A stretch of DNA of 49,335 nucleotides from Deinococci bacterium (lineage in GTDB: Bacteria > Deinococcota > Deinococci > Deinococcales > Trueperaceae). This document shows positions 1 to 49,335 of the stretch, piece by piece (the first letter of the stretch is position 1; the number at the start of each line of letters is the position of its first letter). The notes below the pieces were generated by a model. The model did not search any database. It saw only the letters and a list, made by a program, of their open reading frames with translations, and was not told the DNA's origin. Position numbers and translations under genes: made by a program. The stretch is from positions 1-49,335 of the forward strand of contig JASBRS010000037.1 in assembly GCA_030149325.1 (NCBI GenBank), read 5' to 3'.

Positions 1-125
1 CGGCGCTGGCGCTGGCGGTGGCCGCCGCGGTCGCGGGGGCGGGCAGCACCGCCTACCTGGCGGCCGCGCGCGGGGTGGCCCGGGCGGACCGTGCGGCCGC
101 CGGGCCGGCACCTGCCGACGACTAG
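1..125 (+). CDS. C-terminal end of a truncated alanine-rich protein
   Basis: An open frame enters from the left edge and stops at the TAG at 123-125, giving about 40 residues. They begin with an Ala/Leu/Val-rich stretch that could be the end of a membrane helix (ALALAVAAAVAGAG), followed by an Ala/Arg-rich hydrophilic tail ending PAPADD. The frame has the GC-rich third positions of real genes here. The function cannot be told from this fragment. Confidence 0.4.
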   Translation, partial: ALALAVAAAVAGAGSTAYLAAARGVARADRAAAGPAPADD

Positions 126-137
126 CCGGTCGGCCGG

Positions 138-1082
138 CTAGAGCGGGGCCTCCGGCGCCACCGGCGGCACGCCCTCGATGCGGTCGTAGGCGCGCAGCGA
201 GCGCAGCGCGTCGAGCGTGAGCACCCCCTGCCACTCGCGGCGGGCGCCCTCCCAGGCCTCGGGGTAGCGGTCCCAGCTCCAGGCCGGCGCCCAGGCGCCG
301 TCGTCGCCCTGCCGTGCGATGCGGTGGTCGAGGTTGACCTCGACGGCCTCGGCGAAGAGGTGGTGCAGCGGGCTGCCGGGCCGCGTGGCGACGTCGAGCG
401 GCTGCAGGCCGTAGCCCTGCCACGACGCCGGGTCGGTGGCCACGCTGCGCAGCGCCGCCTGCTCGCAGGCGCTGCGCACGCGGGCGCGCGACCCCACCGG
501 CAGCCCCGGCGCTTCCAGCAGCTTCAGCGCCGCCAGCAGCTCGTGCATGTCGAGCTCGCGCGTCTCCAGCGTGCGGACGGTGGCCTCCACCACCGGCCCC
601 AGCCAGCCCTCCTCGGCGGCGGGCTCGAAGTGCAGCAGCCCGGCCACCACCGCCGCGCGCGGGTTGGCCTGGAAGCCGCCGAAGCGCTCCTCGAGCCCCT
701 CGGAGCTCCACCAGGGGGCGTGCGGGTAGGCGTCGACGTCGTCGGGGACCACGCGCCAGGTCCAGCGGTCGGGGTCGAGGGTGCGCTCCAGGTAGGCGCG
801 CGCGGCCGCCACCTGCGGGTGCTCGGCACCGGCGCCGAGCTCGGCGAGCCGCTGCAGCGCCACCCCCGTGGCCAGGGCGCCCGAGCTGGGCGTGCGCACG
901 TCGGGCTCGAGGCCGTGGCCGTAGCCGCCGTCGTCGTTCTGGAAGGCGCGCAGCGCCTCGATCCCGGCCGCGGCCGGCGCGCCCTCGAAGTCGTGGCGGA
1001 AGCATGCCGCCTCCAGGGGGCGCGCCCGCTCGACCAGGAAGCGCGCGGCCCGCTGGTAGGCGTCGTGAGCGAGGAGCGTCAT
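138..1082 (-). CDS. Alpha/alpha-toroid (prenyltransferase/squalene-cyclase-like) protein
   Basis: A 314-residue protein without signal peptide. Residues about 45-60 read QNDDGGYGHGLEPD, close to the QxxDGG(Y/W) repeats of prenyltransferase and squalene-oxidase toroids, and a second weak repeat (GDDGAWAPAW) lies near residue 260. The rest alternates Ala/Leu-rich helices with Trp/Tyr-containing loops, as expected for a helical barrel. No cyclase DxDD motif is visible, so a catalytic role is not supported and the function is unknown. The start codon lies 5 nt after a TATACT box, which suggests a leaderless transcript. It is divergent from the HD gene at 1142. Confidence 0.65.
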   Translation of the reverse strand: MTLLAHDAYQRAARFLVERARPLEAACFRHDFEGAPAAAGIEALRAFQNDDGGYGHGLEPDVRTPSSGALATGVALQRLAELGAGAEHPQVAAARAYLERTLDPDRWTWRVVPDDVDAYPHAPWWSSEGLEERFGGFQANPRAAVVAGLLHFEPAAEEGWLGPVVEATVRTLETRELDMHELLAALKLLEAPGLPVGSRARVRSACEQAALRSVATDPASWQGYGLQPLDVATRPGSPLHHLFAEAVEVNLDHRIARQGDDGAWAPAWSWDRYPEAWEGARREWQGVLTLDALRSLRAYDRIEGVPPVAPEAPL

Positions 1083-1087
1083 GGTCC

Positions 1088-1093
1088 AGTATA
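1088..1093 (-). promoter_or_regulatory. -10 box (TATACT) of leaderless toroid gene
   Basis: On the minus strand TATACT ends 5 nt before the ATG at 1082, so transcription would start at or next to the start codon. No clear -35 element is seen. Confidence 0.5.
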
Positions 1094-1128
1094 GGCCCCG
1101 CTGCAGCGCCCGGCGGCGGCGGCCGCGG

Positions 1129-1134
1129 TAGGCT
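1129..1134 (+). promoter_or_regulatory. -10 box (TAGGCT) of leaderless HD gene
   Basis: TAGGCT ends 7 nt before the GTG at 1142. A GGAGG lies only 1 nt from that GTG, too close for a usual Shine-Dalgarno site, which favours a leaderless reading. The two divergent -10 boxes share a region of about 60 bp. Confidence 0.45.
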
Positions 1135-1141
1135 CGGAGGC

Positions 1142-1795
1142 GTGACGGACGACGCCTCTCCCCCTGCGCCGGCTCCCGACGACGCCGCCTTGTTGGGCGT
1201 GGCGCTTCGCGCCTACCGCCTCAAGGACGAACCGCGCAGCGGTTGGGTGCTGCGCGGCGTGACGACCCCGGAGTCGGTGGCGGCGCACAGTTGGGGCACC
1301 GCGCTGCTGTGCCTGCTCTTCGCCGGGAGCGCCGGCGTCGATCGCGACCGCGCCCTCGCCATCGCCGCCGTCCACGACCTGGCGGAGGCGGAGGTCGGCG
1401 ACATCCCGGCGCGCGCACACCCCGACGACCGCACCCTGAGCCCCGGCGCCAAGGCGCGGCTCGAGGCCGACGGCCTGGAGCAGGTGCTGGCGGGGGCGCC
1501 TGCCGCGGCGGCCGACGAGGTGCGGGCGCTGTGGCGGGCCTACGAGAGCGACGCCTCGCCGGAGGCGCGCTTCGTGCGCGACATGAACCTGGTGGACATG
1601 GCGCTGCAGGCGCTGATCTACCAGCAACAGGGGCGCTACGACGCCTCGCGCCCGCTGCCCTCGCGCGACGGGCACCGCCACCTGGACGAGTTCTTCGTGA
1701 GCGCCCGGCAGCGCCTCCAGAGCGACCTGGCGCGGCGCCTGCTGGCCTCCATCGAGGGGCGCTACCGCCGCGTGCGCGACGACCCGGCGGGCTAG
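1142..1795 (+). CDS. HD-domain phosphohydrolase (YfbR/HDDC2-like)
   Basis: A 217-residue HD-superfamily protein. The metal-binding pattern is visible: ESVAAHSW with His49, then AAVHDLAEAEVGDI with His78-Asp79, and a later Asp in RFVRDMNLVDMALQ. This arrangement (S-V-A-x-H-S, H-D-x-x-E-A, G-D-I-P) is typical of YfbR/HDDC2-like 5'-deoxynucleotidases, so dNMP dephosphorylation is a reasonable but unproven role. I chose the GTG at 1142 because a TAGGCT box lies 7 nt upstream and no Met occurs before the HD motif. It converges on the sirtuin gene, the two sharing a palindromic CTAG at their stops. Confidence 0.75.
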   Translation: MTDDASPPAPAPDDAALLGVALRAYRLKDEPRSGWVLRGVTTPESVAAHSWGTALLCLLFAGSAGVDRDRALAIAAVHDLAEAEVGDIPARAHPDDRTLSPGAKARLEADGLEQVLAGAPAAAADEVRALWRAYESDASPEARFVRDMNLVDMALQALIYQQQGRYDASRPLPSRDGHRHLDEFFVSARQRLQSDLARRLLASIEGRYRRVRDDPAG

Positions 1796-2667
1796 CCGCT
1801 CGCGAGCAGCCCCGCCACCAGCGCCGGCAGCACCGCGCCGAGACGGCCGCCGACGCGCACGTCGGCGTCCTCGTCGCCGCGGGTGACGCCGTCGTTGACG
1901 ATGGCCACCGGCGTGCCTCGCGTCCGCGCCGCCACCACGTAGCGGTAGCCCGAACGTACCGTCAGCGACGATCCCAGCACCAGCAGCACCTCGGCGTCGT
2001 CGAGCATGGCCCAGCTCCGCTCCAGCGTGGCGCGGGTCACGTTCTCGCCGAAGAACACCACGTCGGGCTTGAGCACGCCGCCGCAGAGGCGGCACGCCAC
2101 GGGCTCGAACGCCCGCTCCAGTTCGGGCGCCAGGCGCGCGTCGCCGTCGGGCGCCAGCTCGGCGCGGGAGGCTGCGAACCCGGGGTTGGCGCGCGCCAGT
2201 CGGCGCTGCACCTCGTCGCGCGCCTCCTCGCCCCCGCAGGCCAGGCAGCGCACCCGCGCCAGCGCCCCGTGCAGCTCCAGCACCGTGCGACTGCCGGCGG
2301 CCTGGTGCAGGCCGTCGACGTTCTGGGTCAGCACGCCGCCGACGTAGCCCGCCGCCTCCAGGCCCGCCACCGCCCGGTGGCCGGCGTTGGGGTGCTTGGC
2401 GCGCATCGCCGGCCAGCCCAGGTAGCTGCGCGCCCAGTAGCGTCGGCGGGCGTCCGCGCTGCGGGCGAACTCCTGGTAGGTCATGGGGTGGGCGGCGCGA
2501 CGTTCGCCGTCGGGCCCGCGGTAGTCGGGGATGCCCGACTCGGTGCTGAGCCCCGCCCCCGACAGCACCAGCGCGCGCCGTCCGCGGAGCAGCTCGAGCA
2601 AGCGCTCGAGGGCGGCAGCGGGAGGCGTGGCCCCAGCGGTGGCGTGCGGCGGGCGAACCGGCTCCAC
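1792..2667 (-). CDS. NAD-dependent protein deacylase, sirtuin class II
   Basis: A 291-residue Sir2 protein that removes acyl groups from lysine using NAD+. Visible motifs in order: GAGLSTESGIPDYRG (about 37-51, NAD pocket), TQNVDGLH (114-121), catalytic His133 in LELHG, zinc ligands C141/C144 and C192/C195, VVFFGENV (203-210), LGSSLTV and IVNDG. The STESGIPDYRG and LKPDVVFFGE pattern is that of SIRT4-like class II enzymes. The frame is open far upstream, but the added sequence belongs to an arsenic-gene remnant. I chose the GTG at 2667 because TAGCAT lies 5 nt before it and the length then fits the family. Confidence 0.88.
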   Translation of the reverse strand: MEPVRPPHATAGATPPAAALERLLELLRGRRALVLSGAGLSTESGIPDYRGPDGERRAAHPMTYQEFARSADARRRYWARSYLGWPAMRAKHPNAGHRAVAGLEAAGYVGGVLTQNVDGLHQAAGSRTVLELHGALARVRCLACGGEEARDEVQRRLARANPGFAASRAELAPDGDARLAPELERAFEPVACRLCGGVLKPDVVFFGENVTRATLERSWAMLDDAEVLLVLGSSLTVRSGYRYVVAARTRGTPVAIVNDGVTRGDEDADVRVGGRLGAVLPALVAGLLASG

Positions 2668-2672
2668 GCCCC

Positions 2673-2678
2673 ATGCTA
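2673..2678 (-). promoter_or_regulatory. -10 box (TAGCAT) of leaderless sirtuin gene
   Basis: On the minus strand TAGCAT is followed by 5 nt and then the GTG at 2667. It supports this start over the much longer open frame. Confidence 0.45.
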
Positions 2679-2838
2679 CGCAGCCGCGCGGCCGCCCGGC
2701 GTGTCGCCGGCGCCGCGCTCCGGACAGGCGCTGGCCCTCCCCTGTCCGTGCCGCGGCCAGCTCGTCGTCGCTCGGCACGCGGCCCGCCCGCGGGCCGTCG
2801 ACGAGGCGGCGGCTCATGCGCCCGAGACCGTCGCGCAC

Positions 2839-3018
2839 GCCATGCCAGGCGGCGAGGTCGATCCCGGCCTCCGCCATGACGGCGACCGCCTCCGGCTTGA
2901 CGCCCGTCTTCTCGGTGCCGGCCGACCACACCTCCACGCGGAGGCGGGTGGGGTCGCCGAGCGCCTTGAGGGCGCGCACCAACGCGGCCGTCGCTTCAAG
3001 GGCCGTGGGTTCAATCAC
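2839..3018 (-). pseudogene. Decayed arsR-arsC fusion remnant
   Basis: About 60 codons upstream of and in frame with the sirtuin. Residues 1-27 end LKALGDPTRLR, the N-terminal signature of ArsR repressors. The next residues read VEVWSAGTEKTGVKPEAV and continue AVMAEAGIDL, which is the internal region of a low-molecular-weight-phosphatase-type arsenate reductase. The DNA-binding helices of ArsR, the catalytic CxxxxxR loop of ArsC and everything after the GIDL motif are absent, so it cannot work as either protein. ArsR-ArsC fusions exist in some bacteria, so this looks like one with a large internal deletion at about 2937, where a small inverted repeat (CCTCC-N4-GGAGG) sits. No intact ars gene is in the window. 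Confidence 0.55.
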
Positions 3019-3081
3019 ACTCGAAGTCCCGCGCGTGACGGGGCGGGCGCCGAGGCCCGCGACGGCACGGTACGAGCCACC

Positions 3082-3110
3082 TTGACAACCCCTCGACGCG
3101 CCCCTATGCT
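3082..3110 (+). promoter_or_regulatory. lexA promoter (-35/-10)
   Basis: TTGACA at 3082-3087 and TATGCT at 3105-3110 are separated by 17 nt, an almost ideal sigma-70 promoter. The predicted transcription start, about 3117, falls inside the adjacent dyad. Confidence 0.8.
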
Positions 3111-3113
3111 GGC

Positions 3114-3138
3114 GTTACCCTCAGAAACAGAGGGTAAC
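3114..3138 (+). promoter_or_regulatory. Probable LexA operator over the transcription start
   Basis: GTTACCCTC at 3114-3122 and GAGGGTAAC at 3130-3138 are perfect 9-bp inverted arms around a 7-nt AT-rich centre. The dyad starts 3 nt after the -10 box, so a bound repressor would block transcription. Its place before lexA and the mutasome genes argues for LexA autorepression. It is not the E. coli or Bacillus SOS box. Confidence 0.7.
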
Positions 3139-3153
3139 GGAGAGGAGGAGGCC

Positions 3154-3780
3154 ATGCCGCCCCGGCCCGTCAAGCAACTGCAGATCCTGGAGGCCCTGCG
3201 CGAGGCCTACGCCCGCCACGGGCACCTCCCCGAGCTGACGGCGCTGGCGCGCAGCTTCGGCATCCGCTACCCCACCCTGCGCGAGCACCTGCGGGCGCTG
3301 GAGGCCAAGGGCGAGCTGCGGGTCGAGAGCCGCGGCCCCGGTCGCAGCCCGCGCGTCACGCTGCTGGGTCCGCGGAGCGGGGTGCCGCTCTTCGGCGAGA
3401 TCGCGGCCGGCGTGCCGGTCGGCAGCTACCCCGAGCCCGACGCCTACCTGTCGCTGCGCGACCGCCCCGACCACTTCGCCCTGCGGGTCCGGGGCGACTC
3501 CATGGCCGACCGCATCGAGCACGGCGACGTGGTGCTGCTGCACCGCACACCGCCCCGCCGCTCCGGCGAGATCTGCGCCGTGCGGGTGGGCGAGGACGAG
3601 ACCACCCTCAAGTACCTCGAGTGGCGCGGCGCCACGCCACGCCGCTACCGGCTGCGGCCGCACAACCCCGCCTACCCCACCCTCGCCGTCCCCGCCGAGG
3701 AGCTCCACGTCGACGGCGTCTTCCGCGGCCTGTTGCGCGGCGAGGTGGTCGACGAGCTCCTCATCGAAGGGGGGGATTGA
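3154..3780 (+). CDS. lexA: LexA repressor
   Basis: A 208-residue LexA. Residues 1-60 form a winged helix (KQLQILEALREAYARHG, then RYPTLREHLRALEAKGEL). The S24 peptidase domain has the autocleavage site Ala85-Gly86 in GEIAAGVP, catalytic Ser116 in GDSMADR and catalytic Lys153 in TTLKYLEW. RecA-stimulated self-cleavage would therefore relieve repression. A purine-rich GGAGAGGAGGAG just before the ATG is a strong ribosome site. It is the first gene of a probable lexA-imuB-DUF6504-dnaE2 operon and has its own promoter with an overlapping dyad. A lexA-imuY-dnaE2 operon for UV-induced mutagenesis is known in Deinococcus deserti. Confidence 0.92.
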   Translation: MPPRPVKQLQILEALREAYARHGHLPELTALARSFGIRYPTLREHLRALEAKGELRVESRGPGRSPRVTLLGPRSGVPLFGEIAAGVPVGSYPEPDAYLSLRDRPDHFALRVRGDSMADRIEHGDVVLLHRTPPRRSGEICAVRVGEDETTLKYLEWRGATPRRYRLRPHNPAYPTLAVPAEELHVDGVFRGLLRGEVVDELLIEGGD

Positions 3781-3835
3781 GGCCCGGCGCCGCACGGCCC
3801 GAGCACCGGCCCCGGAGAACCCAGCCCCGAAGAAC

Positions 3836-3881
3836 GAAGGGCACACCCACCCGCCGCCAAGCAAGAGGGATGTGCCCCTTC
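3836..3881 (+). other. Imperfect inverted repeat between lexA and imuB
   Basis: GAAGGGCACA (3836-3845) can pair with TGTGCCCCTTC (3871-3881) apart from one bulged base, closing a loop of about 25 nt. It could attenuate read-through or mask the alternative imuB start at 3870. No T-run follows. Confidence 0.3.
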
Positions 3882-3926
3882 GCCGCCCCCAGTGGACCGC
3901 CGTGCGGTCCTCCCAGGTACGCCGCC

Positions 3927-5564
3927 ATGCTAGCACCCAACCTGTTCGCGACGAACGCCGGCCCCGCCGGCGCGTCCCCCCGGATCGCGGCGCTGTGCTT
4001 CGATCCCCTCCCCCTCTACCTGACGCAGCGCGCCGACCCCGCCCTGGCCCAGGCCGCCCTGGTGTGCGTCGAGGAGCAGCGCGTGCTCCACGCCTCGGCC
4101 GCGGCCCATCGCCTGGGCATCACCCCCGGCATGCGCCTGAGCGGCGCCCGCATGCGGGTGGAGGGGCTGCGGGTGGTGGAGGTCCACGAGCCCGAGGTGG
4201 CCCACGCCTGGGACGTCCTACTGCGCGAGCTGCACGCCGTCACCCCGTGGCTGGAGGAGGGCGGGCGCCCCGGCGGCGTCCGCGGGCGCGTCTTCCTGCA
4301 GCTCGACGACGACGAGGCCCGGGCGCTGGCGGCGCACTACGGCGCCCGCGTAGGGGTCGCCGAGGCGCGCGAGATCGCCGAGCTGGCCGCCCTCTCCAGC
4401 CGTCCCGGCGGCGTCCGGACGGTGGCGCCGGGGGAGGAAGCGGCGTTCCTGGCGCGCCTGCCCCTGCGCTTCCTGAAGGGGGTGGGCGTCAGCGGCAAGA
4501 ACCTCACCCGCCTCCACTGGCTCGGCCTCACCACGGTCGGCGAGCTGGCCCGCTGGAGCGCCTCCCAGCTCCGCTCCTACCTGGGCGAGGAGGGGGAGGC
4601 GCTGCTGCCCTACCTGCACGGCCCCTACCGCACCCGCCTGCGGCCCCGCCGCCCGCCCGAGGTGCTGCGGCGAACGCTGGCCCTCGAGGAGCCGGCGCGC
4701 GAGCCGCACCAGCTCCTGCCCGCTCTCGAACGCCTGGCCCTCGCCCTCGAGCGCGGCCTGGCGGGCCGCGCCGCCCACCGCCTCACCCTCACCGCCGACC
4801 TGGCCGCCCCCCGGCCCCGCGTCCCCCACCCCGGCACCAACCGCCCCGGCACCACCCACCCCGGCGTCCCCCGCCTCACCGCCACCCGCCTCACCGCCAC
4901 CCGCCTCAGCAAGCGCCCGCTGGCGCACGCCCGCCAGATCCGGCAGCAGGCGCTCTTCGCCCTGCGTGACAGCGGCGCCGCCGAGGCCGGCGCCGGCATC
5001 GAACGGCTGACGCTGGAGCTGGCCGCCCCCCGCCGCCTCGGCCTCCAGAGCGGCCTGTGGCAGGCGCGGGAGCAGCGCCAGCGGGCTCTGGAGGCCACCC
5101 TCGAGCGCTTCCCCGCCGCCCTGGTGCGCCTCGTCTGGCGCGATCCCTACGCCGAGGCCGACGACCTGGCATGGGGCTGGGAGCGGCTGACGGCGGCGGA
5201 CGCGGCCGGACCCGCGAGCCCCCCCTCGGCCCATCCCGGCGCGGCGCCCCCACCGCCCGCCGGCGAGCACCGCCGGCTGGTGCGGGCCACGGCGGTCCCG
5301 CTGTTCAGCGGCCCCCCACCGAGCGGCCCCCCACAGGACAGCGGTCCCCCACAGGACAGCACCCCACAGGGCGACACCCCGCCCCCGCCGTTCCGCGGCC
5401 CCGCCCGGGACGACGCTCCCCCGGCGCCGCGGCTGCCGAGCCCCGCCCCACCCCTGCTCTCCCCTCTCCCGGAGGATCCCGATGCGCCTGCTCATGCTCC
5501 CCGCCCACGTCACCTTGCGCGACCGGCAACCGGTCCTGGTGAGCTGGCGGGAGACCACACCTAG
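3927..5564 (+). CDS. imuB: ImuB-like Y-family polymerase homologue (mutasome)
   Basis: A 545-residue protein. The first segment (IAALCFDPLPLYLTQRADP, about 20-38) matches the start of ImuB proteins. The acidic residues of true Y-polymerases are not conserved in the palm, so it is probably a non-catalytic adaptor that brings DnaE2 to the clamp. A helix-hairpin-helix follows (FLKGVGVSGKNLTRLHWLGL, about 182-201), then a little-finger-like domain interrupted by a low-complexity insert with RLTA repeats. A Pro-rich tail from about 425 contains AVPLFSG, a possible clamp-binding peptide, and SGPPQD repeats. An earlier ATG at 3870 is possible but poorly placed. No imuA or recA lies in the operon. 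Confidence 0.8.
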   Translation: MLAPNLFATNAGPAGASPRIAALCFDPLPLYLTQRADPALAQAALVCVEEQRVLHASAAAHRLGITPGMRLSGARMRVEGLRVVEVHEPEVAHAWDVLLRELHAVTPWLEEGGRPGGVRGRVFLQLDDDEARALAAHYGARVGVAEAREIAELAALSSRPGGVRTVAPGEEAAFLARLPLRFLKGVGVSGKNLTRLHWLGLTTVGELARWSASQLRSYLGEEGEALLPYLHGPYRTRLRPRRPPEVLRRTLALEEPAREPHQLLPALERLALALERGLAGRAAHRLTLTADLAAPRPRVPHPGTNRPGTTHPGVPRLTATRLTATRLSKRPLAHARQIRQQALFALRDSGAAEAGAGIERLTLELAAPRRLGLQSGLWQAREQRQRALEATLERFPAALVRLVWRDPYAEADDLAWGWERLTAADAAGPASPPSAHPGAAPPPPAGEHRRLVRATAVPLFSGPPPSGPPQDSGPPQDSTPQGDTPPPPFRGPARDDAPPAPRLPSPAPPLLSPLPEDPDAPAHAPRPRHLARPATGPGELAGDHT

Positions 5565-5913
5565 CCCCGCCACGCCCAGCCCCACCACGCCCAGCCCCAC
5601 CGCACCCAGCCCCTCCCCCGCCGCCCCGCGCGGCGACGCTCCCGTTCCGGCCGGGGCGCGCGCGACGACGTCCGCTGCGGCGTCCGTTGCGGCGTCCGTT
5701 GCGACGCGCCCCGCGCCCTCCCCACGGGCGGCCGGCGGCGGCCGGCTCCGGCAGCGGCCGGTGGCGCGCGTGCTCGACCGCTGGCGCTACGACGGCCGCT
5801 GGTGGGAGCGCGAGATCCATCGCGACTACCTGCTGCTCGAGCTCCGCGGCGGCGGCGTGGTCGAGCTGTTCCGGGAGGGGGAGGCCTGGTGGGTGGCTCG
5901 AGCCAACGACTGA
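5482..5913 (+). CDS. DUF6504-like mutasome accessory protein
   Basis: A 143-residue protein overlapping the end of imuB by 83 nt in another frame, with GGAGG 6 nt before its ATG. The C-terminal half (RVLDRWRYDGRWWEREIHRD, then YLLLELRGGGVVELFREGEAWW) matches the small Trp-rich domain found beside or fused to ImuB in mutasome loci (DUF6504), whose exact role is not established. The first third carries four TPSPT-type pentapeptides and an ASVA repeat, giving a disordered linker. Its place between imuB and dnaE2, overlapping both, argues for co-translation and a structural role in that complex. Confidence 0.65.
   Translation: MRLLMLPAHVTLRDRQPVLVSWRETTPSPATPSPTTPSPTAPSPSPAAPRGDAPVPAGARATTSAAASVAASVATRPAPSPRAAGGGRLRQRPVARVLDRWRYDGRWWEREIHRDYLLLELRGGGVVELFREGEAWWVARAND
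5557..5616 (+). repeat. Tandem 15-bp repeat coding TPSPT units
   Basis: Four successive 15-bp units code TPSPA, TPSPT, TPSPT and APSPS in the linker of the DUF6504-like gene. A separate 12-bp repeat (three copies, about 5668-5703) follows. Both probably vary in copy number between strains. Confidence 0.7.
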
Positions 5914-8900
5914 GCGCGCTCCTCGACGTCCACTCCTACTACAGCCTCGGCGCCGGCACCGCCAGCCCCGCCACGCTGGTGGCGCGCGCCGCCGCGCTGG
6001 GCTACCGCTGGCTGGCGCTCACCGACGACCTCAGCGTCAGCGGCGCCGTCGAGCTCTTCCAGGCGGCCCGCCAGCACGGCATCCGGGCGCTCATCGGCGC
6101 CACCCTGCCGGTCCGCATCGAGGACGCCGTCTACCCCTTCGTGGCGCTGGCCACCTCGCGCGCCGGCTACGGCGCCCTCAACCGCCTGATCAGCGCCGCC
6201 CTGGAGCGGCCGGAGCGCGACCTGCCCTACCCGGTGCTGCTGTCCCACACCCAGGACCTGCTGCTGCTGACCGGCCCGCGCGACGGGGTGGTGGCGCGCT
6301 GGCTGGCCGAGCGCCGGGTGGCCGCGCTGGAGGGGCTGCTGCGCGAGCTGCAGGGCGCCTTCCCGGAGCGCCTCTACCTGCAGCTCTTCCACGACCGCCA
6401 GCGCTGGGACGAGCGCCGCGCGCGGGTGCTCCGGAGCCTCGCCCAGAGCCTGGGGCTGCCGGTGGTGGCCGCCCCCGAGGTGCGCTACGCCGAGTCCAAG
6501 GACTACCGCCTCTACGACGCGCTGACCTGCGCGCGGCTGGGCACCAGCGTGCAGGACCCCCACCCCAGGAGGCCCCAGAACGCCTGTCAAGCCCTCCCCG
6601 ACGCCGTCGAGGCCCTGGACCGCCTGCCCTTCCCCGAAGCGGTCCTCAACGCCACCTGGGTGGCCGAGAGGGCATCCTTCGACCTCCTCCCGGAACGCCT
6701 CACGCCCCCGCGCGCCCGCATCCCCCAGGGCATCCCCCCCGAGCGGCACCTGGAGGAGCGCTGCTACGCCGCCCTGCTCGAGCGCTACGACGGCGAGCGG
6801 CTGCCCGCCGCCCGCGCGCGCCTCGAGGAGGAGCTCGACGCGGTGCGCGCGCTCTCGCTGGCCGAGTTCTTCCTGGTCGCCGCCGAGGTCACCGACCACT
6901 GCCGCCGCCACGGCATCCTGGCGGCCGGCCGCGGCTCCGCCGCCGCCAGCATCACCTGCTACCTGCTGGGCATCACCCAGGCCGACCCGGTGGCGCACGA
7001 CCTGCTGTTCGAGCGCTTCCTGCACACCGGCAAGACCAGCATGCCCGACGTCGACATCGACATCTCCTCCGCCCGCCGCGACGAGGTGCTGGCCTGGGTG
7101 GAGGAGCGCTTCGGCGCCACCACCGAGGCGATGGTGTGCAACAAGATCACCTACCGGCTGCCGCTGGCGCTGCAGGACCTGGGGCGCGCGCTGGGCCTGC
7201 CGCCGGAGCTGCGCAACCGCCTCACCCGCGCCCTGGGGCGCGACTTCCGGGGGCTGCGCCCCCGCGACGCCCGCCGCGCCGAGCCCGCCTTCCGCGAGGT
7301 GCTGGGCGACGCCCCCGTCGGCGAGGTGCTGCTCGGGCTGCTGGAGGGCATGGAGCGCAAGCACGTCCGCCACCTCGCCCCCCACAACGGCGGGGTGGTG
7401 CTGGCGCGCGAGCCGCTCACCCACTACTCCCCGCTCGACCGCTCGACCGGCGGCATCAAGCTGCTGCAGCTCGACAAGGACGACGCCGAAGCGATGGGCC
7501 TGATCAAGCTCGACCTGCTGGGCCTGCGCATGCTGGCGGCGCTCGAGCGCACCCGCGAGGAGGTGCTGCGCATGGAGGGCGTGTGGCTCGAGCTCGCCGA
7601 GCTGCCCGACGACGAGCGCGTCTGGGACCTCATCTGCGAGGGCGACACCATGGGCCTGTTCCAGGTGGAGAGCCCCAGCCAGACGCACACCAGTCGCGTC
7701 ATGGCGGCGCGCAGCCTCAAGGACCTGGCGCACCAGATCGCGCTGATCCGCCCCGGACCCATCCAGTCGGGCACGGTGCACCCCTACCTGCGGCGGCGGC
7801 GCGGGCTCGAGCCGGTGAGCTACTGGCACCCTTCGCTCGAGCCCATCCTGGCCAAGAGCTACGGAGTGCTGCTGTTCCAGGAGGACGTGCTCAGGATCGC
7901 CGTGCACTTCGCCGGCATGAGCTGGATCGAGGCCGACCGCTTCCGCAAGAAGGTGTCGGGCTGGCACGACCTGGAGGACATCGAACCCGACCGCCAGCGC
8001 TTCGTCGAGGGCGGCATGCGTCACCAGGGCGCCCGCCGCGAGGAGGCGGAGGCGGTGTTCGAGGCGGTCAAGGCCTACCAGGGCTACGGCTTCGCCGAGT
8101 CGCACGCCTGGGCCTTCGCCCTGCACGCCTACGCCAGCGCCTACCTGCGCATCCACTACCCCGCCGAGTTCCTGGCGGCCATCCTCAGCGAGGAGCCGGG
8201 CATGTGGTCGGCCTCCACCAAGCGCCAGGAGGGGCGCGCCTGGGGCGTCCCCTTCCTGCCCTTCGACGTCAACGGCAGCGGCGTGCACTACCGCTGCGAG
8301 CGCGACGGACACGGCCGCAAGGCGGTGCGGCCGCCGCTGGCCGCCGTCACCGGGGTATCGCAGGACACGGCGCGGGCGCTGCTGCTCGAGCGCCTGCGCG
8401 GCGGCCCCTTCCGCGACATCGACGACGCCTACGCGCGCGTGACGGTGGAGCGCGAGACCCTCGAGGCGCTGGTGCGGGCGGGCGCCTTCGACGCCCTGCA
8501 GCCGCGGCGCCAGGCGCTGTTCCGCCTCGGCGCGCTCAGCCACGCCCAGCCTCCCGGCCAGCAGGCGCTGTTCGCCGCCGTCCCCGAGCTGCCCGAGCTC
8601 CCTCCCCTGTCGACGGCCGAACGCTTCGTGTGGGACTACCAGACCACGCGCTTCAGCACCCTCGAGATGCACCCGCTGGACCTGGTCCGCGATCAACTGC
8701 GGGAACTGGACGCCCTGCCGCTGGCGCGGGCGCGCCGCCTGCCCCGCAAGGCCGACGTCCGCACGGCCGGCCTGGTGGTCGGCCGCCAGCGCCCCGGCAC
8801 CGCCAAGGGGTTCGCCTTCTTCGTCCTCGAGGACGGGCCCGACCGCGCCCAGCTCATCATCCCGCCCGACCTGTGGGAGCGCCAGCGCCAGCTCCTGCGC

Positions 8901-9023
8901 GACGCCTCCATCCTGGTCGCCGACGCCGTCGTCGAGGACACCGGCCACCAGCTCATGCTCAAGGCCGTGGTCGTCTACCCGCTGCCCACGCCCATCCGCA
9001 TCCTCGGCTACCACTACGGCTGA
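5889..9023 (+). CDS. dnaE2: Error-prone DNA polymerase III alpha subunit DnaE2
   Basis: A 1044-residue C-family polymerase for translesion synthesis. It starts with a PHP domain (LLDVHSYYSLGAG, LALTDD). The palm has PDVDIDIS with Asp387, Asp389 and Asp391, followed by KITYR. Later come GLIKLDLLGLRML and the fingers (QVESPSQTHTSRVMAAR, RPGPIQSG). The protein ends with an OB fold (TAGLVVGRQRPGTAKGFAF to about residue 1035) and lacks the tau-binding tail of replicative DnaE, as usual for DnaE2. The GTG at 5889 has a GGGAGGGGGAGG ribosome site ending 4 nt upstream and overlaps the preceding gene by 25 nt, so the three mutasome proteins are probably translationally coupled under LexA control. Confidence 0.9.
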   Translation: MGGSSQRLSALLDVHSYYSLGAGTASPATLVARAAALGYRWLALTDDLSVSGAVELFQAARQHGIRALIGATLPVRIEDAVYPFVALATSRAGYGALNRLISAALERPERDLPYPVLLSHTQDLLLLTGPRDGVVARWLAERRVAALEGLLRELQGAFPERLYLQLFHDRQRWDERRARVLRSLAQSLGLPVVAAPEVRYAESKDYRLYDALTCARLGTSVQDPHPRRPQNACQALPDAVEALDRLPFPEAVLNATWVAERASFDLLPERLTPPRARIPQGIPPERHLEERCYAALLERYDGERLPAARARLEEELDAVRALSLAEFFLVAAEVTDHCRRHGILAAGRGSAAASITCYLLGITQADPVAHDLLFERFLHTGKTSMPDVDIDISSARRDEVLAWVEERFGATTEAMVCNKITYRLPLALQDLGRALGLPPELRNRLTRALGRDFRGLRPRDARRAEPAFREVLGDAPVGEVLLGLLEGMERKHVRHLAPHNGGVVLAREPLTHYSPLDRSTGGIKLLQLDKDDAEAMGLIKLDLLGLRMLAALERTREEVLRMEGVWLELAELPDDERVWDLICEGDTMGLFQVESPSQTHTSRVMAARSLKDLAHQIALIRPGPIQSGTVHPYLRRRRGLEPVSYWHPSLEPILAKSYGVLLFQEDVLRIAVHFAGMSWIEADRFRKKVSGWHDLEDIEPDRQRFVEGGMRHQGARREEAEAVFEAVKAYQGYGFAESHAWAFALHAYASAYLRIHYPAEFLAAILSEEPGMWSASTKRQEGRAWGVPFLPFDVNGSGVHYRCERDGHGRKAVRPPLAAVTGVSQDTARALLLERLRGGPFRDIDDAYARVTVERETLEALVRAGAFDALQPRRQALFRLGALSHAQPPGQQALFAAVPELPELPPLSTAERFVWDYQTTRFSTLEMHPLDLVRDQLRELDALPLARARRLPRKADVRTAGLVVGRQRPGTAKGFAFFVLEDGPDRAQLIIPPDLWERQRQLLRDASILVADAVVEDTGHQLMLKAVVVYPLPTPIRILGYHYG

Positions 9024-9035
9024 AGCGCCCGGCCG

Positions 9036-9041
9036 TACACT
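9036..9041 (+). promoter_or_regulatory. -10 box (TACACT) of leaderless DUF1232 gene
   Basis: TACACT is followed by 6 nt and then the GTG at 9048, with no ribosome site between. The short gap from dnaE2 therefore probably holds its own promoter. Confidence 0.45.
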
Positions 9042-9047
9042 CCCCTC

Positions 9048-9461
9048 GTGCCCCGGCTCCCTCCCCGCCTCCGCCGCTGGGCCGACGCGCTGCTGCGTCA
9101 GCTCACGGTGGTGGCCTTCGCCCTCCGTGACCCTCGCACCCCCTGGGGTCCGCGCCTGCTGGCCGTGGCCGTGCTCGCCTACGCCCTCAGCCCGCTCGAC
9201 CTGATCCCCGACGCCATCCCGCTGCTGGGGCTGCTCGACGACCTGCTGCTCGTCCCGCTGGGCGTCGCCCTGGTCCTGCGGCTGTTGCCGCCGGAGGTGC
9301 TGAACGACGCCCGCGCCGCCACCGGCCCCTCGCCGCTCGCCGACCTGAGGCGCCGGCTCGGCCGGCCCGCGGCCGTCGCGGTGGTGGCGACCTGGCTGGC
9401 GCTGGCCCTGCTGCTGGCATGGCTCCTGCTCCGCGGCCGCTCCCCCGGACCCGGCGCCTGA
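9048..9461 (+). CDS. DUF1232 (YkvA-type) membrane protein
   Basis: A 137-residue protein. Residues about 30-75 hold the DUF1232 signature: DPRTPWGPRLLAVAVLAYAL, then SPLDLIPDAIPLLGLLDDLL, a hydrophobic hairpin with the conserved SPxDLIPD core. A second strongly hydrophobic helix (AVAVVATWLALALLLAWLLL) lies near the C-terminus. It would sit in the cytoplasmic membrane. The biochemical role of the family is unknown. It follows dnaE2 by 24 nt but seems to have its own leaderless promoter. Confidence 0.75.
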   Translation: MPRLPPRLRRWADALLRQLTVVAFALRDPRTPWGPRLLAVAVLAYALSPLDLIPDAIPLLGLLDDLLLVPLGVALVLRLLPPEVLNDARAATGPSPLADLRRRLGRPAAVAVVATWLALALLLAWLLLRGRSPGPGA

Positions 9462-9473
9462 ACCTCGACCGCC

Positions 9474-9771
9474 GGTCCCCCGTCCTTCCCACTTCGCCTC
9501 TCCCCCATCCGATCACGCCCCGTCGCAAAGGCCGCAGTACCCCGTCCTTCCCACTTCGACGCGCCCGAGTCCCGCAGGATTCCCACTCCGCGGACGATCC
9601 CGTACCCGAACTTCCCCACTTCCGGCCCGAAGCGACGTCGGACCGGCCCCCTCTGCCCCACGGACCGGCCCTCTCGGCACCCCCGCAGGCTCCCCGAGTC
9701 CCCTGGATTCCCCAGTTGGCCGCCGCCCGCGGTCCCGCTCCTTCCCCGCCTCGCGGTACCCCGCTTTCCCC
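9474..9771 (-). repeat. Iteron cluster A (inverted orientation, control-locus-like)
   Basis: This gene-free stretch holds seven 17-bp units in minus orientation, starting at 9474, 9536, 9568, 9601, 9697, 9731 and 9755, plus a degenerate one at about 9679. On the minus strand they read GGGGAA-N3-5-GGG(T/G)ACY, the motif of the origin iterons at 13905-14030. The unit at 9474-9490 is the exact reverse complement of the origin unit at 13949-13965, and the one at 9755-9771 reads GGGGAAAGCGGGGTACC. Spacing is irregular (24-96 bp), unlike the 22-bp array at the origin. In P1-type plasmids a second iteron set binds Rep and limits copy number; that role here is inferred. Confidence 0.75.
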
Positions 9772-9799
9772 CCTTCCCTCACGAAGGCGCCACGACGAC

Positions 9800-9832
9800 G
9801 CAGGGGGAGGGCTCGTCGAGCCCTCCCCCTGC
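9800..9832. terminator. Strong hairpin downstream of bcp
   Basis: Perfect 15-bp arms (GCAGGGGGAGGGCTC and its complement) enclose a 3-nt loop, 39 nt past the bcp stop. No U-tract follows on either strand, so it is a strong hairpin that may end bcp transcription rather than a textbook terminator. It also closes the right end of iteron cluster A. Confidence 0.55.
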
Positions 9833-9870
9833 CGGCCATGGACGCCGCTGCCGCGGCGCAACTTGGAAGC

Positions 9871-10335
9871 TCAGGCGGCTTCGATCAGCGCACGCCTCAC
9901 TTCATCGGCGTGCCCTTCGGCCTTGACCTTCGGCCAGGTGCGCACGATGCTGCCGTCGGGCCCGATCAGGTAGGTCACGCGCAGGACGCCCTGGTAGACG
10001 CGCCCGTACATGCGCTTCTCGCCGTAGGCGTGGTACGCCTCCAGCACCTGCTTGTCCGGGTCCACCAGCAACGGGAAGTCGAGCTGGTACTTGGTCGCGA
10101 AGCGCGCGTGGCTCTCGCGATCGTCGGCCGACACCCCCAGCACCACCGCGTCGAGCTCCGCCAGCGCAGCGCCGGCGTCACGGAAGCCGCACGCCTCCTT
10201 GGTGCAACCCGGGGTGTCGTCCTTGGGGTAGAAGTACAGCACCACCCAGCGCCCCCGGTAGTCCGAGAGGCGGTGGTGGGTGCCCGTCTGGTCCTCCAGG
10301 TCGAAGTCCGGCGCCTGGCTGCCGAGTTCCAGCAT
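9871..10335 (-). CDS. bcp: Thioredoxin-dependent peroxiredoxin (Bcp/PrxQ)
   Basis: A 154-residue peroxiredoxin that reduces hydroperoxides. The thioredoxin-fold motif VVLYFYPKDDTPGCTKEAC carries the peroxidatic Cys44 and, five residues on, Cys49, the PrxQ arrangement. The start LELGSQAPDFDLEDQTG and the later GVSADD and FPLLVDPD are family hallmarks. I chose the ATG at 10335, preceded by GGAGG. An upstream ATG at 10356 lies inside a likely -10 box (TAGGAT at 10355-10360). It is an ordinary oxidative-stress gene lodged between the two iteron fields of the replication module. Confidence 0.9.
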   Translation of the reverse strand: MLELGSQAPDFDLEDQTGTHHRLSDYRGRWVVLYFYPKDDTPGCTKEACGFRDAGAALAELDAVVLGVSADDRESHARFATKYQLDFPLLVDPDKQVLEAYHAYGEKRMYGRVYQGVLRVTYLIGPDGSIVRTWPKVKAEGHADEVRRALIEAA

Positions 10336-10390
10336 GGTGCACCTCCGAGCGGCCATCCTAGCGCCGCAAGGGCGCGCAGCCGGTAGCGCG

Positions 10391-10834
10391 CTACGAGGGC
10401 AGCGGTTCGCCCGCGACCTCGCCCGACCCGGCGGGGAGCCCGGCCTCGCTGCCGGTCGTCACCACGGCTCGGACGTCCTCCGGGAAGAGGCTGGCGTCGT
10501 CGATCCACAGCACCGGGGGCTCGTCCCAGCCGCCGCCGCGCACGGCCTCGGGATCGTCCACGCCGGGCGGCAGCGAACGCAGTCCCAACGTGCCCCCCCA
10601 CACCAGCCAACCGCTGCGCTCGCCATCGCGCGCGAACGCCACGTGCACATCGCAGGGGCTGCCGGCGTAGAAGTCCGACCAACCCACCAGGTCGGGCTCT
10701 CGCAGGCCCACCCGGCCCGGCTCCCGCAGGCGCAGCCGACGCCCCGTCCACTCCGGGCCGAGGCGCGTGACCGACATCAGACGCGTGCCGGGTCGGGTTG
10801 CCGTGGGCTTGATGTACAGGCAGAGCGTGGCCAT
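10391..10834 (-). CDS. Hypothetical protein (147 aa)
   Basis: A soluble protein of 147 residues starting MATLCLYIKPTATRPGTRLM. It is rich in Gly, Trp and Pro (GWLVWGGTLGLRSLPPGV, GGGWDEPPVLWIDDASLFPE), with no signal peptide or membrane helix. A GGAGG lies about 13 nt before the ATG. I do not recognise the family. It lies between bcp and parB in the same direction. The 287 bp up to parB holds an inverted CCGGCC repeat near 10927 and nothing else I can name. Confidence 0.5.
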   Translation of the reverse strand: MATLCLYIKPTATRPGTRLMSVTRLGPEWTGRRLRLREPGRVGLREPDLVGWSDFYAGSPCDVHVAFARDGERSGWLVWGGTLGLRSLPPGVDDPEAVRGGGWDEPPVLWIDDASLFPEDVRAVVTTGSEAGLPAGSGEVAGEPLPS

Positions 10835-11121
10835 GACAGAAGATGTCCTCCCCCTCGTCGGTCGACCATGGTCCGAGTTGTGTTCGATGCCCCTGGGTGT
10901 GGGATGTGCCCCTGGCGGGACGTCCACCGGCCTCTCCCGTGGCCGGTTCCGGGCTCGTTCGTGGTGGAAGGAATCTAGCACATCGCGGGCTCGGCCACGG
11001 CCGCCTTGGGCGGCCCGTCGCGGTCGGCCTCGGCGGCAGCAGCCGCGTCCCCACCGAGGGCGTCGCGGCCGTACAAAGGTACAACCCACCGGCGCGCTGA
11101 CGCACCGTCGGGCCCCTGCCT

Positions 11122-12060
11122 TCAGCCCTCCAGGATGTCGTTGAGTTCGCGCAGCAGGGCGTTGACCCGGGCCAGCTCGCTGCCGCCCAGCCGTTCCAGG
11201 CGGCGCCGGTTGAGCAACTTCCGGGCGCTGTCGGCGAGCTCGAAGCGTTCGTCCGAGGCAGCGCGCTTGCCCCCGGCGGCGCGCCGGACCTCGGTGATCC
11301 GACGCCGCAGTTGACTGAGCGAGAGATCGTCCTCGAGCGCCTCGTGCAACAACTGCTCGCGGGCCGCATCGTCCTCCACCCGGGCCAGCGCCTGCGCCTT
11401 GGTGAAGGCCAGCCGACCCGAGCGCACGGCATCGAGCAGCGCCTCCGGGAAGTCGAGGATGGGAACGCGGTTGCTCACGAAGGAGCTGGCCGTGAAGCGC
11501 CCGAGCCGCTTGAACAGCGCCTGGGCGAGTTGCTTCTGACGGGCCGAGAAGGCGCTGGCGGGGGAGCGCCCGCGCTCCTCGTTGTAGAGCTCCTGCAGGA
11601 GGTGCAGCACCTGCCCCCGCGGCACCTCCAGGCTCAGCTCCAGCAGCGTCAAGACGGCGTCGGTCTCCTCCACCGCGTTCAGGTCCTCGCGCTGCAGGTT
11701 CTCCATGATGGAGACCTCGAGCGCTTCGCGGTCGTCGATCTCCACCACGATCGCCGGGATCTGGCTCAGCCCCGCCATCTGGGCGGCGCGCGTGCGGCGC
11801 TCGCCAGCCACGAGCTCGTAGCCATCGGCCGCCTTGCGGACGATGATCGGCTCCAAGACGCCCTTGTCGCGTACCGAGGCGGTGAGGTCCGCGAGGCTGT
11901 GCTCGTCGAGGTACTTGCGGGGCTGCTTGCGGTTGAAGCGGATCTCGTCGATCGTCACGGTACCCAGCGCGGCCTCACCGGAGCCTTCCCCGAGGTCCCC
12001 GAGGATGGCCTCGAACACCGCGGTGCGGTCCAGATCGGGGCGTCGCTTCTTAGCCGTCAT
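11122..12060 (-). CDS. parB: ParB partition protein / CTPase
   Basis: A 312-residue ParB. The N-terminal ParB/Srx domain has NRKQPRKYLDEHSLADL (43-59), the CTP-binding YELVAGERRTRAAQM (81-95, GERR at 86-89) and ENLQREDLNAVEE (120-132). A helix-turn-helix region follows, then an Arg/Leu-rich C-terminus probably for dimerisation. ParB loads at parS and spreads as a CTP-dependent clamp. It overlaps parA by 11 nt, so the two are one operon (parA first). Two palindromes upstream of parA are the best candidate binding sites. Confidence 0.9.
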   Translation of the reverse strand: MTAKKRRPDLDRTAVFEAILGDLGEGSGEAALGTVTIDEIRFNRKQPRKYLDEHSLADLTASVRDKGVLEPIIVRKAADGYELVAGERRTRAAQMAGLSQIPAIVVEIDDREALEVSIMENLQREDLNAVEETDAVLTLLELSLEVPRGQVLHLLQELYNEERGRSPASAFSARQKQLAQALFKRLGRFTASSFVSNRVPILDFPEALLDAVRSGRLAFTKAQALARVEDDAAREQLLHEALEDDLSLSQLRRRITEVRRAAGGKRAASDERFELADSARKLLNRRRLERLGGSELARVNALLRELNDILEG

Positions 12061-12859
12061 CCGAGCCTCCCAACGCCGCCACCAACTCGGCGGTGACCAC
12101 GCGGATCTCCTCGTCGGCGATGCTGCCGGGTGCGTAGAGCGGGATCGGCACGCCCTCGACCTGGGCGTCGGAGTAGTACGCCGGCCGGCTGTTGAGCGGG
12201 GTCGAGATGGGGGCGAACGCCTTGAGCTGGCTCTGGATGATCTCCAGGCTCTCGCGATCGTGGCGGGTGCGACGATCGTGCTGCGTCAACACGAACAGCG
12301 CGATCGAGAGCTCCCGTGCAGCCTTGCGATACTCCCGCACCATCTTGATCACGGTGGGGATGCCGTCCAGCCCCTTGCGGTTGGTCGGCAACGGCACCAC
12401 CACGCGATCCGCAGCGACCACCGCCAGCGCCGAGAGTTGCCCCAGGCTCGGCGGTGGATCCAGCAGCACGAAGTCGTAGCCCTCCAGGCGCCGGACCGCC
12501 TCGCGCAGCCGCATGACCCCCATGAAGATGCTGAGGATCTCCCGCTCCACGATGGCGACGTTGAGGTGGCTGGGGATCAGGTCCACACCGTGGACGTGGA
12601 GCGGCTCCGGCAGCGTGAGTTCCACGTCGGCGTCCTCGGTGCCCTCCTCCATGTCGGGATCTCCGATCACCGCCGGGTAGATGGTCTGGCTCAACGCGAT
12701 GTCGTCCTCCACGCCCATCCACTTCGTCAGGTTGGCCTGGGGATCGACGTCGATCAGCAGCACGCGCTTGCCCATCTCGCCCAGCACGTAGCCGATGTCG
12801 CGCACCGTGCTGGTCTTGGCGACCCCTCCGGCGTGGTTGAAGAACGTCAGTACCGTCAC
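12050..12859 (-). CDS. parA: ParA partition ATPase with variant Walker A
   Basis: A 269-residue ParA/Soj-type ATPase that positions ParB-DNA complexes. The P-loop reads FFNHAGGVAKTST: the catalytic Lys15 and Thr16 are kept, but the signature lysine of the deviant Walker A (KGGxxKT) is Ala10 and the usual Gly14 is Ala. Walker A' (LLIDVDPQANLT) and Walker B (FVLLDPPPS) are intact. I recall NHAGG-type P-loops from Deinococcus plasmid ParA proteins. The GTG at 12859 has GAAGGGG upstream; starts a few codons earlier are possible. A TAGAAT box at 13006-13011 may be its promoter. Confidence 0.85.
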   Translation of the reverse strand: MTVLTFFNHAGGVAKTSTVRDIGYVLGEMGKRVLLIDVDPQANLTKWMGVEDDIALSQTIYPAVIGDPDMEEGTEDADVELTLPEPLHVHGVDLIPSHLNVAIVEREILSIFMGVMRLREAVRRLEGYDFVLLDPPPSLGQLSALAVVAADRVVVPLPTNRKGLDGIPTVIKMVREYRKAARELSIALFVLTQHDRRTRHDRESLEIIQSQLKAFAPISTPLNSRPAYYSDAQVEGVPIPLYAPGSIADEEIRVVTAELVAALGGSDDG

Positions 12860-13005
12860 GGGAACCCCTTCGCTCCGCACCTCGCGCACGAGCTCGAAGG
12901 CCCGGCGCCGTTGCCTCTCGCTGCGGTGCCGCCCGCCGGCGACCCGCGCCTCGGCCGCGTCGCGCCACGCATGGCTCGCTGCGTGCTCATCGTCGCACCG
13001 TGGCG

Positions 13006-13011
13006 ATTCTA
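13006..13011 (-). promoter_or_regulatory. Possible parAB -10 box (TAGAAT)
   Basis: The best -10 match upstream of parA on the minus strand, with a weak -35. It would give a leader of about 140 nt to the chosen GTG, so an earlier ParA start is possible. The palindrome at 13087-13102 lies about 75 bp further upstream. Confidence 0.35.
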
Positions 13012-13086
13012 CCGCATCGTCCTCGCGGAACCCTGCGCGCACGGACGGGCCTCGCCCCTCCGGCACGATCGGCGTGGCGGCGGCTC

Positions 13087-13102
13087 GCCATAACGCTATG
13101 GC
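13087..13102. promoter_or_regulatory. Candidate parS site 1 (imperfect palindrome)
   Basis: GCCATAACGCTATGGC, a 16-bp palindrome with one mismatch, differs by one base from site 2 at 13203-13218. Two matching 16-bp palindromes just upstream of parA are typical of centromere sites, though an operator for ParA/ParB autoregulation fits too. Confidence 0.5.
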
Positions 13103-13202
13103 AAGCCGTAGCGCGGCATCGGCACTCGGGGCGCCGCCGCGCACCCCCTCCGCCCGCTCAGTCCGCCCACGTCCCTGACGCACGTTCGCCGCGTAGGCCA
13201 CC

Positions 13203-13218
13203 GCCATAACGTTATGGC
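13203..13218. promoter_or_regulatory. Candidate parS site 2 (perfect palindrome)
   Basis: GCCATAACGTTATGGC is a perfect 16-bp palindrome 116 bp from site 1, and its AT-rich core stands out in this GC-rich region. I saw no third copy in the window. It is not the canonical chromosomal parS, as expected for a plasmid-type system. Confidence 0.55.
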
Positions 13219-13255
13219 AGGCCGCCCACCCGGCGCCGCCAACGGACCCCGCGCC

Positions 13256-13720
13256 GGTACCGCCGCTCTCCCACTTCGCGCGCGCGCACTTCCGGGATCC
13301 CCCACCGTGGCCGCGTCCCACGCGGGTTGTCATGGCCCTCCGGCGCGCCCTGCACGCGGCGCGACGGCGTACCGCGCCCACCCTCCGCGGTACCGCTGCC
13401 TTCCCCCTTCGCCGCGTGCCGCCCCCGGCCCGCCCTCGAGGGGGCCTCCGGCCCGACCCATGATCCCGCCGCACCGTCGCGCAGATCGGGCGCCGAACGT
13501 GCCCTGCCCGGACGGCAGGGGAGGCCTCGGCACCGCACCCGGTCGCGGAACCGCCGCTGGACGCGCCGTCGGCCGCCAACGGGGGAACCTGCGGGACCCA
13601 CAGCAGCCCCGAACCGGGGATTCTGCGGGACCCCTACGCCCGACCCCCTGACCCGCATCACCGCTGGAACCGGGGAATCCGCGGGACTGCGCCCTTCGCA
13701 GCCGGGGAACGTGCGGTACT
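13256..13720. repeat. Iteron cluster B (dispersed, both orientations)
   Basis: Six 17-bp iteron-like units occupy this non-coding stretch. Two are in minus orientation (13256-13272, 13389-13405, each beginning GGTACCGC on the plus strand). Four are in plus orientation (13582-13598 GGGGAACCTGCGGGACC, 13616-13632, 13672-13688, 13704-13720). They share the GGGGAA and GG(T/G)ACY ends of the origin iterons but are unevenly spaced. Long open frames cross this part on both strands, but their composition is repeat-driven and they have no ribosome sites. Confidence 0.65.
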
Positions 13721-13810
13721 CGTAGGCGGCGCCTCGGAGCGCCGCCGGTCCGGTCGTCGGATGGCGGCCCAGGGGGTGGGAAGGGGGATCCTCGAAGCCA
13801 TCACCACCCG

Positions 13811-13860
13811 TTCCTGGCTTTGCTTGATTGTTCATGGGGTCTTTGTATTCCCATTGATGG
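13811..13860 (+). other. AT-rich stretch, possible DNA-unwinding element
   Basis: This 50-bp stretch is 56% A+T (28 of 50 counted by hand) in a region of about 30% A+T, and contains TTGCTTGATTGTTC and TTTGTATTC. It ends 44 bp before the tandem iterons, the usual layout of an iteron origin. No consensus DnaA box (TTATNCACA) is visible in it. Confidence 0.5.
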
Positions 13861-13904
13861 AGGCGCGGTCCGCGCGTGCTGGACGGAGACGAGACGATCC
13901 GAAG

Positions 13905-14030
13905 GGGAGAGCGGGGGGACCGCAGCGGGAGCGCAGGGGGACCGGAGGGGGAAGGACGGGGGACCGGTGTGGGGAAGCCGGGGTACCGTGCGGGGAGCGG
14001 AGGGGACCGAAACGGGAAAAGCGCGGTACC
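13905..14030 (+). repeat. Origin iteron array: six units, 22-bp period
   Basis: Six 17-bp units start at 13905, 13927, 13949, 13971, 13992 and 14014, giving steps of 22, 22, 22, 21 and 22 bp, about two helical turns. Examples are GGGGAAGCCGGGGTACC (13971-13987) and GGGGAGCGGAGGGGACC (13992-14008). The consensus is close to GGGRANNNNNGGGKACC. Such phased direct repeats just before a Rep_3 initiator are the hallmark of iteron origins, where Rep monomers bind one face of the helix. Confidence 0.85.
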
Positions 14031-14053
14031 GCTCGACCGTTGCGCGCGCAGCA

Positions 14054-14095
14054 CGGGGAAAGCCTTGACGGCGATTCCCCGTATCGGTACGATAC
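14054..14095 (+). promoter_or_regulatory. rep promoter with two overlapping dyads
   Basis: TTGACG (14065-14070) and TACGAT (14088-14093) are 17 nt apart. Inverted iteron ends CGGGGAA (14054-14060) and TTCCCCG (14075-14081) flank the -35. A second dyad GTATCG-GTA-CGATAC (14081-14095) covers the -10. Rep autorepression through inverted half-iterons is known for Rep_3 plasmids, and the layout fits it. Confidence 0.65.
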
Positions 14096-14116
14096 GACAA
14101 CCGGACGGAGGCGGGC

Positions 14117-15634
14117 GTGGCGGACGACCGCGAGGCGGACGCGCAGTTCGAGAGCAGGGCCGGCACCTCGGTGCGTGAGGCGAGGCCCCGCGCGACAGGG
14201 GAGAGGAAGCCGGCGCGCGGGCGAGCGCGGGGTCGAGGGCGCGGCGCCGGGAAGCGCGGGGGTGCGGAGCGGCGCGTTCCCAACCTGGCGATCACGCAGG
14301 CGAACCCGCTGGCGCTGAGCCGGCAGGAGATGGGCATCCTCACCAAGCGGCTGTTGGTGCTGGCGCTGTCCGACATCACCAAGGACGACAGCGAGCTGGA
14401 GCCGATCCGCATCACCGCCTGGGAGTACGCGCAGCTCTTCAACATCAAGGGCAAGTCGATCTACTCGCGCATCGAGCAATCGGCGCGGGAGCTGCTGGAG
14501 CAGACGGTCCAGATCAAGGAGCCGAACGGCGACTGGGTGATGTTCCAGTGGGTGTCCGAGGCGCGCTACGAGAACGGACGCGACAACAAGGAGCAGATGG
14601 CGTGCATCGAGCTCAAGGTGCACGAGAAGCTCAAGCCCTACCTCCTGCAACTGCGCCGCGACTTCAGCATCATCCCCACCGAGCAGCTGCTGAGCTTCGA
14701 GAGCTTCAACAGCATGCGGCTGTTCGAGGTGCTCTACACCGCCAGCTACGCCGGCGAACGCTCCGAGCTGGTCTTCGACGTCGAGGACCTCAAGCTCCGC
14801 CTCGGCCTGGACGGCAAGTACGACCGCTTCAAGGACTTCCGCTACGTCCTTGACAAGGCGCAGACCGAGTTCAAGCAGTACACCTGCCTGATGTTCAGCT
14901 ACCGGCCCGAGAAGGTGGGCCGGAAGTACCGGCGCGTGCACTTCGCGATCCTGCGCAATGAGGTCTTCAAGCCGCGCGTGCGCCTGCCGGCGAGCCTCGC
15001 CAAGCGCGTCCAGCGCGAGACCGACACCGAGCAGTTGGTCCGGGAACTGCACGCCCGCGACGCGCTGCGCGAGATCGGCTGGGCCCAGGACATCGACCGC
15101 ACCCTCCAGCGCTACGGCGCCCAGCGCGTGATCGACATCGTCGCCTACGCCTCGAAGCTGTCGGCCAAAGCCGAGGCGGCCGGCCGCCCCATCTACAACC
15201 TCGCCGGCTTCGTGCATAACCTCCTCCAGCAGGGGGTGGAGCCGCCCAAGGCCGCACCCCAGGCCGACGCCCAGCGGCTGTCGCGCGAGGAGATCCGGAG
15301 TATCGCCGCGTCGATCGCCGACAGCTTCCATCAGCAGCGCCGGCAGCGCGCGGAAGCGGCCTGGACCGAGCTCAGCGACGAACAGCGTGAGCTCATCCAC
15401 ACCCTGATGCAGGCCACCTTGCACCGCTTCACGCTCGAGCGCATCGAGGCGGACGGCTGGCGCGGCGCCCTCTACGACAGCAGCCGCATGGAGGTCATGG
15501 CGAGCCACAACTTCGTCACCTTCCCGACCCACCTCCAGGACCTCGCCGTGTTCGTGCGCACCCTCGACCTGCTGGCCGAGTACCCGGAGGAGGATCGCAA
15601 GGCCATCCTGGCCGAGCTTCGCGACGCCGCCTGA
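14117..15634 (+). CDS. Plasmid-type replication initiator (Rep_3 family)
   Basis: A 505-residue initiator. After a basic, disordered N-terminus (residues 15-50), the first winged helix runs through NLAITQANPLALSRQEMGIL and TAWEYAQLFNI. The second includes IELKVHEKLKPYLLQLRRDF and SFNSMRLFEVLY, the conserved Rep_3 core. The protein is longer than most plasmid Reps, with a helical C-terminal extension from about 330. The GTG at 14117 has GGAGG 5 nt upstream. Upstream lie its promoter with inverted half-iterons and six phased iterons. A GCCGCC-TGA-GGCGGC stem frames the stop codon. Together with parAB it forms a complete replication and partition module. Confidence 0.85.
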   Translation: MADDREADAQFESRAGTSVREARPRATGERKPARGRARGRGRGAGKRGGAERRVPNLAITQANPLALSRQEMGILTKRLLVLALSDITKDDSELEPIRITAWEYAQLFNIKGKSIYSRIEQSARELLEQTVQIKEPNGDWVMFQWVSEARYENGRDNKEQMACIELKVHEKLKPYLLQLRRDFSIIPTEQLLSFESFNSMRLFEVLYTASYAGERSELVFDVEDLKLRLGLDGKYDRFKDFRYVLDKAQTEFKQYTCLMFSYRPEKVGRKYRRVHFAILRNEVFKPRVRLPASLAKRVQRETDTEQLVRELHARDALREIGWAQDIDRTLQRYGAQRVIDIVAYASKLSAKAEAAGRPIYNLAGFVHNLLQQGVEPPKAAPQADAQRLSREEIRSIAASIADSFHQQRRQRAEAAWTELSDEQRELIHTLMQATLHRFTLERIEADGWRGALYDSSRMEVMASHNFVTFPTHLQDLAVFVRTLDLLAEYPEEDRKAILAELRDAA

Positions 15635-15660
15635 GGCGGCTGGGGAGGAGGGCGGCCGCC

Positions 15661-16329
15661 GTGTGCGGGCGCTACACGCTCTACCACTTCGAGGAGGACC
15701 TCGACGCGCTGTTCGACGTCGTCGGGCTGGCCGTCGAGGCGCGCTACAACATCGCGCCCAGCCAGGAGGTCCCCATCGTCCGGCAGCGCTCGGACGGAGG
15801 GCGCGAGGTGCTGCGGGCGCGCTGGGGGCTGGTGCCTCACTGGGTCAAGGACCCGTCCGCCTTCAAGGCCAACCTCATCAACGCCCGCTCGGAGGGCGCG
15901 GCCGAGAAGCCCTCGTTCCGCGATGCCATGCGGCACGGCCGCTGCCTGCTGCCGGCCAGCGGCTTCTACGAGTGGGCGACGGTCGGCGGCGTCAAGCGCC
16001 CCTACCACATCCGTCGCCGCGACGGCCGGCCGCTGGCCCTGGCGGGGCTGTGGTCGCTGTGGGACCGCGGCGCCGAGCCGTTGCGCACCTGCACCATCCT
16101 CACCACCCGGCCGAACGCCGTGGTGCGACCCCTGCACGACCGCATGCCCGTCATCCTGGAGCCGGCCGAGTTCGAGCGCTGGCTCGACCCGACCGTCGAC
16201 GACCCGCGGGCCGTCGAGGACCTGCTCGATCCCTTCGATGACGAGGCCCTCGAGGCCTATCCGGTGGCGCGGCAGGTCGGCAATCCGAGCGTGGACCGTC
16301 CCGACCTCATCGAACCGGCTCCGCGGTGA
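15661..16329 (+). CDS. SRAP/HMCES-family abasic-site shield protein (YedK-like)
   Basis: A 222-residue SRAP protein, which crosslinks to abasic sites in single-stranded DNA through its N-terminal Cys and protects them. All key residues are visible: Cys2 after the initiator Met (MCGRYTLYH), Asn30 in RYNIAPSQ, NLINARSE (71-78), Glu104 in GFYEW and His159 in PLHDRMPV. The GTG at 15661 is fixed by the need for Cys at position 2, and a GGGGAGGAGG site lies upstream. It starts 26 bp after rep in the same direction. With ligA and polX downstream it forms a run of DNA-maintenance genes. Confidence 0.9.
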   Translation: MCGRYTLYHFEEDLDALFDVVGLAVEARYNIAPSQEVPIVRQRSDGGREVLRARWGLVPHWVKDPSAFKANLINARSEGAAEKPSFRDAMRHGRCLLPASGFYEWATVGGVKRPYHIRRRDGRPLALAGLWSLWDRGAEPLRTCTILTTRPNAVVRPLHDRMPVILEPAEFERWLDPTVDDPRAVEDLLDPFDDEALEAYPVARQVGNPSVDRPDLIEPAPR

Positions 16330-16363
16330 TCCGAGAGCCGGGTGTGCGCTGGCTCACACGGCT

Positions 16364-16385
16364 ACCTTAGCAATTAAGGTAAGGT
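16364..16385. promoter_or_regulatory. Dyad ACCTTA-N5-TAAGGT with extra half-site
   Basis: ACCTTA (16364-16369) and TAAGGT (16375-16380) form a dyad, and a second overlapping TAAGGT (16380-16385) follows. The last TAAGGT is also a -10-like box 7 nt before the ATG at 16393. This may be a small regulated promoter. Confidence 0.4.
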
Positions 16386-16392
16386 CACGGGC

Positions 16393-16445
16393 ATGGAGAC
16401 GCGCATGCCCTGCCCAGCACGGCGGACCCCACGCGCACGACGGCC

Positions 16446-16449
<4 letters not shown>
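16393..16449 (+). CDS. Possible 18-codon leader peptide
   Basis: ATG at 16393 opens 18 codons (METRMPCPARRTPRARRP) ending in a TGA that overlaps the GTG start of the next small gene (GTGA). A TAAGGT box 7 nt upstream would make it leaderless. This could couple translation of the downstream gene. It is too short to judge coding bias, so it may be chance. Confidence 0.25.
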
Positions 16450-20537
<4,088 letters not shown>

Positions 20538-20540
<3 letters not shown>

Positions 20541-20560
20541 GCGGCCGCGGGGTCCGCTCA
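20538..20560. terminator. Shared hairpin between convergent polX and kinase genes
   Basis: TGAGCGG (20538-20544) pairs with CCGCTCA (20554-20560) across a 9-nt GC-rich loop. Each arm contains the stop codon of one of the convergent genes. It is a compact two-way terminator candidate without T-runs. Confidence 0.4.
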
Positions 20561-21865
20561 GGTCGCGGCCGGCAGCACCACGACCACCCGGAAGCCCTCG
20601 CCGGGGGCGCTGTCGACCTGCCAGCGGCCGCCGTGCAAGCCGACGACGTGCTCCACGATGGCCAGTCCCAGCCCGCTGCCCTCGCCGCTGCGCGCGGCGT
20701 CGGCGCGGTAGAAGCGCTCCCCGAGGTGGCCGAGCGCCTCGCCGTCGACGCCCGGTCCGTCGTCCTCGACGCGCAGCGCCACGCCTTCGCTGTGGGCCTC
20801 CACCACCACCCGGACGGGAGCGCCGCGACCGTGCCGCACGGCGTTCTCCAGCAGGTTGTCCACCACGTGCGTGAGCAGCAGGGCGTCGCCCTGGACGAGC
20901 GGGGCGGTGTGGGCGGTGAAGTCGAGCGGCACCGTCGGAGCGCGCAGGCGCGCGCGATCGACGGCGTCGCCGGCGATGCGCACGAGATCGCTGGGAGCGG
21001 GGTGGAACGCCGCCTCGTCGCGCGCGAGCAGCAGCAGGTGCTCGGTGAGGCGCGACAGGCGGCCCACGTCGTGGCCGAGCTCGGTCAGGGTGTCCCGGTA
21101 GTGCGCGGCGTCGCGCTCCCTCGCCAGGGCCCCCTGGATCCGTGCCTGGAGGGCCGTCAGGGGGGTGCGCAGGTCGTGGGCGGCGGCCCGGGTGAAGGCG
21201 CTCTCGCGCTCCATCATGGCGTTCAGGCGGCGGAACGCCCGCTGCAGGGTGTCCGCTAGCCGCCCCAGCTCGTCGCGAGCGTCGGTCCCGGGGAGGGGTT
21301 GGAGCAGGTCGCCGCTGGCGCCGATGGAACTGGCGGCGCGCTCCAGGGAGTTGAGGGGCCGGAGCAGGCGGCCGGCGGTGACGGCCGACGCGACCGCCGC
21401 CAACAGCATCATCACCGGCAGGGTCACCAGCAGCGCCCGCAGGTAGGCGCGCAGCGGCTGGCTGACGCCGCGCAGGTCGGTGGCCAGTTGCAGCAGCGCC
21501 AGGTGGCCCTCGCTGAGGACCTCGCGGGTGAGCACCTGGTGCCCGTCGATGCGGGTGTAGCCCAGCGGCAGGTCGAGCGGCACGTCGGGGAAGCCCGCCG
21601 ATTGCTGCAGCACGCGATCGCCGCTCACGACCCGGACCTCGACGCCGGAGGGGAACTCGCTGCCGAGCGCCAGCGGTGCCAGGTCGTGGTCCGGGCGTTC
21701 GAGGTCGTTGCGCAGGTCGACCATCGCCACGGCGCTGTCGAGGCGGCGCTCCTCGCCGGCCACCAGGAAGCGCTGCAGCGCCAGGTAGAGCACGGCGGCC
21801 ACCACCAGCAACAGCAGCGCCGTCTGCAGGGCGACCGCCAGGGCCATGCGCCAGCGGATGGTCAC
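20558..21865 (-). CDS. Two-component sensor histidine kinase
   Basis: A 435-residue membrane sensor. A first helix (about 8-29) and a second (about 144-164) bracket a periplasmic domain of some 115 residues without a known fold. A HAMP linker follows ([17 protein letters not shown]), then HisKA with phospho-acceptor His230 in [13 protein letters not shown]. The ATPase domain has the N box [12 protein letters not shown]1 EDDGPGVD and G2 [14 protein letters not shown]. The GTG at 21865 overlaps the regulator stop (GTGA), so the pair is one operon. The stimulus is unknown. Confidence 0.9.
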
Positions 21866-22521
21866 GGGACCCGGTACCCCCGGCCGCGCCCGCTGTCGAT
21901 GGCCTCGTCGGCGAGCTTGCGGCGAAGGTAGCTGACGTAGACGTCGACGATGCGCGGCTCGCCCATGAAGTCGGGCCCCCACACGCGATCGAGCAGCTCC
22001 TCGCGGCTGAACCAGCGCCCCGGCGTGAGCGCCAGCGTCTCCAGCAGCTCGTACTCGCGGCCGGTGAGCCCCACCTCCTCGCCCTTCCACCACACCTGGC
22101 GGGTACGGGTGTCGACGCGGCCGTGGCCCGACGCGAAGCCGAGATGGGCGCTGCCCGCGGCCTCCGCGCGCCGCGCCACGGCCCGCAGGGTGGCCAGCAG
22201 CTCGGGCAGCTCGAAGGGCTTCACGAGGTAGGCGTCGCCGCCGAGGTCGAGGCCGTGCACGCGGTCCTCGAGCTCACCGCGCGCCGTCAGGTAGACGATG
22301 GGGGTGGCCACGCCCTCGTGGCGCAACGCCTGCGTGACATCGAAGCCGTCGAGCTCGGGGAGCATGACGTCGAGCACCAGCACCCCGTACTGGCCCGAGC
22401 GCGCCTCGGTCAGCCCCTGGCGCCCGTCCGTGACCCAGGTGACCTGGTGCCCGGCCTCGCGCAGGGCCTCGACCGTGGGCTCCGCGATGCGCACGTCGTC
22501 CTCGACGAGCAACAGCCTCAT
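21862..22521 (-). CDS. OmpR/PhoB-type response regulator
   Basis: A 219-residue regulator. The receiver domain has the acidic pair in VEDD, phospho-acceptor Asp51 in [13 protein letters not shown], Thr79 in YLTAR and Lys101 in LVKPF. The C-terminal winged helix runs [20 protein letters not shown] to [14 protein letters not shown]. It is the cognate partner of the overlapping histidine kinase. A TAGGCT box 7 nt before the ATG marks a leaderless promoter. The target genes cannot be told from the sequence. Confidence 0.93.
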
Positions 22522-22528
22522 GCTCTAG

Positions 22529-22534
22529 AGCCTA
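22529..22534 (-). promoter_or_regulatory. -10 box (TAGGCT) of leaderless response-regulator gene
   Basis: On the minus strand TAGGCT is followed by 7 nt and the ATG at 22521. Confidence 0.45.
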
Positions 22535-22558
22535 CGCCTCCCGTGCCGCATCGGCGAG

Positions 22559-23194
22559 CTACGGCGCGCTGGGCTGCGGGCTGCGGCGGGCCTCGAACAG
22601 CCGGAGCGCGGCGCCGCCGACCACCACGGCGGTCCCGGCGAGGTACAGCAGCGTCAGCTGGTCGGTCCCCGCCAGCCAGCCGTGGATCGTCGCCAGCAGC
22701 CAGGCCGGGTAGGCCAGCAGGTGCAGGCCCCGCCACAACGGGCGCGGCAGGTTCGTACGCGCCGAGAACGACAGGTACACCGCCAGTGCCGCGTAGAGCG
22801 CCAGCGTCCCGAGCGCCAGGGCGAAGGGCCGGTAGCTGGCGTGACCGGGGATCAGCACGTCCGCCAGCGTCTGCGGCTGCTGGTGATCCACCGTCACGAA
22901 GGCGACGTGCACGGTCGTCAGCGCCAGCCCGAAGCTGCTCATCAGGCCGTGCCAGCCGTACTGCAGGGGCCGGGCCAGCCATGAGGGTACGAAGCGGCTC
23001 TTGAGCACGGCGCCCAGGCCCGCCGACAACGACAGCAGGGTGTAGGCGGCCACGCCGGCGAGGCGGTCCAGCGTCCACGCCAGTCCCTCGGGGGTGGCGT
23101 GGCGGGCGGCCAGGGCCCAGGTCAGGGCGACCCCGGCCAGCAGCGTGGCGGCCAGGAACTCGTTGACGGAGGCGATCCGACGATCGGAAGTCAT
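22559..23194 (-). CDS. Ferric-reductase-like transmembrane haem protein
   Basis: A 211-residue protein with about six membrane helices. Paired histidines sit at the spacing of the ferric-reductase/YedZ fold: His82 and His96 in one helix pair (YGWHGLMSS, TTVHVAFV), and His158 and His171 in the next (RGLHLLAYP, TIHGWLAG). These would bind two b-type haems across the membrane. It starts within the stop of the apbE gene (ATGA overlap) and is the last gene of a four-gene operon. Its partner may be a flavinylated outer protein rather than MsrP, since no msrP is present. Confidence 0.75.
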   Translation of the reverse strand: MTSDRRIASVNEFLAATLLAGVALTWALAARHATPEGLAWTLDRLAGVAAYTLLSLSAGLGAVLKSRFVPSWLARPLQYGWHGLMSSFGLALTTVHVAFVTVDHQQPQTLADVLIPGHASYRPFALALGTLALYAALAVYLSFSARTNLPRPLWRGLHLLAYPAWLLATIHGWLAGTDQLTLLYLAGTAVVVGGAALRLFEARRSPQPSAP

Positions 23195-24078
23195 GTGCGG
23201 CTCCAAGTGCCGTCGGGACGGCGGTGCCAGGGATCCCCCCGGCGGTCGAAGGTCACCATCAGGGTGGCCTCGTCGAGGTCGGCGTGGTGTGGGTCCAGCA
23301 ACGCCAGCTTGGTCAGCACCTCGGCGCGGCGCAGGTCCGGGTGGACCGCGGTGGCCTGCACGAAGCGCGTGCGCGCGGGGCGGGCGTCCCGTGGGTCGAT
23401 GAGGTGGTGCCCGCCGGGCCAGGCCCGCTTCACCACCCCCGAGGTGGCCACGCCCCAGCGCCCCGGGCGCAGCACCACCTGCATCGGCTCGCCACCGAAG
23501 GGGGCGGCGACATCGATGGCCACCGGCTCGGACGAGAGGCTCACCAGGTCGCCGCCGGCGTCGAGCAGGGCCTCCCCCTCGAGGGCGGTCGTACAGCGTT
23601 CGACGATCCAGCTCTTGGCCGTGCCGCCCAGGTCCACCTCGGCGCCGGCCGGCAGGCGCACCTGGGTGGCGTCGACCTCCACCGCGCGCCAGTCGGCGAC
23701 CGCGGGCGGCTCGCCGGACCGCGGTCGCGCCGGCGCCGGCCAGGGATCGACGTAGCCCGCCCACAGGAGCGCCGGCAGCACCAACGGGGTCACCAGGCCG
23801 TCGGTAGCCTCGGCCACCGCCAGCGCGTGGCGCAGCGCGTCCACCAGCTCGGGCGGTGGAGAGCTCAGCCGGCCCGCGGCGTTCAGGCGCGTCAGCGGCG
23901 AAGGGCGGAAGCGCGTCAGCAGCGCCTCCAGGCGCTCGAGCTCCGCCGCCGCCGCCTCGGCACCGACGCCGGCGATGCGGACCTCGGTCCCGAGGGCGCG
24001 CAGGGCGCGGTGCGGGAGCGCGTCGAAGTCGACCGGTGGGGTCGGCGTGGGGGGGTGGGCGGAGGCGGCCTGGGGCAT
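23191..24078 (-). CDS. apbE: FAD:protein FMN transferase (ApbE-like)
   Basis: A 295-residue ApbE-family protein, which attaches FMN covalently to Ser/Thr of exported electron-transfer proteins. Visible: RFRPSPLTRLNAAG (57-70), the central DLGGTAKSW (149-157), LLDAGGDL (171-178), GVATSGVVKR (209-218), HHLIDPRDARP (224-234) and VLTKLALL. There is no clear signal peptide or lipobox; the N-terminus is Pro-rich. It lies between two small membrane-anchored proteins and a ferric-reductase-like gene, all overlapping by a few bases. No protein with the classic flavinylation motif is encoded nearby. Confidence 0.8.
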   Translation of the reverse strand: MPQAASAHPPTPTPPVDFDALPHRALRALGTEVRIAGVGAEAAAAELERLEALLTRFRPSPLTRLNAAGRLSSPPPELVDALRHALAVAEATDGLVTPLVLPALLWAGYVDPWPAPARPRSGEPPAVADWRAVEVDATQVRLPAGAEVDLGGTAKSWIVERCTTALEGEALLDAGGDLVSLSSEPVAIDVAAPFGGEPMQVVLRPGRWGVATSGVVKRAWPGGHHLIDPRDARPARTRFVQATAVHPDLRRAEVLTKLALLDPHHADLDEATLMVTFDRRGDPWHRRPDGTWSRT

Positions 24079-24419
24079 CAGCTCATCCGGGTGTAGCCGC
24101 GGGCGCGGTAGCTCCGTTGCGGCAGGACGTAGCTGGGTTGGCTCGAGCCGTAGTAGCTGCTGTTGGGCGTGCCGTAGCCGGGCACGACGGTGGTCTGGGC
24201 CGCGAGCTGCGGGGCCGCGGCGGCGTTGGCCTGGCTGGAGCGCTGGACGATGCGCACCACGGCTCCCAGGCCGAGGCCGAGGGTGATGGTGAGCAGGAAC
24301 AGGGTGGCCTGGTCCTTGTCGAAGGCCGGGCGGCGCGGGCGTGGCTTCGGGCCCGCGCCGGGGGCGCGGCGGCCGGCGCGGCCGACCTCACTCGTAGCGC
24401 GATCGGTAGGCGTAGCCAT
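24078..24419 (-). CDS. Small membrane-anchored protein with Tyr/Ser-rich tail
   Basis: A 113-residue protein. A basic N-terminal part (about 40 residues) precedes one hydrophobic helix (ATLFLLTITLGLGLGAVV, about 43-60). The tail is low-complexity and rich in Tyr, Ser, Pro and Gly (VPGYGTPNSSYYGSSQPSYV). GAGGAG lies 9 nt before the ATG. It shares one base with the apbE start (TGATG). The family is not recognised. Its place suggests an exported component of the electron-transfer operon. Confidence 0.55.
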   Translation of the reverse strand: MATPTDRATSEVGRAGRRAPGAGPKPRPRRPAFDKDQATLFLLTITLGLGLGAVVRIVQRSSQANAAAAPQLAAQTTVVPGYGTPNSSYYGSSQPSYVLPQRSYRARGYTRMS

Positions 24420-24693
24420 CGTCGTACTCCTCACGTTCCCCGTCGGTGCGGCCGCGGTAGGCCTGCGGGGCGCTCGCCCCGTAGCCGCTGCCGGAGTTGG
24501 GGATCGTCACGGTGTAGAGGGTGCCGTCGGGACCGACGGCGATGATGGTGCCCTGCCCGGGGGCGCCGACGCTGGCGGTCTGGGTGCCGGCGCCGGCGCT
24601 CGCCTTCGGCGCCCGCAGCCCGAGCAGGCCGTAGCCCGCGAGCCCGGCGACGAGGGCCGTGATGGACAGGAGCAACACACGTCGTGCGTTCAT
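24388..24693 (-). CDS. Small exported or anchored protein, first gene of the apbE operon
   Basis: A 101-residue protein with an N-terminal signal anchor (RVLLLSITALVAGLAGYGLL) and an outer domain holding a short beta-like stretch (GTIIAVGPDGTLYTVTIP) and a Gly/Tyr-rich segment with YGASAPQAYRG. The sequence YGAS is only loosely like the [S/T]GA[S/T] flavinylation site, so a role as ApbE substrate is speculative. It overlaps the next gene by 32 nt. GGAGG lies 11 nt upstream of the ATG, and a direct repeat (CGTTAGACGCT, CGTTAACGCTC) near 24731-24752 lies in the promoter region. Confidence 0.55.
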   Translation of the reverse strand: MNARRVLLLSITALVAGLAGYGLLGLRAPKASAGAGTQTASVGAPGQGTIIAVGPDGTLYTVTIPNSGSGYGASAPQAYRGRTDGEREEYDDGYAYRSRYE

Positions 24694-24769
24694 GGTTAGC
24701 GCAACCTCCGACGCCAGGATGCGCAGTGGACGTTAGACGCTCGTTAACGCTCGAGGAGGAGTCGGCGGT

Positions 24770-24922
24770 TCAGCGCAGGCGACCCAGGGCCAGGTAGAGC
24801 GCCAGCGCCACCCCGGCGGCCAGCGACAACGCCCCCAGCCACGGCGCGATCGCCAGCCACAGCACCAGGCCCACGGCGACGAAGGCCAGGGCCAGGAACA
24901 GGGCGGTGGTGTGGGGCCTCAC
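24770..24922 (-). CDS. 50-residue two-helix membrane protein
   Basis: A GTG at 24922 preceded by GGAGGAG opens a 50-residue protein made of two hydrophobic helices (ALFLALAFVAVGLVLWLAIA and ALSLAAGVALALYLAL) ending GRLR. The upstream extension of the open frame has no ribosome site and is Arg-rich, so I dismiss it. The function is unknown. It lies alone between the exonuclease gene and the apbE operon. Confidence 0.5.
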   Translation of the reverse strand: MRPHTTALFLALAFVAVGLVLWLAIAPWLGALSLAAGVALALYLALGRLR

Positions 24923-25017
24923 GGGGTCTCCTCCCAGGGGAAGCGTAGCGCCGGCGCGGCCGCGGCGCCGTGCGGCACCCGACCGCCGCCCAGCGAGCGG
25001 CTGGAGGGCCGCGGCCC

Positions 25018-25932
25018 TCACAGCCAGCGTACGGAGTCGTCGGGGAGTGCGGGGATGCGCTCGGAGTAGCGGACGAAGGCGCTCAGCGGGAACACCGGCA
25101 GCTCACGAGGGCTGGGGTAGACCTGCTGCCGCAGCCACTCCGCCTCCGATCGCAGCTGGTCGGTGGGGAGGTCGCGGTACCAGACCTTGCCGTTCCAGTT
25201 GTAGCCGCGCGCCTTGAGCAGGTCCTTGCTGTCGAAGGGGCTGTCGACCGCGTAGAGCCGGCCTCCGGTGCGGCGGGCGCGTTCCAGCAGGGCGTCGAGG
25301 GTGCGCCGGCCGCTCGGCAGCGGCAGGCTCAGCAGGTGGACCCCTGCCAGGCAGTCGCTGCCGGCGCGGTGGCCGTCGTAGACGAACCCCTGCTTCATCG
25401 CCAGGTACTCGAGCTTGCGCCCCTCGAAGCCTTCGTGGCGCCACGGTACGTCGTTCGCCGAGCACGCCCAGGCGCGTCCCGCGAAGCCCGGCAGGCGCCG
25501 CTCCAGGAACGGCCGGTCGAAGCCGGCGTTGTGGGCGATGACCAGGTGGGCGCGTTGCAGCCAACCCTCGACCTCGGCCTCGGGCAGGCGCTGCCCCGCC
25601 ACCATGGCGTCGGTGATGCCGGTCAGGCGCACGATCTCGTCGGGCAGCGGACGCCCGGGATCCTCGAAGGCCGAGAGCTCCTCCAGCAGCCGGTAGATGC
25701 GGCCCTCGCCGTCGAACTCGAAGGCGACCAGTCCCAGCTCGATGATGCGGTCCTGGGCGGCCGACAGGCCCGTCGTCTCGACGTCGACGTACAGCCCCAC
25801 GTGGAGCTCGCGCCCGTCGTCGGGGTCGGGGTGGTAGCGCTCGGGACGCCGGTAGCGCTCCAGGACCCGGTAGCGCCCGCTCGCTTCCAGCGCGCGGCGC
25901 ATACCTTCGAGGTCGTCGTGGCTCGCTCCCAT
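25018..25932 (-). CDS. DEDDh 3'-5' exonuclease with C-terminal domain
   Basis: A 304-residue DnaQ-superfamily nuclease. Exo I is YVDVETTGLS (about 48-57) followed by DRIIELGLVAFEFD. Exo II is VIAHNAGFDRPFLE. Exo III is HRAGSDCLAG, with His and Asp in place. After the nuclease fold a C-terminal segment (FDSKDLLKARGYNWNGKVWY) forms a conserved Trp/Tyr-rich extension found in some stand-alone exonucleases. It could serve proofreading or repair in trans, for instance for DnaE2, which lacks a proofreading partner here. The ATG at 25932 has GGAGGAG next to it. Confidence 0.82.
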   Translation of the reverse strand: MGASHDDLEGMRRALEASGRYRVLERYRRPERYHPDPDDGRELHVGLYVDVETTGLSAAQDRIIELGLVAFEFDGEGRIYRLLEELSAFEDPGRPLPDEIVRLTGITDAMVAGQRLPEAEVEGWLQRAHLVIAHNAGFDRPFLERRLPGFAGRAWACSANDVPWRHEGFEGRKLEYLAMKQGFVYDGHRAGSDCLAGVHLLSLPLPSGRRTLDALLERARRTGGRLYAVDSPFDSKDLLKARGYNWNGKVWYRDLPTDQLRSEAEWLRQQVYPSPRELPVFPLSAFVRYSERIPALPDDSVRWL

Positions 25933-25972
25933 GCTCCTCCCGGGGTGCCCGGAGGCTACCACGGGGTGCGGC

Positions 25973-27199
25973 TCAGGAGGCGGCGCGTCCGGGCGCCCTC
26001 CCCCCGACCGTCTCGGGAACGGAGCGCACCACCACCCAGGCTCCGAGCAGCGACAGGGCTCCACCCAGCACGAAGGGCAGGGCGAAGCTGACCACCGACA
26101 GCACGCCGGCCAACAGCGGGCCGAACGACAGCCCCAGCCCGAAGCCCGTGGTCACGATCGCCATCTGCCGCCCCTCGCCGCCGCGGCGGGCCAGATCGCC
26201 GGCCAGTGCGAAGGTGGGGGCGGCGATGCCGGCCGACGCCAGCCCCTGGGCCACCCGCAACAGGACCAGCTGCTCGGTGGAGCTCGCGAACCCCAGCAGG
26301 GCGGTGGCAGGGGCCATCAGGATCAGCCCGACGACCACGAAGGGCTTGCGACCTACCCGGTCGGACCAGCGCCCGATAGGGAACTGCAGCAGCAGGCGGC
26401 TGACCATGAGGGCACTGAAGGCCACCGCGAACGCCAGCGCCGATTGCTCGAGGCGGGCGTTGAACTCGTTCTCGAGGGCGCCCATCATCGAGAAGGAGGC
26501 GGCCATGGTGAAGGTCGCGGTGCCGAGGCCCAGCATCGGCAGCGTGACGACGCCCGGCTCGAACAGGCGGAAGCGCTTCGGCGCCCCGGCGACCGCAGGC
26601 GCCGGCTCGTCGTGCACCCAGGTCTGCACCAGGGCGGCGCCGAGCAGCACGAATCCGGCGCCGACGTAGAAGGCGGCGTCGAAGCCGTAGCGCTGGTAGA
26701 GCAGGCCGGCCAACAGCGGTCCGCTCGCCAGGCCGATCATGCGCATGGTGGTGTAGATGCCCATGGAGCCGCCGCGCGTCGCGCGGGTGGTGGCGCTCGA
26801 CATGATGGCCAGCGAGGTCGGGATGGTGAGGGCGACGCCCAGCCCCTGGAGCACCCGCAACCCCAGGAGGCTGCCGTAGGTGCCGACCAGCGTGAACGCC
26901 CAGGTGCCCAGCGCCATCAGCAGCAGTCCCGCCAGGATGAGGGGCTTGCGCCGCCCCAGCCGGTCCGACAGTGCCCCGGCGACCGGCTGGCCCACCGCCG
27001 ACACCAGGCCGTAGAGCGACAGCGCCAACCCCACCCGCGTGGCCACCGGCAGCGTGAGGGAGGGATCCGGCAGCTTCGCCACGTACAGCGGCAGCACCAG
27101 GAACAGGATGCTGTTGCCGATGGCGTCGCCCAGGCGCGCCGCCGACAGGGCCAGGACCTGGCGGTTGAGGCCGGCAGCTTGCGAGAGGCGGTGGATCAC
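25973..27199 (-). CDS. MFS transporter, 12 helices
   Basis: A 408-residue major-facilitator protein. Motif A occurs in both halves: [15 protein letters not shown] (first) and [14 protein letters not shown] (second). Hydrophobic segments fit 12 helices with a cytoplasmic loop around residues 195-215 ([10 protein letters not shown]). It resembles drug/metabolite efflux MFS proteins; the substrate cannot be assigned. The GTG at 27199 has GAGGAGGG upstream. It diverges from mntH, and the 236-bp gap holds the mntH promoter. Confidence 0.82.
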
Positions 27200-27321
27200 C
27201 TGGGAACCCTCCTCGGGAGGCGGGGGCGGGGGACGGTAGGGCGTGCGGGCGCGGCCCGCGCCCCCCGGACGCTAGCACGCGCGACCACGGCCGCCGGTCG
27301 GCTGGCTCGCCGCGCACCCCT

Positions 27322-27350
27322 TTGACAGCCGGTGGGCGCGGAGCTATGCT
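27322..27350 (+). promoter_or_regulatory. mntH promoter
   Basis: TTGACA (27322-27327) and TATGCT (27345-27350) lie 17 nt apart. The same two hexamers and spacing occur at the lexA promoter. Confidence 0.75.
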
Positions 27351-27353
27351 CTT

Positions 27354-27380
27354 TTCGGCATGCCGAACTCTGCAGTTCGG
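27354..27380 (+). promoter_or_regulatory. Two adjacent dyads over the mntH start site (MntR/DtxR-like)
   Basis: TTCGGCATGCCGAA (27354-27367) is a perfect 14-bp palindrome right after the -10. CCGAACT-CTGC-AGTTCGG (27363-27380) is a second dyad overlapping it by 5 bp. Such operators over an Nramp promoter suggest a manganese-sensing DtxR/MntR repressor; none is encoded in the window. Confidence 0.6.
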
Positions 27381-27435
27381 TACGCCGACATCGGGCACCG
27401 CACGGCGCGAGGGCCCGAGGGAAGCTGGAGCCAGC

Positions 27436-28779
27436 ATGCGGGTACCCAACCCCAGCGACGACCACGTGAGCGGCGGAGCCACGCCGGCGGGGGAGGCCTC
27501 GCCCCGGCGCCTCGACGCCGTCACCTCCCGGAGGGCGCAGCGCGCCCTCGAGGGCGGGTCGGGCTGGCGGCCGAGCCGCCTGCTGCCGTTCCTGGGGCCC
27601 GCCTTCATCGCCTCGGTGGCCTACATCGACCCCGGCAACTTCGCCACCAACATCCAGGGCGGGGCCGAGTTCGGCTACCGCCTGCTGTGGGTGGTGCTGT
27701 GGGCGAACCTGATGGCGATGCTGGTGCAGACGCTGTCCGCCAAGCTCGGCATCGCCACCGGCAAGAACCTCCCCGAGGTCATCCGCGAGCGCTACCCGCG
27801 TCCGCTGGTGTGGTTCTACTGGGTGCAGGCCGAGCTGATCGCCATGGCCACCGACCTGGCGGAGTTCCTGGGCGCCGCCCTCGGCTTCCAGTTGCTGTTC
27901 GGTCTACCGCTGCTGTGGGGGGCGGTGCTGGCGGCGATCGCCACCTTCGCCATCCTCGCCATCGAGGGCCTGGGATTCCGCCCGCTCGAAGCCGTCATCA
28001 CCGTGCTGGTGGGCGTGATCGCGCTGGCCTACGTGCTCGAGTTGGTGTTCAGCCGGCCGGACCTCGGAGCCGTGGCCACGGGCATGCTGCTGCCGCGCTT
28101 CCACGGCCCGCAGAGCGTCTACCTGGCCACCGGCATCCTCGGGGCCACCGTCATGCCGCACGTCATCTACCTGCACTCGGCGCTGACGCAGGGGCGGATC
28201 CGCCCCGCCACACCGGCGCAGGCGCGGCGCATCTACCGCTTCGCCAAGTGGGACGTGGTGATCGCCATGGGCGTTGCCGGCTTCGTGAACATGGCCATGC
28301 TGGCGATGTCGGCGGCCACCTTCCACTTCACGGGCCACCAGGACGTCGCCGACATCACCACCGCCTACCGCACGCTGAGCCCGCTGCTGGGCTCGGCGGC
28401 CAGTGCCGTGTTCGCGGTGTCGCTTCTGGCCAGCGGCATCTCCTCGTCGGTGGTGGGCACCATGGCCGGACAGACGGTGATGCAGGGGTTCGTCGGCTTC
28501 GCCATCCCGGTGTGGATGCGGCGCCTGGTGACCTTGCTGCCGTCGTTCGCCGTGATCGTCTCCGGCCTCGACCCGACCAGCGTGCTGGTGCTCAGCCAGG
28601 TGGTCCTCAGCTTCGGCATCGCACTGGCGCTGGTCCCGCTGCTGCTGTTCCTGCAGGACCGCAGGGTGGTCGGCGACTTCGTCAACCGCCCCCTCACGCG
28701 CGGGTTCAGTTGGGCCGTGACCGCGACCATCGTCCTGCTCAACGTCTACCTGCTGGTGACGCTGGTGCGGCCGGCCTGA
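27436..28779 (+). CDS. mntH: Nramp-family Mn2+/divalent metal transporter
   Basis: A 447-residue proton-coupled metal importer. The metal site is visible: DPGNFATN in helix 1 (DPGN at 65-68) and MPHVIYLHS in helix 6 (Met240-Pro-His242). About 11 hydrophobic helices follow a disordered N-terminus of some 45 residues. The open frame extends to 27322, but that lies in the promoter. I chose the ATG at 27436, 5 nt after GGAG and downstream of the predicted transcription start. High intracellular Mn2+ protects proteins from oxidation in Deinococcus. The tandem dyads upstream imply metal-dependent repression. Confidence 0.92.
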
Positions 28780-28800
28780 GGCCGGGGACGTCCGGGCCTC
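28778..28800. terminator. Hairpin between convergent mntH and 28819 gene
   Basis: GAGGCC (28778-28783) and GGCCTC (28795-28800) form a stem that includes the mntH stop and can extend by an inner GG/CC pairing. No T-run. Confidence 0.35.
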
Positions 28801-28818
28801 CGGGGTGCGCGGCCGTCC

Positions 28819-29133
28819 TCAGCGAGTACGCGGTTCCGGTATCGGGGTCCGGGCCCCCTCGTGCCGCGGCGCCGGCAGCCGCGCCCGCACCCCGGCGGGG
28901 CGTTCGTGGAAGCGCGGGCGCCACTCCATGCAGTCGCAGAACTCCTCCAGGACGGTGGCCAGCCCGCCGCTCACGATCCACTCGTAGGCGTCGTCGGGCA
29001 GCTCGAGCTCGATGGCGTTACCGGCCTCGTCGACCCGTGCCACACAGTCGAAGTCGTGGAGGACTCCCAGCAGCAGCACCAGGCGGTCGGGGCGCGCGTC
29101 CCGTCGGACGAGGATCTCGGTGGCGTACCGCAT
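28819..29133 (-). CDS. Hypothetical protein (104 aa)
   Basis: A small soluble protein starting MRYATEILVRRDARPDRLVL, with a compact alpha/beta N-terminal part (VLHDFDCVARVDEAGNAIEL, then LPDDAYEWIV) and a basic Pro/Arg-rich tail. A Cys pair occurs in EEFCDCMEW. GGAGG lies 9 nt before the ATG at 29133; a GTG at 29142 is also possible. I do not recognise the family. The 244-bp gap on its upstream side up to ktrA holds nothing else I can support. Confidence 0.5.
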   Translation of the reverse strand: MRYATEILVRRDARPDRLVLLLGVLHDFDCVARVDEAGNAIELELPDDAYEWIVSGGLATVLEEFCDCMEWRPRFHERPAGVRARLPAPRHEGARTPIPEPRTR

Positions 29134-29377
29134 CGTGACCACCTCCCGGCCCGCGCCGAGGGGCGGCGACCTGGTCGGGATCGGTCGTGCTGTGCCGGGG
29201 GGACGGGAGCCGATACGGTGCGGCCGGGTCGGCGCCAGGGCCGGGCCTGCCTCCAGGCTAGCGCGGCCGGTCGGGACGCGGGCGTTCTACCGGGGCGTCT
29301 CCGGGGCGGCGACGCCGGCACCGGGCCGACGGCCGACGCCGCCGCCCCGCCGCTCTGTGTACTCGTGGGCAGCGCGG

Positions 29378-30037
29378 CTACTTGCTGAGGTACTCGCGCA
29401 GCCGCGTGATGGCGTCGTTGCTGCCGATCATCACGATGCGGTCGCCGCGCTTCAGCTCGAAGTCGGCGCGCGGGCTGATCTCCAGGTTGCCGCCTCGGTT
29501 CACGGCGATCACCTGCACCCCGAAGCGGTTGGGGAGCCGCAGCTCCGCCAGCCGGCCGCACAGGGCCTGCTCGGCCTCGATCTCCACCACGCCGTGGTTC
29601 TCGCCGAGCTTGAAGGCGTCGACGATGCTGGGGGTGGCGAGCTGACGCGCGAGCCGCACCCCCATGTCGTGCTCGGGGCGCACCACCTCGTCGGCGCCGA
29701 CCCGGTCCAGCACGCGGGCGGCCAGGAGGCTGACGCCCTTGCTGATCACACGCGTGGCCCCGGCGCTCTTGGCCGCCACGGTGGCCAGGATGTTGGCCTC
29801 CAGGTTGTCTCCGATCGCCACCACGACGGCGTCGAAGTTGCTGCAGCCGAGCTTGCGCAGGGTGTCCTCGTCGGTGCCGTCGACGATGGCGGTGTGGGTC
29901 ACCTGGTTCATGATGGCCTCGATGGCGGCCTCGTCCTTGTCGATGACGACGACCTCGTGGCCGAGCTGGTAGAGGGTGGTCGCGAGGGCGGACCCGAAGC
30001 GTCCTGCACCGATGACCATGAACTGACGTTCCTTCAC
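29378..30037 (-). CDS. ktrA: K+ uptake regulatory subunit KtrA (RCK)
   Basis: A 219-residue cytoplasmic RCK protein that gates KtrB. The Rossmann fold starts FMVIGAGRFGSALATTL (6-22, GxGxxG) with the acidic end of strand 2 in VVVIDKDE, and DGTDEDTLRKLG follows. The C-terminal RCK domain (about 135-219) has the VQVIAVNRGG and GDRIVMIG signature. It binds ATP/ADP and c-di-AMP in relatives. It follows ktrB by 33 nt in the same direction, so the two form an operon. Confidence 0.92.
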   Translation of the reverse strand: MKERQFMVIGAGRFGSALATTLYQLGHEVVVIDKDEAAIEAIMNQVTHTAIVDGTDEDTLRKLGCSNFDAVVVAIGDNLEANILATVAAKSAGATRVISKGVSLLAARVLDRVGADEVVRPEHDMGVRLARQLATPSIVDAFKLGENHGVVEIEAEQALCGRLAELRLPNRFGVQVIAVNRGGNLEISPRADFELKRGDRIVMIGSNDAITRLREYLSK

Positions 30038-30070
30038 GGGAGCTCCTCGCTGGACGGTCGCGCGCGGCGG

Positions 30071-31444
30071 TCAGCCGATGACGACATCGTCCTCAGGGTA
30101 CTTGATGCGACGCTCGGGCCGACGCTCCATCAGCGCCAGCGCCAGCGTCAGCGGGCCGAGGCGGCCCAGGTACATGAGCGCGATGATGATGAGCTTGCCG
30201 GCCGAGCTGAGCGAGGCGGTGATGCCGGTCGACAGACCCACCGTGCCGAACGCCGAGATGCTCTCGAAGCCGAGCTGGAGCAGGCTCTTGCCGGGGTCGG
30301 TGAGCGTCAGCGCGGTCACCGCGGCGCCGACCAGCAACATCCCCAGGAGCGCGATGGCGCTGGCCTTGACGGCCGTCTCGGAGGCGATCCTGCGTTCGAA
30401 CAGGGTGAGCTCGCCGTGCCCGCGGCTGACGCTCCACGCGCTGCCGACCAGGACCAGGAAGGTCACCGTCTTGATGCCGCCGGCGGTGGAGCCGGGGTTG
30501 CCGCCGACGAACATCAGCAGCATGGTGAACAGCAGCGTGGCGGGGCGGACGTGGCCGAAGTCGATGGTGTTGAAGCCTGCCGTCCGCGGCGTGATCGACT
30601 GGAACAGCGCGGCCATCAGCTTGTCGGGGAACGACAGGTGGGCCAGCGTGGCGGGGTTGGACGCTTCGAAGGCGAGGATCACCACGGTGCCGAGGGCGAT
30701 CAGGAGGGCGGTGCCGCTGAGCACCACCTTGCTGTGCAGCGTCAGTGGCACGCTGCGTCCGTGACGGAAGTGGGAGGCGACGTTGATGATGACCATGAAG
30801 CCCAGCCCGCCCACCACGATCAGCGCCATGACGGTGACGTTGACCAGGGGGTCGTGGAGGAAGCGCGTCAGGCTGTCGGCGTAGAAGGCGAAGCCGGCGT
30901 TGTTGAAGGCGCTCACGCTATGGAACGCCGCGTAGAACAGGCCGCGACCGGTGCCTTCGAGCCGGGCGAACGGCAGGTAGAGCAGCAGGGTGCCGAGCAG
31001 CTCCACGCCGAACACGACCAGGAAGATGCGCCGGACGAGCTTCACCACGCCGCCGACCTGCGTGATGTTGACCTGGGCCTGCAGCCCCAGCCGCTCGCGG
31101 AACCCGATGCGGCGGCCGCTCGCCAGCGCGACCAGCGTCCCCAGGGTGAGGATGCCGAGGCCGCCGGCCTGGATGAGCAGCAGGATCACCAGCTTGCCGA
31201 AGAGGCTGAAGGCGGTCCCGGTGTCGGCGACGACCAGCCCCGTCACGCACACCGCGCTGGTGGCGGTGAACAGCGCGTCGAGGGGCCCGATGTGATGCCC
31301 CGGGGCGTGGGCGGCGGGCAACGCCAGCAGCGCCGTCCCGATGGCGATGGCGATCGCGAACGACAGGGCGATCAGTTGGGCTGGGGTGGAGCGTCGCCTC
31401 CGCGCTTGCGGTGCGGGGCCTGACGTCTCGGAAGGCTCGTCCAT
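30071..31444 (-). CDS. ktrB: K+ transporter membrane subunit KtrB
   Basis: A 457-residue TrkH/KtrB-type channel protein built of four M1-P-M2 units. The four P-loop filters are visible: TSAVCVTGL, SVSAFNNAGF, SITPRTAGFN and SISAFGTVGLSTG, each with the conserved filter Gly. The Gly-rich gate loop MFVGGNPGSTAGGIKT follows the third filter, as in KtrB. The N-terminal 25 residues are basic and disordered. It has a near-ideal promoter at 31475-31503 and a GGAG ribosome site, and precedes ktrA. Confidence 0.93.
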   Translation of the reverse strand: MDEPSETSGPAPQARRRRSTPAQLIALSFAIAIAIGTALLALPAAHAPGHHIGPLDALFTATSAVCVTGLVVADTGTAFSLFGKLVILLLIQAGGLGILTLGTLVALASGRRIGFRERLGLQAQVNITQVGGVVKLVRRIFLVVFGVELLGTLLLYLPFARLEGTGRGLFYAAFHSVSAFNNAGFAFYADSLTRFLHDPLVNVTVMALIVVGGLGFMVIINVASHFRHGRSVPLTLHSKVVLSGTALLIALGTVVILAFEASNPATLAHLSFPDKLMAALFQSITPRTAGFNTIDFGHVRPATLLFTMLLMFVGGNPGSTAGGIKTVTFLVLVGSAWSVSRGHGELTLFERRIASETAVKASAIALLGMLLVGAAVTALTLTDPGKSLLQLGFESISAFGTVGLSTGITASLSSAGKLIIIALMYLGRLGPLTLALALMERRPERRIKYPEDDVVIG

Positions 31445-31474
31445 GCAACGAGCTCCTATCGGCGGAGCAAGCGC

Positions 31475-31503
31475 ATTGTACGTAGGGGAGGGGGCGCTGT
31501 CAA
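31475..31503 (-). promoter_or_regulatory. ktrB-ktrA promoter
   Basis: On the minus strand TTGACA (31498-31503) and TACAAT (31475-31480) are separated by exactly 17 nt. The leader to the ATG at 31444 is about 25 nt. Confidence 0.8.
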
Positions 31504-31532
31504 AGGCGCAGGACGCCGTGTGCGCACGAAGT

Positions 31533-31551
31533 CACGAGCGAGCCGCTCGTG
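31533..31551. terminator. Hairpin after the metallophosphoesterase gene
   Basis: CACGAGCG and CGCTCGTG form a perfect 8-bp stem with a 3-nt loop, 31 nt past the end of the minus-strand phosphoesterase gene and just before the ktrB promoter. It probably insulates the two units. Confidence 0.5.
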
Positions 31552-31581
31552 CGCCAGGTCACGAGCCGCGGGGCGCGGCGC

Positions 31582-32340
31582 TCACAGCCGGCGACCCGCC
31601 GTGAAGGTGCCGACGTGCGGCATGCCCGAGGCGCGGTAGTCCGCGATGATGGCCTCGTTGTCGACGGGCACACGGCGCCACACGACGTCGAGGCGGGCGC
31701 CCCGCCAGCGCAGCAGGGCGTACTCGGCCCACGGCGGCGTGCGGGTCAGTCGGCTGTCGTCGATGCGTTCGTAGGGCACCCCCACGCTCCCCGGGTTGAT
31801 CAGCAGACGGTCGCGATGGCGGCGGAGGAGGGGCTGATGGGTATGGCCGCCGGCCAGCAGCGGCTCGGTCGTCCCTTGCAGAGCGGCGTCGAGGGCGTCG
31901 TCCGGGGTGGTGGCCGTGAGCAGCTCGTTGAACGAGCGTGGGGAGCCGTGGAAGCACAGCAGCGTCCCGGCCCGGCCGAGCTCGAGGCGGAGGACGCGAG
32001 GCAGCCCGCGAAGGTAGGCGCGATCGCCGGCATCGAGGTGGGTGGCGCACCAGCGGTCGAGCTCCCGGACCTGGCGCAGGAAGTCGTCGTCGGCGCCGGG
32101 GTCCGGCTCACGGGGGTCGAGGAGCCAGGCGTCGGCGTTGCCCAGCACGGCCGGCCAGGCCAGCGTGCGCAGGGCGGCGACCACCTCGTGCGGGCGCGGC
32201 CCCGTGGCGGCGACGTCGCCCAGGCACACCACCCCGTCGACGTCCTCGCCTTCGAGGTCGTCGAGCACCGCCTGGAGGGCGAGCAGGTTGCCGTGGATGT
32301 CGGAGACGAGGGCCAGGCGGCCGCTGGACCCGAAGTCCAT
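31582..32340 (-). CDS. Calcineurin-like metallophosphoesterase (YfcE-type)
   Basis: A 252-residue protein with the full metal-binding set: LVSDIHGN (Asp14, His16, Asn18), LGDVAATGP (Gly41-Asp42), LGNADAWL (Gly67-Asn68), FHGSPRS and GGHTHQP, then NPGSVGVP. It is a cytoplasmic phosphodiesterase/phosphatase of the YfcE/MJ0936 type; the physiological substrate is unknown. I use the ATG at 32340 rather than the one at 32355, as homologues start shortly before the SDIHGN strand. The 211 bp upstream holds no gene I can support. Confidence 0.82.
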   Translation of the reverse strand: MDFGSSGRLALVSDIHGNLLALQAVLDDLEGEDVDGVVCLGDVAATGPRPHEVVAALRTLAWPAVLGNADAWLLDPREPDPGADDDFLRQVRELDRWCATHLDAGDRAYLRGLPRVLRLELGRAGTLLCFHGSPRSFNELLTATTPDDALDAALQGTTEPLLAGGHTHQPLLRRHRDRLLINPGSVGVPYERIDDSRLTRTPPWAEYALLRWRGARLDVVWRRVPVDNEAIIADYRASGMPHVGTFTAGRRL

Positions 32341-32551
32341 GCACCATCTTGGCACGGCATCGTCGCGGATCGAAGGACGGACGGCCCTCGCAGACGTGGC
32401 GGGGGCCGTGCATCGTCGTGGGCCGGGGGGACGAGATCCCCTCTCGATGGCCGCCGGAGCGGCGAGCGCTCCGGACTTCCCCGTGACGAGCGCCGTCCCG
32501 GCCCGCCGCTACGCTCGTCCCGGCTGGGACGCTATCGTCGTGGGGGTTGCG

Positions 32552-33073
32552 TCAGGGTTGCACCGTGCCGGAGCCCGACGCCTGGGCCTGGGCCGCGGCG
32601 CCGCTCGCCGGAGCGGAGGCCGCTTCGCCCCGGCGGTCCACCGTCGGCCCCGAGGCCTGCGCCGGCGGCACGAACACGAACACCGCGTAGAGCACGCCGT
32701 CGGCCCGCAGGCGCGTGACGCTGAGCGTCCCGCCGTCCACGGCGTAGCGCACGCTCAGGAGGTCGCCCTGGGTCGACCAGTCGGAGACCACCGCCAGCGT
32801 CTTGCGCGACAGGTACTCGTACAGGCGCCCGTGTACGGCCTCACGGAAGAAGCCGTACATCGACCCCGGCACCTGGGCGCAGGTGACGCGCGCGCCGGGC
32901 GTCGCCAGCGACGCTGCGGCGGCCGGACAGGTCGCTTCCTGCGCGCCGAGGGTGTGCATGGCCTGGAGCATCATCACCCCGTGGGGCGTGCTCTGGTCGA
33001 TGGGGGCCGCAGCCCGCGCGGCGGCGGGGCCGGCCAGCAGGACGAGGAGGAGCGTCAGGAGGGGTCGGCGCAT
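32552..33073 (-). CDS. Secreted protein of unknown function
   Basis: A 173-residue protein with a Sec signal peptide (MRRPLLTLLLVLLAGPAAARA, cleavage probably after ARA). The mature part has Cys residues in EATCPAA and RVTCAQVP that could form a disulfide, followed by a beta-rich segment (LLSVRYAVDGGTLSVTRL, YAVFVFVPP). The C-terminal 40 residues are Ala/Gly/Ser-rich and disordered. A TATAAC box lies 10 nt before the ATG at 33073, so the leader must be very short. I do not recognise the family. Confidence 0.6.
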   Translation of the reverse strand: MRRPLLTLLLVLLAGPAAARAAAPIDQSTPHGVMMLQAMHTLGAQEATCPAAAASLATPGARVTCAQVPGSMYGFFREAVHGRLYEYLSRKTLAVVSDWSTQGDLLSVRYAVDGGTLSVTRLRADGVLYAVFVFVPPAQASGPTVDRRGEAASAPASGAAAQAQASGSGTVQP

Positions 33074-33144
33074 TCCGGAGGAGGTTATACCGCGCTCCGA
33101 TGAGACGCGCCCGAGGGGTTCCTCACGTGCGCCCGGGGTCGGCC

Positions 33145-34548
33145 TCAATCGCCGGCCGGCCGGGTGGAGGTCGCGCTCCCCGCGCGTCCGTCGGCGACCG
33201 CGCGGCTGCGGGGGCGCATGGCCGTCGACAGCAGGGCGAGGCCGGCGGTGATGACGCCGATGACGAGCAGCGCGGAGCGGTAGCCCGCGGCCCCGCCCCC
33301 TTGGGAGGCGGCGACGGCGCCGACCAGCGCCCCGCCGAGGAGCTGGCCGCTGCCGCTGAAGACCTTGAGGGCTCCCTGGGCGGCACCGCGTTCGCCCTCG
33401 CCGGCCTCCTCGAGCATGACGTAGCGCAGCGGAGCGCCGAGCAGCGAGGACAGGCCGAGACCGGTCAGCGCCCCCGCCAGGATGAACAGCAGCAGGCTCC
33501 CGCCGGTCACGTCGAACAGCACCAGGCCCGAGGCGGTCAGGGCGAGGCCCGCCTGGATCACGGGTTTCGCCCCGAACTCGTCGAGCAGGCGTCCCGCGAT
33601 CGGTGCGCCGATGCCGGACAGCACCACCACCGGGAGGAGCAGGAAGCTGGCGGTCGCGACGTCGACGTGCAGCGCCGACACCGCCAGCGATGGCAGGAAC
33701 ACCAGCGACGTCTCGGCCAGGCCGGTCCCGAGGGCGAAGGCGCTGACGAGCATCACCTGGCGCTGCAGCACCAGGCCCGGGCGGAGCAGCGGATCGGCGG
33801 CGTGCAGCTCGAGGCGCCAGAACACCGGCAGCAGCGCCACGGCCGCGAGCAGGTAGGGGAGCACGCCGGCGCCGAGGAGGCTGGCCACGAGGCGATCGCT
33901 GTCGAGGTGGTTCACCGCCAGCGCCAATGCTGCGAGCAGCAGCGACAGGCTGAGGGTGCCGCGCCAGTCGAAGGGGGCGCTCTCGGACGGGCGGCTCGCC
34001 GGCAGCAGGCGGCCGGCGGCCACCATCAGCCAGGCGGCGACAGGCAGGTTGACGAGGAACAGCCAGTGCCAGCTCAGTTGCAGGAGCAGGCCGCCGAGCA
34101 CGGGCCCGATGAGGAAGGCCATGCCGAACACGGCGCCGATGAGGCCGAGCGCCCTGCCACGCTGTTCGGAGGGGTAGGTGTCGCCGATGACGGCGGCGGC
34201 GACCGGGAAGATGCCCCCCGAGCCGACCGCCTGCACGGCCCTGCCGACGAGGAGCACCGTGAAGGTGGGGGAGACGGCGACCACCAGCGAGCCGAGGCCG
34301 AACAGCGCGACGTCGAGCAGGTAGATGCGGCGGCGTCCGAAGCGGTCGGAGAGCTTCGCCATCAACGGCGTCCCGATCAGGTTGAACAGCACGTAGACGT
34401 TGAAGATCCAGGCGATGGTGCGGCTGTCGACACCCAGGCCCGCCTGGATGGCGGGCAACGCCGGGCCGACGATGGCGATGTCGAGGGCGCCCATCAACAC
34501 GCCGATGAAGAGCACGCCCAGCATGCGATTTCGCGTCCTGTCGTCCAC
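33145..34548 (-). CDS. MFS drug efflux transporter, 14-helix (EmrB/QacA-type)
   Basis: A 467-residue transporter starting RMLGVLFIGVLMGALDIAIV, where the Asp in LDIAIV is the hallmark of DHA2 multidrug exporters. Motif A (AKLSDRFGRRRIYLLD) and motif C (GLIGAVFGMAFLIGPVLGGL) are clear. About 14 hydrophobic segments follow. I chose the GTG at 34548, 8 nt after a GAGG; a GTG at 34557 is in frame. A perfect palindrome 45 bp upstream is a likely TetR-family operator, so it is probably induced by its substrate. Confidence 0.85.
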   Translation of the reverse strand: MDDRTRNRMLGVLFIGVLMGALDIAIVGPALPAIQAGLGVDSRTIAWIFNVYVLFNLIGTPLMAKLSDRFGRRRIYLLDVALFGLGSLVVAVSPTFTVLLVGRAVQAVGSGGIFPVAAAVIGDTYPSEQRGRALGLIGAVFGMAFLIGPVLGGLLLQLSWHWLFLVNLPVAAWLMVAAGRLLPASRPSESAPFDWRGTLSLSLLLAALALAVNHLDSDRLVASLLGAGVLPYLLAAVALLPVFWRLELHAADPLLRPGLVLQRQVMLVSAFALGTGLAETSLVFLPSLAVSALHVDVATASFLLLPVVVLSGIGAPIAGRLLDEFGAKPVIQAGLALTASGLVLFDVTGGSLLLFILAGALTGLGLSSLLGAPLRYVMLEEAGEGERGAAQGALKVFSGSGQLLGGALVGAVAASQGGGAAGYRSALLVIGVITAGLALLSTAMRPRSRAVADGRAGSATSTRPAGD

Positions 34549-34592
34549 CTGTCTCACCTCGGGAGGGGCGCGGCAGAGCCGGCCGTCGTGCC

Positions 34593-34608
34593 GACCGACC
34601 GGTCGGTC
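34593..34608. promoter_or_regulatory. TetR-type operator before the MFS exporter
   Basis: GACCGACCGGTCGGTC is a perfect 16-bp palindrome of the kind bound by TetR/AcrR repressors of efflux genes. It lies between a possible -10 (CACAAT on the minus strand, about 34619-34624) and the start codon. No tetR gene is adjacent. Confidence 0.6.
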
Positions 34609-34745
34609 ACCGCGCGCCATTGTGGTGGAGCGACGCCCCCGCCGTCAACCGCTCGGACGACAGACGGCGAGCCGGAGGCCCTGCGAACGCCCCCGCCGAC
34701 GCGCGGATCGGCCACCCTCGCGCGTGAAACGTGCCACAGTAGGGC

Positions 34746-36158
34746 ATGGGTCGCGAACGTCGAGGGACCGGCCGAGCCAACCCCACCCCCGCGCAGCGGA
34801 TCGAGGTCGACCTCACGAGGGTGTGCGTGCATCGTGGCTCGGTGCAGCTTCCGTACCGACTGCAGGGCGCGTTCCGGCAGGGTGCGGTGGCCGCGATCGA
34901 CGTCGCTGCCGGCGAACCGCTCGAGCTCCGCTTCGAGCCCCCGCGGGAGCTGCTGGGCCTCGGACCCTTCTTCGAACGTCACGGCCTGCGGGCCAACGAT
35001 GCCCTACGCCTGAACCTCGACAGCGAGGGGCTGGAGATCGAAGCGGTACGGCGCGAGCGCCGCGCACCGGCCAGCTCGGAGCGGCCGGCGGCCGGGAGCG
35101 CTTCCCCTCCGAGCCCGCGCCGACCCGCCGAGCGCGGCCAGGACGTGCGCCCGGACGCTCCACCAGCGCTGCAGCGCGAGCCAGCTTCGCGATCGGCGGC
35201 GCCCTCGGTGCCGCCGACGCTTCGTATGGAGGTGCCCGAACCCTCCGTGCCCGAGACGCCCGGGGCCGAGCCGGCGCAGGCGGCGAACCCCAGCGCGACG
35301 CCGCGGCCGGTCGCCCGCTGGGAGCCGCTCGACGTGACCATGGGTGCGGGAGCGGGGGAGACCTCGGACCCCGAAGGGGCGTGGTCGGGCCCCGAGACGC
35401 GGGTGCGTGAGGTGCGGCGGAGCCGCCCCAGCGAGGCGCCCGGAGCCTCGTCCAAGGAGTCGGCAGCCAGGGCGCAGTCGGACCGGGCACGGCTCGATGC
35501 GGAACGTACGGGTCCTGCCCGGCCCGCCGCTACGCGCGGCGCCGGCGAGCGTCAGGACGAGGTCGCGGACGCCCCGGTGCAGGGGCGCGGCCTGGACCTC
35601 TTCGGGTTGCGGCGTCGGCTGGGGATCGGCCGGGCCGGGACGACCCGCGTGGTCGACAGCGCCGCGGGTCCCTCCGCCGAGCCGGCCAGCGGCCCGCTTG
35701 CGGCTCCGAGGGCGGTGCCCGAGGCCGGACCGGCGCGGCCGGATCGGTCGCCGGGCGGGGCCGACGCGCACCGACCCGCCGCCCAGGCGTCGCTCGACTT
35801 CGGCGCGGACGTGAGGCGGGCCGAGGGCGGTGCCTCCGCCGCGACGTCGGCCCCGATGTCCGCCCCACCGTCCGGGACCGCGGCAGTGGTCGCGACGGTG
35901 ACACGAGTTCAGACCGACACGCGAGAGGGCTCGTCGGCGGCCGCCGGGGGTTCGCTGGACGCCGACGTCGCCGCCGTGGCCGCCTACCTGGCGCGCCCCG
36001 ACATCCCTGCCATCGTGCGGGCCGAGCGTGTCGCGGAGACGCTCGCGATGTCGGTGGCGCGCGCCGATGCCGCGCTCGACCGCATCGCCGAGGACTCCGA
36101 ACGGCTCAGCCGCATCCGTGCCCTGGCGTACATGGTGCGCCGCCGCAGCCAGGGCTGA
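34746..36158 (+). CDS. Long disordered protein with folded ends
   Basis: A 470-residue protein. Residues 18-105 look like a compact beta-rich domain (QRIEVDLTRVCVHRGSVQLP, then LELRFEPPRELLGL and RHGLRANDALRLNLD). Residues about 108-395 are Ala/Pro/Arg/Ser-rich and surely disordered. The last 65 residues (DVAAVAAYLARPDIPAIVRA, then VAETLAMSVARADAALDRI) form helices like a winged-helix or clamp-type domain. The layout suggests a scaffold joining two binding domains. I do not recognise it; it may be specific to this phylum. Gene start and length are supported by GC bias at third positions. Confidence 0.6.
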   Translation: MGRERRGTGRANPTPAQRIEVDLTRVCVHRGSVQLPYRLQGAFRQGAVAAIDVAAGEPLELRFEPPRELLGLGPFFERHGLRANDALRLNLDSEGLEIEAVRRERRAPASSERPAAGSASPPSPRRPAERGQDVRPDAPPALQREPASRSAAPSVPPTLRMEVPEPSVPETPGAEPAQAANPSATPRPVARWEPLDVTMGAGAGETSDPEGAWSGPETRVREVRRSRPSEAPGASSKESAARAQSDRARLDAERTGPARPAATRGAGERQDEVADAPVQGRGLDLFGLRRRLGIGRAGTTRVVDSAAGPSAEPASGPLAAPRAVPEAGPARPDRSPGGADAHRPAAQASLDFGADVRRAEGGASAATSAPMSAPPSGTAAVVATVTRVQTDTREGSSAAAGGSLDADVAAVAAYLARPDIPAIVRAERVAETLAMSVARADAALDRIAEDSERLSRIRALAYMVRRRSQG

Positions 36159-36176
36159 AGCGCGGGCGCGTCAGCC
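36153..36176. terminator. Stop-codon hairpin between convergent genes
   Basis: GGCTGA (36153-36158) and TCAGCC (36171-36176) are complementary around a 12-nt loop, each arm carrying one of the two facing stop codons. Same layout as at 20538-20560. Weak evidence for a shared terminator. Confidence 0.3.
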
Positions 36177-37124
36177 GGCGCGCTTGGTGGCGTACATGCG
36201 GCGGTCGGCCTCGGCCAGGATGTCGGCCAGGGCCAGGCCGCGGTGCCAGGGCATGACGCCGATGTCGGCTGCGATGGCGAAGGTCCCGTAGCGGGTCTTG
36301 AGGGGATCGGCGAAGGCCGCGGCCAGGCGCTCGTCCAGCGATCCGAGCTCGCTCACCACCACGAACTCGTCGCCGCCGTAGCGGATCACCGCGTCGTCCT
36401 CGCGCAGGGCGTGGCGCAGGCGGCGTCCGATGATGCGGAGCGCCTGATCGCCGGCGGCGTGGCCGTAGCTGTCGTTGACGTTCTTGAAGTCGCGCAGGTC
36501 GACCACGGCGACCTTGAACGGTCGTCCCCGCTCCAGGCGCCGCTCGAGCTCGATCAGGCCACCGCGGCGGTCGAGGGCGCGCGTCAGGGGATCGATGCGG
36601 CTCTCGATGCGCTCGCGCAGGATGGCACCCGCGAGCCCGACGAAGAGCGCCATGGCCACGGTGTGGCCGGCCATGGCATCGAGGGGATGCGCCGCCCACA
36701 GCGAGGCCAACGCCAGCGTCGTCCAGGCCGCCAGGCCGTACAGGACGAGCCAGCGAGCCGGGTGGCGCGCCTCCGACACCACCGCGCGTCCGCCCAGCCA
36801 CACGTAGGCCAGCGCTCCCCAGGAGTTGGGTTGCGGGCTGTACGCCACCAGCACGAAGAGCAGTCCGAGGTCGAGCATGGGCACCCAGGTGCGCAGCCCG
36901 CGCCGCGCGCTGACGAAGCCGAGGGCGATGGCAGCGTAGAGCAGCAGCGACAACCCCACCAGCGGCAACAGCGGCAGGGCGGGGAGCGCCACCACCCGGG
37001 TCAGGCTCAGGGCGGCGAGCACCAGCAGGAAGGCGCTGCGCACCCACAGGCGGCCACGCTGGTGGGCGTCCTGGGGGTCGGCCTCCAGCGGGACCGGGGG
37101 GTCGAACGTCAGGGGTTCGGGCAT
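36171..37124 (-). CDS. Membrane diguanylate cyclase (GGDEF)
   Basis: A 317-residue protein with about six hydrophobic helices in residues 28-170 and a C-terminal GGDEF domain. RIDPLTRALDRRGGL starts the domain. The active site is GGDEF at 250-254, preceded at the right distance by REDD (241-244), the RxxD product-inhibition site. Phe203-Lys-Val-Ala and DLRDFKNVNDSYGHAAGD give the metal and GTP contacts. It should make c-di-GMP with feedback control. No EAL or PilZ gene is nearby, so the target is open. Confidence 0.9.
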   Translation of the reverse strand: MPEPLTFDPPVPLEADPQDAHQRGRLWVRSAFLLVLAALSLTRVVALPALPLLPLVGLSLLLYAAIALGFVSARRGLRTWVPMLDLGLLFVLVAYSPQPNSWGALAYVWLGGRAVVSEARHPARWLVLYGLAAWTTLALASLWAAHPLDAMAGHTVAMALFVGLAGAILRERIESRIDPLTRALDRRGGLIELERRLERGRPFKVAVVDLRDFKNVNDSYGHAAGDQALRIIGRRLRHALREDDAVIRYGGDEFVVVSELGSLDERLAAAFADPLKTRYGTFAIAADIGVMPWHRGLALADILAEADRRMYATKRAG

Positions 37125-37196
37125 GGCGGGCGGGGTCCGTAGCGCCGGCGCGCACCGGGGACCGCGCCCATCCTACCGGGCTCGGTCGCCGCGGCG

Positions 37197-38750
37197 CTAG
37201 GCGCCGTTGCCGTCGGGATCCGCCAGGAGCTCCTGCTTGAGTTGCCACAGGCGTTCACTCAGAGACACGTGGTAGATGTGCGGGTTGATCAAGCGCCGCA
37301 CGCCGGGATCGAGCCGCTCCTCGTCGGCCGCGCGGCGAGCCCGCAGGGTGGCTAGGTCGGGCGACCCTACGGCACGACCCCCCGCCCGCCAGGCCACCTC
37401 CAGCAGCGGCTCGATGCCGCCGACGGCGGAGGCCGGGAGCGTGCGGTGGGCGCGCTCGGTCGGATGGCGCAGGCGCAGCGACGGGTCGGCGCTCGGGACC
37501 TCGTCGACGAGCGTGAGCAGATCGGCCGTCGCCATGCCGCGCGCGTCGTAGACCCGGTAGAGCTGCTTGGCCCCGGGCGTGGTGGCCTTGGCGAGGCTGT
37601 CCGAGCGCTTGATGGCGGGCGCCCAGCCGTCGTCGCGCCACAGCGCCACCAGTTTGTAGACGCCGTCCAGGGAGGGAGCCCCGTGGCTGGTGAGGAGCCG
37701 CGTCCCCACGCCGTATCCGAGGCGGGCGATGAGCGGACCCGGATCGACCCCGTAGCGCGGCGCCTCGAGCTCGATCTGCTGCAGGATCTGCCAGATGGTC
37801 AGCTCGTCGAGCTGGTTGGACAGGGTGATGCCGACCCGCGTGAAGCCGGCCCGATCGAGCTCGCGCGCGACCTGGATGGCGAGGTGCGCCAGGTCGCCGG
37901 AGTCGAGGCGCACGCCACGCGGCTCGTGACCGGCGCGGCGCAGCTCCTCGAAGACGGTGATGGCGTTGGGGAGCCCACTGCCCAGCGTGTCGACGGTGTC
38001 GAGCAGCAGCAGGCAGTCGTCGGGGAAGGTGCGAGCGTAGGCGCGGAAGGCGTCGACCTCCTCCATCCCCGCCGCCATGAAGGCCTGAACCATACTGTGG
38101 GCGTGGGTGCCGCGCGGCGTCTCGCCCAGGGCGAGCGCCTGGCCGGTGTTGGAGGTGCCGTCGAGGCCGCCGATGAGCGCCGCTCTCGAGCCGGCGTTGA
38201 CGCCGCGGGCGTGGCCGCGGCGCATGCCGAAGTCGAACACCGGGGCGCCGCGCGCGGCGAACTTGATGCGGGTGGCGCGCGTCGCGATCAAGGTCGGGTA
38301 GTTGAGGTGGTTGAGCAGCGCCGTCTCGAGCAGTTGCACGGTGGCCAGCGGGCCCTCCACCACCGCCAGGGGGGTGTGGGGGTGGACGACGCGACCCTCG
38401 GCCGGGGCGCGCACCGTCACCCCGGGGAACCCCGCCTGGTCTCCCAACCAGCCCAGGAAGGCGTCGTCGAACAGCCGCTGGCCGCGCGAGCCCTTCAGCG
38501 TCGCCAGGGCCTCGAGCTCCGCCCTGGAGGGGCGGGCGCGCTCCATCCAGGCGAGCAGGTCGTCCAGCCCGGCGCTGACGCAGTAGCCCGCCTGGTGGCC
38601 GCCGAAGTCGGGGTTGATGCGATAGAAGGCCTCGAACTGCGCCGGGGTGGCGTGCATCCCCTCGCGCAGGTAGAGCTGCGCCATGGTGAGCTCGTAGAGA
38701 TCGGTGAACAGGATCCCCTCGTTGAGGGGGGTGGGGGTCGGACTGGGCAT
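37197..38750 (-). CDS. pncB: Nicotinate phosphoribosyltransferase
   Basis: A 517-residue enzyme that makes nicotinate mononucleotide from nicotinate, PRPP and ATP. It starts with FTDLYELTMAQLYLREG, the family signature. Further motifs are ETALLNHLNYPTLIATRATR, DFGMRRGHARGVNAGSRAALIGG split as DFGMRRGHA and GGLDGTSNT, THAHSMVQAF with the catalytic His, and GVRLDSGDLAHLA at the phosphate site. GGAGG lies 6 nt before the ATG at 38750. It is divergent from nadE, so two steps of NAD salvage share one intergenic region. Confidence 0.93.
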   Translation of the reverse strand: MPSPTPTPLNEGILFTDLYELTMAQLYLREGMHATPAQFEAFYRINPDFGGHQAGYCVSAGLDDLLAWMERARPSRAELEALATLKGSRGQRLFDDAFLGWLGDQAGFPGVTVRAPAEGRVVHPHTPLAVVEGPLATVQLLETALLNHLNYPTLIATRATRIKFAARGAPVFDFGMRRGHARGVNAGSRAALIGGLDGTSNTGQALALGETPRGTHAHSMVQAFMAAGMEEVDAFRAYARTFPDDCLLLLDTVDTLGSGLPNAITVFEELRRAGHEPRGVRLDSGDLAHLAIQVARELDRAGFTRVGITLSNQLDELTIWQILQQIELEAPRYGVDPGPLIARLGYGVGTRLLTSHGAPSLDGVYKLVALWRDDGWAPAIKRSDSLAKATTPGAKQLYRVYDARGMATADLLTLVDEVPSADPSLRLRHPTERAHRTLPASAVGGIEPLLEVAWRAGGRAVGSPDLATLRARRAADEERLDPGVRRLINPHIYHVSLSERLWQLKQELLADPDGNGA

Positions 38751-38845
38751 CGGGGTCCTCCCGGTACGCCACGGCGGGGCCCGCTCGGGCGGGCCGGCGG
38801 CGTCCCTGACGCCACGATGATACCGGCCGGGCGGACGTGGAACGG

Positions 38846-38887
38846 TAGAGTGGGGGCCCGACGGGTTGCCGCCGGGGGCCCGACGGG
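38846..38887 (+). promoter_or_regulatory. nadE -10 box followed by exact 14-bp direct repeat
   Basis: TAGAGT (38846-38851) is immediately followed by GGGGGCCCGACGGG (38852-38865), which recurs exactly at 38874-38887, 22 bp on. Two phased copies over the transcription start suggest an operator for a regulator of NAD genes. Confidence 0.45.
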
Positions 38888-38930
38888 CGGGCGCCGGGCG
38901 CGTGCGCAGCAGCCCCGCAGGAGGAAGCCC

Positions 38931-39773
38931 ATGCCCATCCGCACCGTTCCCCACGACCGCCTCAGGATCGATGCCCCGGCGCTCGAGCGCACGCTGGTCA
39001 CCTTCCTGGCCGACACCGCGCGTCGGCTGGGCGTCGACGACCTCATCCTGCCGGTGTCCGGCGGCGTCGACAGCGCCACCGTCGCGCACCTCGCGAGCCG
39101 TGCCGTCGGCCCCGAGCACGTGGTGGCGCTGCGCCTGCCGTACCGCGACCTCGGCATCCAGGCGTTGGAGCACGGCCAGCTCGTCATCGATCAGCTCGGA
39201 CTGCGCAGCGAGACCATCGACATCACGGCCACGGTGGACGGCTACGCCGACGCCCAGGCGGGGATGGACTGGCGCCGCCGCGGCAACGTGCAGGCGCGCG
39301 TCCGCATGCTGGTGGTGTTCGACAAGATGAAGGCCTACGACGCGCTGCCGCTCGGCACCGGCAACCGCACCGAGCTGCTCTTCGGCTACTTCACCGAACA
39401 CGGCGATGACGCCGCCCAGATCCAGCCGCTTCTCGACGTCTACAAGACGCAGGTGTGGCAGCTCGCCGAGCACCTCGGGGTCCCCGAGCCGATCGTGGCG
39501 AAGGACCCCAGCGCGGGGTTGGAGCCGGGTCAGACCGACGAGGGGGACTTCGGGCTCAGCTACGCCACGGCCGACCTGGTGCTCGCCCACCTCGAGGCGG
39601 GCTTCGACGACGACGCCGTGCGCGCGCTGGGGGTGGCGCAGGCGCAGATCGACGCGGTCCGTCAGCGGGTGCGCGCCAGCCACCGCAAGCGCCTGGGCAC
39701 GCTGGTGCCGGCGGTGCAGCCGGGACACGCCGACGCCACGGTGTTCTTCCGGCCGCGTGGAGGGGTCAGCTAG
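38931..39773 (+). CDS. nadE: NAD synthetase NadE (ammonia-type length)
   Basis: A 280-residue enzyme that amidates nicotinate adenine dinucleotide to NAD+. The PP-loop is LPVSGGVDSATVAHL (SGGVDS at 43-48). RVRMLVVFDKMK, LGTGNRTELLFGYFTEHGDD and KDPSAGLEPGQTDEGDFG are further family motifs. It lacks the N-terminal nitrilase domain, so it uses ammonia or a partner amidotransferase. GGAGGA lies 7 nt before the ATG. It converges on the PncA-like gene with an 8-bp overlap of coding ends. Confidence 0.92.
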   Translation: MPIRTVPHDRLRIDAPALERTLVTFLADTARRLGVDDLILPVSGGVDSATVAHLASRAVGPEHVVALRLPYRDLGIQALEHGQLVIDQLGLRSETIDITATVDGYADAQAGMDWRRRGNVQARVRMLVVFDKMKAYDALPLGTGNRTELLFGYFTEHGDDAAQIQPLLDVYKTQVWQLAEHLGVPEPIVAKDPSAGLEPGQTDEGDFGLSYATADLVLAHLEAGFDDDAVRALGVAQAQIDAVRQRVRASHRKRLGTLVPAVQPGHADATVFFRPRGGVS

Positions 39774-40383
39774 GGGGCGGGGCCCCGCCGACGAAGCGCA
39801 CGCCGGCGGTCGTGGTCACGCTGCCGCCGTAGAGGAAGGTGACCTGGCGCAGGGCAGCGGCCCGATCGAACGCCGACAGGGCACCGATGCCGTCCTCGGC
39901 GACGATCACCCGGTAGCCGCGCAGAGCGGCCGAGCCGGCCGTGTGCAGCACGCAGATGTTGGCGACCGTGCCGACGATCACCACGTCGGTCACGCCGGCG
40001 GTGCGGAGCAGATGATCGAGCGGGGTGCCGTAGAAGGCGTCGTAGCGGAGCTTGTGGACGGTGACGTCGCCGGGTGTCGGGGCGAGCTCGTCGACGACCT
40101 GCGCCCCCCAGCTGTCGGCTCGGGCGTGCTCACCCCAGAGCGCGAACTCGGGATCGTCGGCCGCGTGCCAGTCCTGGGTGTAGACGACGGCGACGGCCCG
40201 GGCCCGCGCTCGCGCCAGCAGCTCGGCGATGCGCGGCAGGGCGGCCCGCGCCTCCTCGCCGTAGAGCGCCCCGTCGGGGTGTGCGAAGTCGTTCTGCATG
40301 TCCACGACGATCACCGCCGTCGTCGTGGCGTTCAGCTCCAGCCTCTCGGTGCGTGGGATGTCGGGGACGTCGACCTGGCCCAT
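39766..40383 (-). CDS. pncA: Isochorismatase-family hydrolase, probable nicotinamidase
   Basis: A 205-residue cysteine hydrolase. The catalytic triad is Asp29 (VVDMQNDF), Lys111 (VHKLRYDAF) and Cys144 (ANICVLHTAG). The metal-site region reads TQDWHAADDPEF rather than the DWHxxxH of classic PncA, so the exact substrate is not certain. Its position beside nadE and pncB argues for nicotinamide deamidation, which would complete nicotinamide to NAD salvage apart from NadD. The symbol is therefore tentative. Confidence 0.75.
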   Translation of the reverse strand: MGQVDVPDIPRTERLELNATTTAVIVVDMQNDFAHPDGALYGEEARAALPRIAELLARARARAVAVVYTQDWHAADDPEFALWGEHARADSWGAQVVDELAPTPGDVTVHKLRYDAFYGTPLDHLLRTAGVTDVVIVGTVANICVLHTAGSAALRGYRVIVAEDGIGALSAFDRAAALRQVTFLYGGSVTTTAGVRFVGGAPPPS

Positions 40384-40445
40384 GGTTCCTCCTCGGACGT
40401 CGACAGCCTAGCAGGCCCCGCCCAGGCGCAAGGTTCGTGACCGGC

Positions 40446-40457
40446 CCGACCGGTCGG
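40446..40457. promoter_or_regulatory. Palindrome CCGACCGGTCGG upstream of the PncA-like gene
   Basis: A 12-bp palindrome with the same core as the operator at 34593-34608, 63 bp upstream of the gene starting at 40383. It may bind the same or a similar TetR-type regulator. Confidence 0.4.
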
Positions 40458-40529
40458 TCCACCTCGGTGCGGACTGGACCGCTCGTTCTGGTCGTGGCGT
40501 CCGGGTACGCGCTTCCGCTCGCGGCGCCG

Positions 40530-42137
40530 TCACAGCCCGAGCGCCAGCCCCTCCCGCCGGGGATCGCTGGCGGCGAGGTAGCCGCCCCCCGGCAGGCGCC
40601 ACGCCACTTGGCCGCCGCCGAAGAAGCGGTCGCCGGTCGCGACCCGCGGATCGCGGAGCACCTGGTGCCCCCGTTCCTCCAGCGCCTGGTAGACGGCGGC
40701 GTCGTAGCCGCGCTCGATGGCGACGGTGGAGCCGTCGGGCAGCACCTGCCAGCGCGGCGCGTCGAGGGCGGCCTGGGCGTTCTGGCCGAAGAGCAGGGTA
40801 CGGACCATCACCTGCAGATGCCCTTGCGCCTGCATCGCGCCCCCCATCACGCCGAACGCCGCCTGCGGCTCGCCGGCGCGCGTCACGAAGCCCGGGATGA
40901 TGGTGTGGAACTGGCGCTTGCCGCCGGCCACGCGGTTTGGGTGGTCGGGCGTGAGCACGAAACCGGCGCCGCGGTTCTGCAGGCTGATGCCGGTGTCCGG
41001 GACCACCACGCCGGAGCCGAAGCCCATGTAGTTCGACTGGATGTACGACACCATGCGACCCGCAGCATCGGCCGCGGCCAGGTAGATGGTCCCCCCCCGG
41101 CCCGGCGTGCCCGGCCGCGGGGCGGCGGCACGGGAGGGGTCGATGGCGGCGGCGCGCTCCGCCAGGTAGGCGTCGTCCAGGAGGTCGTGGGCCGCCACGC
41201 GCATGCTGTCGGGATCGGCGACGTGGGCGTAGAGGTCGGCGAAGGCCGAGCGCATCGCCTCGATCTCGAGGTGCAGCGCCTCGGCCGAGTCGGGGTCGTG
41301 ATCCGGGAGGGAGGTGTGGCGCAACATCCCGAGCGCCATCAGCGCGGCGATGCCCTGGCCGTTGGGGGGGATCTCGTGGACGTCGGCGCCGCCGAAGCCG
41401 GTGCCGATGGCGTCGACCCACTCGGGTTCGTGGGCCGCCAGGTCCTCCCCGTTCAGCAGGCCGCCGGTGGCTCCGGCGAAGTCGGCGATGCGCTCCGCCA
41501 GGTCGCCGCGGTAGAAGGCCTCGCCCTCGGTCTCGACGATGCGCCTCAGGGTGGCCGCGGCGCCGGGAAGCCGGAAGCGTTCCCCCGCCACGGGAGCCCG
41601 CCCCGACGGCAGGAAGGCGTCGGCGAAGCCGGGCTGGTCGGCCAGCAGGGCGGCCGCGCGCGCCCAGCCACGCGCCGTCATGGGACCGACCCGGTAGCCG
41701 TGCTCGGCATAGTGGATGGCCGGCTCGGCGAGGGTCGCCAAGGGCAGCGAGCCGTAGCGGCGCCACAGCGCGATCCAGGCGGAGACCGCCCCGGGGACGG
41801 TGACCGCGTCCCAGCCGCGGGTGGGGACGGCGTCGAGGCCGTCGAAGCGCGCCGCGTCGAGGGCGCGCGGCGAGCGTCCGGAGGCGTTGAGGCCCTGCAG
41901 CCGGTCGCCGTCCCACACCAGGGCGAAGGAGTCGGAGCCGATGCCGTTCGAGGTCGGCTCGACGATGGTCAGGGTCATGGCCGTGGCCACGGCGGCGTCG
42001 ATGGCGTTGCCGTCGAGCTCGAGCGCGCGCAGGCCGGCGCGGGCGGCTACCGGTTGGGAGGTCGCCACCACCGCGTCGGCCAGGACCGGCTGCCGGACCG
42101 ACGGGTAGGGGAGGCTGGGGTCGAAGAGCGGCTCCAT
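40530..42137 (-). CDS. ggt: Gamma-glutamyltransferase-family acylase
   Basis: A 535-residue Ntn-hydrolase precursor of the gamma-glutamyltransferase/acylase family. Self-cleavage would free the nucleophile Thr350 in GRGGTIYLAAADAAG, where the small subunit begins. Other hallmarks are SQPVAARAGLRALELDGNAI, DAVTVPGAVSAW, SNYMGFGSGVVVPDTGISLQ split here as SNYMGFGSG and TGISLQNRG, and GVMGGAMQAQGHLQ. There is no signal peptide, so it acts in the cytoplasm. It ends an operon with a peptide ABC importer, which suggests it trims or hydrolyses an imported gamma-glutamyl compound. Confidence 0.88.
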   Translation of the reverse strand: MEPLFDPSLPYPSVRQPVLADAVVATSQPVAARAGLRALELDGNAIDAAVATAMTLTIVEPTSNGIGSDSFALVWDGDRLQGLNASGRSPRALDAARFDGLDAVPTRGWDAVTVPGAVSAWIALWRRYGSLPLATLAEPAIHYAEHGYRVGPMTARGWARAAALLADQPGFADAFLPSGRAPVAGERFRLPGAAATLRRIVETEGEAFYRGDLAERIADFAGATGGLLNGEDLAAHEPEWVDAIGTGFGGADVHEIPPNGQGIAALMALGMLRHTSLPDHDPDSAEALHLEIEAMRSAFADLYAHVADPDSMRVAAHDLLDDAYLAERAAAIDPSRAAAPRPGTPGRGGTIYLAAADAAGRMVSYIQSNYMGFGSGVVVPDTGISLQNRGAGFVLTPDHPNRVAGGKRQFHTIIPGFVTRAGEPQAAFGVMGGAMQAQGHLQVMVRTLLFGQNAQAALDAPRWQVLPDGSTVAIERGYDAAVYQALEERGHQVLRDPRVATGDRFFGGGQVAWRLPGGGYLAASDPRREGLALGL

Positions 42138-42151
42138 CAGGGTCCTCCTGC

Positions 42152-43021
42152 TCACTGACTCCGCGGATCCAGGGCGTCGCGGAGGCTGTCTCCGAGGAGA
42201 TTGAAGGCGAGCACGGTGACGAAGATGGCGACGCCGGGCTCGATCGATAGATAGGGGGCCGAGTACAGATAGGTACGTGCCTGGTTGATCATCGCACCCC
42301 ACTCCGGGCTCGGCGGCTGTGCCCCCAAGCCCAGGAAACTCAGCGTCGCGGCCGTGAGGATGCTGGTGGCCAGACGCAGGGAGGCGTACACGATCAGCGG
42401 AGAGAGGATGTTGGGCAGGATGGTGCGGCCCAGGATGCGGCCGTGGCCCGCCCCGACGGCCAGGGCCGACGACACGTAGTCGGCCTCGCGCACCGCCAGC
42501 ACGGCGCCGCGCGTGATGCGTGCGAAGGTGGGCACCGAGAACACCGCGACCGCCACGATGACGTTGATCAGGCTGGTGCCCAGGGCGGCAACGATGGAGA
42601 TCGCCAGCAGGATGCCGGGGAAGGCGATGAGGACATCGTTCACCATCATGATCGGGCGATCGAGGCGGCGGAAGTAGCCCGCCAGCAGACCGAGGCTCAC
42701 CCCCACCAGCAGGCCGAGCAGCACCGAGGTGATGCCGACGGTGAGGGAGATACGAGCGCCGAAGAGCATGCGGCTGAGCTGGTCACGTCCGAAGGCGTCG
42801 GTCCCCAGCAGGTGGCCGGGCGTCCCGGGCGCCTTCAACACGGCGGCGTAGTCCTGGTAGTAGGGGTCGGCCGGCGACAGCAGCGGCGCCAGCAGGGCAG
42901 CGAGGGTGACCAGGACGGCGAGGGTGGCGCCGACCATGAAGTGGGGGCTGCGGCGCAGGCGCCCCAGCACCTTGGAGCCCCGGCGGGCGCTCGTCGACGG
43001 GCGTAGCGAGACGGTGCTCAT
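42152..43021 (-). CDS. Peptide ABC transporter permease, DppC-type
   Basis: A 289-residue permease with an N-terminal cytoplasmic segment (RRGSKVLGRLRRSPHFMVGA) typical of the OppC/DppC N-terminal domain, then about six helices. HLLGTDAFGRDQLSRMLFGARIS is family-diagnostic, here seen as LLGTDAFGRD and FGARISLTVG. The EAA loop is READYVSSALAVGAGHGRIL. It overlaps dppB by 4 nt and precedes ggt by 14 bp. No ATPase gene is in the operon. Confidence 0.9.
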   Translation of the reverse strand: MSTVSLRPSTSARRGSKVLGRLRRSPHFMVGATLAVLVTLAALLAPLLSPADPYYQDYAAVLKAPGTPGHLLGTDAFGRDQLSRMLFGARISLTVGITSVLLGLLVGVSLGLLAGYFRRLDRPIMMVNDVLIAFPGILLAISIVAALGTSLINVIVAVAVFSVPTFARITRGAVLAVREADYVSSALAVGAGHGRILGRTILPNILSPLIVYASLRLATSILTAATLSFLGLGAQPPSPEWGAMINQARTYLYSAPYLSIEPGVAIFVTVLAFNLLGDSLRDALDPRSQ

Positions 43022-43956
43022 GCGTAGCGGATGGTGGGGTTGAGGAGGGCGTAGGAGAGGTCGACCAGCAGGTTCACGAGGACGAAGGTGGTGGCGATCA
43101 GCACCACGCTCCCCTGGACCACGGCGTAGTCGCGCGCCAGGATGCTGTCGACCGCCAGGCGGCCGACGCCGTTGATGGCGAACACCGACTCCGTGACCAC
43201 GGCGCCGCCCAGCAGCGCGCCGAAGTTCAACCCGAGCACGGTGATGACGGGGATCATGGTGTTGCGCAGGGCATGGCGGAAGAGGACCGCGCGCTCCGGC
43301 AGGCCCTTGGCGCGCGCCGTCCGGATGTAGTCCTGGCCGAGCACGTCGAGCATGCCGCTGCGCGTCAGCCGCGCCACCAGCGCCATCCCGCCGGTCCCCA
43401 GGGTGACGGCGGGGAGGATCAACGATTTGAGCCCGTCGGCGCTCAGGAAGGGGTGGTGGTAGCCCGCCACCGGGAACCAGCCGAGGTCGACGGCGAACCA
43501 GATGATGAGCAGGATGCCGAGCCAGAAGTTGGGGATCGACACGCCCAACAGCGAGACGTTCATGAGCGCCAGGTCGGTGAGGCTGTTGGGGCGGGTCGCT
43601 GCCATCACCCCCAACGGGATGCCGATCAGCGTGACCAGCATGCTGGTCAGGGCCAGCACCGCGGTGTTGGGCAGGCGGACGGCGAGCATGCTCCGCACGC
43701 TCTCGCGCCGCTGCAGCGACTCGCCCAGGTCGCCGTGCACCAGGTCCCAGAGGAAGGTGCCGTATTGGACGTAGAGGGGCCGGTCCAGGTTGAGCCGTTG
43801 TCGGATGCTGGCGATCTCCTGCGCCGTCGCGGTGGGCCCCCCGATCAGCTCCGCCGGGTCGCCGGGGGCGAGGTGGAGGATCAGGAACGTCAGGACGGTG
43901 ACGCCGAGCAGCACCGGGATCGCTTCGAGCAGGCGCCTGAGGCTGTAGGTCAGCAC
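43018..43956 (-). CDS. Peptide ABC transporter permease, DppB-type
   Basis: A 312-residue permease starting RRLLEAIPVLLGVTVLTFLI, with PGDPAELIGG and GTFLWDLVHGDLGES, as in DppB/OppB. The EAA loop is ARAKGLPERAVLFRHALRNT and the C-terminus reads DLSYALLNPTIRYA. It has about six helices. It forms the channel with the DppC-type permease that follows, overlapping by 4 nt. It is separated from the binding-protein gene by 60 bp holding a hairpin. Confidence 0.92.
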   Translation of the reverse strand: MLTYSLRRLLEAIPVLLGVTVLTFLILHLAPGDPAELIGGPTATAQEIASIRQRLNLDRPLYVQYGTFLWDLVHGDLGESLQRRESVRSMLAVRLPNTAVLALTSMLVTLIGIPLGVMAATRPNSLTDLALMNVSLLGVSIPNFWLGILLIIWFAVDLGWFPVAGYHHPFLSADGLKSLILPAVTLGTGGMALVARLTRSGMLDVLGQDYIRTARAKGLPERAVLFRHALRNTMIPVITVLGLNFGALLGGAVVTESVFAINGVGRLAVDSILARDYAVVQGSVVLIATTFVLVNLLVDLSYALLNPTIRYA

Positions 43957-43999
43957 GGCTCGACGTCACCCGTCCCGTTCACGAGAGGCCTGGGGTCGC

Positions 44000-44017
44000 G
44001 TGGCGGGGGTCCGCCAC
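44000..44017 (-). terminator. Hairpin after the first binding-protein gene
   Basis: GTGGCGG and CCGCCAC form a 7-bp stem with a 4-nt loop right at the stop of the binding-protein gene. Such hairpins often lower permease expression relative to the binding protein. Confidence 0.45.
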
Positions 44018-45510
44018 TACGGCATGGTGGCGTTCGCGATCGACCACTCGTTGTTGGGCAGCAACGTGATGCCCGAGACATCGGCGCGATGGGCGATCAG
44101 CGCGACCCCGTCGTAGAGCGTCACCCACGCCACGTCCTTGAGCATCAGGGCGTTGGCCTGGTTGAGCAGGTCGAGCCGCTTCTGCTGATCGGTGGTCGCG
44201 CGGCTCGCCTCGATGAGCTGGTTGGCCGCCGGGTTGTCGTAGGCCGAACGGTTGGAGGCGCCGATGTTGGCCGAGTCGAGGTTGGGGTAGACGAGCTCCG
44301 AGCCGTCGGCGGTGCTGTTGGTCCAGCCCAGCAGGTAGAGGTCCTGCTCGTACTTCTGCGTGGCCGACAGGTAGGCCCCCCACTCGACGGTCTTGATGGT
44401 GGTGGGGATGCCGGCCTGACTCAGCTGCCCCTGCAGGATCTGGCCCACCCGCGGGTAGTTGCCGGTCTGCGGCACCCACAGGGTGACGGGTCGGGCGTCC
44501 TTGACCTGGCTCCACAACTGCTTGGCCTTGGCCGGGTCGTACGGCGTGCAGTTCGACTCGACGCCCTCGACGTAGCCGAACACCTGCGGGCCGATGATGC
44601 TGCAGTCGGGGTTGGCGAGCGGCGCCAGCAGCTTGGAGATGACGCTGATGTCGACGGCCGAGGCGACCGCCTCACGCGCCGTCTTGTCCTGCCACAGCGG
44701 CTCCTTGTAGTTGAAGCCGAGGTAGAACACCGGCGTCCCCGGCTTCATGACCACGTCGATGGCCTTGTTCTGCTGCAGCCGGCTCACCAGCTCCGGCGGC
44801 ACCGTATCGATGAGCTGGACGTCGCCGCGCTCCAGCAGGGCGACCTGGGTGTTGACGTCGGGAACCACTCGGATCACGAAGGTGTCGATGGCGGGCGCCT
44901 TGCCCCAGTAGTTGGGGTTGCGCACCAGGGTGATGTGGTCGCCCGACACCCATTCCTTGAGCATGTAGGGGCCGGTGCCGACCGGGTTCTTCATGAGGTC
45001 ACCGTACTTGGCCACGGCCGTGGGGCTGACGATCGCCGCGTTGGCGTGCGCCAGGGCGGCCAAGAAGGCGCCGTAGGGCGCCGAGGTGGTGATCTTGACG
45101 GTGTAGTCGTCGATGACGTCGATGCTCTTGATGGGCTTGAGGAGGCTGGCGCGCGGCGCGCCGACCTTGGGATCGAGGATGCGCTCGAAGGTGAACTTCA
45201 CGGCCTCGGCGTTGAAGGGCGTGCCGTCCTGGAAGGTCACGCCGTGACGCAGGTGGAAGATCCAGGTGTTGGCATCGGGGGTGTCCCACGAGGTGGCGAG
45301 CCAGGGGATGAGCTGGTTGGTGGCGGGGTCGCGCGCGACCAGGTTCTCGTAGATGTGGCGCTCGGGAACGGACGACACGGAGTCGTTGGTGAGCACCGGG
45401 GAGAGGCCGACGGCATCGGCCTGGGCGGCGTAGGTGAAGGTCGCCGCCGCCGCCGATGCGACGAACGCACCGGCCAGGACGATCGCGATGATACGGACGA
45501 GGCGTTTCAT
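44017..45510 (-). CDS. Peptide ABC transporter substrate-binding protein (family 5)
   Basis: A 497-residue exported binding protein with a Sec signal peptide (VRIIAIVLAGAFVASAAAA) and no lipobox. The order is normal for SBP_bac_5: LIPWLATSWD, FHLRHGVTFQDGTPFNAEAV, NPVGTGPYMLKEW and YDPAKAKQLW in the first 330 residues, then GQILQGQLSQAGIPTTIKTV, LGWTNSTADG and NQANALMLKDVAWVTLYDG at the end. It serves as an internal reference for the permuted protein at 47717. Its ATG overlaps the gntR stop (ATGA). Confidence 0.92.
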   Translation of the reverse strand: MKRLVRIIAIVLAGAFVASAAAATFTYAAQADAVGLSPVLTNDSVSSVPERHIYENLVARDPATNQLIPWLATSWDTPDANTWIFHLRHGVTFQDGTPFNAEAVKFTFERILDPKVGAPRASLLKPIKSIDVIDDYTVKITTSAPYGAFLAALAHANAAIVSPTAVAKYGDLMKNPVGTGPYMLKEWVSGDHITLVRNPNYWGKAPAIDTFVIRVVPDVNTQVALLERGDVQLIDTVPPELVSRLQQNKAIDVVMKPGTPVFYLGFNYKEPLWQDKTAREAVASAVDISVISKLLAPLANPDCSIIGPQVFGYVEGVESNCTPYDPAKAKQLWSQVKDARPVTLWVPQTGNYPRVGQILQGQLSQAGIPTTIKTVEWGAYLSATQKYEQDLYLLGWTNSTADGSELVYPNLDSANIGASNRSAYDNPAANQLIEASRATTDQQKRLDLLNQANALMLKDVAWVTLYDGVALIAHRADVSGITLLPNNEWSIANATMP

Positions 45511-46229
45511 GGCTCCGTTACCTCCCTCGGGCTGATGCCCTGGTCGCGAACGATGCTGCGTTCGACGGCCTCCAGATGGTCGAGCACGGCGCGGCGAGCG
45601 GCGTTGGCGTCGCCGCCGATGATCGCCTCGGCGATCGCCGTGTGTTGCTCGAGCGCCAGCACCGGCTGGTCGCCCGTGAGCATGCGCGCACGCAGCTCGC
45701 TGAGCATGGCCCGCAGGGTGTCGAGCACCTGCAGGACGGTAGCGTTGCCCGCCACGCGGGCGATCAAGCGGTGGAACTCGACGTCCTCGCCGAACAGGCG
45801 GCGGCCCGAGCCGACGATGCGCGCCTGCCGCTCGAGCGCGGCGCGCAGGTCGGCGGCGTCGGTCTCGCTGCAGCGTTCGGACGCCAGCACGGCGATCTCG
45901 GGCTCGAGGATGCGCCGGAACTGCAGCAGGTCCTCGGCGAGTTGCGGCTGGTTCTGGAGGAGCGTCCGGAAGGGCATCGCCAGCGCTTCGCCGCCGGGGT
46001 TGCGGACGACCGTGCCGTCGCCCTGCCGCACCTCCAGGTAGCCGAGCAACTGCAGGTCGCGGATGGCGTCGCGGAGGGTGGTGCGCGAGACGCCGAAGTG
46101 GTTGGCGAGGTCGCGCTCGGGGGGCAGGCGGTCACCGTCCGTCAGCTCGTTGTCGCGGATCATCGCCAGCAGGGCGTCGCGGACCTCGTCCGAGACCTTG
46201 CGGCGTTTGATGGTCTCGCGGGTGTCGAT
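45507..46229 (-). CDS. FadR-type GntR regulator (FCD), probable ATC start
   Basis: A repressor of about 240 residues. The winged helix runs ETIKRRKVSDEVRDALLAMI to PPERDLANHFGVSRTTLRDA and LLGYLEVRQGDGTVV. The FCD ligand domain includes FGEDVEFHRLIARVAGNATV. No ATG, GTG or TTG exists where the family starts. However, ATC at 46229 sits 6 nt after a strong GGGAGG. The open frame runs on to a GTG at 46367, but this lacks a ribosome site and adds 46 Pro/Ala-rich residues. I favour the ATC start with caution. It heads the operon gntR / binding protein / dppB / dppC / ggt, which it probably represses. Confidence 0.75.
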   Translation of the reverse strand: MDTRETIKRRKVSDEVRDALLAMIRDNELTDGDRLPPERDLANHFGVSRTTLRDAIRDLQLLGYLEVRQGDGTVVRNPGGEALAMPFRTLLQNQPQLAEDLLQFRRILEPEIAVLASERCSETDAADLRAALERQARIVGSGRRLFGEDVEFHRLIARVAGNATVLQVLDTLRAMLSELRARMLTGDQPVLALEQHTAIAEAIIGGDANAARRAVLDHLEAVERSIVRDQGISPREVTEP

Positions 46230-46382
46230 GGCGTGCCTCCCTGCCCTCGCCCCGTCGCGAGGGGATGATGGAACCGTTGGGGCTGCGGCGCCGGCGTGAA
46301 CGCCAGCGCCGCAGCTTTGGGTCCGTCCGGACTCGTCCGGTGTCGGGTGGGGGGGAACCGGCACCACGGAACAAAGGTTGTA

Positions 46383-46430
46383 TGGTCGGACCTCTTCAGG
46401 AGTCTAGTGGGGGGAGCGCCCGCTTGTCAA
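46383..46430 (-). promoter_or_regulatory. gntR-operon promoter with FadR-like operator
   Basis: On the minus strand TTGACA (46425-46430) and TAGACT (46401-46406) are 18 nt apart. Just downstream, 46383-46393 reads TGGTCGGACCT on the plus strand, matching the TNGTNNNACNA consensus of FadR-type GntR proteins in all but the last base. It overlaps the start site, as for autorepression. Confidence 0.6.
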
Positions 46431-46496
46431 GCGCCGCCCATCGGCGCGGCGGAGGCGTCGCGCTAGCATGGAGCAACGACGACGGGAGGGGTGTGC

Positions 46497-46907
46497 GTGC
46501 GACGGATGACGGTGGGATCGGGGTCGCCCTTTGAGGCGAGCATCGGCTTCTCGCGGGCCGTGCGGATCGGCGACCGGGTGGCGGTGTCGGGGACGGCGCC
46601 CATCGCCGAGGACGGCTCGCCGGCGGCGCCGGGCGACGCCTACGCCCAGACGCGCCGGTGTCTGGACATCATCGCTGCCGCCCTGGAGCGTGCCGGCGCT
46701 CGCCTCGAGGACGTCCAGCGCACGCGCGTGTACCTCACCGACAGGGCGGTCTGGGAGGCGGTGGCGAGGGCCCACGGCGAGGTCTTCGGGGCGATCCGGC
46801 CGGCCAGCACCTTCGTGGTGGTGGCGGCGCTGCTCGACCCCGCCTGGCTGGTGGAGATCGAGGCCGAGGCGGTGATCGGCTCCGGGGTCGCCGAGGCGGG
46901 CCCGTGA
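46497..46907 (+). CDS. RidA/YjgF-family enamine/imine deaminase
   Basis: A 136-residue RidA-type protein. GFSRAVRIGDRVAVSGTAPI is the N-terminal strand region. AYAQTRRCLDIIAAALERAG and DVQRTRVYLTD contain the conserved Arg that binds the substrate carboxylate. WLVEIEAEAVIGSG ends the fold with the catalytic Glu. RidA proteins hydrolyse reactive enamines/imines from amino-acid metabolism. The GTG at 46497 lies 6 nt after GGGAGGGG; ATG at 46506 is an alternative. A TAGCAT box is at 46464-46469. The next gene overlaps its stop. Confidence 0.88.
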   Translation: MRRMTVGSGSPFEASIGFSRAVRIGDRVAVSGTAPIAEDGSPAAPGDAYAQTRRCLDIIAAALERAGARLEDVQRTRVYLTDRAVWEAVARAHGEVFGAIRPASTFVVVAALLDPAWLVEIEAEAVIGSGVAEAGP

Positions 46908-47245
46908 GACGGACGCGCTGGCACGTGCCTGTCGCCGAGATCCTGGCCGCGCTGCCGGCACCGGACGGCTCGCGCCTGGCGCCGGTGTTCGACCGTGGCG
47001 ACGTGAGCGTCGAGCTCTACGCCCCCCGCGGCCGCGACGAGCAACGACCGCACGAGCGCGACGAGCTCTACCTGGTGGTGGCCGGCGCCGGCAACTTCCG
47101 CTGCGCGGAGACGCGGGTGGCCTTCACGGCCGGGGACCTGCTGTTCGTGCCCGCCGGCATGGAGCACCGCTTCGAGGACTTCGGCGACGAGCTGGTGGTG
47201 TGGGCGGTGTTCTTCGGGCCGCAGGGCGGCTACGGCGTGGGCTGA
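46904..47245 (+). CDS. Single-domain cupin protein
   Basis: A 113-residue cupin. Motif 1 is RPHERDELYLVVAGAGNF with His50 and Glu54, and motif 2 is GDLLFVPAGMEHRFEDF with His88, so a 2-His-1-Glu metal site is likely. The function of such small cupins ranges from dioxygenase to sugar binding and cannot be assigned. Its GTG overlaps the RidA stop (GTGA), so both are translated together. Confidence 0.85.
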   Translation: MRRTRWHVPVAEILAALPAPDGSRLAPVFDRGDVSVELYAPRGRDEQRPHERDELYLVVAGAGNFRCAETRVAFTAGDLLFVPAGMEHRFEDFGDELVVWAVFFGPQGGYGVG

Positions 47246-47257
47246 GTCGGGCCAGTC

Positions 47258-47422
47258 GGATTATCAAATCCTTCGGGAGGCGACGAGCCCGCGCCCGACC
47301 TCGCACGTGGCGGGCGGCGCGTCGAGGCGACAGGGGTTTCGTTGGAGGCTCGGTATGGGGTGGGCACGGCCGTTCGCGGCGGGCTTGTGGAGCCTGAGGA
47401 TTTGATAAGTGGTCTTATCAAA
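47258..47422. promoter_or_regulatory. Operator-like TTATCAAA sites upstream of the second binding protein
   Basis: TTTGATAAG-TGGT-CTTATCAAA (47401-47422) is a perfect dyad with 9-bp arms. A further site (TTATCAAATCC, 47261-47271) is the inverted copy of GGATTTGATAA at 47398-47408. The dyad centre TGGTCTTATCA (47410-47420) matches TNGTNNNACNA at all but one fixed position, so the FadR-type regulator encoded next door may bind here. The rest of the 471-bp gap holds the promoter at 47599 and no gene I can support. Confidence 0.55.
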
Positions 47423-47598
47423 CGGACCGTGGGATCCCGCGGCACTTCGGGATCGGCCCGCGGCGAGGCACCTCGTGCGGCTGCCCGTGGTGGCGCCCGT
47501 CGACGCCCCGTGGAGCCACACTGCCGACGCGTGGCGCGCCCCACGGAGGCCGTCCGCGCCGATCGTCCGGTGCCTCGCGTGGCGCTCCCGGCTCGCAG

Positions 47599-47627
47599 TT
47601 GACAACCGCGGGCTCCGTCGGTAGGCT
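47599..47627 (+). promoter_or_regulatory. Promoter of the permuted binding-protein gene
   Basis: TTGACA (47599-47604) and TAGGCT (47622-47627) are 17 nt apart. The leader of about 80 nt holds a possible GGTG...CACC hairpin and an AAGGGAGG ribosome site at 47703-47710 before the ATG at 47717. Confidence 0.7.
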
Positions 47628-47716
47628 AGCGACAACAGACCGTGTAAAAGCTTCTGATTTGCAACACCTGGTGACAACGGCGGTTGCCGTGTCGCACCCC
47701 CCAAGGGAGGTAGTGC

Positions 47717-49228
47717 ATGCGTCGGTGGAAATGGCTCCTCATACTCGTTTTGGTGCTTCTGGTGGGGGTTGCGAGCGCCAAGAAGCTGTCGTTCGTGCTC
47801 GACACGACCGACAATCGCGCGGACGAGGCCCAGGCGATTGCGGCCCAGCTGCAGCAGATCGGCATCGACGTGCAGGTGCGCGTCTGGAAGAGCAACGTGT
47901 TGCTCGACGCCATCAAGGCCGGCAGCCGGCAGGCGTACACCACGGATTGGGGGAGCGCCTACTTCGATCCCTTCGACCTGGGCATCCCCAAGCTGACCAC
48001 CGGGGGGCGGGGCAACTACTCGTTCTACAGCAATCCCAAGGTCGACGAGGACTTCAAGGTCGCCTCGACGACGACGTCCGACGCCCCTCGAGCGGCCGCC
48101 TACAAGGACGCCCAGCAGGTCATCTTCAACGATGCGCCCTGGATCTTCGGCTACGTGCTGCAGAACATCGAGGCCTCCTCGAACGCGGTGCAGGGCTGGG
48201 GCCCGGCGGCCGACAACAGCGAGTCGCTGGCCGGCGTGAGCGTGCAGGGCGGCAGTAGCCTGGTCCTGGGGATGCGCACCGACCAGATCGTCACCTTCGA
48301 CCCGGCGATGTACCGGGATCGCGACACCGAGGCCGTGCTGCGCAACATGTTCGACTCGCTGGTGACGCACACCCTGGCCGGCGAGGTGGTGCCGCAGCTG
48401 GCGACGTCCTGGAGCAAGGTCGACGACAAGACCTACGACTTCACACTCCGGAGCGGCGTCACCTTCCAGAACGGCGATCCGCTCACGGCGGACGACGTGG
48501 TCTACACCTTCCACCGGATCCTGACGCCGGGCGCCGTCAACGGCGAGACCAGCCCGCGCGCCGGCCTGCTCGGCCCCCTCGACCATGTCGAGAAGATCGA
48601 CGCCACGCACGTCCGCTTCGTGTACAAGGACCCCTTCCCGGAGTCGCTCCTGCTGCAGGCGCTGGTCCACTTCCAGATCGTGCCCCAGGCGTACATGGAG
48701 AAGGTCGGCGTCGACGCCTTCAAGAAGGCGCCGATCGGCAGCGGTCCGTTCCAGTTCGTGCAGGGCAGCCTCGACTCGCAGATCGTGCTGAAGCGCTACG
48801 ACGGCTACTGGGGCGGACCCGCCAAGCTCCAGCAGGTCGTCTTCCGGATGATGCCGGAGCCTTCCACGCGCGTCGCCGCGCTGCTCTCGGGCGAAGTGCA
48901 GATCATCCAGGCGGTCCCGGCCGATCTCGTGGCTCGCCTGAAGAGCGCGCCGTCCATCACCGTCAAGACCGCGGAGGGCACGCGCGCGTACCAGATCGAG
49001 CTCAACAACAAGGTCGCACCCTTCAACGATCCGCGCGTCCGCCAGGCCCTCAACCTCGCCATCGACTGGGACAGTATCCTGAAGAACATCTACCTCGGCT
49101 ACGGGCAGCGGCTCGCCACCGCGTTCCTGCCCAGCGGCTTCGGCTACGACGCCTCGCTCGAGCCCTACCCGTACGACCCCGCACGGGCCAAGGAACTGCT
49201 CAAGCAGGCAGGATACGACGGCAACTAA
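47717..49228 (+). CDS. Circularly permuted family-5 substrate-binding protein
   Basis: A 503-residue exported protein with signal peptide MRRWKWLLILVLVLLVGVAS-A, cleaved near residue 21. Residues 23-165 are what normally ends such proteins: DEAQAIAAQLQQIGIDVQVR, TDWGSAYFDPFDLG, NYSFYSNPKVDEDF, DAQQVIFNDAPWIFGY. Residues 166-181 look like a linker. Residues 182-503 are what normally begins them: TFDPAMYRD, EVVPQLATSW, FTLRSGVTFQNGDPLTADDV, APIGSGPFQF, DPRVRQALNLAIDW, and last YDPARAKELLKQAGYDGN before TAA. In normal proteins that last motif leads into the segment now found at the N-terminus. It has its own promoter and ribosome site. No permease follows within the window. Confidence 0.8.
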   Translation: MRRWKWLLILVLVLLVGVASAKKLSFVLDTTDNRADEAQAIAAQLQQIGIDVQVRVWKSNVLLDAIKAGSRQAYTTDWGSAYFDPFDLGIPKLTTGGRGNYSFYSNPKVDEDFKVASTTTSDAPRAAAYKDAQQVIFNDAPWIFGYVLQNIEASSNAVQGWGPAADNSESLAGVSVQGGSSLVLGMRTDQIVTFDPAMYRDRDTEAVLRNMFDSLVTHTLAGEVVPQLATSWSKVDDKTYDFTLRSGVTFQNGDPLTADDVVYTFHRILTPGAVNGETSPRAGLLGPLDHVEKIDATHVRFVYKDPFPESLLLQALVHFQIVPQAYMEKVGVDAFKKAPIGSGPFQFVQGSLDSQIVLKRYDGYWGGPAKLQQVVFRMMPEPSTRVAALLSGEVQIIQAVPADLVARLKSAPSITVKTAEGTRAYQIELNNKVAPFNDPRVRQALNLAIDWDSILKNIYLGYGQRLATAFLPSGFGYDASLEPYPYDPARAKELLKQAGYDGN

Positions 49229-49335
49229 CCCGTATCGCCGCCGTCGGGCCCCCCCGCGCGGTTCCGCGGCGCCCCCCCCGCACCCCCAGGGGTGAAGGGG
49301 CCCGGGCCCCCCCCCGCGCGGCGGCGGCGGCGTGA
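49229..49335. other. Low-complexity GC-rich sequence at the window end
   Basis: After the stop codon the sequence is dominated by long C and G runs (C7, C8, C9) with palindromes such as GGGGCCCGGGCCCC (49297-49310) and CACCCC-CA-GGGGTG (49281-49294). The latter could be a terminator stem, but the runs and the terminal GGC repeats look like a poorly resolved sequence end. No gene is seen. Confidence 0.5.

Follow-up and report, generated by a model that had tools for sequence, protein, structure and literature searches.

A circularly permuted SBP_bac_5 solute-binding protein shared by Trueperaceae and Bacillota

The open reading frame at positions 47717-49228 of the window (the whole stretch of DNA that was analysed, 49,335 nucleotides) starts with ATG, stops with TAA and encodes a solute-binding protein (SBP) in which the normally C-terminal part precedes the normally N-terminal one. 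Is this order an inherited circular permutation or an artefact of the contig edge that follows the gene, and, if inherited, how did it arise and what would the protein do? The gene and its parts are located as follows.

47717..49228, plus strand: circularly permuted SBP_bac_5 solute-binding protein, 503 aa plus stop (Pfam, PDB, orthologues)
47717..47779, plus strand: signal peptide, residues 1-21 MRRWKWLLILVLVLLVGVASA, probable cleavage ASA/KK (sequence inspection; low AlphaFold2 pLDDT)
47783..48211, plus strand: normally C-terminal third (residues 23-165), now first (5u4o 378-507, DppA 1dpe 363-493)
48212..48259, plus strand: junction or linker (residues 166-181; alignment of permuted proteins, pLDDT 86-95)
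48260..49225, plus strand: normally N-terminal two thirds (residues 182-503), now last, ending in ...YDPARAKELLKQAGYDGN (Pfam 1-280, 5u4o 43-360)
49226..49335, plus strand: stop codon and GC-rich contig end with C/G homopolymers (contig coordinates)

The match of this protein to Pfam SBP_bac_5 (PF00496) scores 308 bits, against a curated cut-off of 32.4, over two stretches, the best of which places residues 223-502 on profile positions 1-280 of 368; the ordinary SBP of the window (44017-45510, minus strand) gives a single collinear SBP_bac_5 stretch, with residues 67-416 on profile positions 2-366. In a phmmer comparison with PDB 5u4o, residues 179-501 align with chain positions 43-360 (i-E 5.8e-47) and residues 37-163 with positions 378-507 (i-E 1.4e-8), that is, in swapped order, and a profile of 29 permuted proteins reproduces the swap on 5u4o, 6ofq, 3m8u and E. 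coli DppA (1dpe), with second-domain E-values of about 1e-9 to 1e-16. The displaced C-terminal third includes the strand W78-G-S-A-Y-F-D-P, which aligns with the ligand-pocket strand of DppA. The ordinary SBP genes of the window genome show the normal order wherever both parts are alignable. The N-terminal two thirds, which come first in SBP_bac_5 and cluster C proteins, come last here and, judged by its sequence, the protein is a permuted variant of SBP_bac_5, not a typical member. Both the segment order and its reading as a circular permutation, as put forward in the earlier note, are borne out by these swapped matches and by orthologues with the same order and the same end.

The claim that start, promoter and signal peptide are all genuine fared less uniformly. 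The start and the signal peptide do look genuine; the latter is without a lipobox Cys in the window member and has low AlphaFold2 pLDDT (57-66 over residues 1-20). By inspection, the export signal is a lipobox in several other permuted proteins (L069-L072, L075, L076). For the promoter, there is a -35-like TTGACA upstream of the open reading frame, and a promoter and terminator scan found no site above threshold.

The permuted form occurs in about 30 genomes of bacteria belonging to two phyla. Scanning genome contigs recovered two carriers named as Deinococcota/Trueperaceae and, sharing their segment order, the Bacillota MAG L040. A search of related genomes for this order, suggested in the earlier note, yielded orthologues in 5 other Trueperaceae genomes, each matching in one collinear piece along the entire protein (66-68% identity) and one of them a single-contig 2.92-Mb assembly, as well as full-length homologues in at least 23 Bacillota genomes at 51-56% identity. 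Among 111 Deinococcota genomes, the intact permuted form turned up only in Trueperaceae. The 399 sampled Bacillota genomes contain 25 matches that span essentially the whole protein (a count that includes L040's own genome, one match with an in-frame TAG and one with an assembly gap near the 3' end), plus one cut by a contig edge. In the class of L040's genome, the family is present in 13 of 17 genomes, with all candidates scored and one match in each, so that no genome of that class was found to carry both a permuted and a normal-order orthologue.

Several matches are best considered separately. The homologue L067 (G345 contig C44, 1501-3030) has an in-frame TAG and is either a pseudogene or affected by a sequencing error. 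In another Deinococcota family, L051 (G077 contig C103, 122-844) is a decayed fragment that comprises the junction and the N-derived part of a permuted SBP and then passes abruptly into the middle of a permease gene, as would be expected of a remnant left by a deletion. Some plasmid matches appeared to follow the permuted order collinearly, among them that of Pseudosulfitobacter (H9), in one piece over residues 49-502; this was rejected as an over-extended alignment because the annotated SBP gene, of 496 aa, begins within the match, which runs upstream into an antisense gene. A further plasmid match, from Ciceribacter (H1), comes without annotation.

Because the contig ends where the window does, 107 nt past the SBP stop and in GC homopolymer sequence, the window alone cannot exclude a further lobe downstream, and an SBP with an extra C-terminal lobe in front, whose true 3' end was lost at the low-complexity edge, had been offered as an alternative to permutation. 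The orthologues exclude it: each of the 28 homologues whose 3' end is ungapped and followed by real sequence terminates no more than a few residues from one shared AGY motif, mostly with DppB following at once, and the 5 Trueperaceae orthologues all end at most 3 residues from this motif, with DppB next. This end being shared by the 2.9-Mb single-contig genome and by complete-looking Bacillota genomes, the alternative is refuted for practical purposes, and we consider it extremely improbable. Moreover, the closest permease in the window genome, which matches at 73% the DppB located beside the orthologue in G004, lies on a separate contig (C75) and starts 102 nt from the contig end, pointing away from the break, as expected if only an intergenic gap is missing. 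Since this gene starts at a contig end and both ends are rich in GC homopolymers, the operon of the window genome was most likely split by a gap in the assembly that separates the SBP stop from DppB. The C/G homopolymer-rich stretches are 49226-49335 in the window and 2496-2598 of L102 at the end of G000 C75; the strong GC stems predicted at the intergenic break are no better than those of shuffled sequences (z -1.1 and -0.8).

A chimeric assembly or a binning error that joined two SBP genes might be suspected in a genome of 102 contigs with about 15 other SBP genes, but about 30 genomes have this junction, and it recurs in independent assemblies, including the single-contig 2.9-Mb genome and complete-looking Bacillota chromosomes, which reduces the probability of such an error to next to nothing. 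The permuted SBP is a real, inherited rearrangement.

The normal-order orthologue L081 ends in ...NWEPSPDSRINLHDVGLKD and has the mature start ...EEGKTLVVGLRQSVLTLDPAMHRDR, and the junction of the permuted L040 reads ...NWQPSMDSRINLHDVGITQGDTIVVAMKEDKIVTLDPAMYRDR: the RINLHDV-like tail of a normal C-terminus is followed almost immediately by the xGGxTIVVG-like start of a normal mature protein. The junction is gapless in 28 of the 29 permuted proteins, with a single one-residue indel among all 29 sequences. AlphaFold2 pLDDT is 86-95 over residues 161-180, a result that bears on the linker at 166-181, for which the earlier note had proposed a structural check on whether it bridges the old termini. 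The new ends fall where normal proteins have AGYPxGFxLVID. The two parts are 151-153 and 331-338 aa long in permuted proteins and 154-161 and 331-337 aa long in the close orthologues of normal order, with L027 at 152 and 341 aa; given these matching lengths, no part was lost.

In a tree built on concatenated alignments of the two halves from the 29 permuted proteins and normal-order orthologues, the permuted proteins group together in a single clade (96/97). Its sisters, with weak support (88/72), are three Bacillota orthologues of normal order, and additional orthologues of that order branch outside (96/81, 98/92, 100/99). As a single clade nested among normal-order orthologues, the permuted form is derived. 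The Trueperaceae proteins comprise one group (100/100), and horizontal transfer between Trueperaceae and Bacillota, in either direction, is likely.

The permutation most likely occurred once, in an ancestor common to the present Trueperaceae and Bacillota copies. The simplest route would lead from tandem duplication via in-frame fusion to trimming of the outer parts, the old C-terminal tail becoming joined almost residue for residue to the old mature N-terminus and the new ends opening within lobe II, at the turn between helix and strand that follows AKELLKxAGY. We infer this route from how the junction is built and from the nesting of the permuted proteins as one clade, both of which it fits; to this extent, the earlier proposal of duplication followed by loss of the outer halves holds, and a tandem intermediate was not seen in the loci and genomes examined. 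Alternatively, the gene could have split and its halves rejoined in reverse, or the permuted form could have had several origins. Fission and fusion would also explain why the mature N-terminus was joined without its signal peptide and why a tandem intermediate is not seen; the single clade (96/97), the near-gapless common junction and the common stop position nevertheless favour one event, and half-gene pairs were not seen in the loci examined, so that we regard these alternatives to a single duplication with trimming as unlikely.

The permuted chain is predicted to adopt the ordinary bilobed fold of cluster C. The AlphaFold2 model of the permuted protein, obtained with the 29-sequence alignment, has a pLDDT of 92.7 and a pTM of 0.85 (pLDDT of 85.6 for a normal-order orthologue), and its order of secondary structure elements is that of the normal-order model after rotation; the modelled protein has the bilobed SBP_bac_5 fold. 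Foldseek searches of the PDB retrieve cluster C SBPs with TM of about 0.5-0.56, aligning only the N-derived two thirds because the Foldseek alignment is sequential. In both sequence and fold, the proteins matched are cluster C SBPs for peptides, nickel, heme and opines. The dN/dS values between Trueperaceae pairs are 0.06-0.33 over the whole protein; for the short stretch of the junction, one divergent pair reaches 0.66.

In OppA and DppA structures, we take the old termini to sit close to the hinge in lobe I and the new ones to belong to lobe II. The secreted or lipid-anchored N-terminus would now emerge from lobe II instead of lobe I, and the lipobox-bearing members should be tethered to the membrane through lobe II. 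The permutation may even have been adaptive, with the relocation of the secretion or lipid-anchor terminus into lobe II, out of lobe I, and the sealing of the old ends near the hinge altering tethering or docking on DppB/DppC and thereby explaining conservation in two phyla, a tentative idea that we consider conceivable and rather doubtful.

In most of the loci examined, DppB is located directly 3' of the permuted SBP, a few loci showing only DppC under the labelling used. Permuted and normal-order forms alike stand ahead of DppB-DppC and often of DppD-DppF too; in the window genome, the Dpp-type permease is found across the contig gap. Trueperaceae and Thermaerobacter-like loci (L083, L082, L085) have only DppB-DppC beside the SBP, and other Bacillota loci (L089, L090, L093) have DppD/DppF as well; where DppD/DppF are not adjacent, the ATPases must lie elsewhere. 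The protein would be the extracytoplasmic SBP of a Dpp/Opp-type ABC importer (SBP-DppB-DppC, with or without DppD/DppF) that binds and delivers its solute by the usual Venus-flytrap closure of the lobes, the solute-binding function probably being retained.

A standard dipeptide is a doubtful ligand on the available sequences, because the Asp through which DppA binds its ligand (Asp408 of the pocket, which contacts the peptide amino group) is replaced by Ala in 26 and by Ser in 3 of the 29 permuted proteins, which in this respect are not of the dipeptide-binding DppA type; the nine normal-order orthologues do not have Asp at this position either. All 29 permuted proteins have Ser80 and Phe83 in the strand corresponding to that of the DppA ligand pocket (within 47774-48211 of the window), and the nine normal-order orthologues have Asn80 in all cases and mostly Leu83. 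The replaced Asp and these family-specific residues could mean that the permuted protein lost its import function and took another role, such as receptor, scavenger or chaperone; with the permuted SBP lying directly 5' of DppB/DppC in most loci, like its normal-order sisters that also are without the Asp, such a change of role appears quite improbable. We are highly confident in the account as a whole, namely, a Dpp/Opp-type importer SBP permuted once, most simply by duplication and trimming, that is predicted to have the ordinary fold and to have kept its binding function.

The normal-order SBP_bac_5 (PF00496, cluster C) orthologues, for example, those in G386, G365, G496 and the Bacillota MAG AS23ysBPME_101 (L041), are 47-56% identical to the permuted proteins over the larger part and 38-49% over the smaller, and have in common with them the SBP-DppB-DppC-DppD-DppF operon and the RINLHDV-like C-terminal tail; they differ in their linear order, in an N-terminal lipobox at the start of the lobe I part, and in having Asn80 rather than Ser. 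Both segments of the window protein also align to the solved SBP_bac_5 structures of E. coli DppA and OppA and B. anthracis 5u4o, all of which are linear, and the pocket strand has Asp in DppA (WTGD) versus Ala in the window protein (WGSA).

A natural circular permutation of an ABC importer SBP is known from cluster B: TpMglB-2 (Tp0684) of Treponema pallidum and its homologues form 'Cluster Bc', permuted cluster B SBPs (PMC4990184). TpMglB-2 binds glucose despite the permutation and changes conformation on binding, and its authors proposed tethering as a possible reason for the permutation (PMC4990184). It differs from the present case in its cluster B sugar-binding fold, in its breakpoint and in the poor sequence match of the moved part, whereas the permuted SBP_bac_5 protein belongs to cluster C, is clearly homologous to normal members in both parts and has a normal-order sister with the same operon; the cluster B (type I) sugar-binding fold of Cluster Bc is not that of the window protein. 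Our search of the literature on permuted OppA, cluster C and solute-binding proteins, in which subscription journals were thinly covered, found only TpMglB-2 and engineered biosensors and no report of natural permutation in SBP_bac_5.

It is uncommon for a natural permutation to combine clear sequence homology of both parts with a known sister in normal order and an unchanged gene neighbourhood. The event can be placed on the tree as a single one, and the matched pair, with the same operon and the same fold in different chain order, makes the effects of topology, folding order during secretion and anchor position on an SBP testable. Standard family models (Pfam, NCBIfam) label permuted SBPs as ordinary partial matches. 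The permuted SBP is also a natural template for permuted biosensor scaffolds.

Upstream of the permuted gene, the window region 42152-47245 encodes, on the minus strand, DppC/DppB permeases, the ordinary SBP and a GntR/FCD regulator, followed on the plus strand by a RidA-like gene (46491-46907) and a cupin gene (about 46904-47245).

Follow-up and report, generated by a model that had tools for sequence, protein, structure and literature searches.

A naturally circularly permuted solute-binding protein of the DppA/OppA class in Trueperaceae and other bacteria

Natural circular permutation among ABC-type binding proteins has been described for TpMglB-2 (Tp0684) of Treponema pallidum, which is classed as "Type Ic / Cluster Bc" and has homologous proteins in treponemes as well as in Gram-positive bacteria (PMC4990184). 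Its authors suggest that the permutation is linked to membrane anchoring (PMC4990184). The family described here is likewise a natural circular permutant among binding proteins with many bacterial homologues. However, TpMglB-2 has a Type I/cluster B sugar-binding fold and a different breakpoint, whereas the present family falls in cluster C and has linear sisters whose genes occupy an equivalent operon; all sequence matches and the structure matches listed for the protein are of the SBP_bac_5/DppA class. The family appears to be a permutation event separate from TpMglB-2, within the DppA-like cluster C. A literature search on natural permutation in solute-binding proteins (SBPs), with incomplete coverage of subscription journals, returned biosensor-engineering papers and TpMglB-2, and no report of this family.

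The other close comparison is with the DppA/OppA proteins themselves (SBP_bac_5, PF00496, cluster C). Both parts of the new protein are homologous to these over their full length, and its gene likewise directly precedes dppBC(DF)-type permeases, but the order of the chain is permuted, the new termini lie in lobe 2, and the old termini are joined. With a probability of roughly 0.92, the protein is a functional, naturally circularly permuted periplasmic SBP of the DppA/OppA class derived from a linear ancestor.

Layout of the permuted gene

The window, a stretch of 49,335 nucleotides from a Trueperaceae genome (GCA_030149325.1), is the whole of one contig (C54) of the 102 in that genome. Its plus strand carries at 47717-49228 an open reading frame for a 503-residue SBP_bac_5 protein with an ATG start, a TAA stop, and the ribosome-binding site AAGGGAGG. 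The chain runs from the signal peptide to the C-terminal part (about 22-176) and then to the N-terminal part (about 177-503), with AGYDGN as the last residues before the stop. The features of the gene and its surroundings are as follows.

47599..47646, plus strand: upstream block TTGACAAC-N25-ACAACAGnnCGTGTA, probable promoter -35 element and operator, from aligned upstream DNA of six Trueperaceae genomes
47717..47779, plus strand: signal peptide, residues 1-21, MRRWKWLLILVLVLLVGVASA; relatives share the start position, the ribosome-binding site, and the hydrophobic stretch
47780..48244, plus strand: former C-terminal part (residues 22-176), covering the later portion of lobe 2 and the C-terminal segment that returns
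48245..48256, plus strand: new junction, residues 177-180, old C-terminus to old mature N-terminus; placed by comparison with linear tails and heads, a junction-only profile, and the model
48257..49225, plus strand: former N-terminal part (residues 181-503), with YDPARAKELLKQAGYDGN at its end
49226..49228, plus strand: TAA stop, new C-terminus within lobe 2; equivalent stop in complete relatives
49229..49335, plus strand: GC-rich intergenic tail and assembly break; the operon resumes on contig C75

The Pfam SBP_bac_5 profile scores 308 bits against the protein (curated cut-off 32.4), and positions 1-280 of its 368 match residues 223-502. A second match, at DNA 47789-48004 (about residues 25-96), corresponds to profile positions 292-364, so that these precede 1-280 and a linear order from 1 to 368 is absent. 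Since the profile order is swapped with homology throughout, the protein is filed as a permuted derivative of SBP_bac_5. In profile annotation it passes for an ordinary SBP, since the one best domain match conceals the permutation.

A sequence-only reading of this DNA had laid the protein out as signal peptide, C-terminal part, linker, and N-terminal part. The order of the parts stands, with the Pfam matches running C then N, but the proposed linker at residues 166-181 does not: most of it belongs to the normal C-terminal tail GWGPAADNSESLAGVSV, which aligns to linear sisters up to residue 176, and the true new bridge amounts to only about 2-4 residues. The start and stop, which that reading had taken to be genuine together with the signal peptide, recur at the same positions in five other Trueperaceae genomes, and the stop that closes the N-terminal part after YDPARAKELLKQAGYDGN has its equivalent in complete relatives. 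The window gene is a genuine and complete SBP that is naturally circularly permuted: both halves are complete, their order is swapped, and the old ends are joined.

The upstream block is also found before the gene in the five other Trueperaceae genomes (L020-L024), and CTGTTG/CAACAG forms an inverted repeat in most relatives. A generic promoter and terminator scan found nothing. Elsewhere in the window, at 42152-46367, a second SBP_bac_5 gene, linear in order, lies on the minus strand and has a GntR-type regulator and permease genes as neighbours.

Distribution, linear sisters, and origin

The five Trueperaceae relatives share order, start, and stop with the window protein at 66-68% identity, and one of them (L020, in G007) lies on a single contig of 2.92 Mb. 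When a collection of contigs with one genome per species was scanned, 28 loci emerged, spread over Deinococcota, Bacillota, Armatimonadota, and a "Deltaproteobacteria" MAG; 27 are permuted end to end, and two (L056 and L057) share their genomes with L023 and L021. The search of related genomes proposed from the sequence returned the same order both within the family Trueperaceae and at further complete loci elsewhere. Among the scan loci, L075 contains a run of N and L065 has one in-frame stop, which splits the permuted gene in a MAG (L065:5324-6916) and is either a sequencing error or a mark of a pseudogene. The 28th locus, in Meiothermus rufus, is a gene split by an apparent insertion element: the C-terminal part (L080:7980-8486) is followed by a transposase-like reading frame, and a shortened N-terminal part lies on another contig (L025:122-883).

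A junction-only profile of 92 residues, for which a full match is impossible in linear proteins, was found in 7 of 111 Deinococcota genomes, in one of them as a fragment, in 25 of 398 genomes of Bacillota, the phylum of L059 (E<=1e-38 over the whole junction), in 9 of 43 from the phylum of L062 (Armatimonadota), and in 1 of 297 from the phylum of the "Deltaproteobacteria" MAG (L082). Each of the 14 genomes checked has one permuted copy. Between L021 and L023, dN/dS is 0.029/0.587, and the permuted gene is therefore under purifying selection.

The Bacillota search also yielded 12 further genomes with both parts in normal order, each fetched and checked, and the junction-only profile separates the 25 permuted Bacillota genomes from these 12, whose linear order was verified. 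The linear sister family (L107-L118; e.g. G504:C33, G394:C1, G240:C1) resembles the permuted one in the sequence of each half, in its DppBCDF operon, and, in some members, in AtuA/C26 neighbours; it differs in its N-then-C order and in the lipobox and linker that precede the N-terminal part (lobe 1). Residues 64-392 of the linear L107 protein are 56% identical to window residues 177-499, and its residues 387-548 are 47% identical to window residues 15-176, where the first few matched residues belong to the signal peptide. The two halves abut exactly on the linear sisters, with all core residues kept. Linear proteins have a tail like ...NWEPSPDSRINLHDVGLK and a mature start like ...GKTLVVGL, while the permuted junction reads ...NWQPAMDSRINLHDVGL-TR-GDTIVVGM and is without the lipobox linker of the linear forms.

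For phylogeny, permuted sequences were rotated into normal order and a maximum-likelihood tree was built with 36 permuted rows. With all rows included, the 36 permuted rows fall on one side of a branch (support 86/99), and permuted and linear sisters group together (100/100). When the tree was repeated without long-branch outgroups, the permuted branch received 100/99 and the linear sisters formed two lineages, as would be expected if the permuted form had arisen from within the linear family. The trees indicate that all permuted proteins come from one old event. Circular permutation, as first read from the sequence, is thus upheld by order and ends conserved in many genomes, by halves that abut exactly on linear sisters, and by a single permuted clade.

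The ancestor would have been an ordinary linear SBP in an operon of the dppA-dppB-dppC type. In the simplest route, tandem duplication and in-frame fusion would have been followed by in-frame loss of the first N-terminal part and the last C-terminal part. The old C-terminus would thereby be joined to the old mature N-terminus through 2-4 residues, and new ends would be opened in the loop after the lobe 2 helix AKELLKxAGY, leaving the signal peptide in front of the C-terminal part. This duplication-then-loss route is plausible; no intermediate was found among the genomes searched.

Operon context and the contig edge

DppB follows the permuted SBP in all five Trueperaceae relatives, about 60-230 bases on, and in 26 of the 28 scan loci, the exceptions being L076 and the interrupted L080. 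The same holds for 11 of the 12 linear sisters, with L116 cut by a contig end. DppB and DppC, often with DppD and DppF, accompany both forms, and a C26 peptidase or AtuA is a neighbour in some. The window SBP is encoded with DppB/DppC-type permeases, as are SBPs of peptide ABC importers (neighbours identified by Pfam), and the DppB proteins of permuted and linear operons form a group of their own, separate from five further DppB-like proteins in the window genome. Genes of the AtuA family (PF07287) and of C26 type (gamma-glutamyl hydrolase-like) recur near permuted and some linear SBP operons (L133, on C75; L058, L062, L080, L123, L115), and may point to the substrate.

The exception L076 (7971-13646) is a sensor kinase in which the permuted SBP_bac_5 is the first module, joined to three SBP_bac_3 domains, PAS, HisKA, HATPase, and a receiver; its reading frame continues past the stop position of the other permuted proteins. 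This fusion, which lacks a neighbouring permease within the stretch examined, would suit a permuted protein that does not transport and was retained for another role, for instance as a sensor module. Such a reading of the family is improbable, as nearly all other members directly precede DppB/DppC, just as the linear sisters do.

The sequence-only reading had offered as an alternative an SBP that carries an additional C-terminal lobe in front and whose real 3′ end is missing or misassembled at the low-complexity edge. Only 107 bases of GC-rich, low-complexity sequence indeed separate the stop from the contig end, but relatives on unbroken contigs terminate at the same position and continue directly into DppB, within about 60-230 bp. 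The window genome has its own DppB on contig C75, 93 bases in from the end, with DppC and a C26 peptidase behind it and AtuA encoded on the complementary strand. This alternative fails and has a negligible chance of being right. Equally remote is a chimeric assembly of two adjacent SBP genes, conceivable in a MAG of 102 contigs with many SBP_bac_5 genes, as the identical junction occurs in independent assemblies, including contigs of 2.5-3.6 Mb (G007, G179, G218, G493, G313, G468). Truncation and chimera are both ruled out by the junction and stop that relatives share and by C75. GC content is high at both contig ends (C54 and C75), and in several relatives a GC-rich hairpin lies between SBP and DppB; the assembly break between SBP and permease genes is likely due to this interval.

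Predicted structure, function, and significance

The circularly permuted protein is predicted to keep the two-lobed DppA-like fold. An AlphaFold2 model from 29 permuted sequences has a pLDDT of 91.3 and a pTM of 0.86, with pLDDT of about 86-97 across the new junction. Sequential structure aligners cover only about residues 173-503 of the model, equivalent to about 1-343 of linear DppA-like proteins; over this N-terminal part, Z is about 24-28 across 309-325 residues against linear SBPs and 26 against DppA (1dpp, residues 1-343). For the C-terminal part, the match to PDB family-5 SBPs (chain residues about 346-505) is by sequence only. A model of a linear sister, tried as a control, was rejected (12 sequences, pLDDT 65), and no permuted relative was seen among the PDB matches listed. 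The breakpoint lies near residue 370 of the E. coli DppA precursor, in the C-lobe; by computed residue numbers, this falls in what we take to be lobe 2 (domain III) of DppA.

So folded, the permuted chain would bind solute between its lobes and deliver it to the adjacently encoded DppB/DppC permease, a transport function to which operon position and conservation point. In DppA, ligand is bound by R383 and D436, the latter being the Asp that contacts the ligand (PMC12136057). In an alignment through H. pylori DppA, the D436 position is Ala in the window protein, and R34 is nearly invariant in permuted proteins, its equivalence to R383 being uncertain. As D436 is apparently not conserved, the ligand may differ from an ordinary dipeptide. 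The NCBIfam DppA equivalog model gives 166 bits, against a cut-off of 1005.

Several Bacillota members have a lipobox cysteine before the C-terminal part, and in these lobe 2, instead of lobe 1, would be the point of tethering. It is conceivable, though doubtful, that the permutation was adaptive, in that moving the anchored N-terminus from lobe 1 to lobe 2 altered tethering, opening, and docking to the permease, and that the form was kept across several phyla and reused as a sensor module in a histidine kinase.

A permuted form with an extant linear sister in the same operon offers a good setting for studying how such rearrangements arise and spread. With permease and gene order constant and chain order altered, folding, tethering, and docking are directly comparable between the two.
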